Origin: an uncultured Myxococcales bacterium
Lineage (GTDB): Bacteria > Myxococcota_A > UBA9042
Length of the DNA stretch: 64,000 nt
Assembly: GCA_903955385.1 (NCBI GenBank)
Contig: CAJBNH010000032.1
Location: 1 to 64,000 of the forward strand
Direction of reading: 5' to 3'
Under the pieces are notes generated by a model, which saw nothing but the letters and a program-made list of their open reading frames with translations, did not search any database and was not told the DNA's origin. Of this stretch, positions 1 through 64,000 are shown piece after piece (position 1 is the first letter of the stretch; every line of letters begins with the position of its first letter). The position numbers were made by a program, and so were the translations under genes.

Positions 1-1453
1 CCACCGGAGTCGCCGGCGTGGCCACGGCCCCCCGGCGTTCCGGCGTGCCGGCGGTGCCGGTCCGGCCCGAGCCTGCGTCTTGCGGGGGCTTCCCGGCGGG
101 GGGTGGCGTGGCCCCGGGTGCGACGGCTGCGGAGCCGCCCGCGGGGACGGCTGGGGTGCCGGGTCGGACGACGGGTGCCGCCGGTTCCGGGTCCGGCGCG
201 GGCTGCGCGGTCAACGCCAGCACCAAGCGGGCGGTGCCCGTGCGGGGGACCGGCAGCGTGCCGCCCAGCGCGTGATAGCCGTCGCGACGGGCTTCGAGGC
301 GACGCTCGCCCGACGAAAGCAGCAAATTCAGGGGAGAACGCCCGACGACCGCTCCGTCCAGCAGGATCTCGGCGCCAGACGGTCGCGTCTCGATCTGCAC
401 CTGCGGCGGCGGTGCGGCAGTGCCCGGGTCAGCGCTCGTCGTCGAAACCGAAGGCGAGACGCCGGGTTCTGCCGTCGGCAGCGGATACCACACCAATCGG
501 CGAATGCCGTTGAACAGCGCGCCGCAAGCAGTTTGGCCACGCGCGGTGAGGCCCTCAAACGTAGCGGACGCCACCTCGATCTGCCCCGCGTCGGTCGCAT
601 CTGCCGCGCGCCACAGGACCATGCGCAAGCGCCACTGGTCCTCCTCGAAGCGAACGGCCGTTGCGACTGCCACCGCAGCTCCCATCTGACGCGCCACGGC
701 CAAACGACAGTGGAAATCGCAGTTGCCGGTCTCGCCACGCCCCAGCTCCGCTTCCAGGAACGCGGGCACCGGCCGTACGGGCCCGGGCTGTGCAGTTCGC
801 GCCTGCTCCAACGCCGCCGCCAGCACCGTCTGCACGGCGCGCACCGACGCTTCGCTGCGCAGCCCATCGGGGGGCAGAAACACGACGCCGGACAGCTCTC
901 GGCGGGCCTTTTCCTCCCGCTCGCGCTCAGCCTTCTCCGCTTCGGCGCGCTGCTGCGCCAGACGCAACCGCTCGCCCTCCAGCCGCAGCCGCTCTGCTTC
1001 CGCCTTGCGGTCGGCGTCTGCCTTGCGCGCCGCCTCCGCCACGCGGTCTGCCTCGGCCTTCAGCCGCGCCTCGATGTCCGCCAGTCGCTTGGCACCGTCC
1101 TGCACGCCTTCCGGGTTCTTCTCGATGCGCAGGTACAGCTCGAACAGTGCCTTGGCCTCGACCAGCTTGCCGGCCGACTCGCGCGCGCGCGCCGCGTTGA
1201 AGACGGCCGTGGGCATGCGGGCAAGGTCGTAGACCTGCATGAACAGGTCGGCGGCCTCGTCGAACCGTCCGGCCTTGAACGCCTCGCGTCCTTGGGCGTT
1301 GAGCTGTTCGGCCTTGCGAAGGTCCGCCTTGGTGGCTGCCAGCACAGGCTGCGGCGCGGCGACGAAGACGGGCACCGTCCACGCGCACAGGCACAGGACC
1401 CAAACCAAGCCGGTACGGGACACAGCGGGACGATGGTGGGGATGTCGGTTCAT
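1..1453 (-). CDS. Secreted PEGA-domain protein with coiled coil (3' end missing)
   Basis: The frame opens with ATG at 1453 and stays open to the left window edge, so the C-terminus is not seen. A hydrophobic export signal (about residues 14-40, ending near PVLAA) is followed by a TPR-like helical stretch (AFKAGRFDEAADLF), then a long charged Arg/Glu/Ala coiled coil (about residues 115-165). A globular part comes next, then a PEGA domain (IETRPSGAEILLDGAVVGRS), encoded near 300-420. The visible end is Pro/Gly/Ala-rich. PEGA domains are cell-surface or envelope modules; no enzymatic motif is visible. It lies 73 bases downstream of actF on the same strand and may be read from the act operon, but no functional link to respiration is evident. 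Role unknown. Confidence 0.75.
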   Translation of the reverse strand, partial: MNRHPHHRPAVSRTGLVWVLCLCAWTVPVFVAAPQPVLAATKADLRKAEQLNAQGREAFKAGRFDEAADLFMQVYDLARMPTAVFNAARARESAGKLVEAKALFELYLRIEKNPEGVQDGAKRLADIEARLKAEADRVAEAARKADADRKAEAERLRLEGERLRLAQQRAEAEKAEREREEKARRELSGVVFLPPDGLRSEASVRAVQTVLAAALEQARTAQPGPVRPVPAFLEAELGRGETGNCDFHCRLAVARQMGAAVAVATAVRFEEDQWRLRMVLWRAADATDAGQIEVASATFEGLTARGQTACGALFNGIRRLVWYPLPTAEPGVSPSVSTTSADPGTAAPPPQVQIETRPSGAEILLDGAVVGRSPLNLLLSSGERRLEARRDGYHALGGTLPVPRTGTARLVLALTAQPAPDPEPAAPVVRPGTPAVPAGGSAAVAPGATPPPAGKPPQDAGSGRTGTAGTPERRGAVATPATPV

Positions 1454-1526
1454 GGCGGGCCGAGCATGCCACGCTTGGCGACGGCCACCAACTTCCGACG
1501 GGATCTTCCGGGGGCTGCGCGCACCG

Positions 1527-2771
1527 TTACTGCTGGTGGTGCACGCTCTCGACCAGATACGGGTCTCGCTGCGGCACCAGAGCCGCACGACCAAGCCGCC
1601 AGGAAACGACCAGCAGGAACAGCCCGGCCATCAGCGCCACCGGCCCCAGCTCCTGCAGGCCCAGGAACGGACCGTGGGCGTGGACGTCTCCGCCGTGCTC
1701 GACCGCAAAGTGCGAAACAGGCGGCATCACCTGCAGATACACGTCCAGCCAGTGGCCGACCAACAGCAGGCTGGCGACGATGGCCAGAATCTTGGGCGAC
1801 CGCTTGTTGGGGCGGGGAATCAGCGTCAGGAACGGGATCAACCAGTTCAGCACGACGTTGCTGGCGAACAGGGCCAGCCACGCACCCTCGCGCCGCATCA
1901 GGAAGTAGCCGGTCTCCTCAGGCATGTTCGCATACCAGATCAGCAGGAACTGGCTGATCCAGATGTAGGCCCAGAAGGTCGAGAACGCGAACATCAGCTT
2001 GCCCAGGTCGTGCAAGTGCCCGGTCGTCACTTGGGGCAGGTACCCCGCGCGGCGCAGTCCCAACACGGCAAGCGTGACGGTCGCGCAGCCGGCCACGAAG
2101 GCTCCGGCGAACTGGTAGACCCCGAAGATGGTCGAGAACCAGTGCGGCTCCAGACTCATCAGCCAGTCCAGCGAGGCGACGGTGACCGTCAAACCGAAGA
2201 CGATCAGGAAGATGGCGGACCAGGCGACGTTGGCACGGGTGTGGCGGTCGTCGCCATCCTTGTCCTGGGCCACGCTGTTGCGGCGCAGCACCCAAGCGAA
2301 CAGCGACCACAGACCCAAGATCACCACCAGACGCACCAGAAAGAAATTGGGCGTCATCAGCACGGCTTTGTGCTGCAGCAGCTCGTCCTGCGCCACGATG
2401 TCGGGGTGCGACCACTCGTACAGCTCGTGCATGCCCAGACCGGTGACGGCCAGCAGCGCGATCAGGCCGAACGGCAGCCAGCTGCCCATCGCCTCGGGGA
2501 TGCGGCGCAGCACGACCGCCCACCCAGCCTTGGCGACGTGGGTCAGAGCGACCAGCACCGTTGCGCCAATTGCAATCGAGACGAACAGATAGCTGGCGAT
2601 CAGGCCGTTGGCCCACGCCCGCCATGGCTGGCTCGACAGCGTCCAGGCAAACAGCCCGGCGCCGACAATCACGAGGCCCAGCGCGACGTTGCGCAGCCGG
2701 GCAGGCGTTCGGTACGGCGCGGCCGGCGGGGTCTCGGCGTGCGGCGTCGCAGTCTTGGAATTCGCGCTCAC
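1527..2771 (-). CDS. actF: Alternative complex III membrane subunit ActF
   Basis: Polytopic inner-membrane subunit of alternative complex III, the quinol-oxidising complex that replaces cytochrome bc1 in many bacteria. The 414-residue protein has about ten hydrophobic helices and ActF/ActC-like segments such as LDWLMSLEPHWFSTIFGVY and FSTFWAYIWISQFLLIWYAN. The start is GTG at 2771, preceded by GAGGTG. It is the last of six consecutive act genes. ActF is the smaller, divergent relative of the NrfD-like ActC. The assignment rests on these hallmark segments and on position. Confidence 0.93.
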   Translation of the reverse strand: MSANSKTATPHAETPPAAPYRTPARLRNVALGLVIVGAGLFAWTLSSQPWRAWANGLIASYLFVSIAIGATVLVALTHVAKAGWAVVLRRIPEAMGSWLPFGLIALLAVTGLGMHELYEWSHPDIVAQDELLQHKAVLMTPNFFLVRLVVILGLWSLFAWVLRRNSVAQDKDGDDRHTRANVAWSAIFLIVFGLTVTVASLDWLMSLEPHWFSTIFGVYQFAGAFVAGCATVTLAVLGLRRAGYLPQVTTGHLHDLGKLMFAFSTFWAYIWISQFLLIWYANMPEETGYFLMRREGAWLALFASNVVLNWLIPFLTLIPRPNKRSPKILAIVASLLLVGHWLDVYLQVMPPVSHFAVEHGGDVHAHGPFLGLQELGPVALMAGLFLLVVSWRLGRAALVPQRDPYLVESVHHQQ

Positions 2772-2831
2772 GGGGCACCTCTTGCACGCGGGCGTCGGCC
2801 CCGCGGTCGGGACCAGCGAAGGGTTCGGTCG

Positions 2832-3509
2832 CTACTTCTTGCCGGAAGCCGGGGGAGCATTCTTGCCGGCGGCAGGCGGCAGATCGACCGTCGGCGTGAT
2901 CTCGCCGGGCAGCGGCTGGGCCGCCTGCTTCTGCAGCTGGGTCCGCAGGTAAAGGATGATGCGCCACCGATCGGCTTGACGGATCTGCGTCTTGTACGTC
3001 GGCATCACGCCGCGGCCGTGTGTGATCAGGCGAAAGATCTGGCGCGGCGGCATCTTGCCAGCGTTGGTCTCCTTGATGCCGATCGGGAAGCCGGGGATGC
3101 CGAATCTGGCGCTGGGACCGTCGCCCATGCCCTGCACACCGTGGCACGGCGAACAGAAGGTCTGGAAGCCCCACTGGCCACGCGCGATGTTCTCGGGCGT
3201 GGGCGGCTCGGGGTTGACCTCGTCGCCGAGGAAAACGCGCGTCACGTCGGACGGCAGGCTGTGGTCGGGCTGGAAGCCGCGCGGGATCGTGCCCACAGGC
3301 GGGACCTGCAGCGCGCGACCGTCCTTGAACAGCGGGTTGGGGTCGTACGACTCGACGCGCGCAGAGTTCCGCATCTGGCCCAGCCAGGGCAGGAATTCCA
3401 CGTTCGGCTCGCGGTCAACCACGCAGCCGCCCAGCGACACGACGGTCAGCAGGGCGAGGGCCGTCGGCGCAGCCAAGCCGGACCGAATACGCAAGCTCAA
3501 GTAGCTCAT
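2832..3509 (-). CDS. actE: Alternative complex III monoheme cytochrome c ActE
   Basis: A 225-residue lipoprotein cytochrome c. It has a signal peptide with lipobox (SLGGC, Cys about residue 29) and one heme c site (CSPCH) in the segment GFQTFCSPCHGVQGMGDG, with a likely distal Met ligand in GVMPTY. The Pro/Ala/Lys-rich C-terminus is probably flexible. ActE passes electrons within alternative complex III, probably towards a soluble cytochrome or oxidase. Its ATG overlaps the actD stop as ATGA, implying translational coupling. Confidence 0.93.
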   Translation of the reverse strand: MSYLSLRIRSGLAAPTALALLTVVSLGGCVVDREPNVEFLPWLGQMRNSARVESYDPNPLFKDGRALQVPPVGTIPRGFQPDHSLPSDVTRVFLGDEVNPEPPTPENIARGQWGFQTFCSPCHGVQGMGDGPSARFGIPGFPIGIKETNAGKMPPRQIFRLITHGRGVMPTYKTQIRQADRWRIILYLRTQLQKQAAQPLPGEITPTVDLPPAAGKNAPPASGKK

Positions 3510-4084
3510 GCGTTTTCCTCTACGTAAGCGATCTCGAGGGCGCCGTGCTCCGAGAGCAGGGTCTTGGCCTGTGCTTCATCGAAGTGCAGGCCGGTCGGGT
3601 CCAAGGCGATGGCGAAGCGGTCGTTGGTGACGCCCTCGATGTGCAGGCGCGGCTTGCGACCGGGCAGCAGACCGCAGAACGACAACAGGCCACCGACCGT
3701 GATCAGGCCGCCGAACAGCACCGTCAGCTCAAACGACACCGGTACAAACGCCGTCAGGGGCATAAAGGGCTTGCCGCCCACGTTCAGCGGCCAGCCCGAC
3801 CAGAACGGCGTCTCGATCGACTGCGTGTAGATCTGCAGCGTCAGCGCCGTCAGCAGACCCAGCAACCCGCCAATGCCGGTGACATAGGTCAGCTTCGAGC
3901 GCGGCAGCCCCTGCGCGGTGTCCAAGCCGTGAACGGCATAGGGCGTAAAGGTGTCGTGCACGGGCAGCCCGGCCTGAACGACGGCGGCCGTGACAGCGAG
4001 GATCTGCTCCTCCGTCCCGTACACCCCGACCAGGTACTGCTTGATTTCCTTGGGCTCTTGGATCTTGGGGGCCTTCTTAGCCAT
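3506..4084 (-). CDS. actD: Alternative complex III membrane subunit ActD
   Basis: A small two-helix membrane subunit of about 192 residues (DUF3341 family). Hydrophobic segments are [19 protein letters not shown] and [19 protein letters not shown]. The N-terminal cytoplasmic part ([15 protein letters not shown]) is typical of the family. The start is placed at the ATG at 4084, giving MAKKAPK; this ATG overlaps the last 8 bases of actC. A frame extension five codons upstream would lie deeper inside actC and looks less likely. Confidence 0.92.
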
Positions 4085-5519
4085 GGGCCACCTCCACACG
4101 GGCCGCCGCGGGGGACGGCTGGGCAGTCACGGCGTGGGGCTGCGAAGTGGTCTCAGGGTGTCGGCGCGCAAAGCCCAGCACCGCCTTGACCTCACCGATC
4201 GCGACCACAGGCAGCACGCGGGTGAACAGCAGGAACAGCGTGAAGAACAAGCCGAATGTGCCCAGCAGCGTCGTGTATTCAACCCAGGTGGGGTTGTACA
4301 TCGCCCAGCTGGACGGCAAGTAATCGCGATGCAGCGACGTCACGATGATGACAAAGCGCTCGAACCACATGCCGACGTTGACGACCAGCGAGAAGAAGAA
4401 CAGCACGTAAATGTTGCGGCGCGCCTTCTTGAACCAGAAGACCTGCGGGGCAATCACGTTGCAGCTGATCATCGTCCAGTAGGCCCACGCATAGGGGCCG
4501 GTGGCACGGTTGGAGAAGAACACGAACCCTTCGTAATTGCTGCCGGAGTACCAAGCAATCAGGAACTCGGTGCCGTACGCCAGACCGACCATCATGCCCG
4601 TGGCTGTGATGATCTTCGCCATATTCTCCAAGTGATTCAGCGTGATCAGGTGCTCGATGCTCAACACCTTGCGGGTGATGATGAGCAGCGTGAGCACCAT
4701 CGCAAAGCCCGAGAAGATGGCGCCAGCGACGAAGTAGGGCGGGAAGATGGTGGTGTGCCAACCGGGCTCGACCGAGGTCGCGAAGTCCATCGACACAATC
4801 GTGTGCACCGACAGCACCAGCGGCGTCGAGAGGCCGGCGAGCAGCATGTACACCGTCTCGTAGTGCACCCAGTGGCGATTCGAGCCGGACCAGCCGAGCG
4901 ACAGGACGCCGTAGATCTTCTTGCGCAGCGCGGTCTTGGCGCGGTCACGCACGGTCGCCAGGTCGGGGATCAGGCCCACGAACCAGAACACCGCCGAGAT
5001 CGTGAAGTACGTCGAAATCGCGAACACGTCCCAGACCAGCGGCGAGCGGAAGTTGGTCCACAGCGGGCCGCGCATGTTCGGATACGGCATGATCCAGTAG
5101 GCGCCGAACCACGGACGGCCCATGTGGATGAACGGGAAGATCGCGGCGCAGAGCACGGCGAACAGCGTCATCGCCTCGGCCGAGCGGTTGATCGACGTGC
5201 GCCACTTCTGCCGGAACAGGAACAGGATCGCAGAGATCAGTGTCCCCGCGTGACCGATGCCGATCCAGAACACGAAGTTCGTGATGTCGAAGCCCCAGCC
5301 GACCGTCTTGTTCAGGCCCCAGGTGCCGACGCCGTTGTAGAGCTGGTAGCCGATCGCCGAAAAGCCGGCAATCAGCGCGGACAGCGCCAGAAGAAACGCG
5401 GTCCACCACATCCACGACGGCTTGCGCTCCATCGGCGCACAGACCTCGTCAGAGATCTGGGCCAGCGTCGGATTGCCGGTGACGAGCGGCTCGCGCAGGT
5501 GCGAGGCGGTACTGCTCAT
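4077..5519 (-). CDS. actC: Alternative complex III quinol-binding subunit ActC (NrfD/PsrC family)
   Basis: A 480-residue integral membrane subunit of the NrfD/PsrC family, expected to bind and oxidise menaquinol or ubiquinol at the membrane. About ten transmembrane helices are visible. Diagnostic segments include [40 protein letters not shown] and [20 protein letters not shown]. It starts four bases after the actB stop and its end overlaps actD, so all act genes are tightly coupled. Confidence 0.95.
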
Positions 5520-5523
5520 GGAA

Positions 5524-8500
5524 CTAGCCCTCCAGACGCTCGGAATTGCGAACCTTGGTCATGTACGTGACGGCCGGCCCGGTGCCCACTTCGGCCAGAA
5601 CCGAGTAGTTGCGGGGGTCTTCGTACTGCTTGCGGACACCGCTTTCGACGTCGTTGATGTTGCCAAAGACAATGGCCTCGGTCGGACACGCCTGCTGGCA
5701 CGCCGTCACCACGTCGCCGTCGCGCAGATCGGTCTGCGGGATCTTGCCCAGCTTGACCGCCTCGGACTTGGCCTGCCCGATGCGCTGCACGCAGAACGAG
5801 CACTTCTCCATCACGCCGCGGCTGCGCGGGGTGATGTCGGGGTTCAGCGCCAAGGCGACGATGTCCAGATCCTGCTTCCCTTCCATGTCACCGGTCGGGT
5901 AGTTGAACCAGTTGAAACGCCTGACCTTGTACGGGCAGTTGTTCTCGCAATACCGCGTGCCGATGCAGCGGTTGTACGCCTGCGAGTTCAGCCCTTCCGC
6001 AGTGTGGACGGTGGCCAGCACCGGGCAGACCGTCTCGCAGGGCGCGTGGTCGCAGTGCTGGCAAAGCATCGGCTGGTGCACGACTTCCGGATTGTCGGCG
6101 ATGGCCAACAGGTCGGGTCCGGTCGGGTCCCAGTCGTAGCCCTTGGGACGCTTGCGCTCGCTGAAGTAGCGGTCAATGCGCAGCCAGTGCAGCTCGCGGC
6201 GAACCAAGACTTCGCGCTTGCCGACGATCGGCACGTTGTTCTCGACGTTGCAGGCGATGACGCAAGCTCCGCAGCCGGTGCAGGCGTTGAGGTCGATCGC
6301 CATGCTCCACTTGTAGCCAGGGTACTCGTGGCGGGTCCAAAGGGTCCGCGTCGACCGCTTGCCGCGCTTGGGGTCGTTCAGCATCGGCGACAGCGGCACG
6401 TTGCCCGCGTCCGGAGTCGCCTGCCAGGCCGGCAGCGTGGTTTCGCGCACGATGTCGCGGTGTTCGTAGCTGTGGTGCGTCTGCGAGAACGCAACCGGCT
6501 CGTTATCGCCGGTCTTCTTCAGGTCGACCTTGACCAGCGCGGCCAGACCCGCCAGCGGCCCGACGTCCCCGCCCACGCCGTTGCCGACGCGCCCGACCGC
6601 CGTGCGGCCATAACCGACGGCAATCGCAATCGCTTCGTCGTGCAGTCCGGGCTGCAGCACCACCGGCAAACGCAGCGGCCTGTCGCCACCGGTCACCTCG
6701 ACCACGTCGCTGGACTCGAGGCCCAGCTTGGCCGCCGTCGCCGGAGAGACGCACGCGTAGTTGCCCCACGTGGCCTTGCTGACGGGGTCCGGCAGCTCTT
6801 GCAGCAGCGGGTTGTTCGCATAGCGGCCGCGACGCATCCCGACCTTCTCATACGCAACGAGCTCGAACTTGCCCAAACCAGCCACGCTACCCGCAGCACC
6901 CTTGAGCGCGCGGGCAGCATCGTCGGGGTTGAACTTGCCGGGCGCTGGCTGCGGCAGCTCGATGGGGGCCTCGACCGGCGTGGCGTCGGCAGGCAGACCC
7001 ACCGGCGAGGCCTCCGCGGCCAGAGCCACCGCGGCGACTTCAGCAGCGGCGGGGACGGGTTCCAGAGCGGGTGCGGCACCTTGCGGCGCCTGCGCGAGCA
7101 TCGGCCCACCCACGGCGATGCCCAGACGACCGGGCAGCGCAACCCGGCGCAACTGAACGAATCCGTCGTGCACGGCCTTGTCCCAGAAGATCTGGAAATC
7201 GACCGCGACGCCCTGCACGCGCGGCATCACCGCGCGCTGCCAATGCTTCTGCATGAAGGCGAGCATCGCGCTGCCGTTGGCGGCGGGGGCGGGTTCATTG
7301 GACCACTGCAGCAGCAGGTCTTCGGCCTGAGCGGTGTCGAACAGCGGGCGAACCAGCGGCTGCTGGACATTGACCAGACCGGCCTGGGGTTCGCTGTCTC
7401 CCCAGCACTCCAGCGGGTGGTGCGTGGCGGCGACCAGCTGGCAGGCCTTGGCCGTCTCGTCCGCGCGCCCCGAGAGTGCGAGCGAAAACGCGGTCTTCTT
7501 CAGCCCGGCGGCCCACTGGGCACCGCGCGGCGAGTCGTACACCGGGTTGACGTCGACCAGGACCACACCCTGCAGCGCGCCCGCCGTCAGATCCTCAAGC
7601 AGCTTGTCAGCCTCTGCACGGCGGCCGGTCTGGTGCAGGTGCGCAGCCAGGTCGACCGTCTTGCCGTAGTTGCCCAAGGCGTGGTTGACGACGTTGACGG
7701 CCGCCTGCACGACCACGTCGGCGGAGCCCGAGACGACCAGCGACTTGCCGCGAGCACCGGCCAGCAGCTTGGCGAACGCGTCCAGCTGCTTGTCGTAGGG
7801 TGAGGTGGCGGAGGGCACGCCGACGTCGATGCCTTGCGACCGCACGACCCGACCGGCCAGACCCAGCGCAAACGCGCGCTCCTGCGACGGCAGAATCCGC
7901 AGGCGCTCATCGGCGTTCGAGCCGGTCAGCGTCATCTGCGTCTCGATCTGGATGTGCTTGGACATCCGCTTCTGCTTGGCTGAGAGCTTGCGGGTCTGCG
8001 CCCACTGCCGGGCAAAGGCGACCGGCTGGATCCACGTCCCCAGGAAGTCGGCGCCGATCGAGACGATGACCTGCGCTTCGTCAAAGCGATAGAACGGCAC
8101 CACGGCCTTGTCGTGGGTCGCCGCGTGCGCCTCCAACACGGCCTGACTGCTTGCGTCCTCTGCCAAAACAACGTGACGGGCTCCCGGGAACTGGCTCAGG
8201 AACTTCGCGACCACCGCCGCAGACGCCGGGCCCGACGTGGTGCGGGTGACGACCGCAAGCTTGGAGCCGTCGGCGCGGAAGCCGGCCAGCGCCTTGTCGA
8301 CGCGCGCCTGCAGCTCGGTCCAAGTGGCGGCCTTGCCGTCGACCAGGGGCGCGCGCAGGCGGTCGCCGTCGTACAGGTTCAGCACGCTCGCTTGGGCAAA
8401 AGCGCAGGAGCTGCCCAGACTCAGCGGGTGCTCGGGGTTGCCCTCGACCTTGATGGGGCGGCCGTCACGCGCCTTGACCAGCAGGCCGCAACCCGCCGCG

Positions 8501-8844
8501 CACGCCCGACAGTCGGTCGCGTAGTACACGGCGTTGCCGGGGACGATCTCTTCAGGCTTCAGTACGTAGGGCAGGGCCTTCTGCACCGGCTGGCGAGCAC
8601 AACCCGTCCCCAGACCGACCGCAGCGAACGTCATGCCCAGCACGGTCATGAAGTCGCGACGCGCCACGTCCGAGCCGTCGCCGACGGCCGGCGGCTTGCC
8701 GATCTCGTACAGGCGGGCCTCGTCCAGGCTGGGGTCGCCAAGCAGGTCCTCGACGTTCTGGAAATAGCGCTTGGCTTCCAGTGCGTCGTTCGGGGTGGCC
8801 TCGCCTGCAGTGTTCTCGAGGCGGGGATCAGGCGCGCGGTCCAT
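5524..8844 (-). CDS. actB: Alternative complex III iron-sulfur subunit ActB
   Basis: A 1,106-residue fused molybdopterin-oxidoreductase-like and ferredoxin subunit. The N-terminus carries a twin-arginine signal ([10 protein letters not shown], Arg62-Arg63) with a Cys after it (GTGC, Cys82), so Tat export and lipid anchoring are likely. The long middle part resembles the molybdopterin fold, which binds no cofactor in studied ActB proteins. The C-terminal part has four cysteine clusters for Fe-S centres: [35 protein letters not shown] and CSFCVQRI followed by ACQQACP. The start at 8844 is chosen because the frame reaches the Tat signal from there and GGAGG lies just upstream; longer open frame upstream lacks family features. 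Confidence 0.94.
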
Positions 8845-8900
8845 GAGACCTCCGGGGAGCGAACGGCGGACGGGCGCATGACCTCGCCGCCGCGGACCAC

Positions 8901-9473
8901 CTAGTGGTGGCAGGAGTAACAGTCGGTCGAGGCCTGGATCTTGTCCTTGAGGCCAGCCGGGGGATTCTTGTTGTATTCGCGGTGACAGTTGACGCACCAG
9001 CCCATCGCGAGGCTGGAGTACTGGTACATCTCGACCATCTCTTGCACCGGGCCGTGACAGGTCTGGCAGGCAACGCCGCGGTTGACGTGGCGGCTGTGGT
9101 CGAACCACACGAAGTCCGGCAGCTTGTGCACGCGCACCCACTCGAACGACTTGCCGGTGTCGTAGGCTTCCTTCAGCTTCTTGATGTACGGCGAGTCGGG
9201 CTTGGAGAGCTTGTGGCAGTTCATGCACACGTTGACCGGAGGAATGCCGGCACGCGGGCTCTGCTCTGACCCGAAGTGGCAGTACTTGCAGTCGATCTTC
9301 AGATCTCCGGCGTGCTGCTTGTGCGAGTACGGGATCGGTTGCTCCGGCTTGTAGCCCTGATTGAGGCCGGGCACCGTGAAGCCCGTCTCGTTACAGCCGC
9401 CGACCGCAAGGCCGAACAGACCGACTGCGAGCACGAGACACCACCGGGCGCAATGAGCGAGGGGCGGATTCAT
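8901..9473 (-). CDS. actA: Alternative complex III pentaheme cytochrome c ActA
   Basis: A 190-residue multiheme cytochrome with five CxxCH sites: CKYCH, CMNCH, CQTCH, CVNCH and CYSCH, matching the pentaheme ActA family. The N-terminus is a lipoprotein signal (GLFGLAVGGC). The start at 9473 is supported by AAGGAAGG 9-16 bases upstream and directly precedes the signal peptide. It is the first gene of the act operon. ActA is periplasmic and works with ActB and ActE in electron transfer out of the complex. Confidence 0.94.
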   Translation of the reverse strand: MNPPLAHCARWCLVLAVGLFGLAVGGCNETGFTVPGLNQGYKPEQPIPYSHKQHAGDLKIDCKYCHFGSEQSPRAGIPPVNVCMNCHKLSKPDSPYIKKLKEAYDTGKSFEWVRVHKLPDFVWFDHSRHVNRGVACQTCHGPVQEMVEMYQYSSLAMGWCVNCHREYNKNPPAGLKDKIQASTDCYSCHH

Positions 9474-9738
9474 CGTCTTTGCCTTCCTTGGGCGCGCGAA
9501 CACGGGCCGCGGGAGATGTCGGCTCCCTCGACTCTTCCCTTCTCGGGCAACCGGGGGCCGACCCTTCACGGTTCACCCGTCCCAACATCATGATTGGACG
9601 GAAGATTGTGCCGAGAACACCGGGCAGACCCGGCGCGCCGGAGCGCGGGAATGGTGAAGCAAGAAGGCTTTCAAGTCCAGCCCCCTGTGCAACAATTGTG
9701 ATCTGGGACAGAGAAACGCGTCTTCCGGGAAGCGGCGG
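9474..9738. other. Intergenic region upstream of the act operon
   Basis: 265 bases separate actA from the GGDEF gene, both read leftward. The act promoter is probably here, but no convincing -35/-10 pair was found. A GC palindrome (cccggcgcgccgg, near 9626-9640) has no T-run and is not called a terminator. Confidence 0.5.
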
Positions 9739-10743
9739 CTACTCCGGCTCTTCGCGGGCAGCGCTTTGCACCCGATGCCAGCGCAGGTCGGTGCCGTGCA
9801 CGTCCACTCCGGAGTCGCCGCAGGTCTCGGCGTACAGCAGGACCCGCCGCTGGCTGGTCGCCCGCGCGACGTCCAGCGCAATCTCGGCGCGCGTCAGCAG
9901 CTCCGGGCCATCGGTGGCGTCCCCCGGAAACACCGCGACGCCAGCGGTGAACGTCACTTGCCCCGCCAGCTCGCCCACCAGACCCAGGGTCTCCTCGGAC
10001 CAGGACAGGCTGCGCCACAGCGTGTACATCAGTCGTCGCGCTTCAAAGGCCGAGATTTGGTTGAGGATCAGACCAAATCGCTCGTCACCGAGCCGCGCCA
10101 CCGTGTCGGACCGTCGCAACGCCGCCTGCAGATGTCGCGCCACGTCGGTCAGCAGCGACCGCGCGCCCGCCCGCCCCCGCTGACGCTCGACCCCAAGCAG
10201 ACCGTCCAAGTCGAGGACGGCCACCGCCATCGGCACCGACCCTCGCGACGACATGCGGATGTTCGGGTCCAGCCTTGCGTTGAACACCTCAAGCGTCGGC
10301 AAGCCGGTGAGCGCATCGACCGAGGCCATCGCACGCCGCATCTGCCGACTGCGAGACCTGCCGACGACCCGACGGGCAAATTCGTCCGCAGGCGTCTGTT
10401 CCATCACGGCAACGTCGTCAAAACCGACCTCCAGCCAGGAAGACGCTTCGGCGGCTCGCTCTGGAGGCAGAAGAATGGCCGACGCGGGCAGGATCTTGGC
10501 GCCGCGGTCGCAGAGGGAAAGCCAGGTGTCGGGCAGGCTTGCGTCCTCGGCAGGCGCAAGCGCGACCACACTGGCCCCGGAGAGATAGGCGGCGTAGGCA
10601 CACGCAGCGACCGGAGCTCGCTCCACCGTGAGCCCTTGAACCCGCAGCGCTTGGTCCAGCGCTTGCAGCCAAGGCGTGTCGGCATCGGGGATGACGGCGT
10701 GGTCAGGTCGACGCTGCGGCGGGCGCATCTCGAGCATCGTCAT
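9739..10743 (-). CDS. Degenerate GGDEF protein with intact c-di-GMP I-site
   Basis: A 334-residue cytoplasmic protein. Residues 1-130 look like a receiver-type fold that I could not assign firmly; there is no clear phospho-acceptor Asp motif. The GGDEF domain begins at VDALTGLPTLEVFNARLD (about 142). The signature is GDERF (219-223) instead of GGDEF, so diguanylate cyclase activity is doubtful. An RxxD motif (RRSD, 210-213) sits exactly five residues before it, the position of the allosteric inhibitory site. This suggests a c-di-GMP receptor, by analogy with degenerate GGDEF effectors. The start is ATG at 10743 with GGAGAT upstream. It lies 84 bases downstream of the lamin-tail lipoprotein gene on the same strand. 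Confidence 0.8.
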   Translation of the reverse strand: MTMLEMRPPQRRPDHAVIPDADTPWLQALDQALRVQGLTVERAPVAACAYAAYLSGASVVALAPAEDASLPDTWLSLCDRGAKILPASAILLPPERAAEASSWLEVGFDDVAVMEQTPADEFARRVVGRSRSRQMRRAMASVDALTGLPTLEVFNARLDPNIRMSSRGSVPMAVAVLDLDGLLGVERQRGRAGARSLLTDVARHLQAALRRSDTVARLGDERFGLILNQISAFEARRLMYTLWRSLSWSEETLGLVGELAGQVTFTAGVAVFPGDATDGPELLTRAEIALDVARATSQRRVLLYAETCGDSGVDVHGTDLRWHRVQSAAREEPE

Positions 10744-10827
10744 GCGGGATCTCCGGCACCGACCCGGACCTGATCGATGGTTGTCCAGACGGTCGGCGAG
10801 CAGGACGATTGCGGCGAATCCGGTCGG

Positions 10828-13800
10828 CTACTGCACGCAAACGTTCGCGACGCCCGGCGTTCCGGTGTCGCGCCACAGGCACTTCTTGGCGCTGTAGTTG
10901 TCGATCGAGCAGACTTCCTTCGCATCGGCGCACGTGCCGGTGTCGACACACGACAGACCGCTGGAATTCGTAGCGACGTCGGTGCCATAGACGCACGCGG
11001 TCGTCGAGAACTCCCAGCACTCGATCTTGTCGTTGGCCTCAGGGTTCATGCAGCTGTCGCGCAACATCACCGAGACGCCCTGGGTCGGGAACCAGCCCGC
11101 CGGGTACTCGGCCGTCTTGGCGCCGTAGGTGACGGCGTCGACGGTCACGCCCTGCGGATTCAGCAGGTTGATGCCGTCCGGGGTGCCGTTGGTCAGCGAG
11201 AACGAGTCGCCGCCAGCGCCGTCGATGCCCTCGCCCGCGTCCAGCCACGACCAGAAGGCCTCGAGACCATTATTGATGTCGACGTTGGCCCGCTTCATGA
11301 ACAGCGCATAGCTGAACGCCGGCAACACGTAGGCGTCGGAGCCCGGGGTCAGCGCGGTGGTCTGGGGCTGCAACACGCCGCTCACGCTGCAGTACGGACC
11401 GTTGTCGCCCAGCCACGAGGTACCGTTGAGGGTCACCGTGTGACCCTTGCCCGAGGCGTCGTTCAGGACGGAGCCTGCGCCTTCGTTGACGGCCAGCGAC
11501 ACCAGATCGCCCTTCCACGGACCCCACCAGGTCGAGGCGACCGGGCCGAAGTTCAGGTACGTGTGGCTGTTGGTGTACGTGTACCCGGCCAGCGCCGGGG
11601 GCACGGTCGCCACGGGCACAGAGCGGCGGCCACCCACCTGGAAGCTGCCGATCTTGCCACTGATGGACCTCTGCAGCGCGCCGCCAGAGTCCTGAATCGC
11701 GCCGATGGTCAGCACTTCGGCCTTGGCCGTGCTGCTGGGATAGTCGGTCAGCGTGGTCTTGATGGCGCGACGGCCCTGATACCACGCGCGCAGCACGCCG
11801 TTGTCGATGACGACCGCTACATGCGTCCACTTGCCGACGTTGGCCGAGCCGAGCTCGAACGACTTGCTGCCCGCCATGACCCACAGCTTGCCGGCCTGAG
11901 AGCGGACGCCCACGCGGTACGATCCGTCACGGCCGTAGCTGAACAACTCGCTGCAAGGTGCCGTGCCGCCGCCGTCGACCGGGCACGAACCCATGCCCGC
12001 CACTGCGTCGAGCAGGAACCAGCCGTGCAACGTCAAGGGCTGCGGACGCTCCAGCACCGGGTTGCCGCTCAACGCCTTGGGCGTGAACAGGAAATCCGAG
12101 CCTTCGACGACGACGCCTGCGCCGTTGCCGCTCAGCTTCAACGACTTGCAGGTGCCGACCACCTTGCAGCTGTTGTCGCAGCCGTCATTGGCGACCTGAT
12201 TGTTGTCGTCGCACTGCTCGGTCGCTTCGACGCGACCGTTGCCGCACTTGACGCGAACCTCAGTGCTGTCGGTCGGACCGGTCAGCTTCCAGCCCAGCAG
12301 GTCGATCGGCTTCGACGTCGGGTTGTACAGCTCGACCCACTCCGTGAAGTTGTTGGTCTGCACCGGGTTGACGGCGAATTCGCTGACGATCACCGTTCCG
12401 TCGGGCAGGGGCTTGGGCTCTTGCTTGCACGTCGCGCTGCAGCCGTCGCCGGGCACCTGGGCGCCGTCGTCGCAGGTCTCGCCGACATCGGCATCCACGT
12501 TACCGTCTCCGCACTTAGGCACGTTGACGCACTCGCCGGTCTTGCACCACAGGTCGGTGCCGCAGCTCGTCTTGTCCGGCTTGCCACTGCACGGGTTCAA
12601 ACACGGCGGGTTGGCGGTTCCGGGCGAGCCATAGTCGCCCTTGCCGTAGGTCTTCTTGCCCGGACACCACGAGTCGGCCAAGTCGTTCTTGGCCGTGTCG
12701 TATTTCTCCGGGTCGAGCTGGAGCGACTTGCCAGTGATCATGTCGAAGCCCGCGGGATTGCTGACGCTCTTCTTGATGTACTCGACCGCGTCGATGACCT
12801 GTCCGTTCCACTCGAGGATGATGTGGTCGGCAACGTTGGCGAGCGTGAAGTTGTTGTACACGTACAGCGGCGGCGACAGGTTGCCAGGCAGCCCGCCGTT
12901 GACGGCCGGATCGCCCTTGATCGCGAGCAGGCGGTAGCTCTTCGGCATGACCAGCACCGGGCCGTTGCCGGTGATCAGGTGGTAATTCGATCCCTTGTCC
13001 TTCAGGGCCCAGCCGCCGATGTCGATGGCCTTGGTCGTGGTGTTGTAGACCTCGACCCACTCGCCGTCTGTGTCCGCGACCGTGCCCCCGGCGTCCGGGT
13101 CGACCATGAATTCGGTCACGATGATCGAGCCGGCGGTGAAGTTCTCCAGGAAGCAGTTCGACGAGCAGCCGTCGCCGGGCAGCTTGTTGAAGTCGTCGCA
13201 CTCCTCAGTGGCGTCCTTCTTGCCGTCGCCGCAAGTCAGCGAGTCGCAGGCGTTGCCGTAGCCGTCGTTGTCGATGTCTTCCTGACCGGGATTCTGCATC
13301 TTCGGGCAGTTGTCACAGACATCGCCCACGCCGTCGCTGTCGAAGTCGTCCTGAGCCGTGTTGGCGATCAGCTTGCAGTTGTCGCAGGCATCGCCCAAGC
13401 CGTCCTGGTCGGTGTCGGTCTGCAGCGTGTTCGACGCGAAGGTGCAGTTGTCGACGCAGTTCTTGACACCGTCGCCGTCCTTGTCGCCGCTGCACGGCGT
13501 GCAGGTGGTGTTGGCGGCCTTGGACGTACCGTAGTCGCTCGACAGCGAGTTCAGCTTGTCGGCCTGGCACCAGTAGCCTTCCTGATCGTTGAACAGGCTG
13601 GACAGGTACTTCGGGTCGACCTGCAGGGCAAAGCCGCACTTCACCTGCGGAGTCGTCACGCCGTAGTGGATCTTGTCGATCAGCAAGCCTTGGTTCTCAA
13701 ACGCGATCGTGTCGGCGGTGGTATCCAGCAGCAGGTTTTGCCAGGCGAGATCGACGTTGACGCCACCGTTGTAATTCTTGTCGGTCGACGAGCCGAGGAC

Positions 13801-15405
13801 GAAGTAGCCGCCCGGCGGGATCGCCAGCGGGGGGTCCATCGGGATCATGAACGGAGGCGCCTTGCCCGGCTTCAGCATCCACCCGTTGATCGGCACCGCT
13901 TCCTTCTCGCCGTTGTAGAGCTCGATCCACTGGGCGTAGGCCATGTCGACGTTCTCGGAGCACACGAAGATCTCGGAGATCACGATCTTGCTGGCCACGA
14001 TCGCCGCGACCTTGCACTCCTTGGTGCAGCCGTCGTTGTCGAACGCGTTGCCGTCATCGCAATCTTCGCCAGCATCCAGCTCGGCATCGCCGCAAATGGC
14101 CGCGTCGCAGGCATCGCCGGTGGCATCGCCATCCGCGTTGGCCTGATCGGGGTTGGCGACTTCCTTGCAGTTGTCGCAAGCGTCACCGAACGTGTCCTTG
14201 TCGGTGTCGAGCTGGTCGGTGTTCTTGATCGACTTGCAGTTGTCGGACGAGTCGGGGACGCCGTCGAAGTCGGAGTCGATGATGCCCGCGCATGGGGGAT
14301 TCGCCTTGCCGGGTGAGCCCAAGTCGCCGCCGGTCATCTGGTCCTTGGCGGGGCACCACACGTCGCCACCGTCGTTGCCGGCCGCGGTCATGTAGCCCGG
14401 GTCCAAGCTCATCGCCTTGCCGTCGTACGCGGAGAAGGCGCCCCACTTGGGGTCCTTGTTGTCCCACGCGACCTTGTCGACGACGTTGGAGTCAAAGCGC
14501 AGCTGCAGGTTGTCGCCCAGGTTGAAGAACGAGATGTTGTCGTAGACCCACGGGCCAACCACGCCGCCGTTCGACGCTTCGTCGCCATTGATGGCGAACA
14601 CGACGTAACCGTTGGGCTCGATGACCACGCTCTCGCAGCCTTCCACCATGTATTCATCGACCGCGGAGCCGTAGCTGCCGTCGGACAGGCGCACCAGACC
14701 CTCGAGCATCATGCCGCCCAGCGGGATCTTCTGGTTGCTGGTGTTGTGCACCTCGAACCACTCGCCAAACGCATCCGTCACGGCCTTGGGGCGGAACATG
14801 ATCTCCGAGATCACCAGCGTGCCCTTGGGCATCGTCTCCTTGGCGACCGGCGTCAAGCAGCCGGTCACGCCATCGACCGCGGCGGTCCAGCTTGGGCCCG
14901 TGTCCACCTCGACGGTGTCGACCTCGTCCTTCACGTCCAGCGGCAACTCAGGCTGGGTATCGACCTCGTCGGGCTGCACGTCCGAAGTCGCCGTGTCCTC
15001 GTCGACCACGTCGGTGGCCGTGTCGAGGGTGTCGTCGACGTCGGGAAGCTCCTGCACGTCATCGGGAAGCTCGGCCAGACCATCGTCCGGCGTGTCGACG
15101 TCGGTGTCCTGCGGCAGCTCGGCGATGCCGTCGTCCGGCTGCTCGAGGTCCGAGCCATCCACCGTGTCGGCGCCTGTCGAGTCCTGGGTGTCCGCCGTGT
15201 CGGGCTGGACTTGGTCCGCCGCGATGTCGGTTTCGCCGAGATCCTCGTCGATGTCCGTGACCGGAGTGGACGTGTCCGGCGTCGTGTCCGTCCCGCACGC
15301 CATCATTCCGACCAGGAATGCGGCACCGACGACCGTCCGAACCCACAACCTACCGTGGCCAGCCATCGCCGCCCGGTTTTCCATCCGATTCATCGTGTCG
15401 AGCAT
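10828..15405 (-). CDS. Giant lamin-tail / TSP3 / cysteine-repeat lipoprotein
   Basis: A 1,525-residue surface lipoprotein (lipobox GMMAC). A long Asp/Thr/Val-rich acidic stalk (about residues 35-180) follows the signal. Four lamin-tail domains can be seen, starting at TLVISEIMFRP, KIVISEIFVCS, SIIVTEFMVDP and TVIVSEFAVNP. They alternate with four Myxococcus-type disulfide repeats of pattern CGDG-x-ExCDD-x-GDGC-x-C. Two blocks of calcium-binding thrombospondin type-3 repeats are present (for example DTDKDTFGDACDNC and DNDGYGNACD). A LamG/concanavalin-like domain lies near the C-terminus (WTHVAVVIDNGVLRAWYQG). No catalytic motif was seen. An adhesive or structural extracellular role is inferred. 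The start at 15405 has GGAGG directly upstream; an open frame 19 codons longer lacks a ribosome site. Confidence 0.88.
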   Translation of the reverse strand: MLDTMNRMENRAAMAGHGRLWVRTVVGAAFLVGMMACGTDTTPDTSTPVTDIDEDLGETDIAADQVQPDTADTQDSTGADTVDGSDLEQPDDGIAELPQDTDVDTPDDGLAELPDDVQELPDVDDTLDTATDVVDEDTATSDVQPDEVDTQPELPLDVKDEVDTVEVDTGPSWTAAVDGVTGCLTPVAKETMPKGTLVISEIMFRPKAVTDAFGEWFEVHNTSNQKIPLGGMMLEGLVRLSDGSYGSAVDEYMVEGCESVVIEPNGYVVFAINGDEASNGGVVGPWVYDNISFFNLGDNLQLRFDSNVVDKVAWDNKDPKWGAFSAYDGKAMSLDPGYMTAAGNDGGDVWCPAKDQMTGGDLGSPGKANPPCAGIIDSDFDGVPDSSDNCKSIKNTDQLDTDKDTFGDACDNCKEVANPDQANADGDATGDACDAAICGDAELDAGEDCDDGNAFDNDGCTKECKVAAIVASKIVISEIFVCSENVDMAYAQWIELYNGEKEAVPINGWMLKPGKAPPFMIPMDPPLAIPPGGYFVLGSSTDKNYNGGVNVDLAWQNLLLDTTADTIAFENQGLLIDKIHYGVTTPQVKCGFALQVDPKYLSSLFNDQEGYWCQADKLNSLSSDYGTSKAANTTCTPCSGDKDGDGVKNCVDNCTFASNTLQTDTDQDGLGDACDNCKLIANTAQDDFDSDGVGDVCDNCPKMQNPGQEDIDNDGYGNACDSLTCGDGKKDATEECDDFNKLPGDGCSSNCFLENFTAGSIIVTEFMVDPDAGGTVADTDGEWVEVYNTTTKAIDIGGWALKDKGSNYHLITGNGPVLVMPKSYRLLAIKGDPAVNGGLPGNLSPPLYVYNNFTLANVADHIILEWNGQVIDAVEYIKKSVSNPAGFDMITGKSLQLDPEKYDTAKNDLADSWCPGKKTYGKGDYGSPGTANPPCLNPCSGKPDKTSCGTDLWCKTGECVNVPKCGDGNVDADVGETCDDGAQVPGDGCSATCKQEPKPLPDGTVIVSEFAVNPVQTNNFTEWVELYNPTSKPIDLLGWKLTGPTDSTEVRVKCGNGRVEATEQCDDNNQVANDGCDNSCKVVGTCKSLKLSGNGAGVVVEGSDFLFTPKALSGNPVLERPQPLTLHGWFLLDAVAGMGSCPVDGGGTAPCSELFSYGRDGSYRVGVRSQAGKLWVMAGSKSFELGSANVGKWTHVAVVIDNGVLRAWYQGRRAIKTTLTDYPSSTAKAEVLTIGAIQDSGGALQRSISGKIGSFQVGGRRSVPVATVPPALAGYTYTNSHTYLNFGPVASTWWGPWKGDLVSLAVNEGAGSVLNDASGKGHTVTLNGTSWLGDNGPYCSVSGVLQPQTTALTPGSDAYVLPAFSYALFMKRANVDINNGLEAFWSWLDAGEGIDGAGGDSFSLTNGTPDGINLLNPQGVTVDAVTYGAKTAEYPAGWFPTQGVSVMLRDSCMNPEANDKIECWEFSTTACVYGTDVATNSSGLSCVDTGTCADAKEVCSIDNYSAKKCLWRDTGTPGVANVCVQ

Positions 15406-15551
15406 GAATTCCTCCGCCTCGCCAAGGCGCAACAGGGTACGGCACGGGGCACACGGGTGCAACCCGGCGCGACCGCGCGGTTCCTGTCACCTGAATGCCC
15501 CCATCCTCACCATTCGTCCAATTCCCCTACGTGGCTGCCGCGAGAGTCCCG

Positions 15552-16982
15552 TCACTGCGGCAGAATCGCCAGCTTGGAGCACTCGGCGTCGCTGCGCGCC
15601 ACGACGTGCAAGGCACGGGTGGTGTCGGCGCCAGTGACGTGATCGCGGTGGTCGTCTGCGGCCAATGCACAGGCGATGGACTCCGCCAGCACCAGCCGAC
15701 GCGTCAGGGCGCCCAAGCCGGCGTCCAGCTGTCCCAGCGCCACCTGCAGCGCCAGATCGTTGGCCACGATATCGATCAAATGTCGTTTCGCTGCGGGCTC
15801 GGCGACCAGCCCCCCGCCGGGCCGAAGCGAGCGCCCCGACCGTAGAAAGTCCAGACCACGTGCGAGGTTGCGCAGGCGTGCGGCTTCACCCGGCAGAGAG
15901 GAGCAGGCGGCTTCGCGCAGGGCGTCGGCGTGCTTGGCTGCGGCGTCGAAGTCCAGATACGCAAGCGGCTGCTGCAGGAAGGCATCCAGCCCGTGACAGG
16001 CCGGCCGCCAGACGATGTCGTCGCCCTCTTGGCACGCCGCCTCGCGCTCGGCCACTGCAAGACCGACATGCCGCACCACCGCCGCGAGCCAAACCCACGC
16101 GTCGCTTGTGTCTTCCAAGGCGTACAGCTCGTCGCGCAGCAGCCACCACGCCGCTTCAGGCACGGGCAGACCCGCCGACCACTCCAGCGGCAACGTGACA
16201 CGCGGCAGGCTCGCGCCCTCGGCCAGCAGCGCCCGCACCTCTGCCTCGCGCTGCGGCCAGGGCTCGCCTTGGTCGCGCGCCTGCTCGTAGCCGTCGCAGG
16301 CCAGCAGCAGCGAGACGTGCACGCCGCGGGGAGACCGGTACATGCGCAGCGGAAACTGCCTGCACACCATGGGCTTGACCGGTGCCCCGTGGTCAGCATG
16401 CACCCCGCAGAGGCGGTCGGTTCGTTGCGCTACGCAACGGCCGCTGTCGTCACGCCGCATGCCTGTGTGCACGCGACCCGCGACCGTCACCTGCTCCAGC
16501 ACGACGTCGCCCGGGCGATGTTGGGGACCTCCGGCGAACGCCAGACCCGCCACCCTCGCCACGTCGGCCTCGTTCAGCGGCCCCAGAAACGTCGCGCCGC
16601 AGCAGCCGCCGGTGCCGATGCAGCCGTGTCGGGGCGGGTCCAAGCCGCGCGGCCACTCGATAGGCTGGTCGGCCGTGCCGAGGCCCAAGGCTTGCGAAAA
16701 TGCGGTCTTCTCTGCCTGCAAGGCGATGCGGTCGCGGCTGCGGCGGCCGTCGAGCAAGTACAGGCGGGCCAAACCGGTCAGCCGCGCCGAGGTCTCGGCC
16801 TGGTTCAATCCTGCGGACTTGGCAAGGGAGGCAACGCTGCCACCAGCGACAAGTGCGCGGGCCAGCCGGGCATCGGCCTCGCCCAAGCGCACCGCCCGGC
16901 TGAGCATCGGATCAGCAATGACCCAGTTGCGGCCTTCCCCCGGTTGAGGCGTGAGGGATGGGCGCAGGCGGTAGCGGGCCAC
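15552..16982 (-). CDS. YkgJ/FliB-like cysteine-cluster protein
   Basis: A 476-residue protein with a YkgJ-type (zinc- or iron-chelating) cysteine cluster. The pattern is HGCIGTGGCCGATF, then RCVAQRTDRLCGVH and VCRQFPL about 60-85 residues later, as in the UPF0153/FliB group. FliB proteins methylate lysines of flagellin, but most YkgJ relatives have no known function, so none is assigned. The C-terminal half is helical. The start is uncertain. GTG at 16982 has GAGGG five bases upstream and is preferred; a TTG at 17021, four bases after the pspA stop, is the alternative. Close spacing suggests co-expression with pspA. Confidence 0.72.
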   Translation of the reverse strand: MARYRLRPSLTPQPGEGRNWVIADPMLSRAVRLGEADARLARALVAGGSVASLAKSAGLNQAETSARLTGLARLYLLDGRRSRDRIALQAEKTAFSQALGLGTADQPIEWPRGLDPPRHGCIGTGGCCGATFLGPLNEADVARVAGLAFAGGPQHRPGDVVLEQVTVAGRVHTGMRRDDSGRCVAQRTDRLCGVHADHGAPVKPMVCRQFPLRMYRSPRGVHVSLLLACDGYEQARDQGEPWPQREAEVRALLAEGASLPRVTLPLEWSAGLPVPEAAWWLLRDELYALEDTSDAWVWLAAVVRHVGLAVAEREAACQEGDDIVWRPACHGLDAFLQQPLAYLDFDAAAKHADALREAACSSLPGEAARLRNLARGLDFLRSGRSLRPGGGLVAEPAAKRHLIDIVANDLALQVALGQLDAGLGALTRRLVLAESIACALAADDHRDHVTGADTTRALHVVARSDAECSKLAILPQ

Positions 16983-17025
16983 TTCGACCCTCGCGGTAGT
17001 CGCAACGTCCGGGGCGTGCAACGGG

Positions 17026-17796
17026 CTAGGCTTTGGTCTTTTCGTCGAGATCGAGGCCGATGTCAGGCACGGAGAACTCGTCGTTGGTCAGGGCCGGAAC
17101 CGGGCGAACCGAGGCGGCGGGGGGCAACAGGCCCATCTTGGCCTTGAGCGCCAGCAGGGCGTCGGACTGGCCCTGACTCTGCTCCAGCTTCTTGAACTTG
17201 TCTTCGAGGCTCGCGCCTGAGATTTCGTTCGAGATGTCGACCGAAGCCTCTGCCTCTGCCTCGAGCACTTCGACCTTCTCGGTCATGCGGCCAAAGGCGT
17301 CGAAGGCCGAATTGTCGTTCAGACCGGCCATCGTATTGTGAATCGTCTTCTGGGCGTCAGCGCGCTTGGCGCGGGCGATCAGCAGGTCCTTCTTGCGCTT
17401 GGCTTCGTCGATCTTGGCGTTGAGCTGGATCAGCGCGGCCCGCAGCTGCTCGGTGGCCTGCTTCTGCTGGGTCCACTGCACGTCCCACTGCTCGGCTTGC
17501 GAGGCCGCCTCCTGCTGGCGGGACAGGGCCTCGGTGGCCAGGGCGTCCTCACCCGCGGAGACCGCGAGCATCGCCTTCTTCTCCCAGTCGGCAGCGGCCT
17601 GACGCGAGGCGACCGTGCGAGCATACAGGCGCTTCTCGTCGGCGATGGCGACCGCGACCTGCTTCTTGGCCTCGATGAACTGGTCGCGCATGTCGATCAG
17701 CAGTTGGTTGAGGATCTTCTCGGGATCCTCTGCCTTGCTGACCATCGAATTGATGTTGGACCTGAGGAGCAGGCCGATGCGGTCGAAGAGGCTCAT
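17026..17796 (-). CDS. pspA: PspA/IM30-family phage-shock protein
   Basis: A 256-residue, almost wholly coiled-coil protein. The N-terminus (SLFDRIGLLLRSNINSMVSK, then EDPEKILNQLL) is the PspA/IM30 signature, including the amphipathic membrane-binding helix. PspA/IM30 proteins are ESCRT-III relatives that bind and protect damaged inner membranes. The Pro-rich acidic tail (about 225-256) is longer than in E. coli PspA (222 residues). AGGAGA precedes the ATG. No PspF-type activator was found nearby. Confidence 0.92.
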   Translation of the reverse strand: MSLFDRIGLLLRSNINSMVSKAEDPEKILNQLLIDMRDQFIEAKKQVAVAIADEKRLYARTVASRQAAADWEKKAMLAVSAGEDALATEALSRQQEAASQAEQWDVQWTQQKQATEQLRAALIQLNAKIDEAKRKKDLLIARAKRADAQKTIHNTMAGLNDNSAFDAFGRMTEKVEVLEAEAEASVDISNEISGASLEDKFKKLEQSQGQSDALLALKAKMGLLPPAASVRPVPALTNDEFSVPDIGLDLDEKTKA

Positions 17797-17868
17797 CGTG
17801 TCTCCTGGGGCCGGGCAGTGATGCAGCGCCGGCGGTTCCGGTTCTCGGGGTTCGGGGCTTGGCGCGGG

Positions 17869-18270
17869 CTAAGCCTTGGGCAGCAGTGCCACGACCTCGT
17901 CGCGATGCTCGGTGATCGCGAGCGTCAGCGAATCGATCGCGGCGACGAATTCGTTCTCGTCCAAGTTCTGGAGCTGCATGACTTCCACAGCGACGACCGC
18001 GCCGTTTTCGAGCGCATAGGCACCCTGCAGCATCTCGGTCGCGTTCAGGCGCAGCAGCGTCTTGTACAACGACAGCTCGGCTTCGGCGCCCATCTTGGGG
18101 ACGTCGAACAGCTTGCAGCGGAACACGACCAGCGGATCGGTGTGCTGCACCACGATCTGGGCGCCTTCCCACGACGGGTCGTTCAGCAGCCAGGTGGTCT
18201 CGCCGATCTGCTCGAAGGGAATCAGGCCGTTCATGATGTAGCGTTCGAGGTCTTCGTGCGTGCGTGCCAT
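17869..18270 (-). CDS. YbjN-like / secretion-chaperone-like small protein
   Basis: A 133-residue acidic protein (THEDLERYIMN at the start; DENEFVAAIDSLTLAITEH near the end). The alpha/beta pattern resembles YbjN and type III secretion chaperone-like proteins. Proteins of this kind often sit next to pspA in myxobacterial genomes, from memory of the families. The ATG at 18270 has AGGAG upstream, so a longer frame to 18363 is not used. It lies 72 bases upstream of pspA on the same strand. A regulatory or chaperone role for PspA is possible but unproven. Confidence 0.7.
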   Translation of the reverse strand: MARTHEDLERYIMNGLIPFEQIGETTWLLNDPSWEGAQIVVQHTDPLVVFRCKLFDVPKMGAEAELSLYKTLLRLNATEMLQGAYALENGAVVAVEVMQLQNLDENEFVAAIDSLTLAITEHRDEVVALLPKA

Positions 18271-18411
18271 CTCGTCGACTCCTGAGAGGGGGAGGCCGTG
18301 GGGCGCCAGGGTGGCGGAAGCAAGGTCGCCCGGCAGTCTAGGTAGCGACCAAGCGATTGGCAAGGCAGTTCGACGAACCTCGCTGGGCGGCTGAGAGCGG
18401 AGCGGTCCGGG

Positions 18412-19680
18412 TCAGAACTGGATCTTCAGGCCACCCGTCCCCGGCGCATAAGTGGGCGGAACTGGGTCGCTTTCACTGGCCAGCAGGATCGCCGCGGTCG
18501 TCCCCACCGCCACGCCGCCGATCACCGTCCAGAACCACCAAGTCTTGAAGACGGACCGCGTCTGAACCTGCGGCACCTGATCGACGGGCACGTCGGGCGT
18601 CTTGAGCAGGTCGGCGACCAAGGCATCGATGGCCTCCTTGTCGCGGCGCATCCAGCCGATTTCGCGGGTGACGCGGTTGACCACCTGACGTCCGGCAAGG
18701 TTGGCCAACGCCAGCTCGATCTTCATCTTCTCGCGACTGCCTGACGCGCGCAGGGCGACGGCGTAAGGCGTGGCGACCAGCCCCTGGGCCTCGGTGAGGT
18801 CGTTGGGCTCGACCGCACCGTCGAAGATCTCCATCAAGCGGGTCGAGATGTTCTCGAACGCCGGCTTGCGGCGCGCGGCTTCGAGTTCTTCCTCCAGCAC
18901 GACACCCGGCTGGTCCACGCGGGTCAGCTTGGCCTTGCGCGCATAGCCGTTCTTGGCGATCGAGATGAACTGTTCGCCTTCCAGACTGGACACGTAGGTC
19001 GGCGACAGGCCCATGAACCGGCCGTTGACGTACACCCGGGCATTCGGGGGGTCGGTGCGGATCTCGTAATCGACCTTGGCGCGGGCAAGCACGGCCTTGC
19101 GCGCCGCGTCGTACAGCTGCTGCACCTTGGGCGGATACTCCGTGAAATCCTGCTCGTACTTGGGGTCCAGCTGGGTGGACCGCGAGAAACTCGCCGTCGC
19201 GCTCTTGGTGTCGCCGGCAAGCAGCTGGGCCACGCCCAACAGGCTCATCGCGCGGGCCAGCGGGTCGGTGTCGGGCATGTGGGAGAACGCCGACAAGTAG
19301 CTGGACACGGCATTGTCCAGATCGTCGGTCGCGTCTTCGTAGTTGCCGGCCTTCAGCTTGTCGGTGCCCGTCTTCATCAGGCCGGAGCCGCTCTTGACCG
19401 CAGAGAGTTGCAGATCCTCGCCGCCGACGTTGAGCGACTCGTCGATGTCGCGATAGCGCATCTGCTTGGAACGCCTGAGGGCGCGGGCGACGTCGAACGC
19501 GATCTCGCCCGTGGCGGCGTCATCACGGCTGAGGTCGAACAGCGTGACCAACGGCGCGTCTTCGGCCAGCGCGGGGGTCACTCCGGTGGGAGCCAACAGC
19601 ACCGCCAGGCCGACCATGGTCGCCAGCGCGGGAAGAAGCTGCGTCCGGGTCCGTTTCGTGCTGGGTGTCGCCCGATGCAT
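18412..19680 (-). CDS. Exported PEGA-domain protein with C-terminal membrane helix
   Basis: A 422-residue protein with an N-terminal export signal (about residues 14-40, ending PALAEDAP). A helical TPR-like part follows (DKLKAGNYEDATDDLDNAVS; LLGVAQLLAGDTKSATASFS). Then comes a PEGA domain (YEIRTDPPNARVYVNGRFMG, with ISIAKNGYARKAKL). Near the C-terminus there is one transmembrane helix (TWWFWTVIGGVAVGTTAAIL), then a short tail. The start at 19680 is fixed by GGAGG nine bases upstream. This architecture resembles the PEGA protein at the left window end. No enzyme motif. It probably acts in the envelope, in the run of genes leading to pspA. Confidence 0.8.
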   Translation of the reverse strand: MHRATPSTKRTRTQLLPALATMVGLAVLLAPTGVTPALAEDAPLVTLFDLSRDDAATGEIAFDVARALRRSKQMRYRDIDESLNVGGEDLQLSAVKSGSGLMKTGTDKLKAGNYEDATDDLDNAVSSYLSAFSHMPDTDPLARAMSLLGVAQLLAGDTKSATASFSRSTQLDPKYEQDFTEYPPKVQQLYDAARKAVLARAKVDYEIRTDPPNARVYVNGRFMGLSPTYVSSLEGEQFISIAKNGYARKAKLTRVDQPGVVLEEELEAARRKPAFENISTRLMEIFDGAVEPNDLTEAQGLVATPYAVALRASGSREKMKIELALANLAGRQVVNRVTREIGWMRRDKEAIDALVADLLKTPDVPVDQVPQVQTRSVFKTWWFWTVIGGVAVGTTAAILLASESDPVPPTYAPGTGGLKIQF

Positions 19681-19780
19681 CCGCGCGCCTCCGTGGTCTC
19701 GTCCCCTGAACGTCGTGATTGTGTCGCGCGACCGGGCGGTTGTCGAGCAAGTCGCCGTTGCCCCAGCCGCCCGGCGGGAC

Positions 19781-20926
19781 TCACGGCGCCGTCGACTGCG
19801 CCCAAATGCCGTCGTAGTACTTCTTGGCCGCCGGAACCGCCTTGGCGTCGTTGGTCCGGATGCCCGCTTCGTGGTAGTCGATGAACCCGCCGTAACCCCA
19901 GTTGTTGCTGCCGAGCACGAGCGTGTCGTCGGTGACCACGAACTTGGCGTGGGTGATGATGCCCAGGGGGTCGAAGCGGACCTCGACACCCTTGGTCTTG
20001 AGGAAGGCCGCCGCCAAATTGTTGTACTCGGCGCCATCCTCTTCGAGATAGTCTGATTTATCCATGATCACGCGAACTTTGACGCCGCGCTTGACCGCTG
20101 CTTCCAGCTTGGCGACCGCCTTGTAGACCGCGCTCGACTTGTCGCCGGTGTCGATGTTCATGCTGTAGGTGCAGATGTCGATGCGGGTCTTGGCGTTGTC
20201 GAGCACCGTGCCCACGGCCGAGGCATAGCCGCCGTCGGCGTAGGGCGCGGCCGCCGTGCTGGTCCCGATGGTAACCGTCTGTGCGATCGACGACTTTGCG
20301 AACAGCTTGTTGAAGTAGGCGGCCATCTTGGTGCGGGCCGACTCGTCGCGCACCAGCAGGTTGGTCTCGTTATTCTTCGAGATGGATGTGTTGGACCAGT
20401 TGGTCGAACCGATGAGGTAGCCCTGCTCGCTGAAGATGAACTTCAGGTGGGTGCGCTTGCCTGCGGCGTCCAGCTTGACCTGGGTTCCCGGGATGCCACC
20501 AGCCTTCAGCTTGGCGATCACGCGCTTGTTGGTCGCTATCTCGTCGTCCAGCAGCACCCGCACGACCACGCCGCGCTTGTGCGCCGCGATGACCTCGTCC
20601 ACCAGCTTGTCGACCCAGGTACTCGCCGGACCGTCGATGTCCAAGTACGCGTCGCTGGCCATCACTTCGAATTGGGTGATGTCCAGCTTCTCGTCAGCCA
20701 GCTGGATAACGTCCACTGCTCGAATATAGTAGGTGAAATTCGAAACGAATTCGACAGGAGGCCCGGGCGGCAGGTCCTTGTCGACCACCGGGATGTCGGC
20801 CTTCACGTCGCCGGCATCGACGACCTCCACCGTGCCCGTGGCCCCCACCGACGTGTCGCAGGCAGGCGCAACCACGACCAACTGGGCCAAGGCGAGGACA
20901 AAGAGCGCAGGGGGAAGTCGCAGCAT
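19781..20926 (-). CDS. Phospholipase D-superfamily lipoprotein
   Basis: About 381 residues with a lipoprotein signal (LAQLVVVAPAC) and two PLD repeats. Repeat one has THLKFIFSEQGYLIGSTNWS; repeat two has THAKFVVTDDTLVLGSNNWG. Both keep the catalytic His and Lys and the downstream GS-x-N of the HKD family. The family cleaves or transfers phosphodiester bonds in phospholipids or nucleic acids. The lipobox puts this one in the periplasm or outer membrane; its substrate cannot be read from sequence. The start is uncertain: ATG at 20926 gives a normal signal peptide but a weak ribosome site; ATG at 20944 is also possible. Confidence 0.82.
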   Translation of the reverse strand: MLRLPPALFVLALAQLVVVAPACDTSVGATGTVEVVDAGDVKADIPVVDKDLPPGPPVEFVSNFTYYIRAVDVIQLADEKLDITQFEVMASDAYLDIDGPASTWVDKLVDEVIAAHKRGVVVRVLLDDEIATNKRVIAKLKAGGIPGTQVKLDAAGKRTHLKFIFSEQGYLIGSTNWSNTSISKNNETNLLVRDESARTKMAAYFNKLFAKSSIAQTVTIGTSTAAAPYADGGYASAVGTVLDNAKTRIDICTYSMNIDTGDKSSAVYKAVAKLEAAVKRGVKVRVIMDKSDYLEEDGAEYNNLAAAFLKTKGVEVRFDPLGIITHAKFVVTDDTLVLGSNNWGYGGFIDYHEAGIRTNDAKAVPAAKKYYDGIWAQSTAP

Positions 20927-21020
20927 GGCTGGCAGCCTGCCCATCCCGGCGGTCCAATGCAACACACAGGAAGACCGACGCCGAGGGCAGTCCCCCGGGC
21001 GGCGGCAAGTCCCCAAGCGG

Positions 21021-21431
21021 TCACACAGGCGCGACAGCGGTGGGCTTGTGGAACTGGGCGGCCAGCTTCTGCAGCCGATCGAGCAGCTCGTCGATGAGGA
21101 AGGGCTTGTCGAGGAAGTCGTCGGCGCCGTACAGCGGAGCCGTCATCTCGTTGAGGTTGGGTCCGATCGCGGTGAGCATCAGGATCCCCACGTCGGCGAA
21201 CTCGGGACGGGCGCGCAGGGCCTTGCAGACCTCCCACCCGTTCATCTGCGGCATCATCACGTCCAACAGGACGAGATCGGGCTTCTGGGCCAGCGCCGCG
21301 CGCAGGGCTTCTTCGCCGTCATAGGCCAACGTGATGCGATACCCTTCCGAAGTCAGCGACTTGCGAAGGATCGCGGCGATCTCGAGGTCATCCTCGGCGA
21401 CCAGCACGTGGATGCCATTGTCCTTGGGCAT
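21021..21431 (-). CDS. Single-domain response regulator (CheY-like)
   Basis: A 136-residue stand-alone receiver domain. Acidic pocket Glu13-Asp14-Asp15, phospho-acceptor Asp57 (LVLLDVMMP), the Thr of MLTAI and the Lys of LDKPF are all present, so it should be phosphorylatable. No output domain and no adjacent histidine kinase in the window. It lies 48 bases downstream of the FHA-protein gene, with GGAGA ahead of the ATG. Confidence 0.9.
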   Translation of the reverse strand: MPKDNGIHVLVAEDDLEIAAILRKSLTSEGYRITLAYDGEEALRAALAQKPDLVLLDVMMPQMNGWEVCKALRARPEFADVGILMLTAIGPNLNEMTAPLYGADDFLDKPFLIDELLDRLQKLAAQFHKPTAVAPV

Positions 21432-21479
21432 GGGGGCGTCTCCGTTCGGGCCGGGCGTCGGCGCCCAGGCTCGTGCTCT

Positions 21480-23570
21480 CTAGTCCTCGTCCTGGCGCGC
21501 TGCTTCGGTCGCCTGCTTGGCGATGTCCTGAGCTTCGGCCGCGCGAGGATCGATCGACGGCAAAATGCGTACGACCTGACGAGCCAGGTCGCGGGCGGCC
21601 GCGTAGTTCTTCTTGGACATGTTGTCCTTGGCTTCCTTCAGCATCGACGAAGCCTGCGCAACGCACCGGCCCTCGAGCTGGACGGCCTCGGGCTTGTCCG
21701 GCTGATAGTTCATTGCCTCGCGCACGGCATCGGCGGCGTCGGCGTAATTCTTGCCAGCGAACGAGGCCTTGGCCACGGCCAGATAGGCATCGGCGATCTT
21801 GCCGGCCAACCAGCCACCGTGGGCACCGTCGACGCGACGGTCGGCGTTGTACGCGGCCTTGTAGGCGCCGGCGGCCTTGCGCGGGCTGGACGACGCGCCT
21901 GAGGCGGTGTCGAGCTCGTCCCGCACGGACTTGACGGCCGCCGCATACGCGCTGGCCTTGGCCTTTTGGTCCTTCGCGAATGGCCCATTGGCGATCGCCT
22001 CGAACTGCTCAATCGCCGTTGCCCAGTTCTTGCCGTGGTAAGCAGCAAGACCCATGGCGAAATCGGCCTTCTTGCCTCCCGCGGCAACCGCGACTGCAGC
22101 CGGAGCAGCCACGACGGCCGCAGCCTTGGCAGGTTCCTTGGCGACCTTTTCGGGTTCCTTGGCTGCCTTGGGCGTTTCCTTGACCGTCTCCTTGGCCGTT
22201 TCTTTCCCGGCCTTGGCCGCAACGGCGGGAGCCGGAACCGCAGCCTCGCTGGGCTTGCCCTTGGTGTCCGGTGCGGCTGCCGGGGCAGCCGCGTCGGCTC
22301 CGCCGGCCGCCTCGGGCGCGGACAGGCCGGCGCGCAAGGTCTTGGCCTCGTTGTGCTTCGGGTCGACCGCCAGAACGGCGTCCAGTGCCGCGATCGCGGT
22401 GGCGTTGTCCCCGGCTTCCTGTGCCTTGCGGGCGTCGGCGAGCTTGGACGAAACGAACTCCTCGCGCGCTGCCGTCAGCTCTTCCTGTGCATCGGCAGAC
22501 AGAGCCGACGACTCCGGCACCTCGGCAAATTGCGAGAACGCCTCGAGGTAGCGCTTGCCCTTGACGGCCTCACGGGCGCCGTCCAGCGTCTCCTGAGCAT
22601 CGACCTCGCGCTGGGCCACCTTCAGCAGGTCCTTGACCTCCTGATTCTCGGGGTCGGCTTTCTTGGCCGCCCGCAGGGTGTCCGCAGCCTCAGCGAACGC
22701 CTTGTCGGCGATCTGTCCCTTGGCCTTGGCAACCATCGCGTCGGCTTCCGAGCCCTCTCCAGCCGCCACGGCCTTGGCCGCTGTGCCGCTGCTGCTCTTG
22801 CCCAGCACCAGCCAAGCCGCGATCCCGCCGCCCACCAGCACCACCAGCACCACGGCGGCAATCGCCAGGATGATCGGCAGGTTGGACTTGCCACTGGGGG
22901 CCGCCGCCTCACGACCCGTCACGACGGGTGCCGCACCTCGCTTGCGTGCGACCTGCCCCTCGATGTGGAATTCCAGCACGCTGGTGCCGACTTCGATCTG
23001 GTCACCCGGCTCCAGCACCTTGCGGGCCTGCTTGCTGCCGTTGATGTTGGTGCCGTTGGCGCCGCCCAAGTCGTGCAGCACGGCCTCGTCGGGGGTGCGC
23101 TCGATCTTGAAGTGCTTGCGCGACACTGCCGGGTCGGCCAGCACGATCTTGCAGTCCAGACCGCGACCGACCAGCGACTGCCCCACCTCGATGCGATGGA
23201 TCTTGCCGCGGTCAGGACCTGAGACGACGCGCAGCTCCATTGGACGGGCAGGCGGAGCCACCGGCGCGCGCGCCGGCGTCGGGTCGAAGTCGACCGCGTC
23301 GAGCATGCGCGTCGCCTGATCTTCTTCCTCGGGCGGAGGAGGCGGCGGAGCCGGCGTGGCCGGACGCGGACGCGGCGCCATCGGCATTGGCCGAGACGGC
23401 CGTTGGGCCGGCGGCGGCGGCGGTGCCGATCGGACAAACTCCGTGGGGGGTGGCACGAAGTCGTCCACGTCCATGGCGCGGGTCTTCTCTGCGCCTTCCT
23501 GATCTTCCGGTCTTGGCGCACCGCGCTGGTTGCCAAAGCCGATGCCGCCTCGCCTGTCCTCGTTGCCCAT
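21480..23570 (-). CDS. FHA-domain membrane protein with TPR-like C-terminus
   Basis: A 696-residue protein. Residues 1-110 are Pro-rich with two similar short Thr motifs (KTRAMDVDDF, QATRMLDAVDF). An FHA phosphothreonine-binding domain follows at about 111-206, with conserved GR, SRKH and ANGTNING. One transmembrane helix is at about 231-257 (LPIILAIAAVVLVVLVGGGI). The remainder is helical TPR-like repeats with an Ala/Lys/Pro-rich linker around 430-480. The FHA part is expected in the cytoplasm and the repeats outside. FHA domains read Ser/Thr kinase signals. It is the first gene of the run towards pspA, followed by a CheY-like gene. Confidence 0.87.
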   Translation of the reverse strand: MGNEDRRGGIGFGNQRGAPRPEDQEGAEKTRAMDVDDFVPPPTEFVRSAPPPPPAQRPSRPMPMAPRPRPATPAPPPPPPEEEDQATRMLDAVDFDPTPARAPVAPPARPMELRVVSGPDRGKIHRIEVGQSLVGRGLDCKIVLADPAVSRKHFKIERTPDEAVLHDLGGANGTNINGSKQARKVLEPGDQIEVGTSVLEFHIEGQVARKRGAAPVVTGREAAAPSGKSNLPIILAIAAVVLVVLVGGGIAAWLVLGKSSSGTAAKAVAAGEGSEADAMVAKAKGQIADKAFAEAADTLRAAKKADPENQEVKDLLKVAQREVDAQETLDGAREAVKGKRYLEAFSQFAEVPESSALSADAQEELTAAREEFVSSKLADARKAQEAGDNATAIAALDAVLAVDPKHNEAKTLRAGLSAPEAAGGADAAAPAAAPDTKGKPSEAAVPAPAVAAKAGKETAKETVKETPKAAKEPEKVAKEPAKAAAVVAAPAAVAVAAGGKKADFAMGLAAYHGKNWATAIEQFEAIANGPFAKDQKAKASAYAAAVKSVRDELDTASGASSSPRKAAGAYKAAYNADRRVDGAHGGWLAGKIADAYLAVAKASFAGKNYADAADAVREAMNYQPDKPEAVQLEGRCVAQASSMLKEAKDNMSKKNYAAARDLARQVVRILPSIDPRAAEAQDIAKQATEAARQDED

Positions 23571-23630
23571 CTGCTTGCCTCGGTGAAGGGCGCCCCGGGT
23601 TGCGTGCGTGTGCGACCTGGGGGGCGATCT

Positions 23631-23659
23631 GCTCTAGCACAGATGCCGCGGCCCGACAA
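23631..23659 (-). promoter_or_regulatory. Candidate promoter of the FHA-protein gene
   Basis: Read leftward: -35 TTGTCG (23659-23654), 17-base spacer, -10 TAGAGC (23636-23631), about 60 bases before the ATG. The match is moderate. The preceding gene pair ends in a terminator, so a promoter is expected here. Confidence 0.4.
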
Positions 23660-23740
23660 TTCTCTAAACGTGTCGCCCGGGTCGAGATCGCGTCCGCGGC
23701 AGCGGTGAATCCCAAGTTCGGGGCGTCCGGCCCAAAACGA

Positions 23741-23771
23741 CGAAACCCCCCGCGAGGGTCTCGCGAGGGGT
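23741..23771 (-). terminator. Intrinsic terminator after rplU-rpmA
   Basis: On the minus strand, CCCCTCGCGAG pairs with CTCGCGGGGG (hairpin 23746-23770) and is followed by TTTCGTCGTTTT. It lies 33 bases beyond the rpmA stop. Confidence 0.85.
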
Positions 23772-23803
23772 ACGTGCGTTCGACATCGCGGGAACGAGGG
23801 CGA

Positions 23804-24067
23804 TCAGGCGATCGGCGCGAGCGGCTGCACCGTGATGGTGGAGCGACCGTGCGACACGCCGAACTCTACCGTTCCGTCGACCAGCGAGAACAGGGTGTAG
23901 TCCTTGCCCGTACCGACGTTGCGGCCCGCGTGGAAGGTCGAGCCGACCTGACGCACGATGATTCCGCCCGCGGGGACGAACTGACCGCCCTGACGCTTCA
24001 CGCCGCGGTACTGGGGATTCGAGTCACGGCCGTTGCGAGACGAGCCTTGGCCTTTTTTGTGAGCCAT
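23804..24067 (-). CDS. rpmA: Ribosomal protein bL27
   Basis: 87 residues with the bL27 N-terminus ([19 protein letters not shown]) and GGIIVRQ-GSTFHAG core. It belongs to the 50S subunit near the peptidyl-transferase centre. GGAGGA precedes the ATG. It is the second gene of the rplU-rpmA pair; the usual neighbour obgE is not downstream. Confidence 0.97.
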
Positions 24068-24135
24068 GATGTCCTCCGATCGGGGCAGCGGCTGCTCGTC
24101 CGTTCAGGACGGCCGCTCCGGGTGTCCGAATGCGA

Positions 24136-24453
24136 TCAGCCCTCGACGGCCGAGATGCGCACGCGCGTGATGCTCTGGCGGTGACCCATCGTCTTGCGGC
24201 TGTTCTTGCGCCGACGATACTTGTGGATCAGCACCTTCTTGTCGCGGGTCTGCTCGACGACGGTACCGACCACGCGGGCGCCGTCCACCGTGGGCACGCC
24301 CACCTGAACGCCGTTGTCGCCGGACAGCAGCAGCACGCGGTCAAATACGACCTCTGCGCCACGCTCGCCTTCGAGCTTCTCGACGGTCAGCTGGGTGCCG
24401 ACCTCGGCGCGGTACTGCTTGCCGCCCGTCTGGATGATTGCATACGTCGCCAT
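24136..24453 (-). CDS. rplU: Ribosomal protein bL21
   Basis: 105 residues from ATG at 24453 (MATYAIIQTGGKQYRAEVG), with the family ending HRQSITRVRIS. It is a 50S subunit protein binding 23S rRNA. GGAG lies 9-12 bases upstream of this ATG, so a frame start five codons earlier is not used. Confidence 0.97.
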   Translation of the reverse strand: MATYAIIQTGGKQYRAEVGTQLTVEKLEGERGAEVVFDRVLLLSGDNGVQVGVPTVDGARVVGTVVEQTRDKKVLIHKYRRRKNSRKTMGHRQSITRVRISAVEG

Positions 24454-24518
24454 GACCACGTTCTCCAAAGCTGTCGTTCGAGGTCGCGCAGGCCAGAGGC
24501 CGTGACGCGGGGAGCGGA

Positions 24519-24547
24519 AGTGTGCCGCGAACCTGCCTCGGCGTCAA
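24519..24547 (-). promoter_or_regulatory. Candidate rplU-rpmA promoter
   Basis: Leftward: -35 TTGACG (24547-24542), 17-base spacer, -10 CACACT (24524-24519), about 65 bases before rplU. Strong -35, weak -10. Confidence 0.4.
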
Positions 24548-24589
24548 GGTTCCCGCGCCCTCAGGCAGCCAAGTGTCCTGCCGACTGGC

Positions 24590-24618
24590 TTGCAACCCCC
24601 CGCCACGGGACCTAACCT
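24590..24618 (+). promoter_or_regulatory. Candidate mfd promoter, possibly leaderless
   Basis: TTGCAA (24590-24595), 17-base spacer, TAACCT (24613-24618), only nine bases before the mfd ATG. No Shine-Dalgarno-like purine run precedes that ATG. Confidence 0.3.
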
Positions 24619-24627
24619 GTCGCGCCC

Positions 24628-27600
24628 ATGCCACCGCCCGCCACCCATCGCCGCTTCGACTTCGAGGGCTTGCTGCTCTCTCTGGAGCATCGCGCGCCGT
24701 TGACCGTGCTGGCCACCGCAGAGGCCGGGGTGGTGCCGTTCGTCCTGTCGAGCGTGCGGCACCGTCTGGATCGGCCGCTGGTGATCGTGGTGCCCGACGA
24801 ACGGCGCATGCGACAGGTGATCGAGGGCCTTGGAGCCTTCGAAGCCGAGCTTTGGCCCGGACTTGCGCCCGTCGTGCGGTTTGAGGCCAATGACGTCTCG
24901 CCGTGGCAGGAGATCGCGCCGATGCGGGCGCTGGCGGGGCGACGGATCTCAGCCGGCTATCGGCTGAACCTGGGGCTGGGCGTTGCAGCAATCGTCTTGC
25001 CTGTCGCGGCCTTGCTGAATCGGACGCTGTCTGGGCCGGTTCTCGATCGCAGCACGGCACTTGCCTCTGTTCACGCCAACTTGGACCGCGTCGAGCTGGT
25101 CGAGCTGCTGGCGGCCGGCGGCTATGAGCGGACGCCGTTGGTCGAGGATCCGGGGACTTTCGCGCTGCGGGGCGATGGCATCGACGTGTGGAGTCCGCTG
25201 TACGACGCCCCGGCGCGGGTAGACATGCTGGGCGACGACGTGGCCTCGATCCGTCGCTTCGACCCCGAGACGCAGCTGGCGCTGGACCAGGGCGGCCACC
25301 TGATCGACCTGTTGATGCCTCCGGCGCGCGAGCTGCTGCTGGACGCGGCGTCGGTCGTGGCTGCCGAGACGCGCTTGATCGCGCTGGCCGATCACCTCGA
25401 CGTCGGCAACGTCGAGCTGCGCGGCGTACTGGACGAGCTGCGGGCCGGTCACATCGTGCCGGGGATGGAGGCGCTGCTGCCCGCGCTGTCGCCGGATCGG
25501 TCGACGCTGCTCGAGCTTGCTCCCTCCAACGGCGTGCACGAGCCGATCGTGGTGCTGGACAACCCTGACGCCTGCATGGTCGCGCTGGATGTGGCCTGGC
25601 AGGAGCACGTCGCGCATTTTCAGCAAGCCCGCGCCGCGGGGCGATTCGTGTTTGCGCCTGAGCAGTTGTTTGCCACGCCGGAGCAGGTTCGCCAGCAGTT
25701 GGCCCGCCGCATCCAGTTGCACGTGCGGCCGTTCACCATTCACGAGGACGCGGCCCTGCCGACCTTCCAGCTGGACGTCGGGTCGAATCGCGAGGTGGCG
25801 GCAGAGCTGCGGGAAGCGAGGGGACACGACGAGGGTCTGCGGCCGCTGGTGTCGCGGATTCGGCTGGCCCGCAAGCTGCAGCAGCTGGTGGTGATCGCGG
25901 CACACGGCGAGGGCGGCCGGCAGCGGCTGGCGGCGATCCTGCGACACTACGGCGTCGGCACCGAGTTCCACGAAGGGCCGTTGAGCCCCGCCGACATCGC
26001 GGAGCTGAGACTGCGCAAGGACTTGGACGCGCTGCTGGTGCTGGGTGGGTCGGGCGAGGGCTACCACATCGAGGCCCTGCACCTGCTGGTCGTCGATGAG
26101 AACGAGATCTTCGGCCAGAAGACCGCCAAGCCCAGCGTGGCCACCCGCAAGAAGCAGACCTCGGGCCAGATGATCCGCGACATGGCGGAGCTGGTCGAGG
26201 GCGACTACGTGGTGCACGTCGACCACGGCATCGGCCGCTTCGTGGGCCTGAAGCGCATCGAAGCGGCGGGCGTCGCGCAGGACTTCCTGCTGATCCTCTA
26301 CAAGGAGGACCAGCGGCTGTATGTGCCTGTGACGTCGCTGGATCGCGTACAGAAGTACGTCACGGCCGAGGCGGCGTCGCCTGCGCTTGACCGCCTGGGC
26401 CACGACCGCTGGCTGAAGGTCAAGCGCCGCGTTCGCAAGGCCGTGGCCGAGGTCGCGCAGGAGCTGGTGCGCCTTTACGCTGAGCGACAAGCCCGCCCGG
26501 GGCACGCGTTTTCCGAGCCGGATGAGCTGTACCGCGAGTGGGAGGCGTCCTTTCCGTGGGAGGAGACGCCCGACCAGCAGCGCGCCATCGACGAGGTGCT
26601 GCTGGACCTGTGCACGCCGCGTCCTTCTGACCGGCTGGTGTGCGGCGATGTGGGCTACGGCAAGACGGAAGTGGCGATTCGCGCTGCGGTCAAGGTCGCG
26701 CTGGACGGCAAGCAGGTCGCCCTACTGGTGCCGACCACAGTGCTGGCCGAGCAGCATCGGCTGACCGTGATCGAGCGCTGTCGCGGATTGCCGGTGCGCA
26801 TCGAGTCGATCTCGCGCTTCCGGTCGCCGGCCGAGCAGAAAGACGTGCTGGAGGGGCTGGCCAAGGGCACGGTCGACATCGTGGTCGGCACCCACCGGCT
26901 GCTGTCCAAGGACGTACACTTCAAGGATCTCGGGCTGTTGCTGATCGACGAGGAACACCGCTTCGGCGTGGGGCAGAAAGAGCAGATCAAGAAGTGGAAG
27001 AGCCAAATCGACTGCATCACGCTGTCGGCCACGCCGATTCCGCGCACGCTGCAGCTTGCCACCCTGGGTCTGCGCGACCTGTCGCTGATCTCGACGCCAC
27101 CAGAGAATCGCAAGTCCGTGCGCACCATCGTGTGTCGCGGCACCGACGACGTGATCGTCGAGGCGTTTGATCGCGAGCTGGGTCGGGGCGGGCAGCTCTT
27201 CTACGTGTGCAACCGCATCGCCAAGCTGGAGGCTCTGGCGCGTCACCTGCAAGAGCTGGTGCCCGGCGTGCGGCCCGTGATCGCCCACGGCCAGATGGAG
27301 GAGTCGGCGCTCGAGGACGCGATGCTGCAGTTCATGCGGCGCGAGGCCAACGTCCTGATCACCACCACGATCATCGAGAGCGGCCTCGACATCCCCAACG
27401 CCAACACCATGTTCGTCGAGCGTGCCGACACCTTCGGCCTGGCCCAGCTCTACCAGCTGCGGGGGCGCGTCGGCCGGTCGTCGGTGCGCGCCTACTGCTA
27501 CCTGATGGTGCCTGAGCGTGAGGCGATGACGACCGACGGCGCGCGGCGGGTGGCGGTGCTGGAGCGCTTCAGCGAGTTGGGCTCGGGCGTGCAGATCGCC

Positions 27601-28299
27601 AGTCAGGACCTGGAGATCCGCGGCGCCGGCAACATCCTGGGCGAGGAGCAGTCGGGCCACATCGCCGAGATCGGCTACGACCTGTACGTCAAGATGCTGG
27701 AAGAGGCGGTCGCCGAGCTGCGCGGCGAAGAGCTGGGCGCGCCGATCGACCCCGAGATCAAGGCCAACGTCACCGCCTACCTGCCCGACGGCTACATTCC
27801 CGACCCGAACCAGCGGCTGCTCGCCTACAAACGGCTGGCGTCGGTGCGGTCGGAAGCCGAGCTGGATCAGGCGGTTCGGGTGCTCTGCGACCGTTATGGC
27901 CGACTGCCTGGCCCGGCCCAGGCACTGGTCGACACGCTGGAGCTGCGGGTGCTGGCGATCGCGCTCGGCGTCGCCAAGGTGGAACAAGGCCCCGGGGGTG
28001 TGGCGTTGACGCTGCACGAGAAGGGCCTGCTGCAGCCGGACGTGCTGCTGCCGTTGCTGAACCAGCGCGGGTCGCCCTATCGGCTGAGTCCCGACATGGT
28101 GCTGACGCGCGCCTGGACGCGCGCCGAACAGGAGCAACCGCTGGAGGCCACGCGCGATCTCTTGCGGCTTCTGACCGCCTGTGCCAAGAACCCCGCGGCC
28201 TTGACGATCGACGTCGCGTTGGAGCCGGTTGCCCCGCTCGCCCTGCCCGCGCCCCAGACACCGCCCCGCCATACCGGCCGGCGGCGGATCCTCTCTTGA
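24628..28299 (+). CDS. mfd: Transcription-repair coupling factor Mfd
   Basis: A 1,223-residue ATP-dependent translocase. It removes RNA polymerase stalled at DNA lesions and recruits UvrA. A UvrB-like module is N-terminal. The RNA polymerase-interacting segment is GDYVVHVDHGIGRFVGLKRI (about 530). The RecG-like motor has Walker A GDVGYGKT (about 673-680), DEEH (about 774) and LRGRVGRS. The C-terminal UvrA-masking domain ends near 1180. Length is close to E. coli Mfd (1,148). It starts the rightward run mfd-two parvulin chaperones-lexA and is read divergently from rplU. Confidence 0.97.
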   Translation: MPPPATHRRFDFEGLLLSLEHRAPLTVLATAEAGVVPFVLSSVRHRLDRPLVIVVPDERRMRQVIEGLGAFEAELWPGLAPVVRFEANDVSPWQEIAPMRALAGRRISAGYRLNLGLGVAAIVLPVAALLNRTLSGPVLDRSTALASVHANLDRVELVELLAAGGYERTPLVEDPGTFALRGDGIDVWSPLYDAPARVDMLGDDVASIRRFDPETQLALDQGGHLIDLLMPPARELLLDAASVVAAETRLIALADHLDVGNVELRGVLDELRAGHIVPGMEALLPALSPDRSTLLELAPSNGVHEPIVVLDNPDACMVALDVAWQEHVAHFQQARAAGRFVFAPEQLFATPEQVRQQLARRIQLHVRPFTIHEDAALPTFQLDVGSNREVAAELREARGHDEGLRPLVSRIRLARKLQQLVVIAAHGEGGRQRLAAILRHYGVGTEFHEGPLSPADIAELRLRKDLDALLVLGGSGEGYHIEALHLLVVDENEIFGQKTAKPSVATRKKQTSGQMIRDMAELVEGDYVVHVDHGIGRFVGLKRIEAAGVAQDFLLILYKEDQRLYVPVTSLDRVQKYVTAEAASPALDRLGHDRWLKVKRRVRKAVAEVAQELVRLYAERQARPGHAFSEPDELYREWEASFPWEETPDQQRAIDEVLLDLCTPRPSDRLVCGDVGYGKTEVAIRAAVKVALDGKQVALLVPTTVLAEQHRLTVIERCRGLPVRIESISRFRSPAEQKDVLEGLAKGTVDIVVGTHRLLSKDVHFKDLGLLLIDEEHRFGVGQKEQIKKWKSQIDCITLSATPIPRTLQLATLGLRDLSLISTPPENRKSVRTIVCRGTDDVIVEAFDRELGRGGQLFYVCNRIAKLEALARHLQELVPGVRPVIAHGQMEESALEDAMLQFMRREANVLITTTIIESGLDIPNANTMFVERADTFGLAQLYQLRGRVGRSSVRAYCYLMVPEREAMTTDGARRVAVLERFSELGSGVQIASQDLEIRGAGNILGEEQSGHIAEIGYDLYVKMLEEAVAELRGEELGAPIDPEIKANVTAYLPDGYIPDPNQRLLAYKRLASVRSEAELDQAVRVLCDRYGRLPGPAQALVDTLELRVLAIALGVAKVEQGPGGVALTLHEKGLLQPDVLLPLLNQRGSPYRLSPDMVLTRAWTRAEQEQPLEATRDLLRLLTACAKNPAALTIDVALEPVAPLALPAPQTPPRHTGRRRILS

Positions 28300-28328
28300 G
28301 CCGACCGCGCCATGCTGCACGAGGAAAG

Positions 28329-29483
28329 ATGTTGCGTTTCAAGATGTTCTTCCCTGCCGCCTGCGCGCTGACCCTGACGGTCGCCGCCTGCAACACGCCC
28401 CAGCGCCCCGCCGCGCCCGCGGCCGGTTCCTCAGCCACCGCCTCCGCAGCGGCCGCTGGACTGCCGGCTGATGCGAGCCCGACCGGCGCGATGGTCGCCA
28501 AGGACTCGCCGCTGACGGCCGACCAGCGCGCCATCGTGCTGGCCCGGGTCGGCGATCACGCGATCACGCTGGGCGAGCTTGAATTCCGTCTGGCGCAAGA
28601 GCCGTTGCCCACCCGCAGCCAGTTCGCCAGCGTGCAGAAGCGCAAGGAATATCTGGCCCGCATCGTGCAGTTCGAGGTGCTGGCGGCCGAGGCGAAGCGC
28701 CGGGGACTGGACCGGCATCCAGAGGTGGTCGAGGCCGCCAAGCAGCAGATGGTGCGCCGGCTGCTGATCGACGCGTTGGGCGACGACGATGCGCCGATTC
28801 AGGTGTCGGACGCCGAGCTGCGCGCCTACTACGACGCCAACCCCAGTCTGTACCACAAGCCAGAACAGGTTGAGATCAGTCACATTCTGCTGGCATCTGC
28901 CGCCCAAGCCGAGGGCGTGGCGAACGAGTTGCGCACCGAGTCCAAGGGCAGCACCGCCCGGCTGGTCGCCTTGTGGAACGAGCGGGTGTCCGCCCTGAGC
29001 CTCGATCAGACGTCGGCGCCCTATCTGGGCAATTTGGGTCTGGTGTCGCGCGAGCCGCCCATGGGTGCCACGCCCGCCGAGCTCGAGCGCCAGGGTCGCG
29101 TGCCGCCGGCCGTCATCGAAGCGGCGTTCGCGCTGGAGCCGCATGTCGTGGGGCCGGTGGTCGCCTCGGACTCGGGCTATCACGTGCTGATGGTCACCTC
29201 GCGCAGTCCGGCGGTCGACCGCACGTTCGAGGAGGTGAAGTACTCGATCCGCGCAAGGGTGGCCAAGCGTGAGCAGGATCTTGCCCGGCAGAAGTACATG
29301 GAAGCCGTGCGCGCCAAGACCCGCGTGGAGGTAACCGACGACGCCGTGCGGCTGCTGGTGGCTCCGACGATGGACCGCGCGCCGCGGCTGAAGGGCGACG
29401 GCCACAACCACGAGGAAGAGGGAGAAGACGCCCCGCCTGCCGCACCTGCCGGACCGGCCAAGCCCACCACCACCGCAAAATGA
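28329..29483 (+). CDS. Parvulin-type peptidyl-prolyl isomerase lipoprotein
   Basis: A 384-residue lipoprotein (ALTLTVAAC) with a SurA-N-like helical region (ARVGDHAITLGELEFRLAQE) and a PpiC/parvulin domain (VEISHILLAS to GYHVLMVTSR). The C-terminal tail is His/Glu/Ala/Pro-rich. Such proteins assist folding of exported proteins in the periplasm. ATG at 28329 is preferred: GAGGAAAG touches it and the signal peptide begins there. It is followed 53 bases later by a second SurA-like gene. Confidence 0.88.
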   Translation: MLRFKMFFPAACALTLTVAACNTPQRPAAPAAGSSATASAAAAGLPADASPTGAMVAKDSPLTADQRAIVLARVGDHAITLGELEFRLAQEPLPTRSQFASVQKRKEYLARIVQFEVLAAEAKRRGLDRHPEVVEAAKQQMVRRLLIDALGDDDAPIQVSDAELRAYYDANPSLYHKPEQVEISHILLASAAQAEGVANELRTESKGSTARLVALWNERVSALSLDQTSAPYLGNLGLVSREPPMGATPAELERQGRVPPAVIEAAFALEPHVVGPVVASDSGYHVLMVTSRSPAVDRTFEEVKYSIRARVAKREQDLARQKYMEAVRAKTRVEVTDDAVRLLVAPTMDRAPRLKGDGHNHEEEGEDAPPAAPAGPAKPTTTAK

Positions 29484-29536
29484 CCTGACTGTGAAAGGGG
29501 TTGCCGCGTCCGCTGACGCGCCGCCCGGGAGCCCGC

Positions 29537-30571
29537 ATGCTGACTTTTCGCTTCCTGCCGACCGCACTCGCTGCCTTTGCGCTTGCTGGCCTGACCGCCG
29601 CCTCTGCCGTGGCCGCCACGCCCGCTGAACCGCTGGACACGCGCCGCGCCGCCCTACCCGCAGGCTATGCAGAGGTCGACGGGATCGCCGCCGTCGCGGG
29701 CAACCAAATCATCACGATGGGCGACCTGCGCCGCGCCGTTGGCAGCCACCTGCAGAGTCAGTCGCTGGTCCCCACCGATGCCGAGCGTCCCCGCAGTGAG
29801 GCTGATCTGCGGATGCAGACACTGCAATCCCTGATCGACAGCGCTCTGGTGCTGCAGGCCGCCAAGGATCTGGGCCTGTCTGTGGAGGACAAGGAAGTTG
29901 ACGATCAGGTCAACGGCACCCGGAAGAAGCAGGGCTGGAGCGAGAAGGACATGCAGCAAGCCGTGCGTCGTCTGGGCTTCCGCGACCTGCCGGCGTACCG
30001 GGGGCATGTGCGCAACGAGCTGCTGCGGATGCAGATGCTGCGGGTCAAGCTGGGCGCCCGGCTGCGGGTGACGGACGAAGAGGTCAAGCGCGTCATCGAC
30101 CAAGAGAACGGCGGCGGCAAGTACGAGGACGAGGTCCGCAGCCGCCACATTCTGGTGCTGGTGCCGGCCGACGCAAGCCCGTCCGAGGTCGCCCGACTGC
30201 GCGAAAAGGCTTGGAAAATCCACGACGAGGTGATGGAGGGCAAGAAGACGTTCGCCGAGCTGGCGGAGGAATACAGCGACGACCACGGCGCCGAAGAGGG
30301 CGACTTGGGCTATCTGCGCCGCTGGACGCTGGACCCCACCTTTGCCAACAAGCTGTGGAGCATGCAGAAGGGCGAGATCTCCAAGGTGGTGCAGACGCCG
30401 TTTGGCTTTCACATCATCCAGATGCTCGACCGCCGCCGTGCCGAGGTGAAGGACCGCGAGGTGCTGGAGCAGTTCGTCCGCGCCCGCCTGTCGGAAGAGC
30501 AGTTCGTGCGCCTGTACCGCGCCTGGATCGAAGAGCTGCGGGCCGCCACGCACATCGAGACGCGGATCTGA
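29537..30571 (+). CDS. SurA-like periplasmic chaperone / peptidyl-prolyl isomerase
   Basis: A 344-residue protein with a cleavable signal (LAAFALAGLTAASAVAA) and a SurA N-terminal domain (DGIAAVAGNQIITMGDLRRA). It has one PpiC domain (about residues 196-300: SRHILVLVPADASPSEV, then GDLGYLRR and TPFGFHIIQML). SurA chaperones outer-membrane proteins; E. coli SurA has two PpiC domains and this has one. The start at 29537 has GGGAG upstream. It is second of a tandem pair of parvulin genes. Confidence 0.88.
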   Translation: MLTFRFLPTALAAFALAGLTAASAVAATPAEPLDTRRAALPAGYAEVDGIAAVAGNQIITMGDLRRAVGSHLQSQSLVPTDAERPRSEADLRMQTLQSLIDSALVLQAAKDLGLSVEDKEVDDQVNGTRKKQGWSEKDMQQAVRRLGFRDLPAYRGHVRNELLRMQMLRVKLGARLRVTDEEVKRVIDQENGGGKYEDEVRSRHILVLVPADASPSEVARLREKAWKIHDEVMEGKKTFAELAEEYSDDHGAEEGDLGYLRRWTLDPTFANKLWSMQKGEISKVVQTPFGFHIIQMLDRRRAEVKDREVLEQFVRARLSEEQFVRLYRAWIEELRAATHIETRI

Positions 30572-30603
30572 CGCTCGCGCCGAATTCAAACACACCCAGA
30601 CAC

Positions 30604-30631
30604 TTGACGGGATCGCGATCGCGGCGATACT
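30604..30631 (+). promoter_or_regulatory. lexA promoter
   Basis: -35 TTGACG (30604-30609), 16-base spacer containing the palindrome gatcgcgatc, -10 GATACT (30626-30631). It lies about 73 bases before the lexA ATG and is overlapped by the LexA box. Confidence 0.7.
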
Positions 30632-30643
30632 GAACATCTGTTC
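30632..30643 (+). promoter_or_regulatory. LexA box (SOS operator)
   Basis: GAACATCTGTTC is a perfect GAAC-N4-GTTC palindrome, the Bacillus-type LexA box. It begins at the base after the -10 element, so bound LexA would cover the transcription start. Autoregulation of lexA and the following methylase gene is expected. Confidence 0.8.
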
Positions 30644-30703
30644 CGTAGCTGCGTGCCGGGGTTTGTCCGGCCCGCACCGCCCTCCTGCCCCGAGAGGCCG
30701 CCC

Positions 30704-31414
30704 ATGTCGCCCCGCGCCGAGCTGACTCCCCGCCAGCAGAACATCCTGGACTTCGTAACGGAATTCCAAGGGCAGCACGGCTTTCCGCCCTCGATGCGCG
30801 AGATTGGCGAGTTCTTCGGCATCCGCTCGACCAACGGCGTCAGCGACCACTTGCGGGCGCTGGAGAAGAAGGGATTTCTGAACCGTTCTGGAAACTTGTC
30901 GCGATGCCTGCAGGTCGTTCGCGAGGACGGCAGCCGCGGCGACCCCGTGCGCAGCGTCCCGGCCAAGACCGCGGCGCGACCCATCGAGCGGCGCGACCTG
31001 CGCGGCGGTCCGGCGGGCACTCCGATCACCGTGCCGATCCTGGGAAAGGTCGCGGCTGGCCTGCCGCTGCTGGCGGTCGAGCAAGCCGAGGACGAGGTCG
31101 TCGTCGACTCTTTCCTGCTGGGCGGTCCCGGCGAAGTCTTCGGCCTGAAGGTCGTGGGCGAGTCGATGATCGACGCTGGCATCATGCCGGGCGACTTCCT
31201 GTTCGTGCGCCGCCGCTCGGTCGCGCTGCCGGGTCAGATCGTGGTGGCGATGATCGACGGCGAGGCCACGGTCAAGCGCTTCTTCCCCGAGGGCGACGTC
31301 ATCCGTTTCCAGCCCGAGAACAAGACGATGCAGCCGATCTTCGTGCGCCGGTCGCAGTTTCAGCAATGCGACCTGCTGGGCACCGTCGTCGGCGTGTACC
31401 GCAAGCTGACCTGA
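30704..31414 (+). CDS. lexA: SOS repressor LexA
   Basis: 236 residues: an N-terminal winged-helix DNA-binding domain (LTPRQQNILDFVTEFQGQHG, with PPSMREIGEFFGI) and an S24 autoprotease domain. The cleavage site Ala118-Gly119 (VAAGLP), Ser154 (GESMIDAGI) and Lys191 (ATVKRF) are all present, so RecA-stimulated self-cleavage should work. The linker between domains is about 30 residues longer than in E. coli LexA. The start at 30704 has GAGAGG upstream. Its stop overlaps the next ATG (TGATG). Confidence 0.96.
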   Translation: MSPRAELTPRQQNILDFVTEFQGQHGFPPSMREIGEFFGIRSTNGVSDHLRALEKKGFLNRSGNLSRCLQVVREDGSRGDPVRSVPAKTAARPIERRDLRGGPAGTPITVPILGKVAAGLPLLAVEQAEDEVVVDSFLLGGPGEVFGLKVVGESMIDAGIMPGDFLFVRRRSVALPGQIVVAMIDGEATVKRFFPEGDVIRFQPENKTMQPIFVRRSQFQQCDLLGTVVGVYRKLT

Positions 31415-32259
31415 TGTCGCAGCGACCGCCGCACTTTCTGCCGTACCAAGGCAGCAAGCGTCTGCTCGCGCCGCAGATCCTGGCCGCGCTGGGCGACCGC
31501 CGTTTCCGCCGCATCTACGAGCCCTTCGCGGGATCCGGCGCCGTGACGCTGGCCGCCGCCCACCGCAGCCTGGCCGACGCCTTCGTGCTGGGCGACTCGC
31601 TGCGGTCGTTGGCCGACCTGTGGCGGCAAGTGCTGACCGACCCCGCGGTGCTGGCGCAGGGCTACGAGCGGCTGTGGCACGCGCAAGAGTTGGACCGCGA
31701 CGGCCACTTCCTGAGCATCCGCGCAGAGTTCAATCAGTCCGCCAACCCCGCCGCACTGCTGTACCTGCTGGCCCGCTGCGCCAAGAACGCCCCCCGCTTC
31801 AACCAGTCGGGAGCCTTCAACCAAGCCGAGGACCGTCGCCGCCGCGGTGTGCACCCCGCCCGCCTGACACCACAGCTGATGCAGGTGGCCGCGCTGCTGC
31901 AAGGGCGGTGCGAGGTGCGCGACGGCGACTTTGCCGACCAGCTGCGGGATGCGGGACCCGACGACCTGGCCTATCTCGATCCGCCGTACGAGGGCACGTC
32001 AGTAGGCCGCGACCGGCGGTATCACCAAGGCCTGAACCGCGAGCGGCTGGTCGCCGAGCTGCAACACCTGATCGACCGCAAGGTGCCGTTCCTGCTGAGC
32101 TATGACGGCAGGACCGGGGACCGACGCTACGGCGAGCCGCTGCCAGAGCGGCTGGGGCTGCGGCGTCTGGAACTGCACGCTGGGCGCAGCTCGCAGGCGA
32201 CGCTGGCGGGGCGGGTCGAGTGGACCGTGGAGTCGCTTTACGTGTCGGGGGGGATGTAG
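31414..32259 (+). CDS. D12-class adenine-specific DNA methyltransferase
   Basis: 281 residues with an AdoMet-binding motif (EPFAGSG, about 36-42) and catalytic DPPY (about 189-192), in the order of the D12/Dam class; PYQGSKRLL at the N-terminus is typical. It should methylate adenine N6 in DNA; the target site is unknown. No restriction endonuclease gene adjoins it, so it looks like an orphan enzyme. The ATG shares one base with the lexA stop, so it is probably SOS-co-regulated and translationally coupled. Confidence 0.9.
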   Translation: MSQRPPHFLPYQGSKRLLAPQILAALGDRRFRRIYEPFAGSGAVTLAAAHRSLADAFVLGDSLRSLADLWRQVLTDPAVLAQGYERLWHAQELDRDGHFLSIRAEFNQSANPAALLYLLARCAKNAPRFNQSGAFNQAEDRRRRGVHPARLTPQLMQVAALLQGRCEVRDGDFADQLRDAGPDDLAYLDPPYEGTSVGRDRRYHQGLNRERLVAELQHLIDRKVPFLLSYDGRTGDRRYGEPLPERLGLRRLELHAGRSSQATLAGRVEWTVESLYVSGGM

Positions 32260-32269
32260 GGGAAAAGCC

Positions 32270-34075
32270 TCAGCCCCGCGTCATCCGCTCGATACGCCCC
32301 CGGTAGCCCTGCAATTCCAGGCTGTCCGGGTGGCGTTTCTGCAGGGCGTCCAGCAGCGCGACGGCCGACTCGTGGAACCCGCGCTCGATGAAGAAGTCCA
32401 GCGTGGTCAGGTCCTTCGACATATCGCGCAGGGTCGTGGGCAGCTCAGAGACGGTGTCGGGGCGACGGGCCAGGCGGGGACGCGGCAGCGAGTTGGAGCG
32501 GCGGCGCGCCGAGGCGACGGGTGAGGCGGCATCGTCGGCGGCGTGCTCGACCGAGGACTCGGGCCGCTTGGGCGGCAGGTCGAGGTCGGGCTCGACGGTC
32601 AGGTGGTCGGCAAAATCCTCGATCAGGTCCTCGGCCGTCACCAGCGGAGGCGGTTCTTCGGGCGGAATCGGCGCGATTGGCCGCGACGGGCGCTCGTTGC
32701 CCCCATGCGAAGTCGGCGCATCCCAGCGCGACGGCGCATGCCCCGAAGTCCGCAGCTGTTCCTGAACGGGCATCGAGGGATACAGCCCGGTCGGGTAGCG
32801 TCGCGCGGGAGGGGGCGGCAGGGGCACCCGGGCCGGCGGCAGGAAGGTCGAAGACGGGCGATTGGCGGGCACGGGAACCGGCGCTGATGGTCGAGGCGCG
32901 GGCTGCGCGGCGACGGGCGCTGGGGTGGGGGCGGGCGGCTGTGCCTGCGGCCGCACGGGCGACGACGGACGCGCGGTGGGGGCGGGCGGGCCAATGTGCG
33001 TCGCCGCGTATTGGGCCTTGCGGGCACGCGGCTCCACCACCCGCGAGGTCGGAACGTCCTCCAGCGCGGCATCGGGCAGATCCGGCATGTCGTGCAGGTC
33101 CGGCAGGTCGGGAAGATCCGGAGGTTCGGGCCGCAGGGGCTCGACAGGGCGGATTTGCGACCGACGCGACGCGGCCGAGGGTCCTGCAGCCAACTCCAGC
33201 ACGGTGTCGACCGCGACCGCCGGGCGCATGACGCCCATGTATTCCTTGGCGTCCTCGTCGTCCGGGTCCAGACCGTAAAGCCGCTGCAGCGTGCGATTGG
33301 CGTCGTCGGGCAGGCCGTTGCGGCGGAAGGTGCGGAACAGCTCGCGGCACAGCGCGGCGGCCTTCTCGCGCTGCCCCAGAGACTCCAGGGTGTCGATGAT
33401 GCGCTCGAGCAGCTCGGGGTCGCTGGGCACCGCCTCGTAGCACAACACCAGCTTGGACAGGGCGTTGGGATGTCGCCCCGAGCGGGCGTAGTGCAGGGCC
33501 AGATCGTGGGCCGTCGTGACGTCACGGGGGTCGTGGTGCACCAGCCGTTCGGCCACCTTTTCCCAGTCGTCGGTCTCGCCGCGCTCCAACAGCAGCTCTG
33601 CCAGCGAGCGGAACGACTCGATCGCCTCTTGCGACCGCCCAGCCCGACTCAGCGCCTCTGCAAGCTGCAGCCGCCCGGCCAGATTGTCCGAGTCCATGGC
33701 CAGCAGCCGACGCAGCACTTCGAGCCACTCGCCATGACGCCCCGCCGCCTCCAGCAGCCGACACGCCAGACCGTACTCGCGCACGGCGTCTTCGGTCATG
33801 CGCAGGCGGTGCAGCACCTCGCCGTAGGCCATCCGCACATCGGCGTTTTCCGGACGGATTCTGGCCGCCTGTCGCAGCACTGCCACGGCCTTGACCTGAG
33901 CATTGCGCGCCGAATACAGCGTCGCGACGATCAGCAGCTCGGCCACCGCCTCGTCCAGTCGACCGATGGCCTGCAGCTGCTCGACCCGCTGCAGCCGGTC
34001 GCGGATCTCGACCGCAGCGCCATCGCGACCGGAATCGGCCCTGCTTGACGCGTCTGCTGCGGGACGAGTTGCCAC
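32270..34075 (-). CDS. TPR-repeat protein with long proline-rich linker
   Basis: 601 residues without signal peptide or membrane helix. Residues about 25-285 form tetratricopeptide-like repeats (GRLDEAVAELLIVATLYSAR, NALSKLVLCYEAVPSDPELL). A Pro/Ala/Arg-rich disordered region (about 300-500) follows, then an acidic stretch and a small C-terminal TPR-like unit (FFIERGFHESAVALLDALQK). Likely a cytoplasmic scaffold; the partner is unknown. The start is GTG at 34075 with a weak ribosome site, so the exact N-terminus is unsure. Its end converges with the methylase gene, 10 bases apart. Confidence 0.78.
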   Translation of the reverse strand: MATRPAADASSRADSGRDGAAVEIRDRLQRVEQLQAIGRLDEAVAELLIVATLYSARNAQVKAVAVLRQAARIRPENADVRMAYGEVLHRLRMTEDAVREYGLACRLLEAAGRHGEWLEVLRRLLAMDSDNLAGRLQLAEALSRAGRSQEAIESFRSLAELLLERGETDDWEKVAERLVHHDPRDVTTAHDLALHYARSGRHPNALSKLVLCYEAVPSDPELLERIIDTLESLGQREKAAALCRELFRTFRRNGLPDDANRTLQRLYGLDPDDEDAKEYMGVMRPAVAVDTVLELAAGPSAASRRSQIRPVEPLRPEPPDLPDLPDLHDMPDLPDAALEDVPTSRVVEPRARKAQYAATHIGPPAPTARPSSPVRPQAQPPAPTPAPVAAQPAPRPSAPVPVPANRPSSTFLPPARVPLPPPPARRYPTGLYPSMPVQEQLRTSGHAPSRWDAPTSHGGNERPSRPIAPIPPEEPPPLVTAEDLIEDFADHLTVEPDLDLPPKRPESSVEHAADDAASPVASARRRSNSLPRPRLARRPDTVSELPTTLRDMSKDLTTLDFFIERGFHESAVALLDALQKRHPDSLELQGYRGRIERMTRG

Positions 34076-34128
34076 GCGGTACTGCCTGGGGCGCGTACGC
34101 CCGGTGGGCCGATGCTGAGCCGGCGGAC

Positions 34129-34689
34129 CTAGCGGTTGACGCGCTCGACGTATCGGCCGTCGCGCGTGTCGATCTTCAGCACGTCGGTCGCCGTGATGTA
34201 CAGCGGCACCTGCACGCTGTAACCGGTTTCGACCGTCACGAGCTTGGTGGCGCCCTGCGCGGTGTTGCCGGCCACGCCGGGCTCGCAGAACGTGATCTTG
34301 GCGACGATGAAGTTGGGCAGATCCAGCGCCACGGCCTTGCCCTTGTACATCAGGATGCCGACCTTGAGGCTCTCGACCAGAAAGTTCTTGGCGTCGCCCA
34401 CCTGCTCTTCATCCAAGTCGAACGTCTCGAACGTCTCCTGGTTCATGAAGTGGTACGCGCCGTCGTGGTACAAATAGGCGGTCTGGATCTCCTCGCACTG
34501 CGGCGTGCCGACCTTGTCGCCAGAGCGAAAGGTGCGGTCGATCGTGTTGAGCGTCTGCAGGTTCTTGATGCGCGTGCGGACGAATGCCGAGCCCTTGCCG
34601 GGCTTGACGTGCTGGAAGTCGACGATCTCCCACAGTGCGTCGTCGATCTCGATCTTCAGGCCCTTGCGAAATTGCGTAGTGTCGTACAT
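34129..34689 (-). CDS. efp: Elongation factor P
   Basis: 186 residues in three beta domains. EF-P relieves ribosome stalling at proline stretches. The modifiable loop is KPGKGSAFVR with Lys32 at the tip, matching E. coli Lys34. ATG at 34689 (MYDTTQFRKG) is the family start and has AGGA upstream; the frame opens eight codons earlier. No epmA/epmB-like gene was seen in the window. Proline-rich proteins are plentiful here, which fits a need for EF-P. Confidence 0.96.
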   Translation of the reverse strand: MYDTTQFRKGLKIEIDDALWEIVDFQHVKPGKGSAFVRTRIKNLQTLNTIDRTFRSGDKVGTPQCEEIQTAYLYHDGAYHFMNQETFETFDLDEEQVGDAKNFLVESLKVGILMYKGKAVALDLPNFIVAKITFCEPGVAGNTAQGATKLVTVETGYSVQVPLYITATDVLKIDTRDGRYVERVNR

Positions 34690-34777
34690 CGATTCCTGTC
34701 GAGAGCCGGTCACGTCCGGCGGTGGTGGTCAGGCGACGGGGCCACGACGTGGCATCCGCTCGCGCGAAGAAAGCAAC

Positions 34778-35224
34778 TCAGGACCGCGGCCCGGAGGTCT
34801 GGCGGTCGACCAGCGCTCGCAGGGCGAGCTCGTAGCCGATCGGACCCAACCCCGTCACACGTCCCAAGGCCACATCGGCGAACAGCGACGTCCTGCGAAA
34901 AGCCTCGCGGGCGTCGGTGTTGGTGAGATGGACCTCGATGAAGGGCTTGCCGGTGGCGAGCACGGCGTCACGCAGCGCGACGCTTGTGTGAGTATACCCT
35001 GCCGGGTTCAGGATAAAAGCGTCGGCGGTACGGCGCTGCTGATGCAGTCGGTCGATCAGCGCTCCCTCGTGGTTGGACTGGAAGCTCGTCACCGTCGCGC
35101 CCAGCTCTCGCCCCAGCGCTTGCAGCCGCGCATCGATTTCCGCAAGCGTGGTGCGGCCATAGGTCTTCGGTTCGCGTTCCCCCAACAAGTTCAAGTTGGG
35201 GCCGTGCAGGACGTCGATGTGCAT
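34778..35224 (-). CDS. aroQ: Type II 3-dehydroquinate dehydratase
   Basis: 148 residues of the AroQ family, which converts 3-dehydroquinate to 3-dehydroshikimate in the shikimate pathway. Hallmarks: VLHGPNLNLLGEREPKTYG at the start (catalytic Tyr region), FQSNHEGALIDRLH, NPAGYTHTSVALRDA and EVHLTN. ATG at 35224 has GGAAGGA upstream. It is 88 bases upstream of efp on the same strand; aroQ-efp pairs are common. Confidence 0.97.
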   Translation of the reverse strand: MHIDVLHGPNLNLLGEREPKTYGRTTLAEIDARLQALGRELGATVTSFQSNHEGALIDRLHQQRRTADAFILNPAGYTHTSVALRDAVLATGKPFIEVHLTNTDAREAFRRTSLFADVALGRVTGLGPIGYELALRALVDRQTSGPRS

Positions 35225-35294
35225 GGCAGTCGTCCTTCCTTGCAGCCGGGGGCGCCGGTTCGGCGCGCGGAATTGCGGTGTTCCCCGCCGGGTG

Positions 35295-36308
35295 TCAAGC
35301 CTTGCGCCGCCGAACGCGCACGGCAAGGCCTACGGCAAGCAGCCCACCCAGACTCGCCGCCCAGCCCGCCGCAGTCCGCGTCGCCCGGCAACCGCCGTCT
35401 GCTTCCACCGGCGGCTGGCAACCCTGACTGGTGCAACCCGTGCGGTAGGCGGTGCAGAGGCCCGCGCGGTCGTCGTCGTCCAGCGTCGTCTTCAGCGTCT
35501 CGCCCGCGGGCGCCGTGGCGTACATGGTCGAGGCGGCCACGGTGCTGTGGTCCAGACCCAGAACGTGCCCCACCTCATGCGTGATCGTGTTGGCCAGACT
35601 GTGCTCGCCGGGGCCGCAGCTGCCCGTACAGAAGTCAAAGCTGCCGTCGTTCAACAGGATGTCTGCGTCGACGATGCGGCCGGTGGTGGTGTTGGACGTG
35701 ACCAGGGTGAAGGCCACGACCTGACTTCCCAACGTCCACTTGCTTGGATCCTGTACGAATTGCACGAAGTTGCCGTTGGTGGGCAGGGGCTCGGTCGTGC
35801 ACGTGGCGCTCGCCTCGTCATGGCGGCAACCGCAGGGCTGGCCGCAGTTGCTGCACGCAACCGGGTCGGGCCCGCACGCACCCGGCAGGCCGGCCTGGGC
35901 GACCCCGCCCCATGCCAGCGTCACGCCCAACGGGTTCGGTGCGCAGGCCGTCGGCGCACAGCCGACAGCTTGGGACGACGCGCATAGGTCGCACGTCACG
36001 TCCTGCCACGCCTGAAAGCTGGCGCGCACGGTCGAGATGGTGTCGGCCAGTGTCAGCCCGTCGCCCACTTGAGCGTCCAGAAAGTAGTCGATCTGGAAAG
36101 GAGTCTTGTTCAGGGCCACGCCTGACGTCACGCCCGGCGGGTACCAGCGCAGCTCGCAGCCCGCGCCGTTCTGGGTGCGGTATTGCTTCCACGCGAGCGC
36201 GTCGCGCGCGCCGACCATCGCCCACACGGCCCCGCACAGCAGCAAGCCGGCGAACAGGCCTCGCCTGACCGCTCCGAAGGCTGCGTGCGCTGGCAGGCGG
36301 TGCGACAT
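35295..36308 (-). CDS. Secreted matrixin-like metalloprotease with MYXO-CTERM-like tail
   Basis: 337 residues. An N-terminal signal (GLFAGLLLCGAVWAMVGA) precedes a Cys-rich matrixin-like domain. Zinc motif HEVGHVLGLDH (His244, Glu245, His248, His254) and a Met-turn (STMYAT, Met262) are complete, so it should be an active metallopeptidase. The C-terminus has the tripartite pattern of a MYXO-CTERM sorting signal: Gly-Cys (DGGCRATR), hydrophobic helix (GWAASLGGLLAVGLAV), then RVRRRKA. This implies surface anchoring and processing. The ATG at 36308 has GGGAG upstream. Confidence 0.88.
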   Translation of the reverse strand: MSHRLPAHAAFGAVRRGLFAGLLLCGAVWAMVGARDALAWKQYRTQNGAGCELRWYPPGVTSGVALNKTPFQIDYFLDAQVGDGLTLADTISTVRASFQAWQDVTCDLCASSQAVGCAPTACAPNPLGVTLAWGGVAQAGLPGACGPDPVACSNCGQPCGCRHDEASATCTTEPLPTNGNFVQFVQDPSKWTLGSQVVAFTLVTSNTTTGRIVDADILLNDGSFDFCTGSCGPGEHSLANTITHEVGHVLGLDHSTVAASTMYATAPAGETLKTTLDDDDRAGLCTAYRTGCTSQGCQPPVEADGGCRATRTAAGWAASLGGLLAVGLAVRVRRRKA

Positions 36309-36338
36309 CTCGGCTCCCCGGCCTTGACGGCCTTGGCC

Positions 36339-36366
36339 AGCATACTTGACCCACCCGAAGCGGCAA
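36339..36366 (-). promoter_or_regulatory. Candidate promoter of the matrixin gene
   Basis: Leftward: -35 TTGCCG (36366-36361), 16-base spacer, -10 TATGCT (36344-36339). About 31 bases before the ATG. Good -10. Confidence 0.5.
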
Positions 36367-36382
36367 CCCAAACTCCGCCGCC

Positions 36383-37258
36383 ATGTCTGCCTCCCTGCAT
36401 CCGCTGCCGTCGCCGCTTCCCGCCTCCCCGCCGCTGCACCTGGACGACCGCTCTGCGCCTCGCATCGCGGTGTTCGACTCTGGCGTGGGCGGCCTGACCG
36501 TCGTCGGTGCGGTGCACAAGGCCATGCCCTGGCTGGGGATTCGCTTTCTGGGCGACACCGCGCGCTTGCCCTACGGCACCAAGAGCGCAGAGACCGTCGT
36601 GCGCTATGCCATTCAGGCGTCGGCAGCCCTGATGCGCGAGCCCGCGGCGGCCTTGGTGGTCGCCTGCAACACCGCGTCATCGTGCGCGTTGCCGGCGCTG
36701 CGCGAGATCTACGGCGTTCCCGTGCTGGGCGTCATCGAGCCAGGCGCCCTGGCCGCCGTTGAGGCGACCCACTCCGGACACATCGGCGTCATCGGCACCG
36801 AGCGAACGGTGGCCTCCCTCGCCTATCCAACCGCGATTGCTGCGCTGGATCCGGATGCCGTGGTCCACTCGCTGGCCACACCGATGCTGGTCAGCCTTGC
36901 CGAGGAGGGCTGGTTCGACCACCCGGCGACCGAGGCAGCGCTGCAGGCGTACTTCGGCCCGTGGCTGGCCGACCCGGCAGTGGCAAAAATCGACACGCTG
37001 GTGCTGGGTTGCACGCACTACCCGGTGTTCAAGGCCGCGCTGGGCCGCGTGCTGCTGCGTCTGACCGGCCGCGAAGTGCGCCTGGTCGACTCGGCACAGG
37101 CAATCACGGAACAGCTGCAGGGTCTTCTGCCCGACCCACCGCCACCCGGACCCGGTCAGGTCGAGCTGCTGGCGACCGACGCGGTCGAGCGATTCGCCAG
37201 AGTGGGCGGCCTGTTCTTCCCCGTCGAGCGGGCCAGCGTGCACCTGGTGGATCTGTAG
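36383..37258 (+). CDS. murI: Glutamate racemase
   Basis: 291 residues. MurI makes D-glutamate for peptidoglycan. Motifs: AVFDSGVGGLTVV, the two catalytic Cys in VACNTASS and LGCTHYP, and PYGTKS. The N-terminal 25 residues (Pro/Ser/Leu-rich) extend beyond most family members, so a later start cannot be excluded. No clear ribosome-binding site precedes the ATG. It converges with trxB (6 bases between stops). Confidence 0.95.
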   Translation: MSASLHPLPSPLPASPPLHLDDRSAPRIAVFDSGVGGLTVVGAVHKAMPWLGIRFLGDTARLPYGTKSAETVVRYAIQASAALMREPAAALVVACNTASSCALPALREIYGVPVLGVIEPGALAAVEATHSGHIGVIGTERTVASLAYPTAIAALDPDAVVHSLATPMLVSLAEEGWFDHPATEAALQAYFGPWLADPAVAKIDTLVLGCTHYPVFKAALGRVLLRLTGREVRLVDSAQAITEQLQGLLPDPPPPGPGQVELLATDAVERFARVGGLFFPVERASVHLVDL

Positions 37259-37264
37259 TCGATC

Positions 37265-38227
37265 CTAGTGCTTCAGCAGCCCGGCGTGCTCGTACTCTTC
37301 CAACAGATGCTCGGCATCGATCGCGGCCTGGCAGCCCATGCCGGCGGCCGAGATCGCCTGGCGGTAGCGGCTGTCGGCCACGTCGCCCGCCGCAAACACG
37401 CCCTTGACCGAGGTCTGGGTGTGCTCGACCAGCTTGATGTAGCCGTTGTCGTACAGGTCGATCTTGCCCTTGAAGATCGAGGTGTTCGGCGTGTGGCCGA
37501 TCGCGATGAATACGCCCTGGCAGGCGCGCTCCCGCACCGTGCCGTCGACCGTCGACTTCAACTTGACGCCTGTGACAGTGCGGCCGTCGCCCAGCACCTC
37601 GTCGATCACCGCGTTCCACTCGACGTCGATCTTGGGGTTCTGCAGCGCGCGCTCGGCCATGATCTTCGACGCGCGGAAGGCATCGCGGCGGTGCACCAGC
37701 GTGACCTTGCGGGCAAAACGGGTCAGAAAGCTCGCCTCTTCCAGCGCCGTGTCGCCGCCACCCACGACCATGACATCCAGATCGCGGAAGAAGGCGCCAT
37801 CGCAGGTCGCACACGCGGACACGCCGCGGTTGGCGTACTTCTGCTCGCTGGGGATCCCCAGCCACCGGGCGTTGGCGCCGGTTGCGAGAATGACAGTGGC
37901 GGTCTCGATCCACTCGTCGCCGACCCGCAAACGCAGCGGAAAGCCAGAGAAATCGACCTCTTCCACTGCCTCGTCGCGGTGCACGCTGCCAAAGCGCTGG
38001 GCCTGCTGACGGGTCCGCTCGACGAGTTCCGGGCCCGTCACGCCCTCGGGGAAGCCGGGGTAGTTTTCGACTTCGGAGGTGATCATCAGCTGGCCACCGG
38101 CCATCATCAGCTCTCCGGTCGGCAGAAAGCCGCCCTCGAAGACGATGGGCTTCAGCTCAGCGCGGGCGGTGTAGATGGCGGCGGTCAGGCCGGCGGGGCC
38201 ACTGCCGATGATAACGACCTTGTGCAT
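37265..38227 (-). CDS. trxB: Thioredoxin reductase
   Basis: 320-residue flavoenzyme that reduces thioredoxin with NADPH. FAD motif GSGPAGLTAA (8-17), redox pair CATC (Cys139, Cys142) with CDGAFF, NADP motif VGGGDTALEE, and the C-terminal FAD motif GVFAAGDV. Length matches the low-molecular-weight class. No thioredoxin gene adjoins it. Confidence 0.96.
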   Translation of the reverse strand: MHKVVIIGSGPAGLTAAIYTARAELKPIVFEGGFLPTGELMMAGGQLMITSEVENYPGFPEGVTGPELVERTRQQAQRFGSVHRDEAVEEVDFSGFPLRLRVGDEWIETATVILATGANARWLGIPSEQKYANRGVSACATCDGAFFRDLDVMVVGGGDTALEEASFLTRFARKVTLVHRRDAFRASKIMAERALQNPKIDVEWNAVIDEVLGDGRTVTGVKLKSTVDGTVRERACQGVFIAIGHTPNTSIFKGKIDLYDNGYIKLVEHTQTSVKGVFAAGDVADSRYRQAISAAGMGCQAAIDAEHLLEEYEHAGLLKH

Positions 38228-38309
38228 GGGACCTCGGGGGAGAAGCGGGCCGGGCGGCGCGGGGCCACTTGGCCGAAAGAGCGAAGCGCCGCTGCGTCGT
38301 TGCAGGGGC

Positions 38310-38339
38310 GTTATGGCAAAGGCGGGCGTGCGCCGTCAA
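38310..38339 (-). promoter_or_regulatory. Candidate trxB promoter
   Basis: Leftward: -35 TTGACG (38339-38334), 18-base spacer, -10 CATAAC (38315-38310), about 80 bases before trxB. Confidence 0.5.
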
Positions 38340-38445
38340 CGCCGGTCTGGCCGGAAGCGCAGCGGGTTCGCCCGGTGTTGGAGTCTGGTTGCTGTCAAAA
38401 CGGTGCAGACCCGGCTTTCGGTAGGTCCACAGTGCGACGGTCAGG

Positions 38446-40164
38446 TCAAGGCGCGGCCTGCTGCGGCGCGATCAGCACCTCGAACTGACCGTTCGCATCG
38501 GTCACGGCGGTGGCCAGCAGGTGCGCGTCCATCGAGGCACCCGATGTCCCCTCGTCCATCCCGGGCTCGTCCGGCACTGTAGGCGCCAGCACGTCCACCA
38601 GCACACCTGCGACCGCCAAGCCGCTGCCTGACTTGACGCGGCCGGCCAACACCAACGGCGGCAGCAACTTCAGCGCCCACGCCGCCGACTGCCCCGCTGC
38701 GACCTCGTGGACGCCCTGCATGGCCCGCGCCAACCCCGAATGGGCGGGCGGCTGCACCCAGATCGCGTAGCTGCCTGGGTCCAACCGCAGTGAGAAGGCG
38801 CCTTGGGCATCGGCGTCGACCTCCACCGGCTGCACGTTGCCCAAGTCCGCTTCTCCCTCGACCTTGCCGTTGTTGGCTCCGGACGTGACGTGCCGCACCA
38901 TCACCTGCGAGCCCGGCACCACCTGCGACAGGTAGTCCTGCACGCTGCCCGTCACCAGCGTTCGCTCCGGGCAGCGCTGCTCGTCCCAGACACCCGCCTG
39001 CAGTTCTCCTTTCCAGACCACACGGCCAAACAGCGACTTCGGTCCCGGCTGCAGCGTCACCACCCCAGGTCCCGGCGAGATCGTGGTCAGCATGCGACCA
39101 TCGGACTCGGTGTAGCCCTCCTGTTCGACCCACAGCTTGGCGAATTCGTAAGGCGTTCCTTGGGGAGCCTTCAGCAGCCGCACCACCCGCACATAGGCAC
39201 CGTCGATCGGCTCGCCCTGCGGCCCCTGCGCAACGACCGTCGTCACCACCGTCGGCGGCAGCGGGCCCACATCCAGCTTTCCCAGCGCAATCGGCTCGTT
39301 CTTGCCGGCGCTCGTCAGGCTGACCGGATTCTTCAAGCGTCCACTCGGCAGCAGCAGCGGTGCCTTCTCGACGACGAATCCCGCGTCCTTGGGGTCGGGC
39401 GCTGGGTCCTTGGGCTCGAACCGCAGCACGCCCCAGGGCACCGAAGGGTCGACGGCAAGCTCGAACTTTCCCTCCACATCGGTGACATCGCGGGTCGAGC
39501 ACGACCGCCCCTTGGGGTCCTGCAGCATCACCACCAGCCCGGGCAACGGCACCTCGCCCGCAACGATGCGCCCGGTCACACGCAAAAGCTGATGCTGGGC
39601 GGGCAGTTCCAAGGTCCAGTCGGTCAACGAGCCGCCGATGGTCATGCTCGAGTAGTGGGGCGGGATCTGCGCATTCTCCGGCCAGAAGCTGACTTCGTAG
39701 GTGTGGCCAGGCTGAACCCGAAGCTCGAAACCTTTGGTCTCCGACGCTGTGGCATCGAACCGCAATTCGAAGCCTTCTACCTCGCCGGGTGCGCGCGCAA
39801 TCAGCTTGCCTGGCACCAGCAGACCCGTCTCGGCCAGCTTGACGGCACCGCGAACGATGGCGGGTTCCGTCAGCACCAACGTGTGGGGATCCGCTTGGTT
39901 GGCGCCGGTCAGCACAACCTCGAAGTGCTCCAGCAGCAACCCCGAGTCAACGGGCGGCTTCAGTCGCAGCACGACGGGGGTCTCGGCAGCTTCCTTGGCC
40001 ACGCAGACTCTACGCGCATAGCACTTCAGGCCCTCGACGCAGTCGTCGTCCACGCTACAGATGCCGGTCGACGCCTCGTCGGAAGCCATCGCGCCGCAGC
40101 CGCCCGACAGCGCAACCACGCCGAGGATCAGCAGCAACCATCGCTGTGGACGGCGGTGGATCAA
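38446..40164 (-). CDS. Large beta-rich lipoprotein with carboxypeptidase-regulatory-like repeats
   Basis: 572 residues. The start is read as TTG at 40164: it overlaps the previous stop as TTGA, has GAAGGAG upstream, and begins a signal peptide with lipobox (LLLILGVVALSGGC). A short Cys-containing motif follows (CSVDDDCVEGLKC). The rest is beta-rich, with repeated segments like VTGRIVAGEVPLPGLVVML, ...DVEGKFELAVD and ...DAQGAFSLRLDPGSYAIWV. This is the pattern of carboxypeptidase-regulatory-like (CarboxypepD_reg) domains. Probably an extracellular or outer-membrane structural protein. No catalytic motif. Confidence 0.75.
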   Translation of the reverse strand: MIHRRPQRWLLLILGVVALSGGCGAMASDEASTGICSVDDDCVEGLKCYARRVCVAKEAAETPVVLRLKPPVDSGLLLEHFEVVLTGANQADPHTLVLTEPAIVRGAVKLAETGLLVPGKLIARAPGEVEGFELRFDATASETKGFELRVQPGHTYEVSFWPENAQIPPHYSSMTIGGSLTDWTLELPAQHQLLRVTGRIVAGEVPLPGLVVMLQDPKGRSCSTRDVTDVEGKFELAVDPSVPWGVLRFEPKDPAPDPKDAGFVVEKAPLLLPSGRLKNPVSLTSAGKNEPIALGKLDVGPLPPTVVTTVVAQGPQGEPIDGAYVRVVRLLKAPQGTPYEFAKLWVEQEGYTESDGRMLTTISPGPGVVTLQPGPKSLFGRVVWKGELQAGVWDEQRCPERTLVTGSVQDYLSQVVPGSQVMVRHVTSGANNGKVEGEADLGNVQPVEVDADAQGAFSLRLDPGSYAIWVQPPAHSGLARAMQGVHEVAAGQSAAWALKLLPPLVLAGRVKSGSGLAVAGVLVDVLAPTVPDEPGMDEGTSGASMDAHLLATAVTDANGQFEVLIAPQQAAP

Positions 40165-40763
40165 AGGCAGTCTCCTTCGTATTCGACCTGCCACTGCAGT
40201 GAATCCCACGCGGCGCCAGGGGCGAAAGCCAGCGGATTCGTTGCGTCTGCGGGAAGGTCTACGTTGGCCACCACCACGAGAATGCTGTGCATGGTCTGGT
40301 TCTGGTGCGCCTTCTCGCAAGGTACGAACAGGCAGCTGTGGGCATAGACGCCGGAACTGCAGGTCGCTGCGACGTCTTTCGACGTTCCTGGCTCGTAGTC
40401 GTAGTACCAGTAGTAACGAAGGGGTTGCGAGACGTTGACCTGCTGCACGGCGTTCAGCACCGAAAACTTGTAAGAAGGACCCGTGCTCAAGAGGAATGGG
40501 TAGGCCTCAAAGTAGCGCGGGTCCACCTTGTTCTCGTTGATGTGAACCATGGCCGTCCCCGCATCGACCTCTTCGACCGGGGCCGGCACGACACATCCGC
40601 TGACCAGCAACGCCAAGCCCATCGCACACGCCTGAAAGAGCCACGACGGGCGCAACCGGGAAGGCGGCGCGGCACGGCTCTGACGGATGGACCTAGCGAG
40701 ATCCGTGCCATGCGGACGAACGCTTGGAAGATCCCTTGGATGTTCGGCGAGTTGCGCGGCCAT
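40161..40763 (-). CDS. Small putative lipoprotein of unknown function
   Basis: About 200 residues. A lipobox (LALLVSGC) sits about 57 residues from the ATG at 40763, an unusually long N-terminal extension rich in Arg. GAGG is five bases ahead of that ATG; a TTG 37 codons later would give a normal signal peptide but has no ribosome site. The mature part is Tyr/Cys-containing (RYYWYYDYEPGTSKD, CSSGVYAHSCLFVPCEK) and matches no family I recognise. Its stop overlaps the TTG start of the next lipoprotein gene, so the two are translationally coupled and may work together. Confidence 0.62.
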   Translation of the reverse strand: MAAQLAEHPRDLPSVRPHGTDLARSIRQSRAAPPSRLRPSWLFQACAMGLALLVSGCVVPAPVEEVDAGTAMVHINENKVDPRYFEAYPFLLSTGPSYKFSVLNAVQQVNVSQPLRYYWYYDYEPGTSKDVAATCSSGVYAHSCLFVPCEKAHQNQTMHSILVVVANVDLPADATNPLAFAPGAAWDSLQWQVEYEGDCL

Positions 40764-40875
40764 GCATCCTCACCGGCGCGAGGGTCGCGGTTCCGGTGCA
40801 AGCCCGCAGCATGACATCTGTGTCAGCCGACCGCAAAAAGCGCTTGCGGCAGAGGCAGCGGCGGATGTCGCGGTC

Positions 40876-43692
40876 CTACTGACCGGCGCCTTCGGCGGCA
40901 AGCTCGGCCTCAGCGCTCTTCAGCAGGCTCTTGTAGGTCGAGTTGGTCGGGTCGAGCTTCACGGCCTTCTGCAGGTACAGGACCTTCAGCTTGGCCTTGT
41001 TGGCCTTCTGGGCCAGCGCCGCCATCTTCGATGCCTCCGCCACGTTGCCCGACGGTTCGACCGGCGGGGTCGGGCGCTTGTCGGCAGGCTTCTCGACGAC
41101 TGGCTTCTCGACAACCGGCTTTTCGACCGGCTTGACGACCGGCTTTTCGACGACAGGCTTCTCGACCGGCTTGACGACCGGTCGCTTGGCGGCCTCGGCC
41201 TTCGCCTTCTCCGCAGCAGCGTTCTCCGCAGCCTTCTTGTCCGCGGCGGCCTTGTCGGCTGCTGCCTTCTTGTCCGCCGCAGCCTTGTCGGCGATTGCCT
41301 TCTTCTCAGCGGTCGCCTTGGCCTTCTCCGCAGCGTTCTTCGCCTTTTCCGCTGCGGCGGCCTTTTCGGCGGCTGCCTTCTCGGCGGCGGCCTGCTTGGC
41401 GACCTTGGCGGCGGCGGCCTTCTCAGCGGCAGCCTGCTTCTCTACCGCGGCCTTCTCAGCGGCAGCGGCCTTTGCGGCTCCCGCCTTGTCGTTCGCGCCG
41501 GCCTTTTCCGCTGCCTTGTTCGCGGCGGCTTGGTCCTTGGCGGCCTTCTCAGCGGCAGCCTTGTCGGCAGCGGCCTGTTCGGCGGCTGCCTTGTCGGCGG
41601 CGGCCTTGTCCTTTGCAGCCTGCTCAGTGGCCACCTTGTCGGCGGCGACCTTGTCTGCGGCGGCCTTCTCCACTGCGGCGGTCGCCTGCTTCTTCAGCAG
41701 CGTGGCCTCCGCAGAGCCAGCGTTGAGCGCAAGTGCCGCATCCGCCTTGACCAGTGCCTCAGCAGCGTTGGAGGCAAGCACCGCCTGACCTTCCTCTACC
41801 AGCTTGCGCACCTGCTCTTCCGGCAGCGGCGCAGGCGGCACGGCGGCGAGGGCAGGGTCAACAGCCACAGGAACCACGGGCTCCGCAACGATGGGGGAAA
41901 CCTGCGGCGGCAGCGCGGCAGGAGTCGGCTCGGCTGCCAGATCGGGCTCCGCAACGACGGGCTCTTCAGCGACAACCGGCGGAGGCACCGGCGGCTGCGC
42001 GGCCTTGCCGGTGATCATCCACACGGCCAGGCCGATCATCGCCAACGCAAACACGATCACGACCGCAAGCAGGGTCTTGCTGACCTTGGCGGGCGGCGCG
42101 GTCGGCGCCGACTCCTGCAACTGACGCTCGATCTTGGCGGCCTGCTCGTCAAAGAACACGCTCTCGGCCATCTCGACGCGCAACGTGCGGTCCGTGACGG
42201 GGCGCTTGACCACCGGGTCGGTGCGGACGGGAGCGGGCGTGAGCGTGGCCTTGTCGAGCACAGCCGACCCCGCCGCCTGAGGCGCCGGTTCAGCGGGGGG
42301 AGCCGCGACGGGGGCCGCTTGCACGCCTTGGCTCTCTGGACGGTGCTTCTTGCCGAACTTGCCCTTCTTGCCGCGGTCCGGGTCGTCCTGCTTGCCCTCG
42401 TCGCCACTCTGGGTGGCGCGCTCGACGGCGTCGGCCACGCGAACGGCCGGCATTTTCAGGGTCGCGTCAGCAGCGGCGCGATCGCCACTCTCCGACCTCC
42501 ACGAGCCGTCCTGGGTCGGCGCGGGCTCAGAGGGAGGCGGCCCGGCAGGGGGCGGGGCGATCGGAGCCGGGGTCGAGGGCGGCGGCTCAGCGGGCATCGT
42601 GAAAACTGACATCTCGACGGTCGGCTCGAAATCCGTAGGCAGCGAGCTCGGAACCGCGGCCTCTTCGGCAACGGGCGCGAGGGGAGCGGGCTGTACCGGA
42701 GCGGTCTCGACAGGAGCGATCTCAGCAGCGACTGGCGCAACGGCAGCGGGCTCCACCGGTGTGTGGACCGGCGCCTCGGGCGGCGGCGCAGCAGGCGGCG
42801 GTGCGTCCGTCAGTGCGGCGCGGGTAACGGGGGCCGCCGCGGGCGCCAGCAGGTCGGGAGCCCAAGTGCGTCCGGCGGCTTCGAGCGAAGCGAGCCATAG
42901 GGCCGCCGCTGGCCGACGCGCAGGGTCCTTCTCCAACGCATCGCCGAGCAGGCTCTGCAAGTCCTTGACACCCTTGAGGGCGGGCTTGACGAGGTCGAGG
43001 CGCAACGGCTTCTCAACCGCCTGACGCTTCAGGGTCATCAGGGGCTGGCTGGAACTGAACGGCGGCTTCTGGGCAGCCAGCGACCACAGGACCAGCGCCG
43101 CGGAGTACACGTCGGAGGTCGTCGTTGCGGGCATCGCCTTGCACAGCTCTGCCGCCAAGAACTCAGGCTGACCGTAGAAACCTTCCGCCGTGGCGCCATT
43201 GGTGTACGCGGGCAGCAGCCGCCACCAGCCGGCACCGAACACGCGGGCCGCGCCGGGCAGTGCACCGCCATCGACCCACACGCGGTGCGGCCCGAGGTCC
43301 AGATGCTGGACACCTTGAACGGTCATTGCTTCGAGCGCGCGACCCAGCGCCAATCCGGTTTGCAGGATCGGAGCGATCTCCAGCTTGTCGCGACGCTTGA
43401 GGATTTCGTCCAGCAGACCGCCGGCAGGAGCTTCGGTCGCCAGCCAGGCGCCGGACTCGTCCCGCCCTGCGGCATACGTCACCAGCACGTCGGCGCAGTC
43501 GGCCAGCTTGCGGCCGTCGTCGACGATCGCTTGCAGCACGGCATCGTCGATCTGGGCGCTCGATACGACCTGCAGCAACAGGGCGGGGGCCCCGAGGGTC
43601 TCGTCCTGCACCAGAAGGAGGTTGCCGAGCTTGCTCTCCTCCAAGCTGGCCTGAACGCTAAACCGTTGGGCGATGCGGAGTTCGTTGGTCAT
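40876..43692 (-). CDS. Pseudokinase-like membrane protein with TolA-like Ala/Lys-rich region
   Basis: 938 residues. Residues about 5-270 look like a Ser/Thr kinase fold, with SDVYSAALVLWSLAAQKPPF as the helix-F/G region. The key residues are lost: no beta-3 Lys (APALLLQVV), HRDLKPxN reads HLDLGPHR (130-137), and DFG reads VFG (151-153). A Pro/Ala-rich linker follows, then one transmembrane helix (LLAVVIVFALAMIGLAVWMI, about 590-610). Beyond it is an Ala/Lys/Glu-rich low-complexity coiled coil (about 690-850) and Lys/Pro/Val repeats (VVEKPVVKPVEKP). A short helical end (KVLYLQKAVKLDPTNSTYKS) closes it. It probably senses or scaffolds across the inner membrane. The ATG at 43692 has GGGGAA upstream. 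Confidence 0.8.
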   Translation of the reverse strand: MTNELRIAQRFSVQASLEESKLGNLLLVQDETLGAPALLLQVVSSAQIDDAVLQAIVDDGRKLADCADVLVTYAAGRDESGAWLATEAPAGGLLDEILKRRDKLEIAPILQTGLALGRALEAMTVQGVQHLDLGPHRVWVDGGALPGAARVFGAGWWRLLPAYTNGATAEGFYGQPEFLAAELCKAMPATTTSDVYSAALVLWSLAAQKPPFSSSQPLMTLKRQAVEKPLRLDLVKPALKGVKDLQSLLGDALEKDPARRPAAALWLASLEAAGRTWAPDLLAPAAAPVTRAALTDAPPPAAPPPEAPVHTPVEPAAVAPVAAEIAPVETAPVQPAPLAPVAEEAAVPSSLPTDFEPTVEMSVFTMPAEPPPSTPAPIAPPPAGPPPSEPAPTQDGSWRSESGDRAAADATLKMPAVRVADAVERATQSGDEGKQDDPDRGKKGKFGKKHRPESQGVQAAPVAAPPAEPAPQAAGSAVLDKATLTPAPVRTDPVVKRPVTDRTLRVEMAESVFFDEQAAKIERQLQESAPTAPPAKVSKTLLAVVIVFALAMIGLAVWMITGKAAQPPVPPPVVAEEPVVAEPDLAAEPTPAALPPQVSPIVAEPVVPVAVDPALAAVPPAPLPEEQVRKLVEEGQAVLASNAAEALVKADAALALNAGSAEATLLKKQATAAVEKAAADKVAADKVATEQAAKDKAAADKAAAEQAAADKAAAEKAAKDQAAANKAAEKAGANDKAGAAKAAAAEKAAVEKQAAAEKAAAAKVAKQAAAEKAAAEKAAAAEKAKNAAEKAKATAEKKAIADKAAADKKAAADKAAADKKAAENAAAEKAKAEAAKRPVVKPVEKPVVEKPVVKPVEKPVVEKPVVEKPADKRPTPPVEPSGNVAEASKMAALAQKANKAKLKVLYLQKAVKLDPTNSTYKSLLKSAEAELAAEGAGQ
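41180..41690 (-). repeat. Ala/Lys-rich low-complexity coding repeat
   Basis: Within the pseudokinase-like gene, this stretch encodes many variants of AAADKAAAEKAA. It is irregular protein low complexity, not a tandem DNA array with spacers. Confidence 0.75.
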
Positions 43693-43803
43693 CCGATGTT
43701 CCCCTGTGGAGGCCGGGTCGGTCGTCGCGGGCTGCCGTGTCACGGGCGGTCGGATCGAAGTCGACAAAACCGAAGCAATCCGCTGCGTGACGCGCGGCAC
43801 CGT

Positions 43804-43833
43804 ATCATAGGCAGGTGAGGCTGCAAACGGCAA
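43804..43833 (-). promoter_or_regulatory. Candidate promoter of the pseudokinase gene
   Basis: Leftward: -35 TTGCCG (43833-43828), 18-base spacer, -10 TATGAT (43809-43804). Leader about 105 bases. Confidence 0.45.
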
Positions 43834-43891
43834 TCACCCCCAATGTCGCCAAAGTCGCCCATGGGCTCTCGCTGCGGCACCTGATCCCGTT

Positions 43892-44323
43892 TCAGGCCGT
43901 GCGCACCCCGTCGGCAGTGAAGGGAAAGTGCGATAGACCAATGCGATTGCCTTCCGGATCGCGGATGTAGATGGTCCACGTGCTTTCGAAGACCACCGGG
44001 ATGCCGCAGTGCTCCAGATGGTCGAGCCAGACGCCGCGGTTCTGCCACGAGATCTCGACCGCCAGCAAATGCAGGCCCGTCGACTCGTCTTGCCAGTCCG
44101 GCGGCTGCGGCACCGCGCGACAACGCTCCAGCGCCAGCACCCCGGTCCCGAGCTTGAGCCATACGCTGCGATCGCCAGTCGGTTGATCGGGAGCGTCGGC
44201 GGGCCAGCGTCGGTCGACGCGAAGTCGCAACACGCGTTCATAAAACCGCACCATGCCGACGAGATCGCGGCACTGGATGGCGATGTGGTGCATCCCGAAG
44301 GGGGTGATCGGGGGTGTGGCCAT
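43892..44323 (-). CDS. VOC (glyoxalase/bleomycin-resistance) family protein
   Basis: 143 residues of the vicinal-oxygen-chelate fold. MHHIAIQCRDLVGMVRFYERVLRL is the first beta-alpha-beta module and STWTIYIRDPEGNRIGLSHF the last. Candidate metal ligands are His12 or His13 and Glu of DPEGN. The substrate cannot be assigned; the family includes lyases, dioxygenases and binding proteins. GAGGAG precedes the ATG. It is divergent from the lipoprotein at 44381. Confidence 0.85.
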   Translation of the reverse strand: MATPPITPFGMHHIAIQCRDLVGMVRFYERVLRLRVDRRWPADAPDQPTGDRSVWLKLGTGVLALERCRAVPQPPDWQDESTGLHLLAVEISWQNRGVWLDHLEHCGIPVVFESTWTIYIRDPEGNRIGLSHFPFTADGVRTA

Positions 44324-44344
44324 GCGGACTCCTCAAACAGGACA

Positions 44345-44362
44345 CTGTCGCACTATCGACAG
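44345..44362. promoter_or_regulatory. Inverted repeat in a divergent promoter region
   Basis: CTGTCG-CACTAT-CGACAG is a perfect 6+6 base inverted repeat between two divergent genes (starts 44323 and 44381). It could be an operator or a leader hairpin. Confidence 0.4.
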
Positions 44363-44380
44363 GGGGGGAAGGCTCGGCTA

Positions 44381-44986
44381 ATGTTGATGACCCGATCGCC
44401 TGCTGGCGGTCGTTACTCCTTCGAACGGTTCTGGCGGTCCATGCAACACGTCGAGTTCGTGACGAAAATCACCGGCTTTGTCGCCCAACGGCACCCGTCC
44501 TCGCTCCGTTGCGGCGCCCGGACGGTTCTGGCCGCACTGGCAGCATTGGCAACTGTGGCCCTCAGCGGCTGCAGCACGCCTGAGTTCGATGCCGTGCGAG
44601 AGTACAAGCTCTTCCTCGAGAACGCCAAGCCGGCGCTGGTCGCCATGACCGACGCCCGCAAGGAGCTGTTCGAGGTCAACAACCCGGACAAAATGCTGCC
44701 GTTGTTCCGCGATAAGCTGCTGCCTCAGGTCAAGGAGCTCGAGCGGTTGTCGGCTGAACAGGCCCCCCCGATCGGCAAGCTGGGCGAGATCCACAACAGC
44801 CTGCGCGAGACGCTGGAGACCTACTCGAAGAGCACCGAGCGCCTCGTCAAGAAGCTGCAGACCGCCAAGGAAGATGACCGCGAGGCCATTCTGGTGATGT
44901 GGGGCGAAGACGACGGCAAGTTCGGGCAGCAGATGGCCCAGCTGGTCGATGAGTTGTCGCGCTATCTGGACTCGGTCAAGAAGTAG
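44381..44986 (+). CDS. Small helical lipoprotein
   Basis: About 201 residues. A lipobox (VALSGC) is preceded by an unusually long N-terminus; ATG at 44381 follows GGGGGAAGG, while ATG at 44441 would give a shorter signal with a weaker ribosome site. The mature domain is helical and charged (YKLFLENAKPALVAMTDARK; ETLETYSKSTERLVKKLQTA). No recognised family. Probably anchored in the inner or outer membrane facing the periplasm. Confidence 0.7.
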   Translation: MLMTRSPAGGRYSFERFWRSMQHVEFVTKITGFVAQRHPSSLRCGARTVLAALAALATVALSGCSTPEFDAVREYKLFLENAKPALVAMTDARKELFEVNNPDKMLPLFRDKLLPQVKELERLSAEQAPPIGKLGEIHNSLRETLETYSKSTERLVKKLQTAKEDDREAILVMWGEDDGKFGQQMAQLVDELSRYLDSVKK

Positions 44987-45082
44987 CCCCGGCGCGACTG
45001 TCCCCGCTGGCCCACAGCGCTCAATCCACAACGTCACCAAGCGCTTGCTGCCGATTCGGCGATCCCGCGATGTCGTCTCGAC

Positions 45083-45721
45083 CTAACGGCGGCGGCGACG
45101 ACGACCCTTGCGCTCGCCCGACGCCTCGATGGGCTCGCCGGACGCGGCGGGCTCGGCACCCGAGGCACCAGCTGGCAGGATGACCAGCCGACGCTTGTCC
45201 GGCGCCCCGAACGACTGCACCTGCACGCCCGGGCTGCGGGTGAGCTGGGCCGTCAGAAAGCGCAGATCTCCCTGACCAATGGGGCCGATCGCGATCGACT
45301 TGTTCAGCCGGGTGACCTTCTGGGCCAGCGCGGCGGCGACCTTGTCCAAGCCCTCCGGTCGACGACGCCGGAAACCCTCGGTGTCCAGGCTCAAGCGGGT
45401 GCGCTTCAGGGCATAGCGGTTGATCGCCTTGTTCAGGATAAACTGCAGCGACTCGAGCACGCGGGTGTCGCCAGCCGGAAACAGCGCAGGATCGAGGTCG
45501 GCCAGACGTACAACGACCTGGTCCTCCTCAGAGCGACAGTCGATGCCCGGCACGCCGGCTCCCAACAGCTCGAACAGGCGAGTCGAGACCTGCTGGGCAA
45601 CGTCGAGCTTCTCCTCGATCGTGACGTTGAGCCGCAAGCCGCCGACGTCCTCGTCGTCATCGGGCAGGCTCGTCGCATTGGGGTCGGTCGCATTGCCGGT
45701 CGGCTGGATCAGGTCGGCCAT
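45083..45721 (-). CDS. jag: KH/R3H-type RNA-binding protein Jag (KhpB)
   Basis: 212 residues downstream of yidC, the classical jag position. A KH-like domain with EDQVVVRLADLDPALF and the segment LESLQFILNKAINRY is recognisable. The following R3H-like part (PEGLDKVAAALAQKVTRLNK, IGPIGQGDLRFLTAQL) lacks the usual Arg-x3-His signature. The acidic N-terminus and basic GRRRRRR tail are extra. Jag/KhpB proteins bind RNA and link to cell envelope control. Confidence 0.85.
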   Translation of the reverse strand: MADLIQPTGNATDPNATSLPDDDEDVGGLRLNVTIEEKLDVAQQVSTRLFELLGAGVPGIDCRSEEDQVVVRLADLDPALFPAGDTRVLESLQFILNKAINRYALKRTRLSLDTEGFRRRRPEGLDKVAAALAQKVTRLNKSIAIGPIGQGDLRFLTAQLTRSPGVQVQSFGAPDKRRLVILPAGASGAEPAASGEPIEASGERKGRRRRRR

Positions 45722-45782
45722 GGGGTCAGGCTCCTTGAAGTGCGGGACAGGACGGTCACGCGGCGCGTGCGCGCGCGTGGGG

Positions 45783-47846
45783 TCACTTGACGGCAGAGGC
45801 CACGGTCGGGCGCGAGGCCGACAGCTTGGTCTGGATGATGCTGAGCAAGGTGTTGGCGAGGATGTACAGCGTCAGGCCCGAGGGCAGCTGCAGCATCATC
45901 AGCGTGAACAGCGCGGGCATGAAATACAGCATCATCTTCTGCTGCATCGGGTCGCCAACGGTCTGCGGCGTGATCTTCTGCTGCACGAACATGACGGCGC
46001 CCAGCAGCAGCGGCAGCACGAAGTAGGGGTCCTTCTGCGTCAGGTCGGTCACCCAGCCGAACAGCGGCTGGTTGAAGAGCTCGACCGACGCGCTGATGGT
46101 CCGGTAGAGCGCAATGTACACGGGCAGCTGCAGCAGCATCGGCAGGCAGCCGCCCAGCGGATTGACGCTGTGCTTCTTGTAGAGCTCGAACGTCAGGCGG
46201 TTGAGCTCCTGCGGGTCAGCCTTGTCCTGCCCCAGCTTCTTCGCCTTGGCTTCCAAGTCCTTGCGCAGTGCGTCCAGCTCAGGCTTGAGCTCCTGCATCT
46301 TGCGCATGCTCTTGATGCTCTTGCCCGTGATGGGCCACAGCAGCAGCTTGACCAGCAGCGTGAGCATCAGGATGGCGATCGGCCAGGAACCCGTCAGTCC
46401 CTGCGAAAACTGCAGCACCGCCAGCATGGGGCGGGCGATCACCGCAAACCAACCGAAATCGACCGACTGGACCAGGTCGTGGCCGGCCGTCTCGAGGTAG
46501 TTGACGTCCTTGGGTCCGGTGTAGAGGTCGAGCGCCTGCGTCTGCACCTGCCGACCGCGCAAGCGCGCCTCGGCCGCCGTCAGCACGGCCACTTCGACAC
46601 CGTTGTTCCGAGCGGCGGTGACGGCGGGCTCCAACGTCTTGGCGTCCAGCGCGGTCTCTTCGGCGCTCGTCTTCAGCCCCAGGGTGTCCAGATCGGCGCG
46701 GCAGGAGTTCCCTCCCCAAGTCTTGGCATACCACTCAGGCACACAGGCCGACGAAGCGCCTAGCAGGGCATCGCCAGCTCCGCGCAAGCCAGAAAGGATG
46801 ACGCCGTTTGCCAACCAGGACAGGTGCACCAGAGACTGCGGCGCCTGACCCGCAACGGGTGCTGCAGCAACCAGAAAGTAGCGCGAGTCGACGCCGAACC
46901 AGCTGGGGACACCACCGTGCTGCCGGTCCTCGAGATCGGCCGTCGGAATGGCCGTCGCGTCGTGGCGATACCGCTCGCCGCCGATGTAGTAGCCCGCGCC
47001 CTTGACGTCGGGCAGACCGGCGAAGATCGCGAAGAAGCCGCCCGACTCTTGATGCGTCGACTGGAAGCTGGTGACTTCGTGGGCGACGCGGAACTTCACG
47101 GGGAGCGGCCCCAGGTTCCAGATCGCAACCTCATAGCGAAGGCTGTACGGGTTGGCGGCGTCGGCAAGTCGATAGCGCTTTTGGACGTACACGGGGCTCT
47201 GGATGCGCGAGGGGTCCGGCCAGACCAGCACGACCTCGCGGTCCGACTGGGAGACAACGCCAAAGCGCCCGTCCTGCTTGACGAATGTGGCAAGATCGAC
47301 CGGTCCCAGCGGCCGGACCTGACCCGCCTCGTCGCGGGTCTGCAGCGTGACCGGGTTGGGTGACACCGCCTCCAGCTCGACGCGGAAGGGGTCCCAGCGG
47401 GCATCCCACGTATCGACGAGGTCCAGCGGACCGGCAGCGAACTTGTCCTTGGCCCAAGGGGCAACGCCAGCGGGGGCCTCCCGGGCGCGCAGGGCGAATT
47501 GCGGGTCGGTCAGGCGAACCGACTGCAGACCACCGCGACAGGGTGAGATCGTCCACTGAGCCAGCGAGCTCTTGAGCTCGACGCCGACTGCGCCGGGACG
47601 GCACGGCGGAGCAACAAACCGAGCAGGTGCCATCGCTTCCACCGCGGTGGCTGCAACAGGAAGCGCGACGGCCGCGGCAGACGGAAGCACCGTCGGGGAA
47701 ACGGCCACCGGCAGGTCGCCCGCCGGCGCTGCGGCCTGAGTCGGCGCCGCTTCGACGCCCTCGGCAGCGCGGCCAAGGCTTGCGTCGCTGGCCGTCGCTA
47801 CGAACAGCACCGCGGCTAGCATCAGGATTCGGACGGTCTGGGTCAT
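45783..47846 (-). CDS. yidC: Membrane protein insertase YidC
   Basis: 687 residues. YidC inserts and folds inner-membrane proteins, alone or with Sec. It has an N-terminal signal-anchor, a large periplasmic domain (to about residue 445) and the conserved insertase core. The core includes IAILMLTLLVKLLLWPIT with the Lys/Arg-containing groove, LGGCLPMLLQLPVYIALYRT and MMLYFMPALFTLMMLQLPSG. This domain order is the Gram-negative type. The N-terminal 100 residues are Ala/Pro-rich, making it longer than E. coli YidC (548). Confidence 0.96.
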   Translation of the reverse strand: MTQTVRILMLAAVLFVATASDASLGRAAEGVEAAPTQAAAPAGDLPVAVSPTVLPSAAAVALPVAATAVEAMAPARFVAPPCRPGAVGVELKSSLAQWTISPCRGGLQSVRLTDPQFALRAREAPAGVAPWAKDKFAAGPLDLVDTWDARWDPFRVELEAVSPNPVTLQTRDEAGQVRPLGPVDLATFVKQDGRFGVVSQSDREVVLVWPDPSRIQSPVYVQKRYRLADAANPYSLRYEVAIWNLGPLPVKFRVAHEVTSFQSTHQESGGFFAIFAGLPDVKGAGYYIGGERYRHDATAIPTADLEDRQHGGVPSWFGVDSRYFLVAAAPVAGQAPQSLVHLSWLANGVILSGLRGAGDALLGASSACVPEWYAKTWGGNSCRADLDTLGLKTSAEETALDAKTLEPAVTAARNNGVEVAVLTAAEARLRGRQVQTQALDLYTGPKDVNYLETAGHDLVQSVDFGWFAVIARPMLAVLQFSQGLTGSWPIAILMLTLLVKLLLWPITGKSIKSMRKMQELKPELDALRKDLEAKAKKLGQDKADPQELNRLTFELYKKHSVNPLGGCLPMLLQLPVYIALYRTISASVELFNQPLFGWVTDLTQKDPYFVLPLLLGAVMFVQQKITPQTVGDPMQQKMMLYFMPALFTLMMLQLPSGLTLYILANTLLSIIQTKLSASRPTVASAVK

Positions 47847-47883
47847 CGGGTCGTCTCTTTGCGGCGCCTGAACCGCAGGGCGA

Positions 47884-48228
47884 TCAGGCTTGCAGCTGGG
47901 GGACCGGGCCGCGCGATGCGACCCCGTCAGGAGTGGGCTCGTGGGTGAACTTGCCGGGAGGCACGGGGTCGTGGCCTCCCTTGCACATCGGTTGGCAGCG
48001 CAGCAGGCGCCAGGTCGTCAGGCCGATCGCGCGGTGCAGCGGGTGGGTGTGCAGCGACTGCATGGCGTACACGGAGCAGCTGGGGTCGAAGCGACAGGCA
48101 GGCGGAAACAGAGGAGAAATCCAGCGCTTGTACCCGCGCAACAGCATCAGCAGCAGCCAAGCGATCGGCCAGCCCGGGCGCAGCTGCCTGCGGGGCTTCC
48201 GTTCGTCGGGTGCACCGTGCGATCGCAT
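47884..48228 (-). CDS. yidD: Membrane protein insertion efficiency factor YidD
   Basis: 114 residues with the YidD signature RGYKRWISPLFPPACRFDPS, then CSVYAMQSLHTH and RLLRCQP. YidD is a small protein at the inner membrane that aids YidC-dependent insertion. ATG at 48228 overlaps the rnpA stop (TGATG). The frame is open further upstream inside rnpA but without family similarity. Confidence 0.93.
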   Translation of the reverse strand: MRSHGAPDERKPRRQLRPGWPIAWLLLMLLRGYKRWISPLFPPACRFDPSCSVYAMQSLHTHPLHRAIGLTTWRLLRCQPMCKGGHDPVPPGKFTHEPTPDGVASRGPVPQLQA

Positions 48229-48608
48229 CAGGAGCCTCCCAGTCGCAGCTGCCGAAGGGTCGAGGTCAACTCGTTCAGGACGGAAGCGAGATCGGCATCG
48301 GGCCAAGGTCGGCGAACGAACACCACCACATCGGTACCGGTGGGCAAGGTGTGTCGCACGGCGCGGAAAGCTTCCCGGGCGAGTCTTCGCATCCGGGCCC
48401 GGTCCGGCGCGTTGCCGACTCCCTTGGCGATCGCAAGCCCAATGCGCTTTTCCGTTCCCTGGGTTCGCGCCACCGCCAGCCCCAAGTGTGGTCCTTGGGT
48501 ACGTCGGCCTTTGCGCAGAACACGCTGGAAATCGGTCTGGCCACCCAGCCGATCACGTCGGCTGAAGCGACCTTGCGGCTGCAACACTGGGGTGGTGGGG
48601 TCGCCCAC
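48228..48608 (-). CDS. rnpA: Ribonuclease P protein component
   Basis: 126 residues; the protein subunit of RNase P, which matures tRNA 5' ends. The family's basic motif is present as DRARMRRLAREAFR, with RKGRRTQGPHLGLAVAR and GLAIAKGVGNA. The start is uncertain: GTG at 48608 has no clear ribosome site. It lies 116 bases downstream of rpmH and overlaps yidD. Confidence 0.93.
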   Translation of the reverse strand: MGDPTTPVLQPQGRFSRRDRLGGQTDFQRVLRKGRRTQGPHLGLAVARTQGTEKRIGLAIAKGVGNAPDRARMRRLAREAFRAVRHTLPTGTDVVVFVRRPWPDADLASVLNELTSTLRQLRLGGS

Positions 48609-48724
48609 GGCAAGCCCGGAGATCGTCGCGCCGCAACGGCGCCATGCGGTCGGTCTCGGCGGATCACGGAGGATCGATGCGTCCTTCCGCGAGCCGACCG
48701 GTCACCTCCGCGGGCGACGATCGG

Positions 48725-48871
48725 TCAGGGACGCGAAACCGCAAGGCGCAAACGGCCCTTGGCGCGGCGGCGGTTGATCACGGCGCGACCGTTCTTGGTC
48801 GCCATGCGGGCGCGGAAGCCATGGGTGCGCACGCGGCTGGTATTGCTGGGATTGCGGAGTCCTTTCTTCAC
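48725..48871 (-). CDS. rpmH: Ribosomal protein bL34
   Basis: 48 residues. Family core [19 protein letters not shown], followed by [13 protein letters not shown], is unmistakable. It starts at GTG 48871 with AGGAGA seven bases upstream; the first residues (KKGLRNPSN) differ from the usual KRTYQPS. It belongs to the 50S subunit. rpmH-rnpA next to dnaA is the ancestral origin-region order. Confidence 0.94.
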
Positions 48872-49636
48872 GGCACGTTCTCCTGGAGTTCACTCGTCGG
48901 TCTCGGAACCCGGACGGGGGGCGAGAGTCTACAGCAAAGTCGATCTTTCTGCCTCGGGAAAGTCGTCCCGGCAGCTCCGAGACCACCGTTCGGCGGTTCA
49001 GCGCCGAGACAACCCTGCCGATCGCAAGTCTATTTCCGATTCGGGGGGGAACACTCTACCCGATCGCGCTTACCGGCCCTCCGCCGGATTGGTCGCCTTT
49101 CACCTTGAAATCGTTCGCGAAGTTCGTTTTCCACGCGAGGTTCGGTCTTCCTCCGTCCTCGGGGGCTCTGGCCTGGAAGGAGCGTCCACCGCGTCCAAGC
49201 CCGCACGATCACCGCGTTCCTTTGATTCCCCAATCGTTTCAGGGTGCTTCGAACTCGGATCGGAACAAAGCCTCGCAGCGAAGCAGGGTTAGCAGGCCAC
49301 AAGAGGGGCGATCTGTCAACGTTCGGGGGCCTCCGTGGAGGGGCCGCTTTTTTATCTCGTTGGAGTCTGCTGGGTTCTGCGATCGGTTCGGCCCGACCCC
49401 TTGTCGCCCGGGTCCAAGAGCGATAAGCCTACACCTGCTGCACCGCCGAACGCTTTCCGGGCCTAGGCATCGCTCAGCACCGTACCCCTTACACAATCTA
49501 CCCCCGCAGCCCCGCTGCTCCAGATGCGCGTCTAGCGTCACCTGTTGAGCCTTTGGCGAGGTTTGCCTTCGACCCGGCTGCTGCTGCCGGCCGGGTCCGG
49601 CTTGTGTCCGGTCGACCGCCGGACACCGAGGACGTG
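48872..49636. other. Divergent non-coding region between rpmH and dnaA
   Basis: 765 bases without a supported gene. It must hold the leftward rpmH and rightward dnaA promoters, but no strong -35/-10 pairs were found. A rightward terminator-like hairpin is at 49328-49353. DnaA-box-like sites are not clustered here, unlike on the other side of dnaA. Confidence 0.6.
49328..49353 (+). terminator. Terminator-like hairpin upstream of dnaA
   Basis: GGCCTC pairs with GGGGCC (six pairs, one G-U) around a six-base loop, followed after GC by six T. It points rightward, but no rightward gene precedes it in this region. Confidence 0.5.
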
Positions 49637-51031
49637 ATGTCGGACCTTTGGACTCAGGTGCTGGGACAGCTGCGCACCACGACGAAGCGGTCGGTCTATC
49701 AGTCGTGGCTCGAGCGCATCGAGCTTGTCGACCAGACCGCCGACTCGGTGCAGCTGGGCGTCCCCGACGATGGCTTCCGCGACTACGTGGCGACGCACCA
49801 TCTGGATGCCATCCGTGAGAGCCTGCAGAAGCTGATCGACCGCCCGGTGGCCGTCGAACTCGTTGTCGCTTCCGACCTTCGACCCTACAGCCGCCCGTCG
49901 ATCGACCGCGGCCCTGCCACACGCAAGCCGCAGACCAGCTTGCCGTTCGCCCCTGCCGATCATGCGCTGCCTCCAGGGGAGACGCTGCCCGCTGCCTCGA
50001 CCGACGATCGCTTGTCTGGCCGCTTCACGTTTGATTCTTTCGTCATTGGAAAGTCTAACGAATTCGCTGCATCAGCGGCACTCGCCGTCGTGTCTTCGCC
50101 TGGCGTCACCTACAACCCGCTGTTCCTGTACGGCGGCATAGGCACCGGCAAGACGCACCTGCTCAAGGCCGTCGGACACGCCATCCAGGCCAAGCGCCCC
50201 GGCAGCAAGGTGCTGTATGTACCCGCCGAGACGTTTGCCGACGACACGATTCACGCGATGATCTCTAAGGAGCCCTCGACCCGCGCCGACGTGCGGCACC
50301 AGTACCGCAGCGTGGACGTGTTGCTGGTCGACGACGTGCAGTTTCTGCAGGGAAAGACCAAGACTCAGGACGAATTCTTTCACACGTTCAATGCCTTGCA
50401 TCATGCCGGCAAGCAGATCGTGCTGTCCTGTGACCGCTTTCCGTCTGAGCTGCAGGAGTTCCACGATCGCCTGCGCAGCCGCTTCGACTGGGGTCTGGTC
50501 GCCGAGCTGGCACCGCCTGATCGCGAGCTGCGGCAGGCCATCCTGGTGCGCAAGGCAACCGAATTCGGCATGACGGTACCGCTCGACGTGGTGTCGTACC
50601 TGGCCGACCACCTGCGCAACAGCGTTCGCGAGCTCGAGGGCGCGCTGAACAAACTGAACGCTCACAGTCACATCGCACGGCGTCCGGTCGACCTGACGCT
50701 GGCCCGCCAAGTGCTGGGACCGATGATCGAGCTGCCGTCGCGCAACTTGACGGTCGAGGTCATCCAGCGCGTGGTCGCCCATCACTTCAACCTGAAGATC
50801 GCCGATCTGAAGGGAAGCAAGCGCCACCGCAGTGTCGTCGTGCCGCGCATGATCGCGGTGTCGTTGACGCGCAAACACACGGCGTTGTCCTTTCCCGACA
50901 TCGGCCGGGCCTTCGGCGGTCGCGACCACTCCACGGCCATCCACGCCGTGCAGAAGGTCGACTGGATGCTGGCGACCGATCCCGAGGTCCAGGCGACTTT
51001 CCAGACCCTGGAAAACGCGCTGGGCAAGTAG
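49637..51031 (+). CDS. dnaA: Chromosomal replication initiator DnaA
   Basis: 464 residues. Domain I (MSDLWTQVLGQLRTTTKRSV), a variable linker, AAA+ domain III with Walker A GGIGTGKTHLL and Walker B VLLVDDVQFLQGK, and domain IV with the DNA-binding signature GGRDHSTAIHAV. It binds DnaA boxes and opens the origin. ATG at 49637 has GAGG seven bases upstream; the frame is open 28 codons earlier without family similarity. Confidence 0.97.
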   Translation: MSDLWTQVLGQLRTTTKRSVYQSWLERIELVDQTADSVQLGVPDDGFRDYVATHHLDAIRESLQKLIDRPVAVELVVASDLRPYSRPSIDRGPATRKPQTSLPFAPADHALPPGETLPAASTDDRLSGRFTFDSFVIGKSNEFAASAALAVVSSPGVTYNPLFLYGGIGTGKTHLLKAVGHAIQAKRPGSKVLYVPAETFADDTIHAMISKEPSTRADVRHQYRSVDVLLVDDVQFLQGKTKTQDEFFHTFNALHHAGKQIVLSCDRFPSELQEFHDRLRSRFDWGLVAELAPPDRELRQAILVRKATEFGMTVPLDVVSYLADHLRNSVRELEGALNKLNAHSHIARRPVDLTLARQVLGPMIELPSRNLTVEVIQRVVAHHFNLKIADLKGSKRHRSVVVPRMIAVSLTRKHTALSFPDIGRAFGGRDHSTAIHAVQKVDWMLATDPEVQATFQTLENALGK

Positions 51032-51497
51032 ACGATCGTCGAGTCCCTGCCGGTCGATCGCCGCATCACCAAGTTCAACTTCAACTTCAAGACCTTTCCT
51101 GACACAGTCACGTCCAAAGTGCCTGTGGACAAGTCTGTGGACATGTCCCTTTCGACTGTGGACCGGAAGTGGACCGAAGGACCCGCCTGTGGACGGCTTG
51201 AAAGGGCTGTTCAGAAGCCCCCCAGTCCCCCACAGGCGTCCCCGTTTTCCTCCACAGCTCGATCGCTTGGAAACCATGATTCATGTTTGGTTTTTTGAGG
51301 TTGTCCACCCGTCCACAGGCCTTCCGATCCACACCACCTTATCTAACCCCTGATCCGGATCGGATCGGTGGTAAGGCTGAGAACGTGAGCGGTGTCCCAA
51401 CAGCCGGGTGGGTCTTTGCAAGCGTGGCCAGACGCGGTAGAAAGCTTCGTTCGCTTCAGAGGGCAGCCAGCACGCCCCGCACGTCAAGGGAGCCAGC
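51032..51497. other. Probable chromosomal origin (oriC) between dnaA and dnaN
   Basis: 466 non-coding bases with many TGTGGA/TCCACA sites. Best DnaA-box matches: TGTGGACAA (51124-51132), TGTGGACAT (51136-51144), TGTGGACCG (51157-51165), TGTGGACGG (51188-51196), TCCTCCACA (51248-51256), TTGTCCACC (51301-51309), CCGTCCACA (51309-51317) and CGATCCACA (51325-51333). The first is one base from the consensus complement TGTGGATAA. The tract 51271-51297 is about 70% A/T, unlike its surroundings, and could be the unwinding element. A triple ttcaac-type repeat lies at 51074-51091. Confidence 0.8.
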
Positions 51498-52628
51498 ATG
51501 AAGGTCCGCATCGACAAGGCCGCGCTCGCGGTGCCGCTCTACCGCGCCCAGGGTGTCGTAGACCGCAAGACGACCACCAACGTGACCGCTTGCGTGCACA
51601 TCTCCGCCGGAGAAGACGGGCTGACGTTCTCGGCGACCGACTACGACGTCACGATCACCGCGGAGGCCTCTGCCGAGGTGATGGAACAGGGTGCCGTGCT
51701 TGTGAACGGCCGCGCGCTTTTCGATGTGGTGCGCGCACTGCCGGACGAGTCGATCGTGCAGCTGACCAGCGACGACAACCATCGTCTTCGCATCGAGGCT
51801 GGCCGGTCGTACTTCCACCTCAATGGCATCGCGCCGGAGGAGTTTCCGCCTTCGGCCATGGAGGCGGGCGGCGGCAAGAGCCTGATCTGCGACAAGAGTC
51901 AGGTTCAAGCGATGTTGAGGCGCACGCTGTTCTCGGTGCTGGCCGACGACAGTCGTCCGGCGTTGAGCGGTGTGCTGCTGGAGATCGAGCCCGAGGCCGC
52001 GGGTCAGGCCCGACTGCGCATGGTGTCGACCGATGGCCATCGGTTGAGCAAAGCCGAGCGCACGGTCGCCGCCACCGACTACGACGGCACCAAGTACCGC
52101 TGCATCGTGCACCGCCGCGGCGCCGCCGAGCTGCAGCGCATTCTCGACGGCAGCGACCCGTCGGTCCGCATCGAGTTTGTGGGACGCAACGTGGTCTTCT
52201 CCAGCGACAAGGCGCGGTTGCAGATCCGCCAGATCGAGGAGAGCTTCCCCGACTACAGCCGCGTCATCCCTGAGCGTGGCGATGCCGTCATCACGCTGGC
52301 CACCAGTTCCCTGCTCAGCTCGATCCGTCGCGTCAGCTCGCTGGCGAACAACAAGGACGCGACCCTGCGGGTCGAGATCGCCGACGGCATCATGTCTCTC
52401 GAGATGAAGCATCAGGATGTCGGCGAAGCGCATGAAGAAATCGAGCTTCCCGACTCGGCCGGCGTTCGCCTCAAGGTTGGCTTCAACCCCCGCTTCCTGA
52501 TGGAAGTTTGCGGCGTGCTGGAGACCGAGAACATCACCCTCGAAATGAGCGACCAGTTCAGCCCCTGTCTCGTCCACAGCGACGAAGAGCCGGGGTCGGT
52601 CTTCGTCATCATGCCGATGCGCCTGTAG
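51498..52628 (+). CDS. dnaN: DNA polymerase III beta sliding clamp
   Basis: 376 residues in three clamp domains. FSATDYDVTITAEASAEV, RPALSGVLLEIE, VSTDGHRLSKAERT, FPDYSRVIP and the C-terminal VFVIMPMRL are family hallmarks. It encircles DNA and tethers polymerase III and repair enzymes. GGGAG precedes the ATG. It lies directly after the putative origin. Confidence 0.97.
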   Translation: MKVRIDKAALAVPLYRAQGVVDRKTTTNVTACVHISAGEDGLTFSATDYDVTITAEASAEVMEQGAVLVNGRALFDVVRALPDESIVQLTSDDNHRLRIEAGRSYFHLNGIAPEEFPPSAMEAGGGKSLICDKSQVQAMLRRTLFSVLADDSRPALSGVLLEIEPEAAGQARLRMVSTDGHRLSKAERTVAATDYDGTKYRCIVHRRGAAELQRILDGSDPSVRIEFVGRNVVFSSDKARLQIRQIEESFPDYSRVIPERGDAVITLATSSLLSSIRRVSSLANNKDATLRVEIADGIMSLEMKHQDVGEAHEEIELPDSAGVRLKVGFNPRFLMEVCGVLETENITLEMSDQFSPCLVHSDEEPGSVFVIMPMRL

Positions 52629-52693
52629 GCCACCCCCAGGTCGGACAGACTGCCCGACGCTTCGCGGGCGCCGGCAGGAAACGCGCGGAATCC

Positions 52694-53869
52694 ATGCACA
52701 TTGGGCGCCTGTACGCTGAGGCCTTCCGCAATCTCGACACCCTCGAGTGGCGGCCGCACCGGCATTTCAATCTGATCACAGGCGACAACGGCCAGGGCAA
52801 AACCAACCTGCTCGAAGCGCTGAGCGTGGCGGCCGGACTGCGCAGCTTTCGCACTGCAAAGCTGGGCGATTGCGTGCGCTTTGGAGCCGACAAGGCGACC
52901 GTGGCCGTGCAGCTGGAGCGTCAGGCCGTGCGCGTCGATCTCGCCGTGCAGTTCCGCGCTTCCGGTCGACGGCTGTTTCTGGATGGTAGAGCGGTGTCGG
53001 GGGCGGCGGACTACCTGGGACGCCTGGTTGTCGTGCTGTTCGTGCCTTCGGACCTGCACTTGCCGCACGGTGAGCCCGACCAGCGCCGACGCTATCTGGA
53101 CCGCGTCGTCTTCAACCACGACGCCGCGCACCTGCTGGACCTGCGGCAGTACGAACGGGTGCTGACGAGTCGCAACGCCTTGTTGAAGCAGCACAAAGTG
53201 GCGCCCATCGACCCACAGATGCTGGACGTGTACGACGTTTTGCTGGCCCGCCATGGGGCGGTGGTGGCCAGACGGCGATTGGACGTGCTGCGGCACTTCA
53301 CGCCTCAGGTTCGCGAGGTGTTTGCGCGCTTGGCTCCGGCTGGACTCGAAGCAGACTTGCGCTATGTTCCCAAGGGTTTTGCCTCTGAAGAGGCGGCCGA
53401 TGAAGCCACCCTGCTGCTGGCCCTGCGCGGACAGCGCACGCGTGATTTGGCGCTGGGCTACACCTCCCGCGGGCCGCACCGCGACGACCTCGAGTTCGTG
53501 CTGGCGGGCCGTCCCGCACACGCGCACGCGAGCCAGGGCCAGAGCCGTACGTTGGTGTTGGCGCTGAAGATCGCCGAAATCCAGAGTCTGGAAGCGGCCT
53601 TGGGTGAACCACCGGTGCTGTTGATGGACGATGTGTCAAGCGAGCTGGATGAACACCGCAATCGTGCGCTGATGACGTGCATCGACGCGCTGGGCGGTCA
53701 GGTGTTTCTGACGACGACCGATGCTGCTCACATCCGGGTGGCAGCTCCCCGGCAGATCATGGACATGCGTGCGGGCGCGCTGCACCCCGGGCCGACGTTC
53801 GGCCGCGGTGGTCAGGGTTCGACCGGTCCCGAAAACGAACTACAAGACATTACGGGAGGTTCCGAATGA
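52694..53869 (+). CDS. recF: DNA repair and recombination ATPase RecF
   Basis: 391 residues. N-terminal ATP-binding loop TGDNGQGKTNLLEA (29-42), signature SQGQSRTLVLALKIAE and Walker B VLLMDDVSSELDEHR. RecF helps load RecA at gaps with RecO and RecR. ATG at 52694 is where family similarity begins (MHIGRLYAEAFRNL). The stop overlaps the murA start as ATGA, an uncommon coupling of repair and wall synthesis genes. Confidence 0.96.
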   Translation: MHIGRLYAEAFRNLDTLEWRPHRHFNLITGDNGQGKTNLLEALSVAAGLRSFRTAKLGDCVRFGADKATVAVQLERQAVRVDLAVQFRASGRRLFLDGRAVSGAADYLGRLVVVLFVPSDLHLPHGEPDQRRRYLDRVVFNHDAAHLLDLRQYERVLTSRNALLKQHKVAPIDPQMLDVYDVLLARHGAVVARRRLDVLRHFTPQVREVFARLAPAGLEADLRYVPKGFASEEAADEATLLLALRGQRTRDLALGYTSRGPHRDDLEFVLAGRPAHAHASQGQSRTLVLALKIAEIQSLEAALGEPPVLLMDDVSSELDEHRNRALMTCIDALGGQVFLTTTDAAHIRVAAPRQIMDMRAGALHPGPTFGRGGQGSTGPENELQDITGGSE

Positions 53870-55149
53870 GCTTCTTCCGCATTCAGGGCGGCGTCCCCCT
53901 GTCGGGCCGCACCCGCGTTTCGGGAAACAAGAACGAGGCGCTGCCCGCGTTGGCCACGGCGCTGCTGACCGACGAGCCCGTGATCCTGCGCAACATCCCG
54001 GACATCCTGGACGTTCGCGTCATGATCGACATCCTGCGCAGCATGGGTTCTGAGGTGACGTGGCTGGACGACCACGCCGTGCGCATCGTCACCCGCGACC
54101 TGCTGACCACCACGCTGCCTGAGCTGGGGCGCAAGGTGCGCGCATCGATCCTGTTTGCCGGTGCGGTCTTGGGCCGCGCCAAGCAGGTCGAGCTGCCCCC
54201 CCCCGGAGGCGACGTCATCGGTCGGCGGCGACTGGACACGCACTTCGACGGCTTTCAGGCGCTGGGGGCGAAGTTTGAGGTCGGCGAGACCTTCAAGCTG
54301 CACGCCAACGAGTTGCGCGGTGCCGAGATCTTCATGGATGAGGCGTCGGTGACGGCGACCGAGAACCTGCTGATGACGGCGGCGGTGTCCAAGGGCACGA
54401 CGGTGCTGGACAATTGTGCCTGCGAGCCGCACGTCCAAGGCATCGCCCGGCTGCTGAATGCGATGGGAGCGGACATTCAGGGCATCGGCACCAACCGCAT
54501 CGTGGTGCAGGGCGTCGACAAGCTGCACGGCGCCGACTTTCGCATCGGCCCCGACTACCTGGAGGTCGGCTCGATGGTCGGTCTGGCGGCCGTCACCGGC
54601 GGCGAGCTGCTGATCGAGGACGCGGCACCTGAGCACTTGCGCATGATCCGCCTGGTGTTTCAGCGACTGGGTGTGGAGACGATCATCCGCGGTGCCGACC
54701 TGTTCGTGCCGGGCAACCAGAAGCTGGAGATGCGTCAGGAGTTGCACGGCGGCGTGTCCCGCATCGACGACGCGCCGTGGCCGCAGTTCCCCACCGACCT
54801 GATGTCGATCGCGATTACGGTGGCCACCCAGAGCAAGGGCACCGTCCTGTTCTTCGAGAAGATGTTCGAGGGGCGGATGTTCTTCACCGACGCGCTGATC
54901 GGCATGGGCGCCCAGATCATCCTCTGCGACCCGCACCGCGTGGTGGTGGCCGGGCCCACACAGCTGCTGGGCTCACGCGTGCAGAGTCCCGACGTGCGCG
55001 CGGGAATGGCGTTGCTGATCGCGGCGTTGTGTGCCCAAGGAACGACGACCATCCACAACATCCGCCAGATCGACCGCGGCTACGAGCGTATCGAGCAGAA
55101 GCTGCAGGCGTTGGGGGCGAAGATCGAGCGAGTCGAGGAGGCTTCGTGA
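53866..55149 (+). CDS. murA: UDP-N-acetylglucosamine 1-carboxyvinyltransferase (MurA, Cys-to-Asp type)
   Basis: 427 residues. MurA transfers enolpyruvate from PEP to UDP-GlcNAc, the first committed step of peptidoglycan synthesis. Lys22 (SGNKNEALP), the Arg93 region (VRASILFAG) and FPTDLMS (E. coli Asp305) are kept. The active-site loop reads PGGDVIGRRRLDTH: Asp116 replaces the usual Cys115. Asp-type MurA enzymes are active and not alkylated by fosfomycin. GGGAGG lies upstream; the start overlaps recF. A MurA-like paralogue with another substrate cannot be ruled out. Confidence 0.92.
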   Translation: MSFFRIQGGVPLSGRTRVSGNKNEALPALATALLTDEPVILRNIPDILDVRVMIDILRSMGSEVTWLDDHAVRIVTRDLLTTTLPELGRKVRASILFAGAVLGRAKQVELPPPGGDVIGRRRLDTHFDGFQALGAKFEVGETFKLHANELRGAEIFMDEASVTATENLLMTAAVSKGTTVLDNCACEPHVQGIARLLNAMGADIQGIGTNRIVVQGVDKLHGADFRIGPDYLEVGSMVGLAAVTGGELLIEDAAPEHLRMIRLVFQRLGVETIIRGADLFVPGNQKLEMRQELHGGVSRIDDAPWPQFPTDLMSIAITVATQSKGTVLFFEKMFEGRMFFTDALIGMGAQIILCDPHRVVVAGPTQLLGSRVQSPDVRAGMALLIAALCAQGTTTIHNIRQIDRGYERIEQKLQALGAKIERVEEAS

Positions 55150-56315
55150 CAGCAGGCAGGATCGGCGCGGACTTGCGAACGGCTCTGGCCGGCTCGAAGC
55201 GGATCGTGGTCAAGGTGGGTTCGCAGGTCCTGTGCCAGCGCGACGGCAGTCTGGACGACGCGGTGTTTGCGGAATTGTGTCGTCAGCTTGGGGTGTTGCG
55301 GGCTGAGGGGCGCGAAGTCGTGCTGGTCAGTTCTGGCGCAGTGGCTTCCGGGACGGGCGCGGTGGCGCAGTGGCACCTGTCGCGGCCCGGGTCGCCTTCG
55401 GCTGGTGTCGTCTTGGGCAAGCAGGCGCTGGCGGCAGTAGGCCAACCACTGCTGATGGCCAGCTACCGCGACATCCTGGCGGGCAACGGACTGCAGGTTG
55501 CGCAGATCCTGTTGACGCACGCGGACTTGGGCAATCGCGGCCGATTCCTGCACGCCCGACGCGTCATGGGCGAGCTGCTGGATGCCGGTATCCTGCCGAT
55601 CGTCAACGAAAACGACACGGTGGCGGTCGAGGAGATCAAGTTCGGCGACAACGATGCGCTGGCCGCCCAGGTGGCGCACGTGGTCGGAGCCGACGCGCTG
55701 GTGCTGCTGACCGAGGTCGATGGCCTGTACACCGCCGACCCGCACACTGACCCTTTGGCGAAGTTCGTGCCCGTGGCCGACATCCACGACGAGGCGGCGC
55801 TGCGGGCGGCAGGCGCCGGAACCAGCCAGTTCGGCACCGGCGGCATGCGGTCCAAGGTGTTGGCCGCCCGCAAGGCCGGAGAAGTAGGTGTGATCACCGC
55901 CATCGGCAGCGGCAAGACCCCCGGTGTGCTGACGGCCATCCTGAGTGGCGAGACCGTGGGCACCGTGTTTCAGCCTGCCAGACGCAAGCTGACCGGACGG
56001 CGTTCGTGGATCGCCACGTCGGTACGACCGCGCGGGACGCTGTACCTGGATGACGGGGCGGCCCAAGCGCTGCGCACGGGCGGCCGCTCGCTGCTGCCGA
56101 TCGGTGTCGTCAACGTCGAGGGCAAGTTCGCAGTCGGCGACCCCGTGCTGGTGTGCGACGCGGTCGGGCAGCCGATCGGCCGAGGGTTGAGCCGGTACGA
56201 CAGCGAAGACGCCCGGCGGGCGGCTGGACGACGCACGGACCAGATCGCCAGCGAACTGGGGTGGTTGCCGGCGGCTGAGCTGATTCACCGCGACGACTTT
56301 GTGCGGGACGTTTAG
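55146..56315 (+). CDS. proB: Glutamate 5-kinase with PUA domain
   Basis: 389 residues. ProB phosphorylates glutamate in the first step of proline synthesis. Kinase domain: RIVVKVGSQVLC, LVSSGAVASGTGAV, NENDTVAVEEIKFGDNDALA, and GTGGMRSKVLAARKAG. The C-terminal PUA domain (about 285-375) is RGTLYLDDGAAQALRTGGRS onward. GTG at 55146 overlaps the murA stop (GTGA) and follows GAGGAGG. proA is not adjacent. Confidence 0.96.
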   Translation: MTAGRIGADLRTALAGSKRIVVKVGSQVLCQRDGSLDDAVFAELCRQLGVLRAEGREVVLVSSGAVASGTGAVAQWHLSRPGSPSAGVVLGKQALAAVGQPLLMASYRDILAGNGLQVAQILLTHADLGNRGRFLHARRVMGELLDAGILPIVNENDTVAVEEIKFGDNDALAAQVAHVVGADALVLLTEVDGLYTADPHTDPLAKFVPVADIHDEAALRAAGAGTSQFGTGGMRSKVLAARKAGEVGVITAIGSGKTPGVLTAILSGETVGTVFQPARRKLTGRRSWIATSVRPRGTLYLDDGAAQALRTGGRSLLPIGVVNVEGKFAVGDPVLVCDAVGQPIGRGLSRYDSEDARRAAGRRTDQIASELGWLPAAELIHRDDFVRDV

Positions 56316-56475
56316 CCGGGTTCGCCCACGGCGCTTGGCGAAACAGCGCAAAAACACAAATATTCTGAACAGTTGCTTCATCGAATTCGGCCCCTTTCGG
56401 AACCGCGCCCGACCGTGCTAGATCCGCAGACGCTGCTGGGGCTCGTGTTGCCCGGCCGCTGCGCTCGGAGGCTGC

Positions 56476-57294
56476 ATGCAACCCAAGGTCCGGATTCTGA
56501 TCGTGGCCGCCGCTGCCCTTGCCCTCGTCGTGCTTGCGGTTGCCTTGTGGCCGACCGATGCCGACACGGATGCCAGCGCCCCGACCACCGGAGCCGCCTC
56601 GAGAGCTGCGACAGCGCCCGCAGGCCGCGACCTGACCCTGCCCGGCACGTGGGTCGATGTCGCGGCCACCCCTCCCAGCAACGGCAGCGTGCCGCTCATC
56701 ATCGCCCTGCACGGCCGTGGCGATTCGGCCGAGCACTTCTCGGCCATCGCCGCCCGCCTGGCACCGGGATTCGATTGGCGCTTTCTGGATGCACCACTGC
56801 CGTTTACCGAGGGTCACCAGTGGTTTCGCGCCGACCAACCCGACAGCGGGCGAGCCGATTTGGAGGCGTCGCTGCGGCTGCTGGACGCCCACGTGCAGTC
56901 GGCCGGGCGGACCGTGGTGTTGGTGGGCTTCTCGCAGGGGTGCTCTGTGGCGGCGCATTACGCGATCGAACATGCAACGGCAATTCGCGCCGTACTGTGC
57001 ATCGGGGGGGCGCTGGTCTATGCGCATGAGGCGCCCAGAGAAGGACGTGCCCCTGAGATGCTGTTCGTCCACGGCACCGACGACCCTATCGTGCCGATCG
57101 ACGCCGCACGCCGCACCGTGCAGCTGCTTCGTTCCCGCGGCTACCGCGCGGCGATCGTCGAGCACAATGAGGGTCACGCGATCCCCGAGACGCAGATCGC
57201 TCGTCTGGGGCGGTGGCTGGAGCGCAAGGCCTCCGCCGACTTGTTGCGGCGGCCTCGCCTTCCCCGCCCTGCCGGTAGCCTGCCCGCCCGCTGA
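56476..57294 (+). CDS. Membrane-anchored or secreted alpha/beta-hydrolase (phospholipase/carboxylesterase type)
   Basis: 272 residues. A hydrophobic N-terminal segment (LIVAAAALALVVLAVALW) acts as a signal or anchor. The fold has ALHGRGDSAEHF, nucleophile Ser153 in GFSQG, Asp203 in HGTDDPIVP and His234 in EGHAIP, a complete triad. This is the pattern of the phospholipase/carboxylesterase (YpfH/EstB-like) group, acting on short acyl esters or lysophospholipids. GGAGG precedes the ATG. Basic Pro/Arg-rich tail. Confidence 0.88.
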   Translation: MQPKVRILIVAAAALALVVLAVALWPTDADTDASAPTTGAASRAATAPAGRDLTLPGTWVDVAATPPSNGSVPLIIALHGRGDSAEHFSAIAARLAPGFDWRFLDAPLPFTEGHQWFRADQPDSGRADLEASLRLLDAHVQSAGRTVVLVGFSQGCSVAAHYAIEHATAIRAVLCIGGALVYAHEAPREGRAPEMLFVHGTDDPIVPIDAARRTVQLLRSRGYRAAIVEHNEGHAIPETQIARLGRWLERKASADLLRRPRLPRPAGSLPAR

Positions 57295-57437
57295 CCCAGG
57301 GACGGGTTGTTTCGCGGCAGTCGCGCACCGTTGGACACGGCGCCCCGGGCCGTCCTAGACTTGCCGACAATCTCGCGCGGTCGCCCCCTGCGGTCGGCCC
57401 CACCGGGCGTTTTCCCCCTGAACTCCAGAGGTCCAGC

Positions 57438-59831
57438 ATGTCGATTCATCGCATCCAACGCGTGGGCGTCATCGGCGCCGGTGTCATGGGAACGGGTATC
57501 GCGACTCACCTTGCCTCCGTTGGCCTCGACGTGCTGCTGGTCGACATCGTGGCGAAGGATGCGCCGGAGGCGGTTGCCAAGGACCACAAGGATTTCCGCA
57601 AGGTTCGCGCGGCCCGCAACGCGGTGGCCCAAGGCGGGCTGGACCGTGTGCTCAAGCTCAAGCCCGCGCCCATGCAGCGGGCGGCCGACTTGGGGCGGAT
57701 CGGAGTCGGCAATCTGGAGGACGACCTGCAGAACCTGGGATGCTGCGACTGGATCGTCGAAGCCGTGGTCGAGCGCTTGGACATCAAGGCGGCGGTCTTC
57801 GACAAGATCGAGGCGCACCGGCAGCCGCACACGATCGTGACGTCAAATACGTCCGGCATTCCGCTGGCGACGATGGTGCAGGGGCGCAGCGAGAGCTTCC
57901 GCAAGCACTTCCTGATCACGCACTTCTTCAATCCCGTTCGCTACATGAAGCTGGTCGAGATCATCGCCGGCGCCGACACCGATCCGGCGGTGACGGCCAA
58001 GATCACCGCGTTCTGCGAGATCGATCTGGGCAAGGGCGTGGTGATCGCCAAGGACACCATCAACTTCATCGCCAACCGCATTGGCGTGCACGACATGATG
58101 CGCGCGATGAAGGTGTGGCTGGAGGATGGCTACCGCATCGACGAGATCGACGCGATCTGCGGCGAGGCGCTGGGGCGTCCGAAGTCCGCCGTGTTCCGCA
58201 CCGCCGACGTCGTGGGTCTGGACACGCTGGACCATGTGGCGCGCAACTGCTTCGAACATCTGCCGAACGACCCCAATCAGGCGCTGTTCGTCATGCCAGC
58301 AGTGGTCAAGCAGCTGATTGCGGCGGGGGCCACCGGCCAAAAGGCGGGCGCGGGCTTCTACAAGAAGGTTGGCGCGGACATTCAGGTGCTGGATCCGGCG
58401 GCCGGCGGCTACGTCTCGCAGATCAAGCCGGACTGGGACTCGTTGAAGAAGGCTGCCAAGACCCGCGATGTCGCCACCAGGGTGCGCGAGCTGGTGGCGG
58501 CTGAGGACCGCGCCGGTCAGTTCGCGTGGAAGGTGCTGTCGGCGTCGCTGGTGTATGCGGCGGACCTGCTGGGCGAGATCGCCGATGACGTCGTGTCGAT
58601 CGATCGCGCGATGCGCTGGGGCTTCAACTGGACGCTTGGGCCCTTCGAGACCTGGGACGCCATCGGTGTGCGGATGGTCGCAGAGCGGTTGCGGCGGGAA
58701 GGACGAGCGGTGCCCAAACGCGTCGAGGCCCTGCTGGCGCGCGGCGAGACATCGTTCTACGCCAAGGCCGACGGCAAGACGACCCAGCTGCGGGCGCTTG
58801 GCGATCGCATTGCGGTGCCTGCACTGCCTGGGCTGCACCTTGCGGACTTGCGCGCGGCGGGCAAGGTCGTGGCCGAGAACCCCAGCGCTGAACTGATCGA
58901 TCTCGGCGATGGCGTGCTGTGCCTGTCGTTCCGGTCGAAGATGAACGCACTGGACGACGCCATCCTGCGCATGGGTCATGAGGCCTTGGAGCGCATCGAC
59001 CGTGACGGCTGGGCGGGACTCGTGATCGCCAACGACGGCGCGAACTTCTCGGTCGGCGCCAACCTGGCCATGATCGGCGGCCTGGCCAGCGAGGCGAAGT
59101 GGACCGAGTTGGAGGGCGTGGTCGCCGCGTTCCAGAATTTCGTGATGCGCCTGAAGTACTCGCACGCGCCCGTCGTGACCGCGCCCCACGGCATGACGTT
59201 CGGCGGCGGCTGCGAGATCGCCATGCACGGTTCGCGGATGCAGGCGTCGTCCGAGACCTACATGGGTCTGGTCGAGGTCGGCGTGGGTCTGCTGCCCGCG
59301 GCGGGAGGCACCAAGGAGCTGACGGTGCGCGCGCTCGAAGGCATCCCGGTGGACAGTCGCTTGGACCGCACGCTGGCCCTGCAGCGGATGTTCGAGACGA
59401 TTGCGCTGGGCAAGGTATCGACCGGAGCCGGAAACGCCAGAGAAATCGGTTTCTTGCGCAATGTGGACGCCTACAGCGCCGACCCGGAGCAGCGCATTGC
59501 CGATGCCAAGCGGGTGGTGCTGCAGCTCTCGCAGGCGGGGTATCGGCCGCCGCCACCGCCCGACAACTTGTTGCTGCCGGGAGCCGAGGGCATCGCGTTG
59601 TTCGATTACGCCCTGTACGCGTTCAAGGTCGGCGGTCAGGCGAGCGAGCACGACTGCGCGGTTGGCCATCAGGTCGCCCGCGTGCTGTGCGGCGGCGAAA
59701 GCGGCGGTTTGCGGCGTGAAAGCGACCTGCTGGACCTCGAGCGCGAGGCCTTCCTGCATCTGTGCGGCCTGCCGAAGACCCGCGACCGCATCGCCCACAT
59801 GCTTCAGACCGGCAAGCCCCTGCGCAACTGA
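57438..59831 (+). CDS. fadN: 3-hydroxyacyl-CoA dehydrogenase / enoyl-CoA hydratase fusion (FadN type)
   Basis: 797 residues catalysing two steps of fatty-acid beta-oxidation. The order is dehydrogenase first and hydratase last, as in Bacillus FadN and opposite to E. coli FadB. NAD-binding motif GVIGAGVMGTGIA (10-22), catalytic region ITHFFNPVRYMKLVEII, then a second dehydrogenase part. The crotonase domain starts near 490 and keeps both Glu (GGGCEIAMHG and GLVEVGVGLLP). AGAGG lies upstream. The thiolase gene follows after 63 bases. Confidence 0.94.
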   Translation: MSIHRIQRVGVIGAGVMGTGIATHLASVGLDVLLVDIVAKDAPEAVAKDHKDFRKVRAARNAVAQGGLDRVLKLKPAPMQRAADLGRIGVGNLEDDLQNLGCCDWIVEAVVERLDIKAAVFDKIEAHRQPHTIVTSNTSGIPLATMVQGRSESFRKHFLITHFFNPVRYMKLVEIIAGADTDPAVTAKITAFCEIDLGKGVVIAKDTINFIANRIGVHDMMRAMKVWLEDGYRIDEIDAICGEALGRPKSAVFRTADVVGLDTLDHVARNCFEHLPNDPNQALFVMPAVVKQLIAAGATGQKAGAGFYKKVGADIQVLDPAAGGYVSQIKPDWDSLKKAAKTRDVATRVRELVAAEDRAGQFAWKVLSASLVYAADLLGEIADDVVSIDRAMRWGFNWTLGPFETWDAIGVRMVAERLRREGRAVPKRVEALLARGETSFYAKADGKTTQLRALGDRIAVPALPGLHLADLRAAGKVVAENPSAELIDLGDGVLCLSFRSKMNALDDAILRMGHEALERIDRDGWAGLVIANDGANFSVGANLAMIGGLASEAKWTELEGVVAAFQNFVMRLKYSHAPVVTAPHGMTFGGGCEIAMHGSRMQASSETYMGLVEVGVGLLPAAGGTKELTVRALEGIPVDSRLDRTLALQRMFETIALGKVSTGAGNAREIGFLRNVDAYSADPEQRIADAKRVVLQLSQAGYRPPPPPDNLLLPGAEGIALFDYALYAFKVGGQASEHDCAVGHQVARVLCGGESGGLRRESDLLDLEREAFLHLCGLPKTRDRIAHMLQTGKPLRN

Positions 59832-59894
59832 GCATTCTTCCCCATCTCCCGGCGTGACGTGCCCGCGGGCCGCGCGCTGGATCAGGAGGTCGCC

Positions 59895-61043
59895 GTGCAG
59901 AACCAGACTCCCGTCATCGTGGCCGCCATCCGTACGCCGATGGGCCGTTCGCTCAAGGGCAGCCTTGCCCGCGTGCGCCCTGAGGATCTGGCCGCCTTGG
60001 TCATCCGCGAGGTCGTTGCGCGGGTGCCTGGCCTGAAGCCGGTCGAGATCGAGGACGTGATCCTCGGTTGCGCCATGCCGGAGGGCCCGCAAGGCATGAA
60101 CATCGCGCGCATCGCCGCCTTGCGCGCCGGTCTGCCGGTCGAGGTACCGGCGGTCACCGTCAACCGCTTCTGCTCCAGCGGCCTGCAGGCGATCGCACAG
60201 GCGTCGGAGCGGATCGCGGCAGGCAACGCCGACGTCATCATCGCGGGTGGCGTTGAGAGCATGTCGCAGGTGCCGATGGGTGGCTTCAAGGTCGCTCCTC
60301 ACCCGGCGACGATTCGCGAGTGGCCAGAGGTCTATATGCCGATGGGCAACACCGCCGAGCTGGTGGCTCAGCGGTACGACATCTCGCGCGCCGACCAGGA
60401 CCAGTTCGCCTACCGCAGCCAGCAGAAGGCCGGGGCCGCGATGGCGACGGGCGCGTTTGACGCCGAGCTCGTCGCCGTCGACCTGCCCGACGGCAAGCTG
60501 GCCAAAGACGAGTTGCCGCGCCCGGAGACCACGCTGGAGAGTCTGGCCAAGCTCAAGCCCGCGTTTCAGGCCAACGGCTCGGTCACGGCGGGCAGCTCCA
60601 GCCCGTTGACCGATGGTGCCGCTGCCGTGGTGGTGATGTCGTTCGCCCGCGCCAAGGCCCTGGGGCTGCCGATCCTCGGCATTTTCCGCGGCTTTCAGGT
60701 GGGCGGCGTCGCGCCGGAGGTCATGGGCATCGGTCCCGTGGTTGCGGTGCCCAAGCTGTTGCAGCGTGCGGGCCTGAAGCTGTCGGACATCGACCAGTTC
60801 GAGCTGAACGAGGCCTTCGCCGCGCAGTCGCTGGCCGTCATCCGCACGCTCGGACTCGACGAGTCCAAGGTCAACCCGCTGGGTGGCGCGATCGCGCTGG
60901 GTCACCCGCTGGGGGCGACCGGGGCCAAGCTCACGGCGACCTTGCTGCATTCGTTGCAGCGCACGGGCGGGCGCTACGGCATCGTCACGATGTGCGTGGG
61001 CGGCGGCATGGGCGCGGCCGGTCTGTTCGAGCGGCCCAGGTAG
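59895..61043 (+). CDS. fadA: Acetyl-CoA acyltransferase (thiolase)
   Basis: 382 residues. It cleaves 3-ketoacyl-CoA in the last step of beta-oxidation. Catalytic Cys93 ([10 protein letters not shown]), His337 ([10 protein letters not shown]) and Cys367 (MCVGGGMG) are present. GTG at 59895 follows AGGAGG and starts at the family N-terminus ([16 protein letters not shown]); an in-frame GTG 12 codons earlier lacks a ribosome site. It pairs with fadN as in Bacillus fadNAE; no acyl-CoA dehydrogenase gene follows here. Confidence 0.95.
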
Positions 61044-61084
61044 CGCTGCAACGGGCGCAACGGTTCGCCCGGAGGACCTGCCAG

Positions 61085-62107
61085 ATGGCCAGCGATCCAG
61101 CACAACCCCAGGATGCCGTGGAGGAAACGGACCCACGCCGCTGGGCGTCGATCGTCGAAGTCACGCTCGCGACGGTGCTGGCCGGCCTTGGGATTCTGGG
61201 CATCGAGAAGCTGTCGGTGGCGGTTCCGGCGGTCGGCAGTCAGGCGGGTGCGCTGGTGGCCGCGCTGTTCGTCGGCATCGCGCTGGTGGCTGGCCGGCTG
61301 CGGCGGTTTCGCGGCGACGTGCTGGGGCTCGACGGTGCCCCCATGTGGCATGGGGTGCGGCTGGGTCTGTTGGCCAGCCTGATCATCCTGCCCCTGTTCG
61401 CGGTCGGGTTTGACCTGTGGCAGACACGCGTCGTCGGAACGCAACGGGGCGCGGGACCCGGCTGGACCAGTCCGGGGCTTGAGTTTCAGGGCGCCCCGCT
61501 GGTGGTGACGGGTCGGGTGGTCGTCCAAGAGCAGGCAGGGGGCGTGCGGCTGCAGAATGGTCTGGAGAGGCCCCTGCAGGTGTTGCCGGCGTGCCAAGAA
61601 AAAGGTTGCGAAGTCCAGGTGTTGCGTCCCGGTGGTCAGGTCCTGCTGCAAGGCGCGGCGCAGCGTCAGTTCGCGGTGCAGGAGGCCGACGGCCGTCCGC
61701 TCGACCAGCCCGTGTACGCCGGGGCCGCCGCCGTTCCCCAACAGAGTCCGCTGCGGGCCGAGCACGGCTGGGCGTGGCTGTTGTGGATGCTGCTGGGCCA
61801 GTTTGCCGCGGTGGCGCTGCCGGAGGAGATGTTCTTCCGCGGCTACGTGTTGGGCCGGCTGCGGTCCTGTCTGCGACCGCGCCACACGGTGTTGGGCGTG
61901 CCCTTTGGTTGGGCGCATGTGCTGAGCGCCCTGCTGTTTGCCGCCGTGCATCTGTTTGCGGTGCCCGAGGCGCATCGGTTGCTCGTGTTCTTTCCCGGGC
62001 TGCTGTTCGCCTGGCTGGCAGAGCGCGGGCGCACTGTGGTCGCCGCCGCAGTCCACCACACACTGGCCAACGCGACGCTGCAGCTTCTGCAGCGCCTGTA
62101 TGGCTAG
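61085..62107 (+). CDS. CPBP-family intramembrane metalloprotease
   Basis: 340 residues with several membrane helices. The CPBP (Rce1/Abi-like) motifs are EEMFFRG (Glu247, Glu248, Arg252), FGWAHVLSALLF and a later His (HHTLANATLQ). A soluble beta-like insert lies between helices at about 130-230 (VVTGRVVVQEQAGGVRLQNG). Substrate unknown; relatives process prenylated or membrane proteins, or serve in bacteriocin immunity. GGAGG precedes the ATG. Confidence 0.88.
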   Translation: MASDPAQPQDAVEETDPRRWASIVEVTLATVLAGLGILGIEKLSVAVPAVGSQAGALVAALFVGIALVAGRLRRFRGDVLGLDGAPMWHGVRLGLLASLIILPLFAVGFDLWQTRVVGTQRGAGPGWTSPGLEFQGAPLVVTGRVVVQEQAGGVRLQNGLERPLQVLPACQEKGCEVQVLRPGGQVLLQGAAQRQFAVQEADGRPLDQPVYAGAAAVPQQSPLRAEHGWAWLLWMLLGQFAAVALPEEMFFRGYVLGRLRSCLRPRHTVLGVPFGWAHVLSALLFAAVHLFAVPEAHRLLVFFPGLLFAWLAERGRTVVAAAVHHTLANATLQLLQRLYG

Positions 62108-62170
62108 GTCGAACGGTCTGAATCGGCGACTCTCTTGGCAAGTGGGTCCCTTGCTCGTACTGTAGCGGGC

Positions 62171-63502
62171 ATGGTGGAAGGCCGCGTGACCATGGCCGGA
62201 GCAGTGCACGCCGACCTGGTCGACCGTTTGGGTCGGGACCGGGTCGCGATGGGCGAAGCTGCGCGCCGCATGGCGGGCTTCGACCCTCAGGGCCGCGAGG
62301 GTCCGGTCGCCGTCGTGCGACCCAGCAACGCCGAACAAGTCGAACATGTGCTGCGGATCGGCCGGTTGCGCCATCTGCCGGTCGAGGTTCGCTCGCGGCT
62401 GCCCGCGCTGTTGCCGGACGACCTGCGCGACACCCTGACCCTTGACACGTCGGGGCTGAACCGGCCGCCGGCGATCGACATCGGCCGCCGGGTCGTCACG
62501 GTGGGTGCCGGTGTCGAGGCTGCGGCCGTCGACCGCGCCACGCGGCAGGCCCGGCTGTGTCTGCGCGGACTTCCTGCGGAATTCTCCGGCGAGACCTTGG
62601 GCGCACTGCTGGCGGCCGGCGAGCCGGGAGAGCTGGGCCTGGGTGACGGCTCCCTGCTGTCCGAAGTCGTCAGCGCGCTGGTCGTCACGGGGGGCGGTCG
62701 CATCCTGCGTCTGGGCGGCTCAGACCTGCTGGGGCAGGGGCCGTGGCTGGGCGAGGGAACCCCGGACCCGCTCTCGATCCTGATGGCCAGCGAGGGCCGG
62801 CTGGCGGTGCTGTGCGAGGTCACGCTGAAGCTGCACCCGGCGCCGCACGTGGCGTGGGCTTCGGCCGACTTGCCGTTGGAGCGCAAGCACCTGCTGGCGG
62901 CGCTTTCCGCGGGTCGGGCAGCGACTTCTGCGCGCATGACCGATGCTGTGCTGTTGCACGAGGCCGCTGGTCGACTGCGCATCGATGTGCGGGCTGCCAC
63001 GTGGCGCGGCGAGGATGACCTGCCGCTGGTGACCGAACGGGTGCGCGCGGGATTCCGCCGACACGAGGTCGAGCTGCATCCGTTCAAGGCAGAAGAGAGT
63101 CGCGCGCGTCTGGGGTTGCAGCCCGGCGAGTGGCCCCGCGCCCCCAAGCTCGTCGGGCCCGCGCTGGACCTGAGGGTCAGCTGGCCGGACGTGGCGGCGG
63201 TGCTGGACGTCAGCGATGCGCTGTACGCAGAGGCCGGACAGGCTCCGGCGCGGCAGTGGGCGCTGGGTCAGGGGTATGTGCGACTGCGCTGCCTGTTGGA
63301 CGGCGCGACGACCAGTCCGCATCCGCTGGTGTTGCGCGCGGCCCATCTGCTCGACGCAGGCGCGATTCCGATCGGCACGGGCTCGCGGCTGCGGCAGTCG
63401 GCCCGCGACCGGATCCCCCCGGCGGTCAAGGTGTTGCTGGCGTCGCTGGCCCGCACCTGGGACCCCGACGGGGTGCTGTCGTCGAAGTCCGGGCTGCTCT
63501 AG
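62171..63502 (+). CDS. FAD-binding (GlcD-like) oxidoreductase
   Basis: About 443 residues. The N-terminal half looks like a PCMH-type FAD-binding domain: PVAVVRPSNAEQVEHVLRIG, VVTVGAGVEAAAVDRATRQA and LGDGSLLSEVVSALVVTGGG. The C-terminal half is less conserved and ends like glycolate-oxidase subunits (PDGVLSSKSGLL). Substrate unknown. The start is uncertain: ATG at 62171 or ATG at 62192, the latter with GGAAGG about ten bases upstream. It is not MurB: its C-terminal pattern fits the lactate/glycolate oxidase group. Confidence 0.78.
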   Translation: MVEGRVTMAGAVHADLVDRLGRDRVAMGEAARRMAGFDPQGREGPVAVVRPSNAEQVEHVLRIGRLRHLPVEVRSRLPALLPDDLRDTLTLDTSGLNRPPAIDIGRRVVTVGAGVEAAAVDRATRQARLCLRGLPAEFSGETLGALLAAGEPGELGLGDGSLLSEVVSALVVTGGGRILRLGGSDLLGQGPWLGEGTPDPLSILMASEGRLAVLCEVTLKLHPAPHVAWASADLPLERKHLLAALSAGRAATSARMTDAVLLHEAAGRLRIDVRAATWRGEDDLPLVTERVRAGFRRHEVELHPFKAEESRARLGLQPGEWPRAPKLVGPALDLRVSWPDVAAVLDVSDALYAEAGQAPARQWALGQGYVRLRCLLDGATTSPHPLVLRAAHLLDAGAIPIGTGSRLRQSARDRIPPAVKVLLASLARTWDPDGVLSSKSGLL

Positions 63503-63508
63503 GTCCCG

Positions 63509-64000
63509 CTACTCCTTCAAAGGTCCGCCGCGGACGCCCTTGAGCTGCGGTGCCGGAACGCTGGCCGTGCCGCGGTCGATGCCCGGGAAGTCCTGCTGCC
63601 GCAGCGCCTCGAACAGCACGGCGGTGACGGCGTTGGCCAGGTTGAGGCTGCGAACCTCAGGCAGCGTGGGCAGGTAGACCATCCGATCAGCAAAGCGGGC
63701 GCGCAGATCGGCTGGAAAGCCTCGCGTCTCGCCGCCGAACACCAGCACGTCGGTGGGGCCGTACGTCACGCGGTCGTAGCGCGTCGCCGCGTGGGCCGAG
63801 AACAGGTGAAACGTGTGGCCCGGCAGTGCCTGCAGCAGCGCGTCGAAGTCGGCGTGGCGGTGCAGGTCCAGCTTGCTCCAATAGTCCAACCCCGCGCGCC
63901 GCACGGCCTTTTCGTCGATCGAAAACCCCAACGTGCCGACCAGATGCAGCGACGTGCCGGTGCCGACGCAGACGCGGCCGACGCTGCCGGTGTTGCCGGG
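63509..64000 (-). CDS. trmL: tRNA (cytidine/uridine-34 2'-O)-methyltransferase TrmL (5' end missing)
   Basis: The frame runs in from the right window edge; the first codons are absent. The visible 163 residues begin within the family motif PPNTGNI.. (here PGNTGSVGRVCVGTG). They include LGFSIDEKAVRRAGLDYW, the SAM-knot motif VFGGETRGFP and RSLNLANAVTAVLFEALRQQ. TrmL methylates the wobble ribose of some tRNAs. It converges with the FAD oxidase gene (6 bases between stops). Confidence 0.93.
   Translation of the reverse strand, partial: PGNTGSVGRVCVGTGTSLHLVGTLGFSIDEKAVRRAGLDYWSKLDLHRHADFDALLQALPGHTFHLFSAHAATRYDRVTYGPTDVLVFGGETRGFPADLRARFADRMVYLPTLPEVRSLNLANAVTAVLFEALRQQDFPGIDRGTASVPAPQLKGVRGGPLKE

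Follow-up and report, generated by a model that had tools for sequence, protein, structure and literature searches.

The 64,000-nt window (the whole stretch of DNA that was analysed, from an uncultured Myxococcales bacterium; its genome is hereafter G000) contains a lexA gene that overlaps with a downstream gene for a D12-class adenine methylase, and both stand behind a promoter that carries a LexA box (Table 1). The order mfd-foldase-foldase upstream of lexA is conserved in two relatives (G002 and G005). The dnaA and dnaN genes (49637-52628) lie some 18 kb away from lexA and yidC occupies 45783-47846; this stretch is probably the replication-origin region.

Table 1 Features of the lexA-methylase locus and its flanks (positions in the window)
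Feature	Position	Strand	Details
mfd and two PpiC/SurA-type foldases	24628-30571		Directly upstream of lexA
Sigma-70-like promoter of the lexA operon	30604-30631	+	TTGACG, 16 nt, GATACT
LexA (SOS) box	30630-30645	+	CTGAACATCTGTTCCG; overlaps the end of the -10 hexamer; upstream of lexA-methylase
lexA, SOS repressor	30704-31414	+	236 aa; intact DNA-binding and S24 autoprotease domains
TGATG overlap	31412-31416	+	lexA stop TGA 31412-31414, methylase ATG 31414-31416; A in common
D12-class N6-adenine DNA methyltransferase	31414-32259	+	ATG 31414, stop 32259; 281 aa; PF02086
TPR protein	32270-34075	-	Downstream of the methylase, then genes reading as efp and aroQ

The repressor gene was identified as lexA at the equivalog level (TIGR00498: 198.8 bits, cut-off 110.95). 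Its product matches both PF01726 (DNA-binding domain) and PF00717 (S24 peptidase) and retains the motifs of autoproteolysis, i.e., the VAAG cleavage motif, the GESM serine motif, and the VK lysine motif. A one-base overlap between lexA and an adenine methylase gene, claimed in an earlier note on this DNA, was confirmed by the intact reading frames, the TGATG junction, and the conservation of the pair. Translational coupling of the two genes is probable from this junction. Within positions 30400-32400, the promoter of the lexA operon is the sole promoter-like site (shuffled sequences: 0.1 +/- 0.3), and neither a terminator-like site nor a second promoter signal was found in this interval. The reading of the two genes as one transcription unit is therefore supported: they share a strand, overlap, are conserved as a pair, and follow a LexA-boxed promoter, and no signal for a further promoter or a terminator separates them, which is the layout of an operon whose genes are predicted to be co-transcribed. 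The arrangement of the -35 hexamer and the box in the lexA promoter is matched in most relatives.

To describe the SOS regulon, G000 (95.6% complete, 201 contigs) was scanned with pattern and profile searches. Aligned with the published LexA box of Myxococcus xanthus (CTRHAMRYBYGTTCAGS; PMC9705874), the box CTGAACATCTGTTCCG matches 15 of the first 16 bases. Its core, TGAACANNTGTTC, occurs at only two sites in the 5.3 Mb genome (reversed control pattern: 0), and exact matches to the pattern CTGAACNNNNGTTCMG number four, located at lexA, an ImuA-like gene (C184; RecA-fold), an ImuB-like gene (C163:143; Y-family polymerase), and a DnaE2-like polymerase gene (C163:16199; named from the start of its product). 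With one mismatch allowed, the overall number of CTGAACNNNNGTTCMG matches does not rise above background (44 versus 41 for the control); boxes of this kind precede recA (C12), uvrA (C141), a UvrD-type helicase gene, and another gene on C48 that by eye looks like a helicase gene. Because LexA boxes precede recA, imuA-like, imuB-like, dnaE2-like, and uvrA genes in G000, we consider this a real SOS regulon, and the lexA-methylase transcription unit belongs to it by the box in its promoter. An imperfect LexA-like palindrome, CTGAACGGATGTCCAG, is present in two identical copies (L212:3050 and 7158, corresponding to G000:C48:26549 and 30657), both of which precede helicase-like genes about 4 kb apart.

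In M. xanthus, LexA-bound boxes were reported for recA2, lexA, and the pafB-pafC-cyaA operon (PMC9705874). The two regulons resemble each other in the autoregulated lexA promoter, in a near-identical box (one mismatch in 16), and in having recA among the targets, whereas the text of the M. xanthus LexA study (PMC9705874) nowhere uses the word 'methyltransferase'.

Based on profile, motifs, and fold, the downstream gene encodes a D12-class methylase. Its product scored 92.6 bits against PF02086 (MethyltransfD12; gathering score 22), possesses motif I and DPP(Y/W), and yielded an AlphaFold2 model (mean pLDDT 88.7) with the Dam/DpnM fold, for which the top Foldseek match was E. coli Dam (E 2e-13, about 21% identity). 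Across 18 aligned orthologues, neither the motif I residues (EP..GS.A) nor the DPP of the catalytic motif vary, and Ka/Ks values of close pairs are low (~0.14-0.17); for these reasons the reading frame is regarded as a gene under purifying selection. The enzyme shares the D12 class and fold with E. coli Dam and DpnM and appears to be solitary, as Dam is, but, unlike Dam, falls below the TIGR00571 cut-off (81 bits versus 114.85). A Dam identity was rejected on this basis, given that another gene fits: the Dam-family member of G000 is a paralogue on a separate contig (C196, L094:6626-7501), with 139 bits against TIGR00571. Most of the family's genomes carry copies similar to the C196 methylase.

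The specificity of the lexA-linked methylase is probably other than GATC. A literature search for GATC-contact residues gave nothing usable. Target prediction from palindrome avoidance was abandoned, with no tetranucleotide palindrome showing a usable signal against Markov expectation, and the complete lack of TTAA in the window was discarded as a target signal, being explained by a general lack of TA-containing words.

The neighbours of lexA were compared among 22 genomes from 10 genera of the family to which G000 belongs; most of the genomes compared are fragmented metagenome assemblies. A methylase orthologue was found in 17 of the 22 genomes, and the pairing, for which the earlier note had proposed such a comparison, is present in 11 of these 17, where the methylase lies directly behind lexA (G000, G001, G002, G004, G005, G008, G009, G012, G013, G016, and G020), spanning seven of nine genera. 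G002 was counted as linked, though its methylase spans a contig break (ends 96% identical over 341 nt; lexA on one side, TPR-efp on the other). All 11 linked genomes have a LexA box upstream of lexA. In most of them, possible methylase starts fall between -4 and about +20 nt from the lexA stop, and in G005 and G008 about 70-110 nt past it. The pair was kept despite lost upstream neighbours in five g5 genomes, G001, and G008, despite lost downstream neighbours in G005, and despite the loss of both flanks in G012. With the pair retained in 11 genomes, a chance pairing is excluded. The G012 LexA (L062, G012:C99) is very divergent (40% identity) and its gene is preceded by a cyclophilin-like gene; the methylase lies within about 45 nt of this lexA, and the LexA box upstream is kept.

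Unlinked methylases were found in G003, in the five gene-bearing genomes of genus g7, and in G029 (another family of the same class). No LexA box above background was found within 400 nt upstream of these unlinked genes, and no orthologue was found in genus g8 or in G021. SOS control is thus confined to some members of the family and is dispensable to the enzyme, as shown by the box-free unlinked copies and by one genus that lacks the gene. The pairing put forward in the earlier note thus withstands the comparison with relatives that the note named as its refutation, with g7, G003, and the genus without the gene as exceptions. Phylogenetic trees fit both a single origin of the linkage with later losses and its gain on more than one occasion.

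To trace the origin of the methylase, 84,980 species genomes were scanned, and full-length homologues with about 40-58% identity were found in many phyla. Neighbour clustering revealed that their dominant neighbour is an HNH endonuclease of about 240-265 residues, which adjoins the methylase at 48 (clustering) or 50 (tblastn) of about 75 homologue loci. The pair is present on a small Hymenobacter plasmid and, with an adjoining helix-turn-helix regulator gene, on a small Aeromonas plasmid, a layout that reads as a type II restriction-modification (R-M) system. Outside the records of the family itself, no lexA match was found near the homologue loci. HNH-free loci exist outside the family as well, showing that solitary methylases are not restricted to positions behind lexA, and the family's methylases do not form one clean clade in the subfamily tree. 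From this relationship, the lexA-linked methylase appears to descend from a type II R-M subfamily.

The family's enzyme resembles the D12/HNH methylases of Hymenobacter pHsw3 and Aeromonas pWP2-W18-CRE-05_9 in full-length identity (about 41-58%) and in its tree subfamily, but differs from them in lacking an HNH neighbour, in lying behind lexA in most of the genera that have it, and in occurring across the majority of genomes in a single family. A type II R-M system with an HNH nuclease was found neither near the methylase nor elsewhere in G000: of the 36 genomes searched with the HNH profile, G000 among them, only G013 gave a match, a broken 91-residue fragment with a stop. The possibility that relatives still hold the nuclease was therefore rejected. 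As no intact match to the HNH profile was obtained, the methylase is solitary in the family as far as seen and apparently domesticated; a nuclease from a different family may share its specificity. The designation of the methylase as an orphan is supported in that its usual nuclease family was not found in G000. The genome contains a second, truly Dam-family methylase.

Taken together, we assign a probability of about 0.6 to a bicistronic, LexA-controlled operon in which damage raises an active solitary methylase that completes methylation after SOS repair. Under this model, the LexA-repressed lexA promoter would drive both genes as one bicistronic message, and autorepression would keep synthesis of the methylase low and steady in undamaged cells. 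RecA filaments formed upon damage would provoke LexA cleavage, so that lexA and methylase mRNA rise jointly, and termination-reinitiation at TGATG would couple translation of the methylase to that of lexA. The product would be an active adenine-N6 methyltransferase working alone, the HNH nuclease of its R-M ancestors being missing in the family, and its most likely role would be to keep genome methylation complete as SOS repair synthesis and recombination yield unmethylated tracts. Methylation is thus probably turned up upon DNA damage, as far as the promoter sequence predicts, and catalytic activity and role are likewise predicted. The cell would most likely benefit either from methylation being kept complete during extensive repair synthesis or just from low, buffered expression of the enzyme, and the data fit both. 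A stronger version, in which methylation is a programmed SOS output of the family and repaired DNA has its adenine marks restored or rewritten by the methylase, with effects on survival, mutation, or expression, seems unlikely to us; confidence in a functional SOS role stays modest mainly because the unlinked, box-free copies show that the enzyme is useful without SOS control.

The alternative with the best prospects, which we give perhaps one chance in four, is that the methylase is a housekeeping enzyme that lost its own regulation and its nuclease, is expressed from the lexA promoter at a low, buffered constitutive level, and is induced by damage as a functionless side effect. LexA autoregulation results in stable low expression; the copies in g7 and G003 do their job without a LexA box, and the partly conserved flanking synteny implies that the linkage is in part a matter of inherited gene order. 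Retention of the pair where one or both flanks changed (G005, g5, and G012), however, goes beyond simple synteny. It is considerably less probable that induced methylation acts as an SOS-timed epigenetic switch, altering the expression of specific genes or marking old versus new strands in repair. The placement of a gene under selection in the SOS operon would suit this idea, as would two GATC sites between the lexA -35 and -10 hexamers (30611 and 30617), but the Dam-family member is a different paralogue, and the methylase itself lies below the Dam cut-off. With GATC as frequent as about one per 149 bases in this DNA, a pair of sites within 133 nt is nothing unusual, and a GATC methylation switch in the lexA promoter was rejected for this reason. 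An active R-M system, with its nuclease encoded elsewhere in the genome and protection boosted by the SOS promoter during damage, would agree with the usual pairing of this methylase subfamily with an HNH nuclease but is highly improbable, given that profile searches of G000 and the linked relatives recovered nothing but the G013 fragment and that a gene could be missed in an assembly of this completeness and contig number but hardly in all relatives.

Solitary methylases derived from R-M systems are common, and their regulation is rarely obvious from sequence. The new element here is a non-Dam methylase of this origin that, judging from its sequence context, is placed behind a LexA promoter. 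No earlier description of a lexA-methylase operon was found in titles, abstracts, and passages from open-access searches, which does not prove that none exists. The conserved operon puts a solitary methylase behind the master repressor of the DNA damage response in most genera of one family, and close relatives that keep the methylase without LexA control provide a natural comparison for methylation as an SOS output. A solitary DNA methylase linked to SOS is also represented by Caulobacter ScmA, whose loss raises the SOS response through VsrA (PMC12907096). The ScmA link is functional, but unlike the family's enzyme, ScmA produces 5-methylcytosine, and its connection to SOS is described as a consequence of its loss and not as a lexA operon.

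With respect to the nuclease partner of the homologues, the widespread HNH endonuclease family is matched by the generic HNH Pfam model alone, and searches for relatives with solved structures returned weak matches only. Its members (e.g., L134:8897-9622, L179:2804-3493, L180:1961-2680, and about 47 other loci) carry an HPPRA block close to the N-terminus and, towards the C-terminal end, a block rich in Cys.
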